Source: Chloroflexota bacterium (lineage in GTDB: Bacteria > Chloroflexota > Chloroflexia > Chloroflexales > Chloroflexaceae). Taken from it: 44,713 bases of DNA. The position numbers and the translations under genes are program-made. The first letter of the stretch is position 1. Each line of letters opens with the position of its first letter. Location of the stretch: the NCBI GenBank assembly GCA_030550625.1, contig JAUQOZ010000193.1:1-44713 (forward strand), read 5' to 3'. Below the pieces are notes generated by a model, which searched no databases, was not told where the DNA came from, and saw nothing but the letters and a program-made list of their open reading frames with translations. Shown here piece after piece: positions 1-44,713 of the stretch.

Positions 1-2
1 TA

Positions 3-623
3 CCGCGCATCTTCATCTCTGAGCTGCGCGTCGGCGATCTTTCGCCGGAAGCGGCGGCCATTATTCGCAGCTATACCGATGAAGTGACCGCTGATCCGGT
101 TGATGCGCTCGATTTGGATGATGCGGCGCAGGTGGATGACTTCCTGCACCGTCCGCTCTGGCGCTTGCCCACGTGGGCCGATTATCAACGCTTGGCCGCC
201 GAGAGTGAGTATGCCGCGTGGGTGATTTACAACCGCTACTACCTCAATCACTTTACGATCACGGTGCATAACTTGCCCGCCGGCTACAACACCATCGCCG
301 ATTTCAACGCCTTCCTTGAACGGCACGGCTTCAAGCTCAACGATGCCGGCGGCAAGATCAAGGTCAGCCCTGACGGCAAACTGTTGCAGTCGAGCACCGT
401 CGCCGAGATGATCTGGGCCGAATTTGCCGGCGGCGAGCGCCACCAGATCGCAGGGTCGTATGTGGAGTTTGCCGAACGGCGTCCGCTTGATGCCTTTGCC
501 CATCTGCCGCCGCACGAGCTGCGCCGCGAACATCGCCGCGAAGGATTTGAGGCCGGCAACGCCGATAAGATCTTCGAGAGCACCTACAGCGCGCAGACAG
601 CCAAACGTTCTGAGGAGCGTTAA
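3..623 (+). CDS. DUF1338 family protein (2-oxoadipate dioxygenase/decarboxylase-like), 3' part, truncated by window start
   Basis: Frame is open from base 3 (PRIFISELRVGDLSPEAAAIIRSYTDE...) into the listed 84..623 ORF; motif NHFTITVHNL...GFKLNDAGGKIKVSPDGKLLQSSTVAEMIWAEFAGG..HQIAGSYVEFAERR resembles DUF1338. Confidence 0.8.
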   Translation, partial: PRIFISELRVGDLSPEAAAIIRSYTDEVTADPVDALDLDDAAQVDDFLHRPLWRLPTWADYQRLAAESEYAAWVIYNRYYLNHFTITVHNLPAGYNTIADFNAFLERHGFKLNDAGGKIKVSPDGKLLQSSTVAEMIWAEFAGGERHQIAGSYVEFAERRPLDAFAHLPPHELRREHRREGFEAGNADKIFESTYSAQTAKRSEER

Positions 624-626
624 GTA

Positions 627-657
627 GGTAGGGGCAGAGCACTGCTCTGCCCCTACC
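627..657. terminator. Perfect 15-bp palindrome between convergent genes; likely bidirectional terminator
   Basis: ggtaggggcagagca-c-tgctctgcccctacc lies between the + DUF1338 stop and the - glutaredoxin stop. Confidence 0.6.
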
Positions 658-659
658 GA

Positions 660-911
660 TTACGCCAACTGGCTCAATTTCTCTTGCAAAGCCCGGTTCG
701 ATGGCTCCACCAAAATCGAACCATCGGGGAAGACGATCGTCGGCACACTCTGATTGCCGTTGTTGACCTTCACCACAAACTCGGCTGCGGCTGGATCGTG
801 TTCGATGTTGATGTAGGTGTACGGTGCGCCGTGCTGGTCAAGCACCCGCTGAGCGCGGCGGCAATCGGGGCACCAGTTGGTGCCGTAGACGACGATAGGT
901 TGCAGTGACAT
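660..911 (-). CDS. Glutaredoxin/mycoredoxin-like protein
   Basis: 83 aa; MSLQPIVVYGTNWCPDCRRAQRVLDQHGAPYTYINIEHDP...SVPTIVFPDG with CPDC motif and cis-Pro TVP-like segment. Confidence 0.88.
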   Translation of the reverse strand: MSLQPIVVYGTNWCPDCRRAQRVLDQHGAPYTYINIEHDPAAAEFVVKVNNGNQSVPTIVFPDGSILVEPSNRALQEKLSQLA

Positions 912-939
912 AGCCTCCTCACCAGATGTATTCCACGAA

Positions 940-964
940 TGAAGCCGCGTGAAGCGGCTTCATC
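940..964. terminator. 10-bp stem hairpin downstream of yceI
   Basis: atgaagccgc-gtgaa-gcggcttcat between yceI(-) and the glutaredoxin gene(-); no strong T-tract. Confidence 0.4.
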
Positions 965-1001
965 ATGAAGTATACCAGTATTTTGTGCGCCTGCTGTCGG
1001 T

Positions 1002-1550
1002 TTACGCTGCGACCGGCTCCTCTTGCGGCACCTGCTTGACAATCTCGATCTCGATCTCGATTGTCACCTCGTCGCCAACCAGTACGCCACCCGTCTCCAA
1101 CGCGACATTCCACGTCAGACCCCAATCTTTGCGGTTGATCTTGGTGCTGGCGCTGAAGCCGGCGCTGATCGTGCCCCACGGCGACTTCGATTGGCCGTTG
1201 TACTCGACCTCAAGCGTTACTTCACGGGTGACGCCGCGGATGGTCAGGTCGCCGATGATGCGGCCATGGCTGTCGTCAATGACCTCAATCCGCTTGCTGG
1301 TAAACGTGATCGTTGGGTAGTTAGCGACATCGAGGAAATCAGGTGACATCAGGTGGCCGTCGCGCCGCTCGTCGCGGGTGTCGATGCTGGTCGCGTCGAT
1401 GGTGACTTGTACCGACGAATTGGCCGGGTTCTGCTCATCAAAATTGACCGTGCCGTCAAACCGGCTAAAGCGGCCACGCACCTTCGAGATCATCATGTGG
1501 CGAACCGAGAAGGTAATCATCGAGTGTGAAGCGTCAATCACCCACGTCAT
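1002..1550 (-). CDS. YceI family protein
   Basis: 182 aa; MTWVIDASHSMITFSVRHMMISKVRGRFSRFDGTVNFDEQNPANSSVQVTIDATSIDTRDERRDGHLMSPDFLDVANYPTITFTSKRIE is a canonical YceI pattern. Confidence 0.95.
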   Translation of the reverse strand: MTWVIDASHSMITFSVRHMMISKVRGRFSRFDGTVNFDEQNPANSSVQVTIDATSIDTRDERRDGHLMSPDFLDVANYPTITFTSKRIEVIDDSHGRIIGDLTIRGVTREVTLEVEYNGQSKSPWGTISAGFSASTKINRKDWGLTWNVALETGGVLVGDEVTIEIEIEIVKQVPQEEPVAA

Positions 1551-1669
1551 ACGGTTGTTGCTCCTGTGAGATTCAGCATATCTTGTTCACGTAACCCAGC
1601 ATAACGGGTGCGCGTCAACACGAGCGTCAACAGGAGCGTGAACAGCGGGCAAGGGGTTTGAGAAATGAG

Positions 1670-1694
1670 AGAGACGGCCCAGCGGGCCGTCTCT
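1670..1694 (-). terminator. Hairpin terminator downstream of osmC-like gene
   Basis: agagacggccc-agc-gggccgtctct, perfect 11-bp stem, about 20 bp past the osmC-like stop, T-rich on the minus strand after the stem. Confidence 0.65.
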
Positions 1695-1714
1695 GCGCTG
1701 CTGGTTGGTACGCG

Positions 1715-2155
1715 CTAGTTTGCCTCATCCAACGACGGCACGATCTCGTAGCGGTAGCGAATATCCACCGTGGCGCCAAGCATGCGCCAGACCGGGCAAT
1801 AGCGGTCGCGTGACAACTCGATCGCGCGTTCGAGCGCCGCCGGATCGACCTCACCGGCGCAGCGGTAGACCAGCTCGATCTCGGTGTATGGCTTGGGATA
1901 CTCGTCGCCGCGCACGCCTTGCGCCCGTACTTCAAGGCCGGCAACTGGCTGGCGCTTCTTGCGCAAGATGCTGATGACGTCCATCGCTGAACAACCGGCC
2001 AACGCCATCAGTACCGTCTCCATCGGCGAAGGGCCGGCAAGATCAGTATTGCCTTCGTGCGGGCTATCGAGTTCGATCGGGCGGCCCGAATTGGCCACGG
2101 CGGTAAAATGGAGACCTTCGCGCAGGCGGACGCTGGCGTTAATGACTGCTCCCAT
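1715..2155 (-). CDS. OsmC family protein
   Basis: MGAVINASVRLREGLHFTAVANSGRPIELDSPHEGNTDLAGPSPMETVLMALAGCSAMDVISILRKKRQ...RYCPVWRML; PMETVLMALAGCSAMDV and RYCPV motifs. Start trimmed to ATG at 2155 from the longer ORF. Confidence 0.92.
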   Translation of the reverse strand: MGAVINASVRLREGLHFTAVANSGRPIELDSPHEGNTDLAGPSPMETVLMALAGCSAMDVISILRKKRQPVAGLEVRAQGVRGDEYPKPYTEIELVYRCAGEVDPAALERAIELSRDRYCPVWRMLGATVDIRYRYEIVPSLDEAN

Positions 2156-2288
2156 ACACAACCTCTCAAGGTAGGCGGCGAATTGGCAGGCAAACCGGCA
2201 TTGCCGCCGATCTTGCCGCTTCCAGTATAGCACTCCGGGTTATAATGCAAAAAGGGCAGGCCAAATGGCCGCAGGGAGAACAGGGCGT

Positions 2289-3464
2289 ATGGACTACGAT
2301 TACATCATTGCCGGCGCCGGCGCCGCCGGTCTCAGTCTGGCCTATCACCTTGGGCAGAGCGCACTGGCCGAACACTCGATCCTCTTGATTGACCCTAACC
2401 AAACGCGGCGGAATGATCGCACGTGGTGCTTTTGGGAAGTGGGCCGCGGCCCGTTTGAAGCGGTCGTGTCGCGGCGTTGGGATCATCTCTGGCTCTACGA
2501 TGAGCGCTGGTCGGCACGGCTAGCGATTGCGCCGTACCAGTACAAGTTGATACAGGGCATTGACTTTTACCGGTTTGTTGACGACTGGATGGCGAGCCGC
2601 CCGCAGATTACGCGCATACAGGGCAATGTCGAACGGTTTGTCGAGTTGCCTGATGGGGTGGCGGTGACGGTCGGCGGCAAGACCTACACCGCGCGGTTTG
2701 GTTTCAACAGCGTCTACCGGCCAACACCGGTGCCGCCCGGGTATCATGCGTGGTTGCAGCATTTTAAGGGGTGGGTGATCACAACCCCGCAACCGGTGTT
2801 CGACGCCGAAGCAGCCACCTTCATGGATTTTCGCATCCCGCAAGTGGGTGATGTGCGGTTTGGTTACGTCTTGCCGTTCGATGCCCATACTGCGCTGGTC
2901 GAGTACACGATCTTCTCGCCGCAACTGGTCAGCCAAGCCGAATACGAAGCCGGTTTACAGCAGTATATCGCCGAACAGTTAGGCATCGACCGCTACGAGA
3001 TCACGCACGTCGAATATGGCGTTATTCCGATGAGCGACGTGCCGTTGCCGCTGCGGCCCAGCCCGCACGTGCTCAATATCGGCACCGCCGGCGGGATGAG
3101 CAAGCCGTCCACTGGCTATACCTTCCAACGCATCCAGTGGCAGACGCGGCAAATCGTTGAGAGTTTGATCAAACACGGCCATCCGTTCTACCCGCAGCCG
3201 CGCTTTAACCGCCATGCGTGGATGGATAGCGTGCTGCTCAATGTGCTCGATGCCGGACGCACGCCGGGCCATCGCTTCTTCGCCAATCTGTTCCGCCACA
3301 ACCCGATCCAGCGCGTGCTGCGGTTCCTCGATGAAGAGACGACGCTTGCCGAGGATGTGGCGTTGATGGCGACGGTCGAAATTATGCCTTTTGCGATTGC
3401 GGCGCTCGCGGTGGCATGGGGCCGGATGAGCGCGCTGGGCCGGCGCGAATTGGAAATGGGTTGA
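2289..3464 (+). CDS. Lycopene cyclase (CrtY/CrtL-type flavoprotein)
   Basis: MDYDYIIAGAGAAGLSLAYHL dinucleotide-binding motif, DRTWCFWEVG, DFRIPQVGDVRFGYVLPFDAHTALVEYTIFS, GTAGGMSKPSTGYTFQRIQ; internal ATG at 2289 preferred to 2265. Confidence 0.88.
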   Translation: MDYDYIIAGAGAAGLSLAYHLGQSALAEHSILLIDPNQTRRNDRTWCFWEVGRGPFEAVVSRRWDHLWLYDERWSARLAIAPYQYKLIQGIDFYRFVDDWMASRPQITRIQGNVERFVELPDGVAVTVGGKTYTARFGFNSVYRPTPVPPGYHAWLQHFKGWVITTPQPVFDAEAATFMDFRIPQVGDVRFGYVLPFDAHTALVEYTIFSPQLVSQAEYEAGLQQYIAEQLGIDRYEITHVEYGVIPMSDVPLPLRPSPHVLNIGTAGGMSKPSTGYTFQRIQWQTRQIVESLIKHGHPFYPQPRFNRHAWMDSVLLNVLDAGRTPGHRFFANLFRHNPIQRVLRFLDEETTLAEDVALMATVEIMPFAIAALAVAWGRMSALGRRELEMG

Positions 3465-3496
3465 TCGGGAATAGAGTCGATTGCGTTGACAGCCTT

Positions 3497-3522
3497 GAGC
3501 GCCGCGCAAACGTGCGGCGCTC
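3497..3522 (+). terminator. Rho-independent terminator after lycopene cyclase gene
   Basis: gagcgccgc-gcaaacgt-gcggcgctc followed by tttagt, about 33 bp after the stop. Confidence 0.75.
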
Positions 3523-3684
3523 TTTAGTATTGGATTCTTGCCAATAAATTAAGGGTAATGTTGTCGCGAAAGATTCGCCAAAGGTTATTTTCCTTTCTCT
3601 TGCAAACGACATTGCATTTGGCTACTGTGCAACCAAGATATCAGCCCAGCGAGAGAGGAGACGCCTACGCCTACCTCTACTCCC

Positions 3685-4186
3685 ATGCTTGAATGGCAAG
3701 CGCATGCATCGCCGTTTCGCAATCGCAAGCTTCTCAAGCAGTGGGCCGTGATTTTGGCGGTGATGCATGGTTTGCCGATCTTGTGGCTCGTCTTCATTGG
3801 CGGCAAGCAAGCAGCAGGGTTCATGTTCCTCATTGGGCTCGCTGTCGCGGCGGTTTCGCTGACGGTGTTTGTGATCGCAGCGTGGCTGTCCGATCGGATG
3901 GGATACCGGTACTCATTTAGTTATGTTCAATGAAGGCGTGATGGCGCAGGTTGGCCTGCCGGCGAGCGCGACGCTACCGGTGGCGTGGAAGACGGGCCCC
4001 CAGCCAATATCGCTGTCGAACATCGTTGATGCCGTGCTCTGGAGGGATGTGCAATACACGGAGGTGGATGAACCATCGCGGCAAATTATGTTGCACCGCC
4101 GTGGCAGGGGGCCGTTTCTGCTCGCCTGCACTGCCGACAATGTTGACCGAGTGTACGCCTTTGTACGGTCGAAAACGTGCCGGTAG
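3685..4186 (+). pseudogene. First of three tandem membrane-protein paralogues, split by a probable +1 nt frameshift near 3919
   Basis: ORFs 3685..3933 (MLEWQAHASPFRNRKLLKQ...GYRYSF) and 3923..4186 (NEGVMAQVG...GPFLLACTADNVDRVYAFVRSKT) together match the 4284 and 4866 paralogues; removing one nt around agttatg restores GYRYSFVMFNEGV against GYEQYFQLDDEGV. Confidence 0.72.
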
Positions 4187-4283
4187 CGATGCGTGGCGCG
4201 CTAGGCCGCCTCACCGCCGGTAGTGATTGCAGTCCGGATCTATGCCCCATGACGCTGGACGGTTGTAGCAAGGGAAGGAATAT

Positions 4284-4826
4284 ATGAATTCGGCCACGCT
4301 GTTGCTGGAATGGAAGATTGATGCGTCGCCGTTCCGGAATCGGGTCGTGCTCCAGCAGATGGGGTTGGTGTTCGGCATTCCGATCGTGTTGGTTGGGATG
4401 TTTGTCGTTGCGATCACGGAGCAGAATCGGTGGCAAATCGCTGTGCAGGTCATGGCGATGACCGGTGGCGTGATACTGGGATTGTTGCTAGTGGTGATGT
4501 TCCTGTTCACCCTCGTGGGGTACGAGCAGTATTTTCAACTTGACGACGAGGGTGTGCAGGCGAAGGTCAGCGGGCGCACCAGCGCCTTTTTGAAACTGGT
4601 GCGGATTGGCTTGCTGTTCAGTGGCCGGCCCTCGGCAATGGGAGCCGGGCTCGTGATGCGCACCGGCGATGCGATTCGCTGGCACAATGTGACTAAGGTG
4701 GAAGTTCATGAACGGCAGCGCCAGATGACCCTCTACCGCAAAGGCGGGCCGCCGTTTCTGCTCGCTTGCAACGCCGACAATTTTGCGACGGTGCGCGAGA
4801 TTGTGCAGGCGAAAACGAGGACGTAG
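4284..4826 (+). CDS. Conserved hypothetical two-TM membrane protein with C-terminal soluble domain, paralogue 2
   Basis: MNSATLLLEWKIDASPFRNRVVLQQMG... two hydrophobic segments then GYEQYFQLDDEGVQ...PPFLLACNADNFATVREIVQAKT; clear similarity to the neighbouring ORFs. Confidence 0.8.
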   Translation: MNSATLLLEWKIDASPFRNRVVLQQMGLVFGIPIVLVGMFVVAITEQNRWQIAVQVMAMTGGVILGLLLVVMFLFTLVGYEQYFQLDDEGVQAKVSGRTSAFLKLVRIGLLFSGRPSAMGAGLVMRTGDAIRWHNVTKVEVHERQRQMTLYRKGGPPFLLACNADNFATVREIVQAKTRT

Positions 4827-4865
4827 AGATTTTGTTGTTACGCTAACGCACGCTTTGCTTAGAAA

Positions 4866-5417
4866 GTGTCACGTATGAATTCCCCTGCGGTTGCGCTCGA
4901 ATGGCAGGTTGATGCATCACCGTTTCGGAACCCGGCCATTTGGCGGCAAATGGCGCTGGTGTTTGGCGTCCCGATCCTATTGCTTGGCTTGTTGATCGCC
5001 ATTGTGACCGAACACGATCGCTGGCTCACCGCCTTGCGGGTGATCGGTATTGGCGCTGCTGCTGTACTGGGTTTGCTGTTGGTCGCGATGGTGCTGTTCA
5101 AGTTGCTTGGCTACCAGCAACATATTCAGCTTGACGAGACAGGCGTGCGATCTCAGGTCAGCGGTCGGGCGCCGGTCTTTATGAAGACGGCGCGAGCCAG
5201 ATCGCTCTTGAGCGGGCAGACTTCAGTGGCGGCTTCCGGGATGGCGGTGCGCACGAACTATGCGATCCGCTGGGGGCAGGTGTGGAAGGTGGACGTTGAC
5301 GAACAAAAGTACGAACTGTTCCTCTACCCTCCCAGCGGGCCGCCGTTGTTGCTGGCTTGCACCGCTGAGAATTTTGCGACGGTGCGCGAGATTGTGCAGG
5401 CGAAAACGGGGGCGTAG
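4866..5417 (+). CDS. Conserved hypothetical two-TM membrane protein with C-terminal soluble domain, paralogue 3
   Basis: MSRMNSPAVALEWQVDASPFRNPAIWRQMALVFGVPILLLG...PPLLLACTAENFATVREIVQAKTGA; paralogous to 4284..4826. Start may be at 4875. Confidence 0.8.
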   Translation: MSRMNSPAVALEWQVDASPFRNPAIWRQMALVFGVPILLLGLLIAIVTEHDRWLTALRVIGIGAAAVLGLLLVAMVLFKLLGYQQHIQLDETGVRSQVSGRAPVFMKTARARSLLSGQTSVAASGMAVRTNYAIRWGQVWKVDVDEQKYELFLYPPSGPPLLLACTAENFATVREIVQAKTGA

Positions 5418-5465
5418 GGGCAGATCACGCTCTGTCTTGGGGCCGAGCACGCTCTGCCCCTACGC
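5412..5465. terminator. Inverted repeat overlapping the paralogue-3 stop, between convergent genes
   Basis: gcgtaggggcaga (5412-5424) and tctgcccctacgc (5453-5465), same sequence family as the 627-657 palindrome. Confidence 0.5.
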
Positions 5466-5466
5466 C

Positions 5467-6585
5467 CTACGCCGGTGATAACACCGTTTCGATCACCTCG
5501 ATTGGCACATCGCTGCGCACGGTGACGTGCCCGATGGCGGTGGGCAACACCCAGCGCACCTTGCCGGCCTGCACCTTCTTGTCGCGAGTGATGAGCGCCA
5601 AAATCGCTTCGCGGTCAAGGTCTGCCGGCATTGCGGTAGCGAGGCCGTAAGCGGCGAGCAAGGCACGCTGCCGTTCGACCAGCTCTGGCGTACACATTCC
5701 GAGCGTGACCGCGATCCGCGCCGCGGCGTCCATGCCGATCGCGACGCATTCGCCGTGCAGCAGGCGGTAGCCAAGCAGTTGCTCGACCGCGTGGCCGATA
5801 GTGTGGCCGTAGTTGAGTGTAATCCGTTCGCCGCGCTCGAATTCGTCAATCGAGACGACTTCAACCTTCACTGCGACAGCGCGGGCGATGATGCCGGTGA
5901 GTTCGGCGGTCAACTCGGCGTCGCCGGCGTCCCACGCGGCGGGGTTGGCAGCGTGCCAGCCGCGCGCAGCGGCGAGGTCTTCGAGGGCGGCAAACAGACC
6001 GGCGTCGCGGATGACGCCATGCTTGATCACTTCGGCCCAACCGGCGCGTAACTCACGAGGGGGGAGCGTCGCCAGCAGGTTGGTGTCGGCCAGCACCAGC
6101 CGGGGTTGGTGAAAGGCGCCGATCAGGTTCTTGCCCAACGGATGGTTAATGCCGGTCTTGCCGCCGACGGCGGCATCGACCATCGCCAAGAGGGTGCTGG
6201 GCAGTTGCACCAACGCCACGCCACGCAAGACGGTCGCCGCGGCGAAGCCGGCCAGATCGCCGATCACGCCGCCACCCAGCGCCAACACGGCGTCGCGCCG
6301 CTCGATGCCGTTACCGATCATCCAATCGTAGAGCCGGTGCAGTTCGGTGAACGACTTGCTGTTTTCCCCTGACGGAACCGTGATGGTATGCACGCGGTAG
6401 CCGGCGGCGCGCAGGGTGGCCGCTGTCTGCTCGGCGACCGCCGCCAGATGCTCATCGGCGACCAGCCAGAGCGCGCCGCGCAAGCCAAGCTCGGCGAGCC
6501 GGTCAGCGAGGGTCGCCAACACGCCTGCGCCGGTGACGACCGGATATTGGGTGGTGCTGGTGGTGACGGTGAGGGTGGTTGTCAT
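5467..6585 (-). CDS. aroB: 3-dehydroquinate synthase
   Basis: 372 aa; PSGENSKSFTELHRLYDWMIGNGIERRDAVLALGGGVIGDLAGFAAATVLRGVALVQLPSTLLAMVDAAVGGKTGINHPLGKNLIGAFHQP and NYGHTIGHAVE are canonical AroB motifs. Confidence 0.97.
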   Translation of the reverse strand: MTTTLTVTTSTTQYPVVTGAGVLATLADRLAELGLRGALWLVADEHLAAVAEQTAATLRAAGYRVHTITVPSGENSKSFTELHRLYDWMIGNGIERRDAVLALGGGVIGDLAGFAAATVLRGVALVQLPSTLLAMVDAAVGGKTGINHPLGKNLIGAFHQPRLVLADTNLLATLPPRELRAGWAEVIKHGVIRDAGLFAALEDLAAARGWHAANPAAWDAGDAELTAELTGIIARAVAVKVEVVSIDEFERGERITLNYGHTIGHAVEQLLGYRLLHGECVAIGMDAAARIAVTLGMCTPELVERQRALLAAYGLATAMPADLDREAILALITRDKKVQAGKVRWVLPTAIGHVTVRSDVPIEVIETVLSPA

Positions 6586-6706
6586 CGTGATAGCCTTGGG
6601 TACACGGATCTACGTCTTGACGTTCGTCACGCTCAGGCGATGAGGCGAGCGTGAGCAAGGCTCAATCATACCATTCCTTGGCGAGCATGAGTATCGGGGA
6701 GGGGAG

Positions 6707-6756
6707 GCGGCAGTGAAACTGCCGCATGCCAAAGGCTAAGGCAGTTTCACTGCCGC
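6707..6756. repeat. 17-bp inverted repeat, each arm itself a small hairpin; probable terminator for the moeA-small ORF unit
   Basis: gcggcagtgaaactgcc (6707-6723) and ggcagtttcactgccgc (6740-6756); each arm contains ggcagt...actgcc. Confidence 0.6.
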
Positions 6757-6774
6757 ATTCCATACTAGCAATCG

Positions 6775-6909
6775 TTACTTCCGCCGCCGGTTATAGATGG
6801 TCATAATCACCGCGACCAGCAACAAGGCCAACCCCAGATAGGTCAACGGGCCGGGCCACGGTTCCGGCTCTTGCTGCAAGACACTGAGTAACACGACATA
6901 ATGTTCCAC
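6775..6909 (-). CDS. Small single-TM protein (44 aa, GTG start) immediately downstream of moeA; absent from the supplied ORF track
   Basis: Manual translation: (M)EHYVVLLSVLQQEPEPWPGPLTYLGLALLLVAVIMTIYNRRRK*; AAGGA 6 nt upstream of GTG, lying within the moeA stop region; TM segment followed by a basic tail. Confidence 0.6.
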   Translation of the reverse strand: MEHYVVLLSVLQQEPEPWPGPLTYLGLALLLVAVIMTIYNRRRK

Positions 6910-6912
6910 GGG

Positions 6913-8139
6913 TTATCCTTCGCTCAGGAGCGGGCCGGTGAGTAGCGCCGGCAGGACGCTGCCAACCGGATAGACCGTTTCGCCCGCGGGCACGAGCAGG
7001 AGTCCATTAGCCCCGCGCAGCGAGAGGATGCGCGAGCTGCCTTGGCCGCCGGTGCTGGTGGCGAAGAGCCGGCCTTGCCGGTAGGTGACGATAATACGCT
7101 GGTATTCGGGCCGGTCAGGGGCCGGGGTGATCGGGCTATCCAGCGTCACTTCGACGTGCGGGCGGAACGGTTTGGCGTCGCCTTGCAGCGCGCGTAGCGC
7201 CGGACGGACGAACACTTCAAACGAGACCAGTGACGAAACGGGGAACCCCGGCAGGCCAAAGACGAGCTTGCCGTTCACAGTGGCGAAGGTGGTGGGCTTG
7301 CCGGGTTTGAAGGCGATGCGGCCAAAGTGAACCGTGCCAAGTTCGGCGAGCAGAGGCTTGATCAGGTCACGGGTACCCATACTGACGCCGCCGCTAGTGA
7401 TCAAGACATCGGCCTGTTCGAGGCCGCGCAAGATGGCTTGGCGCTGCACGGTAATGTCATCGCGGGCAATGCCGAGCGAGATCGGCTCGCCGCCGGCCTC
7501 ACGCACAGCCGCCATCAGCGCGTAGCGGTTGCTATCGCGCACCGCGCCGCCGGGCCGCGTTTCACCCGGCTCGACCACCTCATCGCCGGTGGCAAGCACC
7601 GCCACTCGGGGCCGGCGATACACGCTGATGCGGGTCATGCCAAAGGTGGCGAGGATGCCGATGTCGGCTGCGCCGAGCGTCGTGCCGGCGGTGAGTGCGA
7701 TCTGGCCGCGCGCGACATCTTGCCCGATCACATGCACGTAGTCGCCGGGTTTCAGCTCGCGCTTGATAAAGAGCATCCCATCGCGCTCTTCGGTCAGCTC
7801 AACCGGGATCATTGCGTCGGCGCCGGGCGGCATCGGTGCGCCGGTCATGATCCGGGTCGCTTCGCCGGGGCCAAGCGCCACCGTCGTGTCGCCGCCGGCG
7901 GTCAATTCAGCCACCACGCGGCGCGGGGCGAGGCCATCGCTAGCGCGGAGGGCATAGCCGTCCATGGCCGCTTTGGGTACGTCAGGAATATCTTCCGGCG
8001 CGGCAATATCGGTGGCCAGCACCCGGCCCAGCGCGGTGAGCGCGTCAATTTCTTCGCTGCCCAGCGGTTGGGCATGCGCCATGATCATCGCGGTGGCGTC
8101 GGCGATGCTGACCATTGGGTATGGTGATTCACGGAGCAT
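6913..8139 (-). CDS. moeA: Molybdopterin molybdenumtransferase
   Basis: MLRESPYPMVSIADATAMIMAHAQPLGSEEIDALTALGRVLATDIAAPEDIPDVPKAAMDGYAL...RIMTGAPMPPGADAMIPVE...VAVLATGDEVVEPG...SGGVSMGTRDL...GLPGFPVSSLVSFEVFVRPALR. Upstream extension in the ORF track runs into repeat DNA. Confidence 0.95.
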   Translation of the reverse strand: MLRESPYPMVSIADATAMIMAHAQPLGSEEIDALTALGRVLATDIAAPEDIPDVPKAAMDGYALRASDGLAPRRVVAELTAGGDTTVALGPGEATRIMTGAPMPPGADAMIPVELTEERDGMLFIKRELKPGDYVHVIGQDVARGQIALTAGTTLGAADIGILATFGMTRISVYRRPRVAVLATGDEVVEPGETRPGGAVRDSNRYALMAAVREAGGEPISLGIARDDITVQRQAILRGLEQADVLITSGGVSMGTRDLIKPLLAELGTVHFGRIAFKPGKPTTFATVNGKLVFGLPGFPVSSLVSFEVFVRPALRALQGDAKPFRPHVEVTLDSPITPAPDRPEYQRIIVTYRQGRLFATSTGGQGSSRILSLRGANGLLLVPAGETVYPVGSVLPALLTGPLLSEG

Positions 8140-8162
8140 ATTAGACACAGTTGATCTCCTTG

Positions 8163-8495
8163 TTAGAGTTTTACCGCAGAGGGCGCAGAGAGCGCAGAGG
8201 GTAAGTGAGAACGGACAGGGCACACTTTTTTCCGTATTTTCTCAAACCTTTGCGCGCTCTGCGTTCTTTGCGCCTTTGCGTTTGATCCCTCTGCGCCTTT
8301 GGGTTGGCTCCCACCCCCGGCCCCTCCCCCGCTGGGGGAGGGGTGAATGTTACCGCAGGGGACGCAGAGGGCGATCCACATTCCCAACATCTTTGCGCCC
8401 TTTGCGGGCTTGGCGCCTTTGCGTTTGAATCCTTTGCAAGCTTTGCGCCTTTGCGTTTGAATCCTTTGCGCCCTCTGCGCCTTTGCTTCCCCTGC
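8163..8495. repeat. Mosaic intergenic low-complexity repeat (CTTTGCGCC/CTCTGCG units plus a CCCTCCCCCGCTGGGGGAGGG hairpin)
   Basis: Repeated ctttgcgcctttgcgtttgaatcctttgc units (two near-tandem copies about 8411-8477), ccgcagagggcgcagag units, and ggctcccacccccggcccctcccccgctgggggagggg at 8306-8343. Confidence 0.85.
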
Positions 8496-8498
8496 ACC

Positions 8499-10811
8499 TT
8501 ACAAATGATTCATCGCTCGCCACACTTTTTCCGAACGCAGCGGGATGTCGAGGTGGCGCACGCCGAACGGCGCTAGCGCATCGATCACCGCGTTGGCGAT
8601 GGCCGGCGTTGAGCCGATCGTTGCCGCTTCGCCGATGCCCTTCACGCCGAGCGGGTTGAGCGGGGTCGGCGTTTCGGTTTTGTCAACCGTAAAGGGTGGG
8701 AAGAGGTCGGCCCGCGGTAGGGCGTAATCCATCAGCGTGCCGCTAAGCAACTGGCCGTTAGCGTCGTACACCACCTCTTCGAGCAGGGCTTGGGCGATGC
8801 CTTGGGCCAACCCGCCATGCACTTGACCGGTGACGATCAGCGGGCTGATGCGCGGCCCGCAATCATCAACCGAGTAGTATTCGCGGATACGGATGTGTCC
8901 GGTTTCGCGATCGACTTCGACTACGGCGACGTGCGCGCCAAAGGGATAGATCAGGTCTGGCGGGCGGAAGTAGTCCACCGCTTCGAGGCCGGGATCGAGT
9001 TCGGGCGGCAGTTTGTTGCTGTAAGCGCGGCGGGCAATCTCGGCGAGGGTGAGGGCGCGATCGGGCACGCCGCGCACGCGGTAGCGACCCTCGTGCAGCT
9101 CGATATCGGCCACACTGGCTTCGAGCATTGCCGCTGCAATCTGGCGCGCCTTCTCGCGCACCTTAGCGGCGGCCCGCACCAGCGCCGCGCCGCCGACGGC
9201 CAGCGAGCGCGATCCCATCGTACCGACCCCCATCGGCGTGATTGCGGTATCGCTGTGCTTGACCACGATTCGCTCGAAATCGGCTCCAATCTGGTCGGCG
9301 ACGATCTGGGCGAAGGTAGTGGCGGTGCCTTGCCCATGCGGCGAGATACCGGTCGTCACCGTCACTGTCCCGCTCGGTTCAACCTTGATTTGGGCGCTTT
9401 CGTAGGGGCCGAAGCCGCACATTTCAACATAACAAGCAATGCCGATGCCGAGCAGCATACGGTCGCCGGCGGCGCGGCGGGCGGCCTGCTCGGCGCGCAA
9501 CTGCTCGTACTTCGCCAGCGTCAGGGCTTTGGTGAGGGCGCGGTCATACTCGCCGCTGTCATACGTCAGGCCGGTCGGTGTCTTATAAGGGAAGGCATCG
9601 GGCGGAATAAAATTGCGCCGGCGTACTTCAGCCGTATCTAAACCGAGCTCGGCGGCGACAAGATCCATGAGCCGTTCGATGTAGTAGGCGGCTTCAGGCC
9701 GGCCCGCGCCGCGGTAGGCGGCGACCGGCGTGGTATTGGTATAGACGCAAATCGCTTCGAGATCAACGGCGGGGATTTTGTACACGCCGACGGCCATCGC
9801 GGTGGTCAGATCGGGCAAACCGGGAGCAAGCGGATAAGCGCCGAGATCAGCCACAATCTGCATGCGCAGCGCGGTCACTTCACCCTCTGCTGTAACCGCC
9901 GCCTCGATGTCGCACACCTGCCCACGTCCGTGGGTCGTCGCCTGCACATGTTCGAGCCGGTGTTCGACCCAGCGCAACGGTGCGTGGAGTTGGCGAGCCA
10001 GCGCGGCCAGCAGCGCCTCTTCGGGGTAGATGCCGATCTTGACGCCGAAACCGCCGCCGACATCGGGCGCAATCACGCGCACCCGGTTCTCGTCGAGGCC
10101 GATTACCTTAGCGATCTCGCCGCGCACTTGATGCGGCGTTTGGGTGCTTGTCCACACGGTTACGCCATCGTTGGCGGGGTCGGGCGCGGCCACCACTGCG
10201 CGCCCCTCCATCGGGAAGCCGAGCAGGCGCTGGTTGACCATGCGTTGGCGCACGATGCGATGGGCGGCAGCGAAAGCGGCCTCAACATCACCCTTTTGAC
10301 GACGGCGGCGATGGTCAATATTGTCGGGCAAGCCATCGAAGATGATCGGCGCACCGGGGGCAATGGCGGCGAGCGGATCAACCACTGCTGGCAGCGGTTC
10401 CCATTCGATGGGTAGAGCCAGCGCCGCATCGAGCGCCGCTTCCGGGGTGCGAGCAATCACCGCGGCGACCGCTTCGCCAGCGTGGCGCACTCGCTCCACC
10501 GCCAGCACATAGCGGGTGCGGCCAGTGTAGCGCTGTGGCCCGCCGCCGCCTTCGCCTGAGCTGGCTAGCGGCAATGGCTGGCAACAATCGAGCAGGTCAG
10601 CGCCAGTATAAACGGCGACGACATCAGGCATCGCCAGCGCGGCTGCCTTATCAATCGCAACAATGCGGGCATGGGCATACGGGCTGCGGGCAATGGCAAC
10701 GTACAGCATGCCCGGCAGGCGCAAATCACTCACATACGTGCCCTGCCCCTGAATAAGACGCGGATCTTCACGGCGCTTGACTTCAGCGCCAATCAGGGCT
10801 GCATAGGCCAT
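8499..10811 (-). CDS. Xanthine dehydrogenase family molybdopterin-binding subunit (CoxL-like, form II/CoxL-related)
   Basis: 770 aa; IGAEVKRREDPRLIQGQGTYVSDLRLPGMLYVAIARSPYAHARI; TTPVAAYRGAGRPEAAYYIERLMDLVA; GPYESAQIKVEPSGTVTVTTGISPHGQGTATTFAQIVADQIG; GVKGIGEAATIGSTPAIANAV. AYRGAGR rather than the form-I AYRCSFR loop. Confidence 0.93.
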   Translation of the reverse strand: MAYAALIGAEVKRREDPRLIQGQGTYVSDLRLPGMLYVAIARSPYAHARIVAIDKAAALAMPDVVAVYTGADLLDCCQPLPLASSGEGGGGPQRYTGRTRYVLAVERVRHAGEAVAAVIARTPEAALDAALALPIEWEPLPAVVDPLAAIAPGAPIIFDGLPDNIDHRRRRQKGDVEAAFAAAHRIVRQRMVNQRLLGFPMEGRAVVAAPDPANDGVTVWTSTQTPHQVRGEIAKVIGLDENRVRVIAPDVGGGFGVKIGIYPEEALLAALARQLHAPLRWVEHRLEHVQATTHGRGQVCDIEAAVTAEGEVTALRMQIVADLGAYPLAPGLPDLTTAMAVGVYKIPAVDLEAICVYTNTTPVAAYRGAGRPEAAYYIERLMDLVAAELGLDTAEVRRRNFIPPDAFPYKTPTGLTYDSGEYDRALTKALTLAKYEQLRAEQAARRAAGDRMLLGIGIACYVEMCGFGPYESAQIKVEPSGTVTVTTGISPHGQGTATTFAQIVADQIGADFERIVVKHSDTAITPMGVGTMGSRSLAVGGAALVRAAAKVREKARQIAAAMLEASVADIELHEGRYRVRGVPDRALTLAEIARRAYSNKLPPELDPGLEAVDYFRPPDLIYPFGAHVAVVEVDRETGHIRIREYYSVDDCGPRISPLIVTGQVHGGLAQGIAQALLEEVVYDANGQLLSGTLMDYALPRADLFPPFTVDKTETPTPLNPLGVKGIGEAATIGSTPAIANAVIDALAPFGVRHLDIPLRSEKVWRAMNHL

Positions 10812-10954
10812 AGCATGGACTACCTTTCATTTTTGTTAGTAGCGATGCGATGAAGGTGCTGTTGGCATGATACCAGATTTACAGCGCAACTGGTTGCGAG
10901 TTGTTGATCCGCTGCACGCGGTTCGTTGCGGCTGAATGACTGACGAATTTGTAA

Positions 10955-10983
10955 TTGCACGATCGTATAGAACAGACTATGCT
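10955..10983 (+). promoter_or_regulatory. Candidate sigma70-like promoter for the exopolysaccharide locus
   Basis: TTGCAC - 17 nt - TATGCT in the 304-bp divergent intergenic region upstream of the ABC permease gene; partial match to consensus. Confidence 0.3.
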
Positions 10984-11115
10984 ACATAGGGGAGGATACA
11001 ACGTCTTTACTAAGTTAATCGACACCGATGTGATCTATCCTTGCCAACGTGTTATCCTGTTCACATCATTGCTTTACAGTATCTTATGTGCGTGCAGCAA
11101 GGACAACAGGACACT

Positions 11116-12000
11116 ATGGCAACTCTGGAACCGCCAAGCACATCGATAACAAGCACTCCTTCCTCTGCCTCGACAGAGATGTCGCTTACCCCAATAATTA
11201 TCGAGCCGCGCAAAGGATGGTGGCAGTTCAATTGGCGCGATCTGTGGGCCTACCGCGAACTGCTCTTTTTTCTGGTTTGGCGCGATGTCAAAGTGCGCTA
11301 CAAACAGACCTTGCTCGGCGCTAGTTGGGCTATCATCCAGCCGGTTTTACAATTAGTTGTGTTTACCATCATCTTTGGGCGGTTGGCCGGCGTCAATACC
11401 AACGGCATTCCCTATCCGTTGTTCAATTTAGCTGGGTTGTTGCCGTGGCAGTTTTTCGCGAATACGGTCGGCCAAGCAGCGAATAGTCTGGTCGGCAGCG
11501 CCAACATCGTGCGCAAAGTCTATTTTCCGCGGCTAGCTATTCCCACCGCCAGCGTGCTGGCTGGTGTGGTCGATTTTGGCTTGTCGTTTCTGATCTTGCT
11601 CGCTTTGATGGTCTGGTATCAGTGGCCGCCGTCACCGGCTGTCTTCCTCTTGCCGATCTTCTTACTGCTGGCGATGATCACGGCGCTCGGCGTCGGGTAT
11701 TGGCTTTCAGCCATTAATGCCCGTTACCGCGATGTGCGCCATGCCACTCCATTTCTCGTGCAGCTTTGGCTGTTTGCCACGCCGGTCGTCTATCCCAGCA
11801 ACCTGATTGAAGGCTACTGGCAATTGCTCTACGCCCTCAACCCGATGGTTGGTGTCGTCGAGGGCTTTCGCTGGGCGTTGATTGGAACCCAGCCACCCAG
11901 CATGCTGTTACTGGTGTCGGTGACAACGGCGATCACGATCTTTTTCACCGGTTTGCTCTACTTCCAATCAGTCGAACGCAAATTTGCCGATGTGATTTAG
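11116..12000 (+). CDS. Polysaccharide ABC transporter permease (Wzm-type, ABC-2)
   Basis: RDLWAYRELLFFLVWRDVKVRYKQTLLGASWAIIQPVLQLVVFTIIFGRLAGV...YPLFNLAGLLPWQFFANTVGQAANSLVGSANIVRKVYFPRLAIP; start trimmed to ATG 11116 preceded by AGGA. Confidence 0.93.
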   Translation: MATLEPPSTSITSTPSSASTEMSLTPIIIEPRKGWWQFNWRDLWAYRELLFFLVWRDVKVRYKQTLLGASWAIIQPVLQLVVFTIIFGRLAGVNTNGIPYPLFNLAGLLPWQFFANTVGQAANSLVGSANIVRKVYFPRLAIPTASVLAGVVDFGLSFLILLALMVWYQWPPSPAVFLLPIFLLLAMITALGVGYWLSAINARYRDVRHATPFLVQLWLFATPVVYPSNLIEGYWQLLYALNPMVGVVEGFRWALIGTQPPSMLLLVSVTTAITIFFTGLLYFQSVERKFADVI

Positions 12001-12003
12001 CCT

Positions 12004-13272
12004 ATGCAGTACGCAATTCGGGCGCGTGATTTAGCCAAACAGTACCAGATCGGCGCGCTCAAACAGCGCAATGCCGGATATGTGACGTTGCGCGATGCGA
12101 TTGTCGAACGCCTGCGTGGCCGGCGGGCCAAACCGGCCACCACCGAGCTGTGGGCGCTCAACGGGGTGTCGTTTGATGTGCAGCAGGGCGAAGTGGTTGG
12201 TATTATTGGCCGGAATGGCGCCGGCAAGAGCACCTTGCTCAAGGTGCTCTCGCGCATCACTGAGCCGACGCGCGGGCGGGCCGAGCTGTATGGCCGGGTG
12301 GCTTCGTTGCTCGAAGTTGGCACCGGTTTTCACCCTGAATTGACCGGGCGCGAGAATATCTATCTCAACGGCGCGATTCTCGGTATGCGCAAGCGCGAAA
12401 TTGACCGCAATTTCGATGCGATCGTCGATTTTGCCGAGGTGGAGCAATTTATTGACACGCCGGTCAAGTTCTACTCGTCGGGGATGTATGTGCGGTTGGC
12501 GTTTGCGGTTGCCGCGCATCTCGAACCGGAGATTTTGATCGTTGATGAGGTGCTGGCCGTCGGTGACGCCCGGTTTCAGAAGAAGTGCCTCAACAAGATG
12601 CAAGACGTTGGCCAGCAAGGGCGGACGGTGCTGTTTGTTTCGCACAGCATGCAGTCGATCTTGCGCATGTGCCAGCGCGCGATTTTGCTTCATCAGGGCA
12701 AAGTCGTAGCCGATGGGCCGGCCCAACAGGTGGTGGGCGTCTATCTCGGCAAAGGGGCGCATTCGATTGCCGAGCGAGTGTGGCCTGATCGGGCGAGCGC
12801 GCCGGGCAAAGAGGTGGCCTATCTGTGCGCGGTGCGTGTGCGTGATGCCGATGGCGACATCAGCGATACGATTGATATTCGCTCGCCGGTGACGATTGAA
12901 ATGGAGTTTGTCGTCACGCTCGGCGGGTATGTCTTGTTGCCGCATTTCCGCCTCTACAACGAAGATAACGTGGCGGTTTTCACTACGCTCGATCTCGACC
13001 CGGAATGGCGGCGGCGGCCCCGCCCTCCCGGCAAGTATTGGGCGCGAGTGACCATCCCCGGCAATTTTCTCGCTGAAGGCTCATTGTATGTGGAAGCAGC
13101 CTTGACCACGCTTGATCCGCCGATCAAGCAGTTTGCCGAACGCGATGCGGTGGCGTTTCAAGTCATCGACAGCCTTGAAGGCGATACGGCGCGCGGCGAT
13201 TGGGCCGGCAGCCTGTCGGGAGTAGTGCGCCCCGTCTTGCCGTGGACGACGACCTATGAGCCACTTGCTTGA
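12004..13272 (+). CDS. Polysaccharide ABC transporter ATP-binding protein with C-terminal Wzt-like domain
   Basis: GIIGRNGAGKSTLLKVLSRITEPTRG, YSSGMYVRLAFAVAAHLEPEILIVDEVLAVGD, plus about 170-aa C-terminal extension typical of Wzt. Confidence 0.94.
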   Translation: MQYAIRARDLAKQYQIGALKQRNAGYVTLRDAIVERLRGRRAKPATTELWALNGVSFDVQQGEVVGIIGRNGAGKSTLLKVLSRITEPTRGRAELYGRVASLLEVGTGFHPELTGRENIYLNGAILGMRKREIDRNFDAIVDFAEVEQFIDTPVKFYSSGMYVRLAFAVAAHLEPEILIVDEVLAVGDARFQKKCLNKMQDVGQQGRTVLFVSHSMQSILRMCQRAILLHQGKVVADGPAQQVVGVYLGKGAHSIAERVWPDRASAPGKEVAYLCAVRVRDADGDISDTIDIRSPVTIEMEFVVTLGGYVLLPHFRLYNEDNVAVFTTLDLDPEWRRRPRPPGKYWARVTIPGNFLAEGSLYVEAALTTLDPPIKQFAERDAVAFQVIDSLEGDTARGDWAGSLSGVVRPVLPWTTTYEPLA

Positions 13273-14752
13273 TCGCCGGCAACAGTATGTGTCGCTGCGG
13301 CGTGGGGTGGCGTTGTTGCTGCCGGTGTTGGCGCTCATTTTTGCTCTCACCCTGTACCCCTTTGATTTCAGCGCTTCGTGGCCGCCGCAGCCGGCGCTAG
13401 CATTGCTCGTTGGCCTGAGCCACGGCCTTGATATGCTGCAAAACGTGCTGCTGTTTACGCCGCTGGGCATCGCGTTGCATTGGTTGTTGGCCGGTATGGG
13501 TGCGGGCCGGCGCGGGCAAGTCGTTGGCGCGGTGATCGTAGCCGGTGGACTAGCGTGCGGGATCGAGCTTGCGCAACTATGCATTCCCGGACGTACAGCG
13601 GCATTGGTTGATGTGCTGGCCAATGCTGGCGGGGCGGCGTTGGGTAGTTGGCGGCTGGCCCAGCCGGTGGCGCCGGTTGTTGACCGGTTTGGCGGTTGGT
13701 GCTTAGCCGTTGTTCGCCAGACCCCGGCGGCGCTAGCGGGGTTGGGATTCATTGGTTGGTTGATGGTTGCCGGCGGGTTGCAAGCGCACTGGCAGCGTGC
13801 AACCTTGCCGAGTAATTGGTCAGAGCGATACACGTTGCAGATTGGCGCGGCCAGTGATGGCAGGCGCTTTTGGCCGGGGTATGCCGGATTTGTCGCGCTC
13901 TATGACGATGCGGTTACGGCTGCCGAGGCCCGTGCAATGCTGACCCCATCCGCTGCTTTAGCAGGTGAACCACTGGTGGCGTATGACCTGACCCAGCGTC
14001 CGCCGGCGCTTGGCGGCCCGTTTGCCCGCCCGCTGGCGGCGCAAGGGAAGCCAACCTTTACCGCCGAAGGGGTGGGGGTGGGCTATCAACGGTGGCTCAC
14101 GAGCGGCGAACCGTTGGCCGGGGTGGCGGCAGCAGTGGCGCAGGCGCGCGCCTTTTCATTGATCGCGCAAGTGGCGCCGCGTGAACCGGAACGGAGCAGT
14201 GAGGGGTTGATGGTGAACTTCGGGCGTGAAATTGATAGCCACAACATCAGTTTGATCCAGTCGGGCCGTGATCTGCTGGTGCGGATACGGCTCCCGTTGA
14301 CCCGCCCGCGCAATGATCGTCCGGCCTTGCGCTTCGCTGAGGTGTTTCACGATGCCAAACCAAGCGTGGTCGCCTTCAGCTACGATGGCGTGGTGGCGCG
14401 CTTGTTTGTCGATGGCCAGCCACACTGGCAGACCTATACCTTCGGGCCGGGAGAGGTGCTGGCCAATCGCTGGTGGCCGGTGCAAGCTCACCAGATCGGC
14501 GGGTGGACGGTGGCGCTGGCAGTGGCGCTCAGCTTGCCGCTCGCGTTGGTTGGCGCGCCGTGGCGCGGTAGACGCTGGTGGTTTCTTCCGATCGCATTCG
14601 CTGGCCCGCTGATTATCGGTTACGCACCGTGGCTGGTGATACCGCAGCCGCTCAGTGGCGCGATGGCATGGGCGGCGGCGCTTACCGTGCTTGGCGGTAG
14701 TCTGCTTATGGTTTGGCTGACAAAACCCTTTGAGACTAGAAGTGGTGCATGA
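13256..14752 (+). CDS. VanZ-like membrane protein fused to a LamG/concanavalin A-like domain
   Basis: N-term FALTLYPFDFS...LDMLQNVLLFTPLGIALHWLL...GIELAQLCIPGRTAALVDVLANAGGAALGSW (VanZ); C-term FSLIAQVAPREPERSSEGLMVNFGREIDSHNISLIQSGRDLLVRIR...VVAFSYDGVVARLFVDGQ (LamG-like). Overlaps wzt by 17 nt. Confidence 0.8.
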   Translation: MSHLLDRRQQYVSLRRGVALLLPVLALIFALTLYPFDFSASWPPQPALALLVGLSHGLDMLQNVLLFTPLGIALHWLLAGMGAGRRGQVVGAVIVAGGLACGIELAQLCIPGRTAALVDVLANAGGAALGSWRLAQPVAPVVDRFGGWCLAVVRQTPAALAGLGFIGWLMVAGGLQAHWQRATLPSNWSERYTLQIGAASDGRRFWPGYAGFVALYDDAVTAAEARAMLTPSAALAGEPLVAYDLTQRPPALGGPFARPLAAQGKPTFTAEGVGVGYQRWLTSGEPLAGVAAAVAQARAFSLIAQVAPREPERSSEGLMVNFGREIDSHNISLIQSGRDLLVRIRLPLTRPRNDRPALRFAEVFHDAKPSVVAFSYDGVVARLFVDGQPHWQTYTFGPGEVLANRWWPVQAHQIGGWTVALAVALSLPLALVGAPWRGRRWWFLPIAFAGPLIIGYAPWLVIPQPLSGAMAWAAALTVLGGSLLMVWLTKPFETRSGA

Positions 14753-14755
14753 AAT

Positions 14756-16510
14756 ATGGTTTGGCGCGCAATTTTAGTTGGTGTGCTTGCCCTGCTAAGC
14801 ATTGTGGCCGGCAGTAGTGCGTTCGCGCAGACGCCGGCGTTCGATTGGCGGAGCGATTGGGCGGTGGCCGAAGGCTTTACGATTGTGGAAGATACCACCG
14901 GCTACCAATTCCCTAGCGCGATCGCGTTTGTGCCCGAACCCGGACCTGATCCGAAAGACCCGCTCTATTTTGTCACCGAGCTGCGCGGGACGATCAAAGT
15001 GGTCACGAACGATCGCAGCATCTACACCTTTGCTGAGAATGTCTTTCAGTTTAAGCCTGCCGAAGAGTTGCCATCAGGCCAAGGTCAAGGCGGTATGGGC
15101 GGCATTTGCCTTGATCCGGCCCGCGGCTACGTGTTTGTGACCTTTCTCTACAATGATGCCAATGGCCGGATGCGCAACAACATCGTGCGCTACCAAACCA
15201 AACCCGGCGTCTTTGGCCTCGTCCCCGACAGTTTTGTTGCCTTCACCGACACGTTTGCTAGCTATGAGTCAGGCTTAGCCCACCATATCGGCCCGTGCCA
15301 AGTTGTCGGCAATCAACTGTTTGTCGGCATCGGTGAAGCGTGGCAACCGCATCTAGCCCGCGATCCTGATCAGATGGTCGGCAAAATCTATCGCATGGAT
15401 CTCGATGGCCGGCCACTGCCCGATAACCCCTTCTACGTCGATGATGACATCACCAAGGCACGCAATTATGTCTGGGCCACCGGCTTTCGCAATCCGTATG
15501 CTATGCGGATCGTTGATGGCCGGGTCTTTGTCGGTGATAACGGGGTCGGCACGGATCGCTTCGTTGAGGTGCAGCGCGGTGAAGATTATGGCTGGAATGG
15601 TCAAGAGAGCAGTATCCATTTGCGCGCGGCGTATGTCTGGGTTCCGAGCCTCGCACCCACAACGTTGCAGTATCTGCCGCCCGATAGCACCCTGCTTGGC
15701 CCGGCTAACGCCGGCAAATTCTTTCTGGGTATGGCCGGTTCGGTGCGGCGTGGCAAAATGCCCGGCATTGTGCGGATTGCGTATGATATGGAAAAGAGCC
15801 GGGTGATGGCGGTGCCCGATTACTTCTTGCGCTTCCGCGGCAAGCAAGAGCAGATGGTCGTCGCGGTCGCGTTTGGGCCGGATGGCCTCTACTTTGCGCC
15901 GATCTATGCGAACCAAGCTGGCCAGACATCGGTGTACAAGATTGTGCCCGACTCGGCGAACAGTTACCCTTACCGCCCCACCCAAGTCGAAGATCCGCGC
16001 CAGATTATTCGCGAGCGCGGCTGTTTAGGATGCCACCAGATCAACGGCGATGGCGGCTTTGGCGGCGCCGCTGGGCCGCCATTGAGCCGCGAGTTGCTCA
16101 TCGCGAATATTCAGGCTCGGCTCAATAATGCCCAGTATCGCCAATTATTGGCCGATCTCGACAAATTGGAAGAAGAACCTTGGCTTTCGACGCGGGCAGC
16201 GCGAGCGGCGGTACTGTCGGCAGAGGGTGAAGCTGCGGTTCGCCAATGGATCATCAATCAGATTGTCGAACCACGATGGGATAATCGCGGTTCGCAGATG
16301 CCCAACCTTGGCGTTAGCCCGGCGGAAGCGGCAATTGTAGCGGATTACCTGTTAGCTCGCCCCGTCCAAAGTGGCTGGGTGGCGCGGATCAATACGGTAT
16401 TGCGCTCACGATTGGCATGGCTGGCGTTTGGCGCCGGATTGGTCGCTGGCGTGATAGGGACAGGCGGCGGAATTTGGCTCTGGAACCGCCGTCGCCGCTC
16501 TCGCCTATAA
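14756..16510 (+). CDS. Membrane-anchored glucose/sorbosone dehydrogenase-like (PQQ-type beta-propeller) protein with cytochrome c motif
   Basis: Signal/TM N-term; GMGGICLDPARGYVFVTFLYN...KIYRMDLDGRPLPDNPFY...NYVWATGFRNPYAMRI..GDNGVGTDRFVEVQRGEDYGWNG; C-term RGCLGCHQINGDGG (CxxCH) and final TM WLAFGAGLVAGVIGTGGGIWLW followed by RRRRSR. Confidence 0.85.
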   Translation: MVWRAILVGVLALLSIVAGSSAFAQTPAFDWRSDWAVAEGFTIVEDTTGYQFPSAIAFVPEPGPDPKDPLYFVTELRGTIKVVTNDRSIYTFAENVFQFKPAEELPSGQGQGGMGGICLDPARGYVFVTFLYNDANGRMRNNIVRYQTKPGVFGLVPDSFVAFTDTFASYESGLAHHIGPCQVVGNQLFVGIGEAWQPHLARDPDQMVGKIYRMDLDGRPLPDNPFYVDDDITKARNYVWATGFRNPYAMRIVDGRVFVGDNGVGTDRFVEVQRGEDYGWNGQESSIHLRAAYVWVPSLAPTTLQYLPPDSTLLGPANAGKFFLGMAGSVRRGKMPGIVRIAYDMEKSRVMAVPDYFLRFRGKQEQMVVAVAFGPDGLYFAPIYANQAGQTSVYKIVPDSANSYPYRPTQVEDPRQIIRERGCLGCHQINGDGGFGGAAGPPLSRELLIANIQARLNNAQYRQLLADLDKLEEEPWLSTRAARAAVLSAEGEAAVRQWIINQIVEPRWDNRGSQMPNLGVSPAEAAIVADYLLARPVQSGWVARINTVLRSRLAWLAFGAGLVAGVIGTGGGIWLWNRRRRSRL

Positions 16511-16554
16511 TGGCCGTTCGTGAACGCTAGCCGTATAGTGTGGAGAATAAACGC

Positions 16555-17877
16555 ATGTTCCATCAATTGATGAACCGCATCCATGATCGTTCAGCCAAGG
16601 TCGGCGTGATCGGGCTGGGCTATGTTGGCTTGCCGCTCGCCGAACGCGCTGGCCGGGTTGGCTTTCCGGTGTTGGGGTTTGATGTCAGCCCTGAGCGTGT
16701 CGCGCACGTCAATCAGGGTGAGAGTTATATCGGCGATGTCGCGAGCAGTGCGCTGGCCGCGCTGCGCGCAGCGGGCCGGATCGAGGCGACAACCGATATG
16801 GCGCGGTTGCGTGAATGCGATGTTCTGGTCATCTGTGTACCCACGCCGCTGAATGCTACCCGTGAGCCTGATATGCGCTATGTCGAAGCAGCGAGCAATG
16901 AGATTGCCGCTAGCATTCGGCCCGGCCAACTGGTCATTCTCGAAAGTACCACCTATCCCGGCACCACCCGCGAGCTGATCATGCCGCGGATCGAGCGCGA
17001 TGGATTGCGGGTAGGCGATCAGATCTTTCTCGCCTTTTCACCCGAACGGATCGACCCCGGCCAGACGAGCAGCAAAGGCTTTAGTGTGGAAAATACGCCC
17101 AAAGTGGTTGGCGGGGTGACGGCTCACTGCACCGAATTGGCCGGCGCCTTCTACGGCTATATCACCAGCCGGGTCGTGCCGGTCAGCTCGCCGGATGTGG
17201 CGGAGCTGACCAAACTGTTCGAGAATATCTTTCGCGCCGTCAATATTGCGCTGGTCAATGAGCTAGCCTTGCTCTGCGACCGGATGGGGATCGACGTGTG
17301 GGAGGTGATCGAGGCGGCGGCGACCAAGCCCTACGGGTTTATGAAATTTACCCCCGGCCCCGGCCTTGGCGGTCACTGCATTCCGATTGATCCCTTCTAT
17401 TTGACGTGGAAGGCGCGCGCGTTTGATCTCACCACCCGGTTTATCGAACTGGCCGGCGAGATTAATGCGCAGATGCCGCGCCACGTGCATGATCTGGTCA
17501 TTCGCGCGCTCAATCGGGCGCGTAAGCCGCTCAACGGCAGTACGATTCTGCTGCTGGGCATTGCCTACAAACCTGATGTTGACGACTACCGCGAATCACC
17601 GGCATTTAAGGTGTACGATCTGTTAACCGCCGACGGCGCGACGGTGATACCGTGCGATCCGCATATCGATGAGTTTGAAATGCATGATGGCCGTCGTATG
17701 CGCACGATACCCTTGAGCGATGATCTGTTGCAGAGCTGCGATTGCGCGGTCATCATTACTAATCATCGCGCTTTCGATTACGAGCGGATTGTCACCTTAG
17801 CGCCGGTAGTGGTTGATACGCGCAACGCGACGCGGGCGATCCAAGGGCCGCTGCGCGCCAAGATTACAGTATTGTAG
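16555..17877 (+). CDS. Nucleotide sugar dehydrogenase (UDP-N-acetylhexosamine 6-dehydrogenase, WbpA/VipA-like)
   Basis: KVGVIGLGYVGLPLAERAGRVGFPVLGFDVS, VPTPLNATREPDM, LESTTYPGTTREL, FSPERIDPGQ, FTPGPGLGGHCIPIDPFYLTWKA; GGHCIPIDP catalytic-Cys motif is WbpA/WecC type rather than Ugd type. Confidence 0.9.
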   Translation: MFHQLMNRIHDRSAKVGVIGLGYVGLPLAERAGRVGFPVLGFDVSPERVAHVNQGESYIGDVASSALAALRAAGRIEATTDMARLRECDVLVICVPTPLNATREPDMRYVEAASNEIAASIRPGQLVILESTTYPGTTRELIMPRIERDGLRVGDQIFLAFSPERIDPGQTSSKGFSVENTPKVVGGVTAHCTELAGAFYGYITSRVVPVSSPDVAELTKLFENIFRAVNIALVNELALLCDRMGIDVWEVIEAAATKPYGFMKFTPGPGLGGHCIPIDPFYLTWKARAFDLTTRFIELAGEINAQMPRHVHDLVIRALNRARKPLNGSTILLLGIAYKPDVDDYRESPAFKVYDLLTADGATVIPCDPHIDEFEMHDGRRMRTIPLSDDLLQSCDCAVIITNHRAFDYERIVTLAPVVVDTRNATRAIQGPLRAKITVL

Positions 17878-17964
17878 GCTGTTCGTTGCGCCGGTAATCA
17901 TCACTCTTTCACCCGGAAATAGTATACCGGTAGTACACCACATTGCGCGCGAGGAGGATCATCT

Positions 17965-18864
17965 GTGCAAGCAGAGATGCGACTCAGTATCATTATTCCA
18001 TGCTACAACGCAGCAGCAACGCTCGGCGAACAACTAGCGGCGTTAGCTGATCAGCAGTGGGATCGGCCATGGGAAGTGATTGTAGCCGACAATGGGTCGC
18101 GGGATGATTCACGGCGCGTGGCCGCCAGTTTTCTCGCGCGCATGCCCAACTTGCGCATTATCGACGCTAGCGCTCGCCGTGGCGGCGCCTTCGCGCGCAA
18201 CGAAGGAGCGCGGCATGCGCGCGGTACAGCGTTGGCCTTTGTTGATGCTGATGATGTAGTCGCGCCGGATTGGGTGGCGGCGATCGGCAATGCGCTTGAC
18301 CGCTATCCGTTTGTTGCATCCCGGTTTGACATCGAGCGCCTTAACCGGCATTCGTGGCTGAGCCGGATCCGGCGTAATCCACAGTCCGATGGCTTGCAAC
18401 GGGTGAGTTATCCGCCGTATCTGCCGCATGCCGGTGGTTGCGGGTTGGCCATCGAACGAGCATTGCACGAGCAGGTAGGCGGCTTTGATGAGACGCTGTT
18501 GCGTTTAATGGATACCGACTACTGTTTTCGTGTGCAGTTGCAGTGTCACGTTGCCTTGACATTTGTGCCGGAAGCCCTAGTCTACGTTCGGTATCGCGAT
18601 ACCCTGCGCGGGATGCTGCGCCAGACCCGCGAACGAGCGATTGCGAATGTCGCGCTGGCGCGCCGTTATGGTGGTGACCAGCAGGTTCAGCGGCGTTCAT
18701 TATCGCCGTGGGTGGCGTATACCCGGCGTTGGATGCGCCAATTGGCCCGCGCCACGCGCATCCGCCGGCGTGAACAGTTGGCGGAATGGTTGCGCATGAA
18801 TGCGTGGTTGATCGGTTTGTTGCAAGCAAGTTGGCGGTACCGTTGCCCGCCGTTGGCGATTTAA
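17965..18864 (+). CDS. Glycosyltransferase family 2
   Basis: RLSIIIPCYNAAATLGEQLAALADQQWDRPWEVIVADNGSRDDSRRVAASFL...AFVDADDVVAPDWV; GTG start with GAGGAGG Shine-Dalgarno. Confidence 0.92.
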   Translation: MQAEMRLSIIIPCYNAAATLGEQLAALADQQWDRPWEVIVADNGSRDDSRRVAASFLARMPNLRIIDASARRGGAFARNEGARHARGTALAFVDADDVVAPDWVAAIGNALDRYPFVASRFDIERLNRHSWLSRIRRNPQSDGLQRVSYPPYLPHAGGCGLAIERALHEQVGGFDETLLRLMDTDYCFRVQLQCHVALTFVPEALVYVRYRDTLRGMLRQTRERAIANVALARRYGGDQQVQRRSLSPWVAYTRRWMRQLARATRIRRREQLAEWLRMNAWLIGLLQASWRYRCPPLAI

Positions 18865-18894
18865 GCAATCTTGCATGCACCTAAACGAGGTGTT

Positions 18895-19626
18895 ATGGCC
18901 CAACCGCAATCGATCCAACTGTCTCCCGCGCGAGCGTTTTGGCGTTGGCTGGCCCCGGTAGGGCGGCGGTTGTTCGGCACGTTGGCGCGGGTTGATACAA
19001 CCGAGCCGGTGGTGGCCTTAACCTTCGATGATGGCCCGCATCCGGTCTATACCCCGCAACTTCTTGATCTGTTGGCGCAGTATCAAGCGCGGGCGACTTT
19101 CTTTCTGTTGGGCCGGCATGCTGCCGGGCAACGCGATCTGGTGGCGCGAATGGCCGCTGCCGGCCATGCAATTGGCAATCACACATTCACGCACATCCGC
19201 ATGCCGCAGACGCCGCGCTGGCAACGCTGGCGCGAGCTGTGGCTGGCGCGGCGCGCGCTGGCTCCCTTCGGTTCCGCTCTCTTTCGCCCGCCCTACGGCG
19301 GCCAGTCGTATGGGTCGCGGCTTGATGCTTTGCTGTTTGGCTACGAGGTAGTTGGCTGGAGCTGCCACATCGAAGATTGGGTGGCGCAGCCAGCCGATCG
19401 GTTAGCCGAGCGGTTGCTGGCGCAGATCCAGCCGGGCAGCATCGTCTTGCTGCATGACCGGTTGGCCAACCCGCGTGATCCGGCGGCTGCCGATCGAGGG
19501 CCGTTGATCGAGGCGCTCACGATCGCATTCGATCACTTGCATGCCACGTATCGATTCGTTACCGTGCCGGAATTGATCCGTACCGGAACACCGGTGCGGG
19601 TGCCGTGGTTCCGTCCGGCGCTGTGA
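18895..19626 (+). CDS. Polysaccharide deacetylase (NodB/CE4-like)
   Basis: VVALTFDDGPHPVYTPQLLDLLAQYQARATFFLLGRHA...AIGNHTFTHI...FRPPYG...SIVLLHD; start trimmed to ATG 18895. Confidence 0.93.
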   Translation: MAQPQSIQLSPARAFWRWLAPVGRRLFGTLARVDTTEPVVALTFDDGPHPVYTPQLLDLLAQYQARATFFLLGRHAAGQRDLVARMAAAGHAIGNHTFTHIRMPQTPRWQRWRELWLARRALAPFGSALFRPPYGGQSYGSRLDALLFGYEVVGWSCHIEDWVAQPADRLAERLLAQIQPGSIVLLHDRLANPRDPAAADRGPLIEALTIAFDHLHATYRFVTVPELIRTGTPVRVPWFRPAL

Positions 19627-19637
19627 TAATTGTATAG

Positions 19638-21368
<1,731 letters not shown>

Positions 21369-21369
21369 T

Positions 21370-22152
21370 ATGCTCAATGTCTTCCGTAGCGCGCGCCGCA
21401 CGCTGCGCCGTTGGATCAAGGGGCCGCATGCCGATCTGGGGTTTAAGCCCCAGCCTGACTTCTATTACCTCGCCTCGTTCCCGAAGTCGGGCAACACGTG
21501 GGTGCGTTTTCTGCTTGCCAATCTGCTGGCCGGCGAGGAGCTGGGCTTGCAGGGATTTGGCCGGTATGTGCCCGATAGCCATATCAAAGGCGATCTAACG
21601 TATATGGCCGACCCGGCCACGCCGTTCAACCAGATGCGGCCGCGCTTCGTGAAGACCCATCTTCACTATCGCCCGATCTTCCGCCGCGCGATCTACATTG
21701 TGCGCGATGGGCGCGACGCGATGACCTCGTATTACCACTGGCGCAATAAACGGTCAAATCAGCCGGTTACGCTGCGCGAGATTATTACCGGCAGTATCTA
21801 CTGGGGTAGGTGGTCGGATCATGTGCTGGGCTGGCTGAACAGTGGCTGCGAGTTGCTCGTGGTGAAGTACGAAGACCTCTACGCCGATACTGCTGGGCAA
21901 GTGCGCCGCATCCTTCATTTTTGCGGGATGCGGGCAAGCGATGAACAGATTGCGGCGGCAGTGGCTGCCTCGTCGTTTGACCGGATGCGGGCGAAAGAAC
22001 AGGCGGCGCAGGGCGCTGCCACGCCGTTGTTCGTTCGCAAGGGCGGATCGGGCGATTGGCGCAATCTCTTTTCGCCAGAGGACGAAGAACTTTTTTGGCG
22101 TTACCACCGCGCTGGTATGCTGGCAGCCGGGTATGGCGATCGCAGCGGGTGA
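21370..22152 (+). CDS. PAPS-dependent sulfotransferase
   Basis: 5'-phosphosulfate-binding-like loop SFPKSGNTWVRFLLANLL and 3'-phosphate-binding motif AIYIVRDGRDAMTSYYHW; LLVVKYEDLYADTAGQVRRILHFCG; ATG 2 nt after the preceding stop. Confidence 0.93.
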   Translation: MLNVFRSARRTLRRWIKGPHADLGFKPQPDFYYLASFPKSGNTWVRFLLANLLAGEELGLQGFGRYVPDSHIKGDLTYMADPATPFNQMRPRFVKTHLHYRPIFRRAIYIVRDGRDAMTSYYHWRNKRSNQPVTLREIITGSIYWGRWSDHVLGWLNSGCELLVVKYEDLYADTAGQVRRILHFCGMRASDEQIAAAVAASSFDRMRAKEQAAQGAATPLFVRKGGSGDWRNLFSPEDEELFWRYHRAGMLAAGYGDRSG

Positions 22153-22170
22153 TTGAGAAGGGAGCAGGCG

Positions 22171-22866
22171 ATGCGCCGGCAACTGATACAAGCGTGGACG
22201 GAACTGTGGATGCGGCGGGCCGGCCCGGATCGGTTTGGCAAGCTGGCTACGTGGCTCGCTGGTCTGCCCCATGCTCCCTACAAAGCGCGGGTGGCGCTGG
22301 CCCATCGCTATCCGCAAGGCTACGTTGCCCCATCCGCTCAATTAAGCGGGCGACGCATCCGGCGCGGTCGCCATGTCTTTATTGGTGATGGGGTTGTCAT
22401 CTATCAACGCCAAGATGGCGGCCCAATCGAGTTAGCCGATTACGTTGAGATCCACCGCGACACAATCATCGAATGCGGGCGTGGTGGTGGCGTGGTCATT
22501 GGCGAGCGCACCGGCATTCAACCGCGCTGCCAGCTTTCGGCCTACCTTGAGCAGATTGTGATCGGGCGCGGCTGCCAGATCGCACCGCAGTGCGCCTTCT
22601 ACCCCTACGATCACAGCACTGCCCCCGGCCAAGCGATCGCTAATCAGCCGCTCACCAGTAAGGGGCCGATTGTGCTGGAAGATGATGTCTGGCTGGGGTA
22701 TGGCGTGGTGGTGCTATCAGGCGTCACAATTGGCGCTGGCGCCGTGGTGGGGGCTGGCAGCGTGGTCACGCGCAGCCTGCCGGCGGGAGTGATAGCTGTA
22801 GGCGCGCCGGCGCGCATTGTGCGCGAACGAACAGCGATTGATGTTGGCCCTATCACAACCCAATGA
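22171..22866 (+). CDS. Left-handed beta-helix (hexapeptide) acyltransferase
   Basis: VVIGERTGIQPRCQLSAYLEQIVIGRGCQIAPQCAFYPYDHST...LTSKGPIVLEDDVWLGYGVVVLSGVTIGAGAVVGAGSVVTRSLPAGVIAVGAPARIV; ATG 22171 with AAGGGAG upstream. Confidence 0.9.
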   Translation: MRRQLIQAWTELWMRRAGPDRFGKLATWLAGLPHAPYKARVALAHRYPQGYVAPSAQLSGRRIRRGRHVFIGDGVVIYQRQDGGPIELADYVEIHRDTIIECGRGGGVVIGERTGIQPRCQLSAYLEQIVIGRGCQIAPQCAFYPYDHSTAPGQAIANQPLTSKGPIVLEDDVWLGYGVVVLSGVTIGAGAVVGAGSVVTRSLPAGVIAVGAPARIVRERTAIDVGPITTQ

Positions 22867-23855
22867 GGTGGCGCATGCCAGCGACGGTAACAGTTGCAAT
22901 TCCAGTGTACAAACGGCTCACCTATGTAGCGCAGGCGATCCGTTCGGTAGCCGCCCAAGACTATCCCGCGATCGAATTGATGGTGTCGGATAACGGCTGC
23001 AATGGTGATCAGGTGCTGAATATCGCTCGCGCCAACTACCCGCGCCCATTTGTCTTTCGCCAGAATCCGGCCTCAGTGCCGATTGTGCCGCATTTCAACC
23101 AGTTGCTGGCGGCGGCGAGCGGCGACTATTTTGTCTTGCTGAGCGATGATGATGAGTTAGCGCCGGGGTATCTCTCGGCGATGGTGGCGGCGCTCGAAGC
23201 GCACCCTGAAGCGGCGGCGGCTATCTCGCGAGTTGAGGTGCTCGATGAGCAGGGTCGGGTGGTGGGTTCAACCGCCGATCGGCCATTGCCGCCGCGCTTG
23301 ATGAGCGGGCCTGATTGGATTAAGCGTTGGGGGTCTAATGAGCATAAGTTTATCTGTTTTACCACCAATCTAGCGCGCACGGCGGAATTGCGTGCGGCTG
23401 GCGGTTATCCTGATTTTGATGGCGGGAATGGAGTTGATAATGCGTTATTGGTCGCGTTGAGCATCGAGCGCGGGCTGGTGTATTGTGACGAAGCGATCTT
23501 TCGCCATCGCATCTATGACACCAGTTTTGGCAAATCGGTCAGCGTGGCTAGTTTGGCCCGCGCCTCGCGCCAATTTCTTGCTTTTCTCAATCGCCATCCG
23601 CGGTTACGCGCTTATGCGCAGCGCCATCCGCGCGAGTGGGCTGTCTGCCGGGCAGCGATAACTCGCGTGATCTGGACGACCTACTATGGGCGGTGGCGCA
23701 ATCTCTACCGTGGCCGCGAGGCCTATTTCCATTGGTTAACCGCCGGCTTTGCTTTGCCCTTCATTCCAGCCTACTACCGGCGCGCCATCCCAGAGATCAT
23801 CTATTCATTGCCGGCGATTGGGCCGTTAGCGCGCCGCCGGCTAGCGGTGCGGTAA
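22863..23855 (+). CDS. Glycosyltransferase family 2
   Basis: ATVTVAIPVYKRLTYVAQAIRSVAAQDYPAIELMVSDNGCNGDQ...YFVLLSDDDELAPGYL; ATGA overlap with upstream gene (or ATG 22875). Confidence 0.9.
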   Translation: MRWRMPATVTVAIPVYKRLTYVAQAIRSVAAQDYPAIELMVSDNGCNGDQVLNIARANYPRPFVFRQNPASVPIVPHFNQLLAAASGDYFVLLSDDDELAPGYLSAMVAALEAHPEAAAAISRVEVLDEQGRVVGSTADRPLPPRLMSGPDWIKRWGSNEHKFICFTTNLARTAELRAAGGYPDFDGGNGVDNALLVALSIERGLVYCDEAIFRHRIYDTSFGKSVSVASLARASRQFLAFLNRHPRLRAYAQRHPREWAVCRAAITRVIWTTYYGRWRNLYRGREAYFHWLTAGFALPFIPAYYRRAIPEIIYSLPAIGPLARRRLAVR

Positions 23856-23859
23856 AGCG

Positions 23860-25152
23860 ATGCGGGTTGTTCACCTCAGCACCAACGACATCAGCGGCGG
23901 TGCGGCGCGGGCGGCGTACCGGCTGCACCGGGCGTTGCTCGCGCTCGGTTACCCTTCCACGATGCTGGTCGCAAACCGGCGCAGTCATGATCCAACGGTG
24001 CAGGCATTGCCGGCGCCTGCCGATCCAGTCGGGTATTGGCAACGGCGCTGGCGGGGGTGGCAAATCCGGCGGGCAATGCAGCCGTACCGGCAAACCCGTC
24101 CGGCTGGGTTAGAGCCGTTTAGCGATGATCGGAGCCGGTACGGCGGTGAGGTGGCGCGGGCACTCCCGCCGTGCGATGTGGTCAATCTGCATTGGGTGGC
24201 CGGATTCGTCGATTATTCCTCATTCTTTCGCACCGTGCCGCGCCGGGTGCCGGTGGTGTGGCGGCTATCTGACCAGCAGCCCTTTACTGGCGGCTGCCAT
24301 TACGATGAAGGCTGCGGGCGCTATACCGCCGCCTGCGGCGCATGCCCGCAACTCGGTTCGCGTGACGAATGCGACCTCTCGCGCCAGATCTGGGCGCGCA
24401 AGCGGGATGCGCTGGCGGCTGTGCCTCCCGGCCGGTTGCATATTGTGGCGCTGAATCAGTGGATGGCGGCTGAAGTCCAGCGAAGTTCGCTCTTTGGCCA
24501 TCTGCCGGTGCATGTCATTCCCAACGGTTTGGATACGTCCGTCTTCTCGCCAGCCGATCGCACCCATGCGCGGGTTGTGCTCGGCTTGCCGTTACACGCC
24601 AAAATTGTGCTCTTTGTGGCTGTGTCGGTTGACAACCGGCGCAAGGGCTTTGCCCAATTGGCAGCGGCGTTAGCTGGCCTGAGCGACGAGCCGGATCTAG
24701 TGTTGGTCTCGATTGGCAAAAACCCGCCGCCATTGGCTGCGCCGATTGCCCACCATCCGCTCGGCGTGGTCGAGGATGATAGCCGGTTGGCCTTGGTTTA
24801 CAGCGCGGCTGATCTTTTTGTTATTCCGTCATTGCAAGACAATATGCCAAGCACCGTGCTTGAATCGTTGGCGTGCGGGACGCCAGTGGCGGGGTTTGAT
24901 ACCGGCGGGATTAGCGAACTGGTGCGGCCCGGCCAAACGGGTTGGCTGGCGCCGGTGGGAGATGTCGAAGGGTTGCGAGCAGCGATGCGTCGCTTGCTGC
25001 GCAATGATGATGAACGGCTGGCGATGGGGCGGCGGTGCCGCGAGATTGCGCTGGCCGAATACCGGCAAGAGCTACAGGCTCAGCGCTATCTTGAACTCTA
25101 TCGCCAGATCATTGCTCCGTCTGCTATGAAGACAGTGTCTCGGATAAGGTGA
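23860..25152 (+). CDS. Glycosyltransferase family 4
   Basis: MRVVHLSTNDISGGAARAAYRLHRALLALGYPSTMLV...HVIPNGLDTSVFSPADR...FVIPSLQDNMPSTVLESLACGTPVAGFDTGGISELV. Confidence 0.93.
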   Translation: MRVVHLSTNDISGGAARAAYRLHRALLALGYPSTMLVANRRSHDPTVQALPAPADPVGYWQRRWRGWQIRRAMQPYRQTRPAGLEPFSDDRSRYGGEVARALPPCDVVNLHWVAGFVDYSSFFRTVPRRVPVVWRLSDQQPFTGGCHYDEGCGRYTAACGACPQLGSRDECDLSRQIWARKRDALAAVPPGRLHIVALNQWMAAEVQRSSLFGHLPVHVIPNGLDTSVFSPADRTHARVVLGLPLHAKIVLFVAVSVDNRRKGFAQLAAALAGLSDEPDLVLVSIGKNPPPLAAPIAHHPLGVVEDDSRLALVYSAADLFVIPSLQDNMPSTVLESLACGTPVAGFDTGGISELVRPGQTGWLAPVGDVEGLRAAMRRLLRNDDERLAMGRRCREIALAEYRQELQAQRYLELYRQIIAPSAMKTVSRIR

Positions 25153-25179
25153 ACGTTTTGTCATAACGAGTTTCTGTAG

Positions 25180-25197
25180 GTGACATCTCACTGTCAC
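25180..25197. promoter_or_regulatory. Perfect inverted repeat GTGACA-N6-TGTCAC upstream of the Wzz/BY-kinase-like gene; candidate operator
   Basis: Read directly: gtgaca tctcac tgtcac in the ~210-bp intergenic gap. Confidence 0.3.
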
Positions 25198-25363
25198 ATC
25201 AACCGGCTACAACTAGTGTGCGATGACTGTGGTATTGGCTATTTCGGTCTGTCCTCTTGGCTCACAATGCTCCACGCTTACAGACCAGCGTTCGTTATCG
25301 GGATAGTCTTAGTTTTTGGCGCGTCATGGCTTGCAACATAGCGCGCATTGCGTGGAGGGTCAC

Positions 25364-26773
25364 TTGGAACTTAGAAACTATCTTCTCTTCGTGTGGCGCT
25401 GGGCATGGTTACTCATTCTCTTTGCGGCGATTGGCGCAGGCATTGGCTTCGCCTATTCCCAAACCCAACCCCGCTTGTATGCCGCTTCGACCATGCTCAT
25501 GGTGAATCAGGATCAGGGCAACTTCGCCCGGCCTTCTCCCACCTTCGATGATTTGCGCGCGCGGGAACGGTATGCGTTAACAGTGCGCCAGCTCTTGCTG
25601 GTGCGGCCGGTGCTGCAACGGGCGGCTGAGATGGTTGATGGCGTGACTGCTGCTCAACTGGCCGTTCGTGCGAGCACGGCTGACGTCGGCAAGACAGAAT
25701 TGTTTGTGCTGACGGTGCAGGATACCGATCGCCAGCGCGCGGTGGCGTTAGCCGATGCGATCGTGTCCTCGTTCCGCGCGCTTGAGCGTGATCTGCTCGA
25801 TAATCCGTATGCGCAGGGATCGAGCTTGATCGTCGTTGATCCTGCCTATGCCAAGCGCAATCCGGTCAGTCCTGATTATGCTCGCAATATGACGCTCAGC
25901 GTCTTTATTGCTGTTCTGATCGCAATTGTCATTGGCTTTCTCTACGACTATTTCAACACCCGCATCAAAGATGAAGGCGATCTCGACCGGCGCGGCGGCG
26001 GGCGCCCGTTAGTGGTGGTCGGCAAGCTGAAGGGTTCTACGCCGGCGGCGCAGTTGGTGACGCTCAATGATCCAACCTCGCTGGAGGCTGAATCCTACCG
26101 GATGTTTCGCCTGCATCTCGATGCACTGGCGGCGGCCGAGCGTCCGCAAGTGATTGCCATCATTAGTGCCGCAGCCGGCGAAGGGCGTAGCCTGACGGCG
26201 GCTAATTTGGCGGTGGCCTTAGCGCAAACCGGACGGCGCGTCGTGTTGGTTGATGCTAATCTGCGCCATCCAACTATTCATGCCTTTTTTGATCTCGCGA
26301 ATCAAGGCGGGCTGTCGAATCTGCTGGGTGGTTCGGCGCAGGCCATCGAGCCGTTCCTGCGCGTAACAGCCCAGCCTGATCTCTATGTGCTGACGGCAGG
26401 GAATATGGCCGGTTTGCCGGCCCAATTGTTGGGCGGGCCGCAACTTGAGCGGGTGCTCAATGGCTTGCGCCAACACGCCGATGTGGTCATTATCGATACG
26501 GCGCCGTTGCTGATGTTTGCCGATACAACCTTGCTGTTGCGAGCGGTTGATACCACACTGGCGGTCGTGCGCGCCAATCGCACCACTGAGAGCGAATTGC
26601 GCCAAATGCTCGATTTGCTGCGCCAAACTGAGATTGGTTGCATGGGTATGGTGTTGAACAGCGTGAACAAGCGCCCGCGACGGTTGCCGTTTCCCACGGC
26701 GCAACGTCCCCAGCCGGCTGTCTCGTTGCCGGTGTCGCATCGGAGTGAGACAATCGGTGATGCAGGAGATTGA
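25364..26773 (+). CDS. Wzz/chain-length determinant fused to BY-kinase-like (CpsD/CapB) domain, probably degenerate ATPase
   Basis: LELRNYLLFVWRWAWLLILFAAIGAGIGFAYSQTQPRLYAASTMLMVNQD (Wzz N-term); VIAIISAAAGEGRSLTAANLAVALAQTGRRVVLVDANLRHP...ADVVIIDTAPLLMFADTTLLLRAVDTTLAVVRANRT. TTG start at 25364 after GGAGGG preferred to 25316. Confidence 0.85.
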   Translation: MELRNYLLFVWRWAWLLILFAAIGAGIGFAYSQTQPRLYAASTMLMVNQDQGNFARPSPTFDDLRARERYALTVRQLLLVRPVLQRAAEMVDGVTAAQLAVRASTADVGKTELFVLTVQDTDRQRAVALADAIVSSFRALERDLLDNPYAQGSSLIVVDPAYAKRNPVSPDYARNMTLSVFIAVLIAIVIGFLYDYFNTRIKDEGDLDRRGGGRPLVVVGKLKGSTPAAQLVTLNDPTSLEAESYRMFRLHLDALAAAERPQVIAIISAAAGEGRSLTAANLAVALAQTGRRVVLVDANLRHPTIHAFFDLANQGGLSNLLGGSAQAIEPFLRVTAQPDLYVLTAGNMAGLPAQLLGGPQLERVLNGLRQHADVVIIDTAPLLMFADTTLLLRAVDTTLAVVRANRTTESELRQMLDLLRQTEIGCMGMVLNSVNKRPRRLPFPTAQRPQPAVSLPVSHRSETIGDAGD

Positions 26774-26776
26774 ACC

Positions 26777-28297
26777 ATGCGACGTTTTTGGCTCTTTGTG
26801 ATCGCGGTATGTGTGGTGCTGCTGAATGCGTGTAGCCAACCAGCCGCCACAGATAGCGAACCGGCTGTTGCGTCGCCTGTACCAACGGCTGCAACCTCGC
26901 CTGCCGCTGCTCCTACGGCTGCGCCAGCGATTGTGAATGGGACGCTGATTGCCAGTGGCCGGGTGCAGCCGGTCACCGTGCTCGATCTGAGTTTTGTCAA
27001 TGCTGGTTCGGTAGCCGAGGTGTTGGTGAAGCCGGGTGATCGGGTGCGCGCCGGCGACATGTTGGCCAGTCTTGATATTCGCACGCTTGATTTGACGATG
27101 GCTGAGGCGAAGGTGGCGTTGGCTGAAGCGCAGGCCAATTATGAGCTGTTGATCAGTGGGGCTACGCCTGAACAAATCGAGCAGGCACAAGCCGAGATTG
27201 CCCGCGCGCGGGCCCGCGTGGCCGATGGCCGCACCAATGTAACCCAGAGCGATATTGCCGCAGCTCAGGCTGAATTGCGCGAAGCTCGCGAAGTGCTCAA
27301 TCGGTTGCGCAATGGCATTAATCCCGAAGATCGGGCACGGTTAGAGGCGGCAGTAGCCGAGGCGAAGTCTCGTTTGCAGACCCGGATCAACACGCTGGCC
27401 GGCGAAAAGACCCAGCTTGAGTCGCAGATCGAGCGGTTTGCAAACGAACTGCGCAATGCACAAGATGACTATTCGCGCACCAAGTGGGCGAATGAGCAGA
27501 TTGTGGCTGGCGGCGGCCAGTTGACCCAAGCTCAGATCGACAATGAAGCGCGCCTGTTGCGCGCGGTGGAAAACGCCGAGCATCGGTTGCAAGAGGCGCG
27601 GGTTGCGCTTGAGACGGTGCGTCAAAACGAGTTTAGTGAAATTGCTGCTTATCGCGCAATGGTTGAACAAGCGGAAGCGCGGCTAGCTGACGCTTTGCGC
27701 CCGGCGACGCCTGACCAAATCGCCGCTGCTGAAAAGCGGATCTTGCAGGCAGAGGCGCGGTTGGCGCAACTGACCATTAATCATCCGAATGAAGTGGCAG
27801 TGTATGAGGCTGAATTGCGTAAAGCTGAAGCTGATTTGGCGCGTCTGACAGCCAAACCGGCCAGCGCTCAGATCGCGTTGGCGCAAGCGCGTATCGAGCG
27901 CGCCGAGATCGAGTTGCGCAAGATCGAATTGAATCGTGAACGCTATCAGATCCGCGCTCCGATTGACGCAACCGTGGTGAGTGTCAATGCCCAACCCGGC
28001 CAGACGGTTGAGGCTACCCAACGGGTTATTACCATCGCAACGCTTGACCAGTGGCAGATTGTGGTGCCAAATCTCAGCGAAATCCACATTAGTCTGGTGC
28101 AAGAGAACGATCCGGTGACGATTAGCTTCATTGCCCTGCCTGATGTGCGCTTAAGCGGTCGGGTGAGTTATATCGAGCCGGTTGGCCAAGAGAGCGGGAT
28201 TGGCACGACCTACACGGTGCGCATTAAGCCCGATAGCTGGGATCCGCGGTTGCGCTGGAATATGAATGCGCAAGTGACGTTTTCGGCGGGTAGCTGA
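26777..28297 (+). CDS. HlyD/membrane-fusion-like lipoprotein (efflux adaptor type) with long coiled-coil
   Basis: Lipobox MRRFWLFVIAVCVVLLNAC; LIASGRVQPVTVLDLSFVNAGSVAEVLVKPGDRVRAGDMLASLD (lipoyl half); extended Ala/Glu/Arg coiled coil; YQIRAPIDATVVSVNAQPGQTVEATQRVITIA (second lipoyl half). Confidence 0.88.
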   Translation: MRRFWLFVIAVCVVLLNACSQPAATDSEPAVASPVPTAATSPAAAPTAAPAIVNGTLIASGRVQPVTVLDLSFVNAGSVAEVLVKPGDRVRAGDMLASLDIRTLDLTMAEAKVALAEAQANYELLISGATPEQIEQAQAEIARARARVADGRTNVTQSDIAAAQAELREAREVLNRLRNGINPEDRARLEAAVAEAKSRLQTRINTLAGEKTQLESQIERFANELRNAQDDYSRTKWANEQIVAGGGQLTQAQIDNEARLLRAVENAEHRLQEARVALETVRQNEFSEIAAYRAMVEQAEARLADALRPATPDQIAAAEKRILQAEARLAQLTINHPNEVAVYEAELRKAEADLARLTAKPASAQIALAQARIERAEIELRKIELNRERYQIRAPIDATVVSVNAQPGQTVEATQRVITIATLDQWQIVVPNLSEIHISLVQENDPVTISFIALPDVRLSGRVSYIEPVGQESGIGTTYTVRIKPDSWDPRLRWNMNAQVTFSAGS

Positions 28298-28334
28298 CCT
28301 GTTGGCGTCGCGAATATTGTGTGTGCGAGTAAGT

Positions 28335-28351
28335 ACACAGCGGTACTGTGT
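28335..28351. promoter_or_regulatory. Inverted repeat ACACAG-N5-CTGTGT in the promoter-proximal gap before the SDR gene
   Basis: acacag cggta ctgtgt read directly in the 28298-28441 intergenic region. Confidence 0.25.
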
Positions 28352-28441
28352 CTCAGCGCAATGATTGATACACGAGCAACCTGCTGATTGTACACCGGCA
28401 CATTTGCTTCACAGAGCGTCGAACGCTCAGGAGGGATCGCA

Positions 28442-30603
<2,162 letters not shown>

Positions 30604-30604
30604 T

Positions 30605-31519
30605 ATGGCAACAATGATCCGTCTGATGCCAACAATCACCGACCTGCCGCCGCCGCCACCCGGACGGCACGGGTGGCCGTGGACGGTCGCCACGCCGCCG
30701 GCAGCGCCGGTGATGGCTAACAACCGGCCGTGGCCGCGCATCACCATCGTGACGCCTTCGTACCAGCAGGCGCAATACCTCGAAGAGGCGATCCGTTCGG
30801 TGTTGTTGCAAGGCTATCCCAATCTTGAGTATATCGTGATGGATGGCGGCAGCCGCGATGGAAGCGTAGAGATTATCCAACGCTATGCGCCGTGGCTCAG
30901 TTATTGGCAATCACAGCCTGATGGCGGCCAATCGGCGGCGTTGGCCGATGGTTTTTCCCGCGCTACCGGCGAGATTTTGGCATGGATCAACTCTGATGAT
31001 CGTTTGCAGCCGGGAGCATTGCAGCGCGTTGGCCAATTTTTTGCGAATCGACCGTGGCTGGCATTTGCCAATGGCGATGTGCATTTTATTGACGCTGATA
31101 GCCGGGTGACAGCACGGATCTTTGCTTTGCCGCCGAATGCTACCCTCACTGCGCTGCTCGGTGTGCATCGCTGGCCGCAACAGGGGTGCTTTTGGCGGCG
31201 CAGCGTCTACGAACAGGTTGGCGGCGTTGATCGCAGCCTGCGGTTCTGCATGGATCGCGATCTCTTTATTCGCCTCAGCGCCGCCGGGCCGAGCCGGCGC
31301 ATTCCGGGGCCGCCATTGGGTGATTTTCGCTTGCACGAAGAGGCGAAGACGGCCACGTTACACAAGGTTTGGCAACACGAACACGCGCTGTTACAGCGTC
31401 GTTACTGGCGTCCGCTGAATCTCCACCAGTATGCTGGGTTGCGCATGCTCTGGTGGTTGTGGCAAAAGCATGCCAGTGTACGCAACCGGCTGTATCGCGC
31501 GTATGGCGTTGAATGCTAG
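30605..31519 (+). CDS. Glycosyltransferase family 2
   Basis: RITIVTPSYQQAQYLEEAIRSVLLQGYPNLEYIVMDGGSRDGSVEIIQRY...SQPDGGQSAALADGFSRATGEILAWINSDDRL. Confidence 0.94.
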   Translation: MATMIRLMPTITDLPPPPPGRHGWPWTVATPPAAPVMANNRPWPRITIVTPSYQQAQYLEEAIRSVLLQGYPNLEYIVMDGGSRDGSVEIIQRYAPWLSYWQSQPDGGQSAALADGFSRATGEILAWINSDDRLQPGALQRVGQFFANRPWLAFANGDVHFIDADSRVTARIFALPPNATLTALLGVHRWPQQGCFWRRSVYEQVGGVDRSLRFCMDRDLFIRLSAAGPSRRIPGPPLGDFRLHEEAKTATLHKVWQHEHALLQRRYWRPLNLHQYAGLRMLWWLWQKHASVRNRLYRAYGVEC

Positions 31520-31531
31520 TAAGGCGGCACT

Positions 31532-32887
31532 ATGACCGTTAGCGGGCCGATTATTCTTAATCCCTTGGAATTGGCTGTGCTGGGCCTGATCTGTCTGTAT
31601 GCGGTCTGGCGCGGACGGCCTGAGATTCCGCTGGCGATCTATCTGTCTGTGGCGCTGTGGACGCGCACGGTCTTTGTAGGGCCGAGTGCCGCAACGTGGC
31701 CGCTCTTGGCAGTGACAATACTGGCTCTTATCCGCTATTTGCACGTGGTGCAATCGTGGTCGTTGTTGCCCAAGCGGCTTGATCTGACGACTCGCCAGCT
31801 CTTTCCGCGCAGCGATGCGTGGATCGTGCCTTGGATGGCGTTGTGGTGGGCATGGGCGCTGTGCGTGCTCTTTCAGTTTGAGTTGCGCGATAAGATGTCG
31901 ATAATGCGCCCTCTCTTGCTATTCATTATCATTGCTTCTTTGGTTGCATTCATAGCGATTCGTGATGCCGCTGCCGCCCGCCGGTTTGCTATCGCCTATT
32001 TGCTTACAGGTAGCTATGGGCTTTATGTGGCTCTGCGGTTTATTGAGGTGCCGTTAAGCTACCTGCTCAGCGATCCCGGTCTCTCATCATTGCCATACCG
32101 TAATCTAGGCATTGCCTACTACAATCTTTTCTCGCACCATTTGAGCATTGCCTTTTTGCTGGGCATTGGTCTCTTTTTGCAGGCGCGCCGGCTATGGTCA
32201 ATGACATTCTTTATAGTGTTAGCGCTTTGGTGCGGCTACGGGGTATTTCTCACCGGCGCGCGCCAGTCGTTGAGTGGATCAGGTGTCGCCGCCGCGTTGA
32301 TCTTTGCTTGGGCGTTGAGCCGAGCTGGCAAGAAGCCGTGGCGGGTGCCGTTAGCGATCGCGGCGATTGTGATCGTCGTGGTTGCACTCTACCAAGTGGC
32401 GCCGCATCTGGTGGTGCGTGAAGGCGAGAGCGGTCTCGAAGAGTCGTTCAATGTCTTCGAGGATCGTGGCGGGTTGTGGGCTATTGGCTGGAACTATTTC
32501 CTTGCTTCGCCAGTGTGGGGGTGGGGCTTTGAATACAAACTCTGGTCGCACAACCTTATTGTGGGAACCCTCGCCGATCAAGGATTGGTTGGCATGCTGT
32601 TCTTTATTGGTTATCTGGTTTGGGCTGGCCGGCGCTTGCCAGTGGTATGGGCACAGACGCCTGATGATGATCGTTCGGTTTGGCGGGTGACCTTCTTTGC
32701 GCTGTTTGTGTTCGCGCTTATTCATGGTCAAGCCTCGGGCAATACAATGTCTACCGCTCATCTCCACTGGCCATTATGGGCAGTATGGGCGCTAAGCAAC
32801 GGTGTGATGGTTGCAACTACGCGCCAGCCTTTCCCAACACCGCCGCGCGTCCGCTTGTGCGCCGCGCCGGCAGGAGGACGGTCGTGA
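31532..32887 (+). CDS. O-antigen ligase/polymerase family membrane protein (Wzy/WaaL-like)
   Basis: Multiple TM segments; GYGVFLTGARQSLSGSGVAAALIFAWA; DRGGLWAIGWNYFLASPVWGWGFEYKLWSHNLIVGTLADQGLVGMLFFIGYL matches a Wzy_C-type pattern. Confidence 0.85.
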   Translation: MTVSGPIILNPLELAVLGLICLYAVWRGRPEIPLAIYLSVALWTRTVFVGPSAATWPLLAVTILALIRYLHVVQSWSLLPKRLDLTTRQLFPRSDAWIVPWMALWWAWALCVLFQFELRDKMSIMRPLLLFIIIASLVAFIAIRDAAAARRFAIAYLLTGSYGLYVALRFIEVPLSYLLSDPGLSSLPYRNLGIAYYNLFSHHLSIAFLLGIGLFLQARRLWSMTFFIVLALWCGYGVFLTGARQSLSGSGVAAALIFAWALSRAGKKPWRVPLAIAAIVIVVVALYQVAPHLVVREGESGLEESFNVFEDRGGLWAIGWNYFLASPVWGWGFEYKLWSHNLIVGTLADQGLVGMLFFIGYLVWAGRRLPVVWAQTPDDDRSVWRVTFFALFVFALIHGQASGNTMSTAHLHWPLWAVWALSNGVMVATTRQPFPTPPRVRLCAAPAGGRS

Positions 32888-34077
32888 GCAGCATACCGCG
32901 CATCACCTTTGGCATGATCGTGCTCAATGGCGAGCCGTTTCTGCGCTACAACCTGCGCGCTATCTACCCATTCGCCCACCAGATCATCGTCGCCGAGGGC
33001 GCCAGTCCGCGTGCCGCCCATGCCGCCACTCCTGATGGCCATTCGATCGATGGCACCTTGCAGGCGCTCTATCGCTTTAAGGCTGAAGAGGATCCTGACG
33101 ATAAATTGATCATCGTCACCGCCGAGATGTGCGGCTATCCCAATGGTTTCTGGCCGGGCGAAAAGGACGAGCAGAGCCGGGCGTATGCCGAACGAGCCAC
33201 TGGTGATTGGTTGTGGCAGATTGATGTTGATGAATTTTACCATCCGGCTGATATCGAGCGGGTAGCAGCCTTTTTAGCCCAGCACCCCGATGCTACTTGT
33301 CTCTGTTTTCGCGCTTACCACTTTTGGGGCGGGTTCGATTATCTCGCCGATGGCGGCTTCTTTTGGCATCGCCAATACCAAGGCGAGCCGTGGGGCCGTT
33401 ACCGGCGGGTGTTTCGCTGGCGACCGGGGTATCGCTACGATAGCCATCGCCCGCCAACGATTGTTGATGAACGCGGGCGCGATATTACTCGTCGCCGTAT
33501 CTATCACGCCGATGCCTTTGGTGTATGGATGTATCACTACTTTATGGTCTTCCCTCACCAATTTGCGCGCAAAGGGGCGTATTACCAAAACCAACCATGG
33601 GAGCGGGAACGCGAGCGGTTGCGGAAGAATCTCGATTTGCTCGACGAGGTGCATCTCGCCAATGGTCTGCGAATTATGGATCAGTATGGCACGCAGAATT
33701 GGCTCACTCGCTTTACCGGCCAGCATCCACAGCCTATTCTCGATCTGCAAGCCGATTTGGCGGCTGGCAAGCTGGCAATCGAATTGCGCCGCACCGATGA
33801 TATCGAGCGGTTGCTTGCCGATCCACGCTATGCACAGATGGTGCGGGCAGCGGCCCGGCGTGAGCGGTTGCGCACGTGGCGCGATTACCTCGTCTACCTG
33901 CTGTGGTGGCGACCGCGCGCGCGCCTGATTCAACTGGTGCGCGAACAGACGCCGCCAGCGGTGGTGAAACGGTTGCCTCCCGCGATCCAGCGCAAGTTTA
34001 TTCCTGAGCATCGCCGGCGTTATCAAGAACAATTGGCCCGGTATCAGCAATCTATGCAATCGGGAGATGCCGTGTGA
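32884..34077 (+). CDS. Glycosyltransferase family 2-like protein
   Basis: (V)SSIPRITFGMIVLNGEPFLRYNLRAIYPFAHQIIVAEGA...ATGDWLWQIDVDEFYHPADIERVAAFL; GTG start overlapping upstream TGA; upstream extension in the ORF track is antiparallel-free overlap with the previous gene. Confidence 0.82.
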   Translation: MSSIPRITFGMIVLNGEPFLRYNLRAIYPFAHQIIVAEGASPRAAHAATPDGHSIDGTLQALYRFKAEEDPDDKLIIVTAEMCGYPNGFWPGEKDEQSRAYAERATGDWLWQIDVDEFYHPADIERVAAFLAQHPDATCLCFRAYHFWGGFDYLADGGFFWHRQYQGEPWGRYRRVFRWRPGYRYDSHRPPTIVDERGRDITRRRIYHADAFGVWMYHYFMVFPHQFARKGAYYQNQPWERERERLRKNLDLLDEVHLANGLRIMDQYGTQNWLTRFTGQHPQPILDLQADLAAGKLAIELRRTDDIERLLADPRYAQMVRAAARRERLRTWRDYLVYLLWWRPRARLIQLVREQTPPAVVKRLPPAIQRKFIPEHRRRYQEQLARYQQSMQSGDAV

Positions 34078-34886
34078 AACAGCCACTCTTTAGCGTTATT
34101 ACTGTGACCCTAAACTGCGCTGACGATGCCGAACTGACGGCGCGCAGCGTGTTGGCGCAAGATTTCGCCGATGTTGAGTATTTGGTCAAAGATGGCGGCT
34201 CGACCGATGGCACGCCGGAACGGTTGCGCGCCTTGGGAGTGCGCGTGATAGTTTCGCCCGATACCGGTATCTACGATGCAATGAATCAAGGCGTTGCCCA
34301 TGCGCAAGGCCGGTATATTTGCTTTCTCAATGCTGGCGACCGCTTTGCTGATCCAACCGTATTGTCAACGGTGGCAACGGCGCTTGACCGCCACCATGAG
34401 CCCGATTTTCTCTATGGTGATGTACGCTCGTTTGTTAACCATCCTCATCTCGGCACGGGACGCGCCGGTGAAGGCCGCCTGATTCGCTACCCCGATCGAC
34501 TCAATCGGTTCTGGCTCTATCGTAAGATGATCTGCCATCAGGTGTGGTTTGTGCGCCGCGCAATCTATGCGGCGCAGCCGTTTGACTCTGATTACCGCAT
34601 TCTGGCTGATTATGCCTATCTGCTCGACATGATCCTGCGCCAGCGAGTGCGTTATGTCCATTTAGCCAAAGAAGTTGCTATTTTCGATGGCGGCGGTGTC
34701 AGTACAAAATCCTCGCTGCGCCGCGATGCCGAACGGGTGCGCGCGTTAGCGACGGTCTATGCGCCGTGGGAATTGCGTCTGTATGAGGCTGTCTTTGGGG
34801 GGATGCGATGGCTCAACCGCACTCTTATCTATCCAGTGATCCCACTACTACCCGAACGGCTGCGCGCGCGCTTGAGCGGTCTCTGA
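34074..34886 (+). CDS. Glycosyltransferase family 2 (WcaE-like)
   Basis: PLFSVITVTLNCADDAELTARSVLAQDFADVEYLVKDGGSTDGTPERLR...VSPDTGIYDAMNQGVAHAQGRYICFLNAGDRF; GTG/TGA overlap. Confidence 0.93.
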   Translation: MKQPLFSVITVTLNCADDAELTARSVLAQDFADVEYLVKDGGSTDGTPERLRALGVRVIVSPDTGIYDAMNQGVAHAQGRYICFLNAGDRFADPTVLSTVATALDRHHEPDFLYGDVRSFVNHPHLGTGRAGEGRLIRYPDRLNRFWLYRKMICHQVWFVRRAIYAAQPFDSDYRILADYAYLLDMILRQRVRYVHLAKEVAIFDGGGVSTKSSLRRDAERVRALATVYAPWELRLYEAVFGGMRWLNRTLIYPVIPLLPERLRARLSGL

Positions 34887-36034
34887 CGGTTGCGCGCCGG
34901 ATCGTCCATGTCTCGACCGTTCATCAGCCGTTTGATCAGCGGATTTTTTATCGTGAATGCGCTAGTTTGGCGGCAGCCGGTTATGAGACGCATTTGCTGG
35001 CGCCGTTGCCGGTGACTGAGCTTGAACGGCAAGGCGTGTATCTGCACAGTGTTGGCGCTTCAGTCGATCAGCGGTTGGGTTTGGCGCTCAAGCGGCGTTG
35101 GCAGCGTATCCGGCAAGCGGCCATTTTGGCGCGCCAGTTGCGGGCCGATCTATATCACTTGCACGATCCGGAGCTGATCCCGCTTGGATTATGGTTAAAG
35201 GCGAGAACGCGAGCGCGAGTGGTGTTTGATTGCCACGAGAATAATGCAGCCTATATCCGGCAGAAACGCCATTTGCCGGTTATCCTGCGCGGTGGTTTGG
35301 CTTTTGGCATGGAGGCATTGGAACGCTTAGCGTCTCGTTCATTTGACGCGATTATTACCGCCGATCGCGGCGTGGCCGACCTCTATCTACGCCGGTTTGG
35401 CGCGCGCCGGGTGGTGACGATCCACAATTTCCCTCAGCTCGATCTGTTTTTACAACAACCGCCTCCCGCTGATGATGCGCCGTTCGATCTGGTCTACCAC
35501 GGTACCATCCCTCGTTACCACCTTGAAGTGACTTTTGCTGTCGCCGAGACGCTGCGCCAGCGTGGCCGGCGGGTGCGCTGGCTCTTTTTCGGCAAGTGCC
35601 CCGAAGCGGCATGGGCGCAGGCTGAAATCGCGCGGCGCGGCTTGCAGGATGACATCGTGCTCGATGCCAATCTGGTGCCGCACGATCAGGTGGCGGCGCG
35701 GGTGCGGCAGGCGAAGATCGGGTTTATTCCCTTGCCCGATCTGCCCAAGTTTCAGCACAATATCCCGACCAAACTGTTTGAGTTTATGGCTCTCGGTATG
35801 CCCACGGTGCTGAGTGATTTGCCGCCGAGCCGTCCGTTTGTGGGTGATGGACGGTGCGCCATTATGGTGCCGCCTGATGATAGCGGGGCTTATGCTGATG
35901 CGATTATCCGGTTGCTTGACGATCCGGCGTTGCGACGTGCTATGGGGGCTGAGGGTCGCGCGCGCGTGATCAACGAGTTTAATTGGCAACGCGAGGCTCA
36001 GTATTTATTGGCGTTATACGCGGAACTGTTATGA
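34808..36034 (+). CDS. Glycosyltransferase family 4
   Basis: RRIVHVSTVHQPFDQRIFYRECASLAAAGYETHLLAPLP...HDPELIPLGLWLK...FIPLPDLPKFQHNIPTKLFEFMALGMPTVLSDLPPSRPFV; start uncertain (79-nt overlap if ATG 34808 is used). Confidence 0.9.
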   Translation: MAQPHSYLSSDPTTTRTAARALERSLTVARRIVHVSTVHQPFDQRIFYRECASLAAAGYETHLLAPLPVTELERQGVYLHSVGASVDQRLGLALKRRWQRIRQAAILARQLRADLYHLHDPELIPLGLWLKARTRARVVFDCHENNAAYIRQKRHLPVILRGGLAFGMEALERLASRSFDAIITADRGVADLYLRRFGARRVVTIHNFPQLDLFLQQPPPADDAPFDLVYHGTIPRYHLEVTFAVAETLRQRGRRVRWLFFGKCPEAAWAQAEIARRGLQDDIVLDANLVPHDQVAARVRQAKIGFIPLPDLPKFQHNIPTKLFEFMALGMPTVLSDLPPSRPFVGDGRCAIMVPPDDSGAYADAIIRLLDDPALRRAMGAEGRARVINEFNWQREAQYLLALYAELL

Positions 36035-36900
36035 ATCGGAATGGTGTTGCCCACCAACTGATTATTACGGCTGATGACTACGGGATGTGCCCGCCGGTCA
36101 ATCGGGCGATTGAGGAGTGTCTCGCTGCCGGCGCACTGCGCGCGACCTGTGTGATGGCGAATATGCCCGATTACACCGATGCTGCGCAGCTCCGCCGCTC
36201 CTTCCCGCAAGCGTCGGTCGGGATCCACTGGACGCTCACACTCGGCAAGCCGGCGGCTGACCCGGCGCAGGTGCCCGATCTGTTGGCGCCGGACGGCCAG
36301 TTCTGGCCGGCGCCGGAATTGCGCCGGCGTTGGCTTGCTCGCCAGATCGCGCCAGACCAGATCGAGATCGAGTTGCGTGCTCAGTATGATCGGTTTGTGG
36401 CTGTGGCTGGCCAACCCGATTTTTGGAATACTCACCAAAATGTGCATGTCTTGCCCGGTCTCTTTGCCTTGGCCGTAGCGGTGGCGCGCCGGCTCGGCAT
36501 TCCGGCGATGCGCTCGCACCGCCGCATTACCGCGCCGCGCAATGGTTCGGCGTTCAGTTACCATCTAACCCATCCGGTCTACTGGCTGAAAGGGCAAATG
36601 ATTGCGCGCTGGGCCGCTGCTGCTGCGCGCCAAGGTATGCGAATGCCGGCTGGTGTGGTGAGTACGCCGGGCTATGGGCCGGGCAAGGCGGCAGTCGAGC
36701 AGATTGTGCCGCGGGTGCCGTGGCCGCGCCACGGCCCTGCCGAACTCGTGATCCATCCCGCTACCCAGATGATCCCAGAACTCTTTGGTGAATTGACCGA
36801 GTCGCGCCTGCGTGAATATGAGGTCTTTCGCGATCCGGGGTTGGCCCGGCGGTTAGCGGCTGCTGGCGTGCGGACTGTGGGTTTCGAGGCATTGCTATGA
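36031..36900 (+). CDS. ChbG/YdjC-like carbohydrate deacetylase
   Basis: LIITADDYGMCPPVNRAIEECLAAGALRATCVMANMPD...VGIHWTLTLGKP...FWNTHQNVHVLPGLF; ATGA overlap with upstream gene. Confidence 0.92.
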   Translation: MNRNGVAHQLIITADDYGMCPPVNRAIEECLAAGALRATCVMANMPDYTDAAQLRRSFPQASVGIHWTLTLGKPAADPAQVPDLLAPDGQFWPAPELRRRWLARQIAPDQIEIELRAQYDRFVAVAGQPDFWNTHQNVHVLPGLFALAVAVARRLGIPAMRSHRRITAPRNGSAFSYHLTHPVYWLKGQMIARWAAAAARQGMRMPAGVVSTPGYGPGKAAVEQIVPRVPWPRHGPAELVIHPATQMIPELFGELTESRLREYEVFRDPGLARRLAAAGVRTVGFEALL

Positions 36901-38282
36901 ACATGCTGCGCTTGCCTTCCCAACAGCAGATTTACGATACCGCACCGCGCTGGCTTCAGCGCGTGCTGGTCAATGCCGAAGCGGTGCGCCGCGAGTGGTT
37001 TCGTCGCCACGGCGATTATCGAAGGCTCGTGGCTGCCCACGATCCGGCGTGGTACTATCGTTCGCGCGCCGAGCAAGAAGCATGGCAGCTTGCCCAACTC
37101 AATCGCTTGCTGGTCGAGGCGCGCCGGCGAGTGCCGTACTACCGGCGCGTGTTGCCTGATCGCCCGTTGGCGAGTTTGGCTGAATTGCCCAGCTTGCCGC
37201 TGCTGAGCAAAGAGCAGATCCGGCGCAACCCGCTCGATCTCGTCGCTGATGATCTCGACCGCCGTACCCTCTGGCCGCGCAAAACGAGCGGTTCAACCGG
37301 AACGCCGCTCACCTTCTACCTCGACCGTGAAGCGACCCGCAACCATCAGGCCCCTGCTGATGCGATGCTGGCCGCGCTTGGCTGTCGCTTTGGCGAGCCG
37401 CGCGCCCGTTTCTCCGGTGCGTATGTCGCTCCTTATACCCGCGCGAAACCGCCGTTCTGGATCTGGATTGACCTCTATCGCCAGTTGCAGTGTTCGGCTT
37501 ACCATCTCGCGCCTGCCTTCTACCCGCACTATCTGCGCGCCTTGCGCGAGCATAGCGTGGTGTATGGCACTGGTTACCCAACGGCGTGGCACCTCTTGGC
37601 AACGTACATCTTGGAAAGCGGTGACCGGCCGCCGCCCTTGCGCGCAATTATTACCGATAGCGAAGGGATTTCGCTTGAACAGCAGGCAGTGGTTGAGCAG
37701 GCGTTCGGCTGCCCAATGGTGCAGACCTATGGCACCGGCGAGATTGGGCAGATGGCGTGGCAATGCGAGCATCGCCGTTATCACGTGCTTAGCCGGGCCA
37801 CCATCGCTGAAGTGGTTGATGATGCCGGCCAGCCGGTTGCTCCCGGCGAGACGGGCCAGATTGTGGTGACAACTTTTGCCAGTTCGGGGACGCCGTTTAT
37901 TCGTTACCAGACCGGCGATCTCGCTACACTGGCCGCTGATGATTGCCCATGTGGCCGCCATAGCCCATCGTGGCTGGCGATCGAGGGCCGGATTGATGAC
38001 CGGATCAAAACCCCCGATGGACGCTGGATCGGGCGGCTCAGCCATGTTACCAAGCCGGGGGTGGGGATTAAAGAGAGCCAGATTGCCCAAGTCGCGCTCG
38101 ACCGGATCGTGATCCGGGTAGTGCCGGCACCTGATTTTGCGCCTGAGTCGATGCAGGCGGTGGTGGAAGCCGCGCGCCGTTATCTCGGCCCAACGATGCA
38201 GATCGAGTGGGAACTGGTCGAACGCTTGCCGCGCACCCGCGCTGGCAAATTGCGCCATGTTGTGCGTGAAATTCCGTTGTAA
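36897..38282 (+). CDS. CapK-like / phenylacetate-CoA ligase family adenylate-forming protein
   Basis: LWPRKTSGSTGTPLTFYLDREATRNHQ, YGTGYPTAWHLLATYI, TDSEGISLEQQAVVEQAFGCPMVQTYGTGEIGQMAWQCEH, GTPFIRYQTGDLATL; ATGA overlap. Confidence 0.9.
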   Translation: MNMLRLPSQQQIYDTAPRWLQRVLVNAEAVRREWFRRHGDYRRLVAAHDPAWYYRSRAEQEAWQLAQLNRLLVEARRRVPYYRRVLPDRPLASLAELPSLPLLSKEQIRRNPLDLVADDLDRRTLWPRKTSGSTGTPLTFYLDREATRNHQAPADAMLAALGCRFGEPRARFSGAYVAPYTRAKPPFWIWIDLYRQLQCSAYHLAPAFYPHYLRALREHSVVYGTGYPTAWHLLATYILESGDRPPPLRAIITDSEGISLEQQAVVEQAFGCPMVQTYGTGEIGQMAWQCEHRRYHVLSRATIAEVVDDAGQPVAPGETGQIVVTTFASSGTPFIRYQTGDLATLAADDCPCGRHSPSWLAIEGRIDDRIKTPDGRWIGRLSHVTKPGVGIKESQIAQVALDRIVIRVVPAPDFAPESMQAVVEAARRYLGPTMQIEWELVERLPRTRAGKLRHVVREIPL

Positions 38283-38296
38283 CGCGGTCAAACCCG

Positions 38297-39520
38297 ATGC
38301 ACATCCTCTACTTGCACCAATACTTCACCACCCGCGCCGGCGTTGGCGGCACTCGCTCGTATGAGTTCGCCCGTTTTTTTATCCAGCAAGGCCATCGGGT
38401 GACGCTCGTAACCGCCGCCGATCGGCAGACGCCGTGGTCGGGCGGATGGTGGCGGCGGCGCGAGGTTGACGGCATTCATGTCATCGAGGTGCGGGCTGGC
38501 TATGCCGACTATAGCCGCGGTACGGCGATTGGTTATGGGCAGCGGATGATTGCCTTTATCCTCTTCGCGCTGGCCAGCTTGCTGGCCGTGGTGCGGGTCG
38601 AGCGGCCCGATGTGGTGTTTGCTACCAGCACGCCGCTGACGATTGGCATTCCCGGTATCGTGGCCAGTCGCTGGCATCGTGCGCCGCTGGTCTTCGAGGT
38701 ACGCGATCTGTGGCCGGAAGCGCCGATCCAGATGGGGGCGCTGCGCCAACCCTTGTTGATCCTCGCCGCTCGCTGGCTCGAACGCGCCATCTATCGCCGG
38801 TCATGCCACATTATCGCGCTCTCGCCCGGCATGCGGCAGGGAATTATTGACGCCGGCGTTGCGCCGGAAAAGATCAGCGTCATACCTAACGCTGCCGATC
38901 TCGACCTTTTCCATCCCCAGCGCGATGGCAGCGCGTGGCGCGCGCGGCTGGGCAATCCACCCTTTCTCGTTCTCTACTTTGGCACGATGGGAGACGCGAA
39001 TGATTTGCGGCAGGTGATTGAAGCGGCACGGGTGTTGCAAGCACGCGGGTGTGACGATATTGTCATCGCGTTAGCCGGGCAAGGTCGCCAGCGCCCCCAG
39101 CTTGAGGCATTAGCGCATGAGTATGGTCTGCGCAATGTGCGTTTCCTTGAACCGTTGCCCAAAGCCGAAGTCGCCGACCTAGTCGCCGCCGCCGATGTTT
39201 GCCTGACCATCTTCAAAGCGGTGCCGGTGTTGGCTACCTGTTCACCCAACAAACTGTTCGACACCCTAGCTGCCGGGAAGCCAGCCATTGTCAACACGCC
39301 GGGTTGGTTGCGCCAATTGGTTGAAGAGCATCAGTGCGGTCGCTATGCCCGCGCCGGCGATCCCGCCGATCTGGCCGCACAGATCATCTTCTTACGCGAT
39401 CATCCTGACTTCACCCGCCAAGCCGGTTGCAATGCGCGAGCGCTCGCCGAACAGCAATTCGATCGCCGGCAACTGGCGGCGGCGGCATTGGCCGTCTTGC
39501 ACACCTGCGCGGCGCGCTAA
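38297..39520 (+). CDS. Glycosyltransferase family 4
   Basis: MHILYLHQYFTTRAGVGGTRSYEFARFFIQQGHRVTLVTAA...PLVFEVRDLWPEAPIQMGAL...SVIPNAADLDLFHP...TCSPNKLFDTLAAGKPAIVNTPGWLRQLVEEHQCG. Confidence 0.94.
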   Translation: MHILYLHQYFTTRAGVGGTRSYEFARFFIQQGHRVTLVTAADRQTPWSGGWWRRREVDGIHVIEVRAGYADYSRGTAIGYGQRMIAFILFALASLLAVVRVERPDVVFATSTPLTIGIPGIVASRWHRAPLVFEVRDLWPEAPIQMGALRQPLLILAARWLERAIYRRSCHIIALSPGMRQGIIDAGVAPEKISVIPNAADLDLFHPQRDGSAWRARLGNPPFLVLYFGTMGDANDLRQVIEAARVLQARGCDDIVIALAGQGRQRPQLEALAHEYGLRNVRFLEPLPKAEVADLVAAADVCLTIFKAVPVLATCSPNKLFDTLAAGKPAIVNTPGWLRQLVEEHQCGRYARAGDPADLAAQIIFLRDHPDFTRQAGCNARALAEQQFDRRQLAAAALAVLHTCAAR

Positions 39521-39571
39521 GGGTTGTGTGCCCCTGCCATTACGACGCGCCGCCATCTCCCGCTCTCCTGC

Positions 39572-39640
39572 TGTCATTGCGAACGGAGCAGGGCATCGCG
39601 GAGCGATAGCCTGCGGAGCGAAGCAATCTCCTGCTCTTGC
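39572..39640. repeat. Dispersed TGTCATTGCGA...GCGAAGCAATCTC-type intergenic element
   Basis: tgtcattgcgaacggagcagggcatcgcggagcgatagcctgcggagcgaagcaatctcctgctct; translates as CHCERS...RSEAIS-type spurious peptide; related copies near 44362 and 44655. Confidence 0.65.
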
Positions 39641-39659
39641 GAAAGGCATGGCCTCTGCT

Positions 39660-39862
39660 CTCTCCCCTCCGCCAGCGGGGGAGGGGCCGGGGGTGGGGGC
39701 CACCGCATGCTTACCGCCGGGGGCGTGGAACATGATCCTAACCCAAAATCTCTTTGCGCCCTTTGCGTTCTCCGCGCCTTTGCGTTCCAACCGCTCTGCG
39801 TCCTCTGCGTTCGCTGCGGCTTTGCGTTCCAACCCTCTGCGCCCTTTGCGTGCAGCAAACGT
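39660..39862. repeat. Second copy of the mosaic repeat: inverted CCCTCCCCCGCTGGGGGAGGG module plus CTTTGCGCC/CTCTGCG array
   Basis: ctctcccctccgccagcgggggaggggccgggggtggggg followed by ctttgcgccctttgcgttctccgcgcctttgcgttccaaccgctctgcgtcctctgcg...; matches the 8.2-8.5 kb repeat. Confidence 0.8.
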
Positions 39863-39865
39863 CCA

Positions 39866-42800
39866 TCACCACTCTAACGCCTGTTGCACCGCCACTTCCA
39901 ACGAACTAGCCCGAAACGGCTTCTCAATCAGCGGCGCATCGGTAATCTCAACTCCCTGCAAGGCGGCAAACCCGCTCATATAGAGCACTTTGAGCGCCGG
40001 CGCTATCTGCCGCGCTTGCGTCACTAACGCCCGTCCGTCTATCTCTGGCATCACCACATCGGTGAGGAGGAGATCGATCGACTCGTTGTGCAGGATCTCT
40101 AGCGCCGTCTTGCCATCTTGGGCGGCAAAAGCGGTGTAGCCAAGATTGCGTAACGTGGTGACAGTCATGCGTAACAGATCTGGATCATCATCCACCACCA
40201 GTATCCGCGCCTCGCGGCGCGATGCTGGCTCGATCAAAACTGGTTCCTCGACTGCCGGCAGGTTGGCGCACGGCAGATATAGCCGAACTGTAGTGCCGAT
40301 CCCCGGCGTCGAGTAGATTTGCGCCGTGCCGCCCGATTGGCGGGCAAAGCCGTAGACCATCGCCAACCCTAACCCAGTGCCGCGCCCGCGCTCTTTGGTG
40401 GTGAAGAAGGGTTCAAACGCGCGCGCGGCCACCTCTGGCGGCATACCGGTGCCGGTATCAATCACATCGATCACGATATAGCAGCCGGGGGCAAGAATGG
40501 CCAGCAACATCGTGTCTTCGTTGGTGACGCGCTGCTCTCTGATTTTGATAGTTAAGTTGCCGCCGTTTGGCATCGCATCGCGGCTGTTAATAACCAGATT
40601 AAGGATCGCAGCCTCAAGTCCTGCCCGGTCGGCGCGGGCCGGCAGAGTGGTTTGCTCGATTAACTCAAGCTTAATCGCCGAACCGACGGTCACTTGGATC
40701 AGCGGCAAAAATTCACGCAACACTTGACTGACATCAATGGTGGTTGGCGCTAACGGTTGCCGGCGGGCCACCGCCAAGAGACTCTTGGTCAGTTCGGCGC
40801 CACGGAGCGCTGCATGCAACGAGGCCTCGATCATCTGCCGCGTCGCTTCATCGCCTTGCCAATCACTGAGCGAGAGATCAAGGTTGCCGATGATAATGCC
40901 GAGCAGGTTGTTGAAATCGTGGGCCAACCCGCCGGTGAGCAAGCCGAGCGCCTCGAGCTTCTGCGTTTCGCGGATGCGTTCATCGAGCTGTTTGCGTTCG
41001 GTAATGTCGCTCAAGGCGCCGACCATGCGCGTCACCTTGCCGTCAGCGTCGCGCAACGCTTCACCCCGCGCCAAGATCCAGCGATAATTGCCATCGCGGT
41101 AGCGCATGCGAAATTCCATGTTGAATGGTTCGCTGCCGGCAAAGTGGCGATCGAGCGCCTTTGTCACGGCTGGCCAGTCGTCGGGATGGATGCGCTCGAA
41201 GAAGGTGGTGATGGCATTGGGCAGCTCATCCTCGCCAAACCCAAACAGCGCCTTCCACTGCGGCGAGAGATAGGTCACGCCGTTAACGATATCCCAATCC
41301 CATACGCCATCTTGCACCGCGCGTTCAGCTAGCGCGTACCGTTCCTCGCTAAGGCGCAACCGTTCGGCAATCACATGCTGCTCGATCACTGGCCCGGCGA
41401 GATGGCTGATAAATTGGAGGAGTGTGCGATCTTCGTTGGGCGGTGGTGCAGCCCGCGCCGACCAAACGGTAAACGCGCCAATCACTGCGCCGCCGGCGCC
41501 GAGGATCGGTTCCGCCCAAAGCGTAGTCAAGCCGCTCTCTTGCGCAGCGGACGCAAAACGCGCCCAGCCGGGATCAGTGTGCAATTCCGGTACGATCACG
41601 CGCTGCTGCGCGAGCAGCGCATGCCAGATGGCGTCCTGCCCCGATTGAAGGCTTTGCTCAAGCATCTGGCTGAGCGTAGGAGGCAAGTTGGGGGCGATGA
41701 CGTGGTGTGGCCGGCGGGTGGCGAGGTCGAAAAGCACAATCGCGCAGCGGGTGTCGGGTTGCTCTTCTTCAAAGGCTTGGATCAATATGTTCATCAGGGT
41801 TTGCAAACTTTCACCTCCTAACAGGCTGGTGAAGAGTTGGACCCGAAGCCGTTCGTGTAATTCGAGCCGTTTCAAGGCGCTGATGTCGGTATGGGTGCCG
41901 AGCATGCGCACTGGCTTGCCATCCGCATCGCGCTCGACAATCGCCCCCACCGATAGGATCCATTTCCATCCGCCCTGCCGCATCCGCGAGCGAAATTCGA
42001 CCCGATATTCGGGAATGCGCCCGCTGAGGTAGTTGAGGTAGGTCTGATAGACTGCGGTCGCATCGTTGGGGTGCAACCGGTCGCGCCATTGCTGGTTGGT
42101 TTCGGTGAACGTAGCCGGATCGTACCCCAACATGATTGCGTATTCATCATTGACAACGATGTTTCCATTGCGCAGATCGAGATCGTACAACCCTTGATTA
42201 GCGGCGCGTAACGCGAGTTCGAGCCGGCGTGCATTGATCTGAAGCGTTTGCAAACTTTCGTATTCAGTGGTGACATCGGTGAAAAAAACAAAAATAAAGG
42301 TCTGGCCGTTGCCATAAGCGCCTCCCGGCGCGATATTGCAGTAGAAGATTGAGCCATCGCGCCGCTGGCAAATGATATTGAGCAGGGGTGCGTCATCGCC
42401 GGCGCTCATGCGCTGAAAGGCGTCAATGATCGCTGGACGAGATTCGCTTGGGTGCAAATCTTCGATCAGCAGGGTGGTCATTTCCGCTGCCGAATACCCG
42501 AAGAGCACGTGCATAGCGCGGTTGGCCCACCGTACCTGCCGGCTGGCTAATTCGGCTTCGATTACGCCGTGCGGCGCATGTTCGACAACGGTGCGCAACC
42601 GGCGCGTTTCGCGGTCGGCCCAGCGCTGCATCCGCTCCTCGCGCTGCGCGATCAATGGCAAGCGAGCCAGATCGCTCTCGATCAAGAGATCGATAACGGC
42701 CTGCTCGTTGGCAAAATGCGTGACATCATATTCTTCCAAGGTGCAAATGAGCACGAGCGCTATGCCCACTGGCATGCTGTAGCGCGCGGCTGGCCGGCAG

Positions 42801-42961
42801 ACGATGAAGGCCGGTGGTTGGGTTTCGAGATGCTTGATCAGGTCGCTCAGCGTAGGAGCGAAGGAATAGCTGATCTGGGGAAAGGGAATGAGGGTCTGAA
42901 TGATCGACTCCCGCAGATCGTCAATGGCGAAGAGAAGAAGGTGGGTGCGAGTGCCGGCCAT
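39866..42961 (-). CDS. Multi-PAS/GAF hybrid sensor histidine kinase with C-terminal receiver domain
   Basis: 1031 aa; several PAS/PAC segments (e.g. YALAERAVQDGVWDWDIVNGVTYLSPQWKALFGF...FRMRYRDGNYRWILARGEALRDADGKVTRMVGALSDIT); LTGGLAHDFNNLLGIIIGNL H-box; DTGTGMPPEVAARAFEPFFTTKERGRGTGLGLAMVYG; RILVVDDDPDLLRM...DLLLTDVVMPEIDG. Confidence 0.95.
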   Translation of the reverse strand: MAGTRTHLLLFAIDDLRESIIQTLIPFPQISYSFAPTLSDLIKHLETQPPAFIVCRPAARYSMPVGIALVLICTLEEYDVTHFANEQAVIDLLIESDLARLPLIAQREERMQRWADRETRRLRTVVEHAPHGVIEAELASRQVRWANRAMHVLFGYSAAEMTTLLIEDLHPSESRPAIIDAFQRMSAGDDAPLLNIICQRRDGSIFYCNIAPGGAYGNGQTFIFVFFTDVTTEYESLQTLQINARRLELALRAANQGLYDLDLRNGNIVVNDEYAIMLGYDPATFTETNQQWRDRLHPNDATAVYQTYLNYLSGRIPEYRVEFRSRMRQGGWKWILSVGAIVERDADGKPVRMLGTHTDISALKRLELHERLRVQLFTSLLGGESLQTLMNILIQAFEEEQPDTRCAIVLFDLATRRPHHVIAPNLPPTLSQMLEQSLQSGQDAIWHALLAQQRVIVPELHTDPGWARFASAAQESGLTTLWAEPILGAGGAVIGAFTVWSARAAPPPNEDRTLLQFISHLAGPVIEQHVIAERLRLSEERYALAERAVQDGVWDWDIVNGVTYLSPQWKALFGFGEDELPNAITTFFERIHPDDWPAVTKALDRHFAGSEPFNMEFRMRYRDGNYRWILARGEALRDADGKVTRMVGALSDITERKQLDERIRETQKLEALGLLTGGLAHDFNNLLGIIIGNLDLSLSDWQGDEATRQMIEASLHAALRGAELTKSLLAVARRQPLAPTTIDVSQVLREFLPLIQVTVGSAIKLELIEQTTLPARADRAGLEAAILNLVINSRDAMPNGGNLTIKIREQRVTNEDTMLLAILAPGCYIVIDVIDTGTGMPPEVAARAFEPFFTTKERGRGTGLGLAMVYGFARQSGGTAQIYSTPGIGTTVRLYLPCANLPAVEEPVLIEPASRREARILVVDDDPDLLRMTVTTLRNLGYTAFAAQDGKTALEILHNESIDLLLTDVVMPEIDGRALVTQARQIAPALKVLYMSGFAALQGVEITDAPLIEKPFRASSLEVAVQQALEW

Positions 42962-43018
42962 GGTGGTATCCTATGTGTACACCGAGGCGACAGATCGCAC
43001 CGGGTATCTATTATTATA

Positions 43019-44023
43019 TCACTCTGCGTCACTATCGCCTATAGCCTGAGACGGATGTTCGCTTTGCCACCCATCACCCCATGCGCTGTCACGCGCTCGT
43101 CGCCATGCGTCGCCTTGGCTGCGAGTGATGGTGATGTGTTGTAGGCCCTGCGCTGTGCAAACTTGGAGTTCGATCCTCCCGCTGCGGGTGATCGGGTGGC
43201 GCACGATCCGCCCGTTAGCCGGTGGCGCGCCATGGCGGGCAGCGATGAGATAAGCGAACTTTTCGTCTTCAAACGGCGCGGCGGCGCCTTTGAGCCGGCG
43301 TTGGAAGGCAGGCCGCGCAATCCGTTGCCCGAAATGGCACCAGTCATTGCGGGCGGCGAGCGGGCACTCGCCGGTGTGCGGGCACGGCGCTAGTATCTGG
43401 GCATCGCGTTTGATCAGTTCACTGCGGATACTCAACATGGTGGCATGACCTGCCGGAGTGCCCGGTTCAACCAGCACCAATGCGCCGCTTGTGGCTTTCC
43501 AGAGCCGGCTAAGCAACAGCGCCCGCACTGCCGGCTCGATCTCGCCGTAGACATACCCAGCGACCACCAGATCGCTGTCTGGCAGCCGGTCGAGCGCCAG
43601 TACATCACTGCGTTGCCACATGATGGGCGGCAGATCGGCGCCGGCGGCCAATTGCTCGCCGAGGCGCGCCATGGCCGGTTGCCGTTCGATCGCGACGATC
43701 CGGCGCAGCGATGGCCACTGCTCGGCGGCGGCCCAGATTGCGGCGCCGCTGCCCGCGCCAACATCGAGCATGCGGGTCGGAGCAAAATCAGGTTGCGCCT
43801 CTGCCAACCGCTTGAACACAGCTCGTAGCGCGGCGTAGGTGGCCGGCATGCGCCATGCCGCATACGCTATTGCCTCAAGCGGCGAACTAATGACCGGCGC
43901 GCTGCCGGCGCTCGCTTCCCGGTAGCGATTCGATAACGCAGCGGCAGTCTGCTCAAGCGCCGCCGCCGGCTGGGTGGCGATCACACGCTCTAATGCGCGC
44001 TGTAACGAAGCTGGTAGTTGCAT
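43019..44023 (-). CDS. Rsm22-family small ribosomal subunit methyltransferase-like protein
   Basis: YAAWRMPATYAALRAVFKRL, MLDVGAGSGAAIWAAAEQWP, CPHTGECPLAARNDWCHFGQRI Cys cluster, FEDEKFAYLIAAR. Confidence 0.88.
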   Translation of the reverse strand: MQLPASLQRALERVIATQPAAALEQTAAALSNRYREASAGSAPVISSPLEAIAYAAWRMPATYAALRAVFKRLAEAQPDFAPTRMLDVGAGSGAAIWAAAEQWPSLRRIVAIERQPAMARLGEQLAAGADLPPIMWQRSDVLALDRLPDSDLVVAGYVYGEIEPAVRALLLSRLWKATSGALVLVEPGTPAGHATMLSIRSELIKRDAQILAPCPHTGECPLAARNDWCHFGQRIARPAFQRRLKGAAAPFEDEKFAYLIAARHGAPPANGRIVRHPITRSGRIELQVCTAQGLQHITITRSQGDAWRRARDSAWGDGWQSEHPSQAIGDSDAE

Positions 44024-44303
44024 GGTTCGTTCCTCAACTGCTTTGGTAGTTCTCTCTATTCTATTGCATCCCTCAAGACGTGACCGAATCCCCGGAAGGT
44101 CGAGCCAGCGCGTTCCTCTCTATACTATAGGTGTAAGGGCGGGTAGAACACATGAGCGCAGATATGGTTGAAGGCTTTGCGATGCGCTGGTGTACCCCTA
44201 CCCCTAGCTCCTCTCCCACTGGCGTTCAAGGGCGGACAGAACATCGGTCTGGAACCCGGCCCTCAAGGGCTGGGCTAGGGGTACGAAGCGCTGCGCGGGC
44301 TGA

Positions 44304-44420
44304 TGCCCCCACCCCAGCCCTCCCCCGCTGGGGGAGGGAGTCGCCCCTCGCGCACCCCTGATGTCATTGCGAGCCGCGCGTAGGGGTAGAGCGATGCTCT
44401 GCCCACGCGCGGCGAAGCAA
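44304..44420 (+). repeat. 117-bp direct repeat, copy 1
   Basis: tgcccccaccccagccctcccccgctgggggagggagtcgcccctcgcgcacccctgatgtcattgcgagccgcgcgtaggggtagagcgatgctctgcccacgcgcggcgaagcaa, identical to 44597-44713. Confidence 0.92.
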
Positions 44421-44596
44421 TCCCCTGCGAGCACGGGATCCATCACTGCACGCATCCTGTTCGCCCACGCAGGAGCTTGCTGCGGGCGCTGCGCGTCCGC
44501 GCACCGACAGGAGGAAAGTGGGTTACGCCCCCTTGAAATGACAACCGAACCAGCCTTGCGCTCCCCGCGGGTGCTGGTGCGCCAAGCGATAGAACT

Positions 44597-44713
44597 TGCC
44601 CCCACCCCAGCCCTCCCCCGCTGGGGGAGGGAGTCGCCCCTCGCGCACCCCTGATGTCATTGCGAGCCGCGCGTAGGGGTAGAGCGATGCTCTGCCCACG
44701 CGCGGCGAAGCAA
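44597..44713 (+). repeat. 117-bp direct repeat, copy 2 (continues to window end)
   Basis: Identical to 44304-44420 by direct reading; offset 293 bp. Confidence 0.92.

Follow-up and report, generated by a model that had tools for sequence, protein, structure and literature searches.

What can a tyrosine-kinase domain still do in a polysaccharide co-polymerase once its catalytic lysine and its tail tyrosines are gone? The question is raised by a gene in a stretch of 44,713 nucleotides from a Chloroflexota bacterium, hereafter the window, which a sequence-only reading had taken to encode a pseudokinase retained as a structural chain-length or assembly factor. The gene lies on the forward strand (25364-26773) and encodes a protein of 469 residues. 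It was annotated as a fused Wzz and putative BY-pseudokinase from its translation, from the Pfam domains Wzz and AAA_31, and from the NCBIfam model TIGR01007 (polysaccharide biosynthesis tyrosine autokinase), which it matches with a score of 128.5 bits (cut-off 108). Its TTG start was picked from GTGGAGGGTCAC upstream of this codon and from the N-termini of the orthologs.

The Wzz domain together with the first transmembrane helix spans residues 2-87 (25367-25624, forward strand; PF02706, 38 bits), and the AlphaFold2 model of the product contains two predicted membrane helices at residues 2-34 and 172-197. The BY-kinase-like domain follows at residues 224-436 (26033-26671, forward strand), as recognized by TIGR01007 and by a Foldseek match to the CapAB structure 3bfv (TMt 0.92, rmsd 1.7 Å). 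The mean pLDDT of the model is 83, with values mostly of 86-95 in the kinase domain, and its best match in the PDB is the protomer of the Wzc K540M octamer. The combination of a Wzz part, two transmembrane helices and a BY-kinase fold in one chain places the protein in the PCP-2/BY-kinase family (TIGR01007, PF02706 plus PF13614).

The translation contains IISAAAGEGRSLTAANLA and VVLVDANLRHP and ends in the tail PRRLPFPTAQRPQPAVSLPVSHRSETIGDAGD. In the Walker A motif SAAAGEGRS (26165-26191, forward strand), lysine is replaced by Arg275, whose CGT codon (26186-26188) is directly readable, as had been claimed. The description of GEGRS as a degenerate GEGKS was right for the Lys-to-Arg exchange and overstated for the rest, since Lys-bearing relatives are variable at the first glycine of GEG too, which was dropped as a diagnostic position; among the highly conserved residues of the P-loop, the exchange is the sole change. 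In the Walker A' motif VVLVDANLRHP (26240-26272, forward strand), the first aspartate is kept and the second is replaced by asparagine (GAT GCT AAT, 26252-26260), or by histidine in G006. DAN for DAD had thus been read correctly, but it is no sign of inactivity on its own: the exchange is recurrent, with 7 changes on the tree, and as it occurs in Lys-bearing relatives too it was dropped as proof of inactivity.

Other parts of the domain are retained. The Walker B aspartate Asp378 (VVIID, 26483-26497, forward strand) is present in every ortholog of the alignment (A1). The protein also keeps the ExxRxxR motif, here ESYRMFR at residues 243-249 (26090-26110, forward strand), which belongs to the octamer interface (PMC3795738) and is the interface motif of an octameric PCP-2 ring. 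No tyrosine was found in the C-terminal tail (26672-26770, forward strand) nor in the last 80 residues of any genus copy, which bears out the earlier description of the C-terminus. The tail is fast-evolving and, in the model, disordered from after residue 437 (pLDDT about 36). Of the features of an active BY-kinase, the Walker A lysine, the Walker A' DxD and the C-terminal tyrosine cluster are absent and the Walker B aspartate is present; a BY-kinase fold that has lost catalytic residues and the tyrosine tail corresponds, in its sequence, to a BY pseudokinase.

Arg275 was found in each of the seven orthologs from the genus, taken here to be Chloroflexus, that reach this position (68-100% identity, three of them from single-contig genomes); the ortholog of G010 ends at a contig edge before the arginine and was left out of the seven. 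As the residue is invariant in 7/7 orthologs and encoded by all four CGN codons (CGT, CGC, CGG and CGA), it is neither due to chance nor to a base-call error, and a sequencing or assembly error at this codon was ruled out. Ser276 of the P-loop, Asp297, Asp378, Asn432 and both arginines of ExxRxxR are also invariant among the aligned genus orthologs. The dN/dS values, which are approximate because dS is near saturation, amount to about 0.07-0.10 for the kinase domain, 0.02-0.11 for the stretch from Walker A to Walker A' and 0.13-0.68 for the tail; on these estimates, purifying selection on the kinase domain is strong. Within the genus, 57% of the positions are invariant in the kinase domain versus 80% in the periplasmic part, and the reading frame is open in every fully read copy except for a break near the N-terminus in the draft genome G012. 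The last conserved residues of the tail (GD) overlap the AGGAG Shine-Dalgarno sequence of the downstream gene (26764-26768; ATG at 26777), and this overlap is a possible reason why they are conserved. The strict retention of the arginine, rather than free drift, suggests that it has a job, which may be either to hold phosphate or to bridge the two remaining aspartates.

The family loci that were read include a Chloroflexaceae MAG and Chloroflexi bacterium OHK40, a member of a sister genus (G031). The OHK40 ortholog (L072) occupies the same syntenic locus and carries lysine (ADGKT), and because of this the ancestral state is most likely lysine, which would have been lost in place. At the same locus, the G016 ortholog (L019) has arginine (REGRT), and three tyrosines lie in its tail inside a span of 15 residues. 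In a further ortholog, that of G001, threonine stands in the place of lysine (AGTS). A tree of 61 sequences gives at least three losses of lysine for these proteins, and the clade of the genus has a long stem (0.72 changes per column) after which arginine remained fixed. That lysine changed to arginine only once, for the genus and G016 together, was also considered. The tree placement is against it, with L019 grouping with the Lys-bearing L021, but one arginine clade is not rejected by the AU test (p = 0.386), so the change may have occurred once or twice there. In a background scan of genome contigs, mostly with generic BY-kinases, arginine was found at 3 of 80 loci. All three (L099 from Isosphaeraceae, L121 from UBP13 and L140 from Hassallia byssoidea) encode BY-kinase-like proteins of other phyla; L140 has GEGRS with DAD and four clustered tyrosines and looks otherwise canonical.

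The gene is part of a polysaccharide cluster whose order, namely GT2, GT4, the co-polymerase gene, a HlyD-type adaptor, sugar-nucleotide enzymes and further GTs, is common to G007, G006, G016 and OHK40. Synteny and dN/dS together show that the gene is retained under selection in a polysaccharide cluster, like that of a BY pseudokinase. The gene that adjoins it downstream (26777-28297, forward strand; PF16576, PF13437) encodes a HlyD/MFP-type lipoprotein adaptor; its Shine-Dalgarno sequence sits inside the end of the co-polymerase gene, the gap between the two genes is 3 bases and their order is kept in the compared clusters, and they likely belong to the same operon. In all compared clusters this adaptor, with its lipobox-like N-terminus LLNACS, stands without a neighbouring ABC gene and is an unusual partner for a PCP.

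The cluster combines the PCP with a Wzm/Wzt-type ABC polysaccharide exporter (11041-13272, forward strand; PF01061, PF00005, and NCBIfam galactan/KpsM matches) and a Wzy_C or O-antigen ligase-like membrane protein (31532-32887, forward strand; PF04932). There was no match to the Wzx flippase family PF01943 in the window, and matches were found only on the other contigs C386, C50 and C299, two of which also carry other pseudokinases. The same cluster contains an ugd-like UDP-sugar dehydrogenase gene (16540-17877). Finally, a fused ATP sulfurylase/APS kinase lies beside a sulfotransferase (19659-22152) and is kept in G006, G007 and G016, which suggests that the polymer made by the cluster is sulfated.

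A second CpsD with intact motifs, which the sequence-only reading had advised to look for, was sought along with other BY-kinase-like proteins in all eight Chloroflexus genomes. A stand-alone CpsD-like protein does exist in 8/8 genomes (in the own genome L159, G000:C369 4721-5377) and it keeps the lysine, but it is degenerate, like two more paralogs: it reads TPEKS throughout the genus where sister genera have DEGKS or a close variant, and genus-wide its reading frame stops just short of the tail (EGGYSY/GYGYYQ) that is retained in sister genera. It lies on a separate contig with two Wzz proteins of its own, and in the two Chloroflexus genomes that were read at this place it is followed by a response regulator gene. 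The other two are a 660-residue Wzc-like protein on C386 (SHERS, DAE, no tyrosine cluster) and a 278-residue protein on C50 (GEGVS). All four BY-kinase-like proteins of the own genome are thus non-canonical (GEGRS, TPEKS, SHERS and GEGVS) and none combines an intact P-loop with a tyrosine tail; the remaining matches examined were of the MinD, Mrp/ApbC, ParA and response-regulator/CpaE types, and an intact second BY-kinase was thus not found in this genome, nor did one turn up in the other Chloroflexus species examined. Sister genera hold canonical fused kinases with an intact Walker A motif and 7-8 clustered tyrosines.

Wzc-like relatives of the 660-residue protein, with 570-690 residues and from many genera of the family, all have Arg-Ser for Lys-Ser and have lost the P-loop glycine (ESRS, EIRS, DARS, TARS, SARS, ERS), and by sequence they are a second, separate case of Lys-to-Arg exchange. 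This group (L004, L189-L192, L195-L200) is apparently an old PCP-2a pseudokinase family of this bacterial family. The CpsB/CapC phosphatase, often encoded directly behind the stand-alone kinase, was found in 0/8 Chloroflexus genomes versus 21/33 other genomes of the family. There is, besides, still a protein of the low-molecular-weight PTP family. The idea that loss of CpsB strictly accompanies loss of the kinase was weakened by the genus g16, which lacks CpsB and yet has stand-alone kinases with lysine and tail tyrosines; for this reason the absence of CpsB is taken as supporting and not as decisive.

From these data, the protein is probably a PCP-2a co-polymerase of the Wzc/CapAB kind in one polypeptide, whose BY-kinase domain would be a pseudokinase acting as a scaffold. 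The retained pseudokinase of the sequence-only reading is accordingly the interpretation that we favour, in view of the fixed arginine, the kept fold and oligomerisation motif, the strong purifying selection, the lack of tail tyrosines and the conserved cluster. The kinase domains of Wzc and CapAB assemble into an octameric ring as long as they are unphosphorylated, and the ring comes apart once the tyrosine tail is phosphorylated (PMC8285477, PMC12004946). With its tail tyrosines gone and its Walker A lysine turned into arginine, the octamer/monomer cycle of the present protein would no longer be driven by phosphorylation of its own tail, while the surface that forms the ring and the larger part of the nucleotide pocket are predicted to be retained. 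Because ExxRxxR, fold and pocket are kept whereas the Walker lysine and the tail tyrosines are lost, we infer that the domain serves as a cytoplasmic ring scaffold, which would keep the Wzz/transmembrane part in a working oligomer and dock partners. ADP or ATP may be held as a structural or switch ligand. In Wzc K540M, phosphorylation is abolished and stable octamers are still formed that take MgADP (PMC8285477, PMC11986026). Moreover, the BY pseudokinases EcpK and HfsB support polysaccharide synthesis (PMC12004946), and by analogy with what has been proposed for them, assembly here may be controlled, and the cycle may run, without tyrosine phosphorylation. The change coincides in Chloroflexus with degenerate states of the remaining BY-kinase paralogs and with a lack of CpsB/CapC.

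Nevertheless, several observations do not fit the pseudokinase scaffold easily. A Lys-to-Arg exchange can leave residual activity, and arginine is also found in the otherwise canonical-looking L140 of Hassallia. The current model of Wzc makes phosphorylation cycling essential, so that another cycling route must be assumed. In addition, the absence of CpsB is shared by g16 with its intact-looking kinases and is not specific, and a low-molecular-weight PTP remains. Overlapping with the scaffold, and possible though tentative, is a nucleotide-driven switch in which Arg275 takes over the phosphate contact of lysine, ATP or ADP is bound and perhaps slowly hydrolysed, and the nucleotide state opens or closes the ring. 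The arginine is strict while its codon drifts, Ser276, Asp297 and Asp378 are kept, arginine is also maintained at the same position in the 570-690-residue Wzc-like family across many genera, and K540M Wzc still takes MgADP, all of which agree with a switch; the deficiency of RAD51 K133R in ATP hydrolysis (PMC10137073) was counted in the same sense. Yet the second Walker A' aspartate is asparagine or histidine, and the Arg-bearing paralog family lacks the P-loop glycine, which points to a structural use of arginine there.

It is unlikely that the protein is an active kinase which has lost only its autophosphorylated tail and acts in trans on other substrates such as the UDP-sugar dehydrogenase of the cluster. 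Phosphorylation of Ugd by BY-kinases has been reported for E. coli (PMC2516531), an ugd-like gene is at hand and L140 shows arginine in a canonical-looking kinase, but mutation of K540 abolishes phosphorylation by Wzc, the second Walker A' aspartate has changed too and a CpsB-type phosphatase is absent. Somewhat more doubtful still is a decoy or regulatory subunit that would form mixed rings with an active BY-kinase, as suggested for CapB1 and CapB2. The precedent is discussed in PMC3795738 and every Chloroflexus genome offers a Lys-keeping stand-alone CpsD as partner; this partner, however, has TPEKS for DEGKS and no tyrosine tail, and it is encoded on another contig beside its own two Wzz proteins. 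The least probable reading is a decaying relic, in which the Wzz part alone would be important and the kinase domain would be in the course of being lost. The long stem branch of the genus and the lower conservation of the kinase domain compared with the periplasmic part would be in line with decay, but the frame is open apart from the break in the draft G012, dN/dS is about 0.1 or less, and the arginine, both remaining aspartates and ExxRxxR are invariant.

BY pseudokinases are already known, including fused forms, from Proteobacteria and Myxobacteria. Sinorhizobium SMc01795 and Mlr8439 are described as fused PCP-2/BY-pseudokinase proteins in PMC12004946, after Cuthbertson et al. 2009, and by that description they resemble the present protein in that a single polypeptide carries a Wzz/transmembrane part and a BY-kinase domain with defective catalysis. 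However, they belong to Gram-negative Proteobacteria, whereas the present case is from Chloroflexota, with a near-complete P-loop, a fixed Lys-to-Arg exchange, a Wzm/Wzt cluster and no Wzx in the window. EcpK of Myxococcus and HfsB of Caulobacter share the BY-kinase fold, the lack of a tyrosine tail, a polysaccharide pathway and a proposed phosphorylation-independent scaffold role. Both are stand-alone proteins and EcpK is devoid of all Walker motifs, while here only the Walker A lysine and the second Walker A' aspartate are changed.

E. coli Wzc has the same PCP-2a layout, and its K540M form, in which the Walker A lysine is also replaced, is the closest full-length fold match. Wild-type Wzc nevertheless has lysine, DxD and the tyrosine tail, K540M was made in the laboratory whereas Arg275 is a natural fixed state, and the periplasmic part is much shorter here. 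As for Staphylococcus aureus, CapAB shares the kinase fold, and CapB1 is a BY-kinase that is inactive by nature. There, though, CapA and CapB are separate polypeptides, and the inactivity of CapB1 in vitro has a different cause, as ADP-Mg is seen bound in its structure. What appears to be new is the Chloroflexota variant with its near-complete nucleotide site and fixed arginine, the second arginine-bearing paralog family and the apparent lack of a canonical BY-kinase in the genus. No report on a Chloroflexus tyrosine kinase was found in the literature searched.

A wider and rather speculative proposal is that Chloroflexus abandons tyrosine phosphorylation in PCP control across all its BY-kinase-like paralogs, with the arginine described here marking a nucleotide-locked or nucleotide-switched ring that would cycle by binding of nucleotide or partners. 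According to the accepted model, PCP-2 proteins need tyrosine phosphorylation cycles for polysaccharide polymerisation and export. A genus in which no BY-kinase-like paralog found has both an intact P-loop and a tyrosine tail, next to sister genera with canonical kinases, is a natural experiment on machinery free of phosphorylation, and its co-polymerase is a natural counterpart of the K540M and K55M laboratory mutants for structural work.
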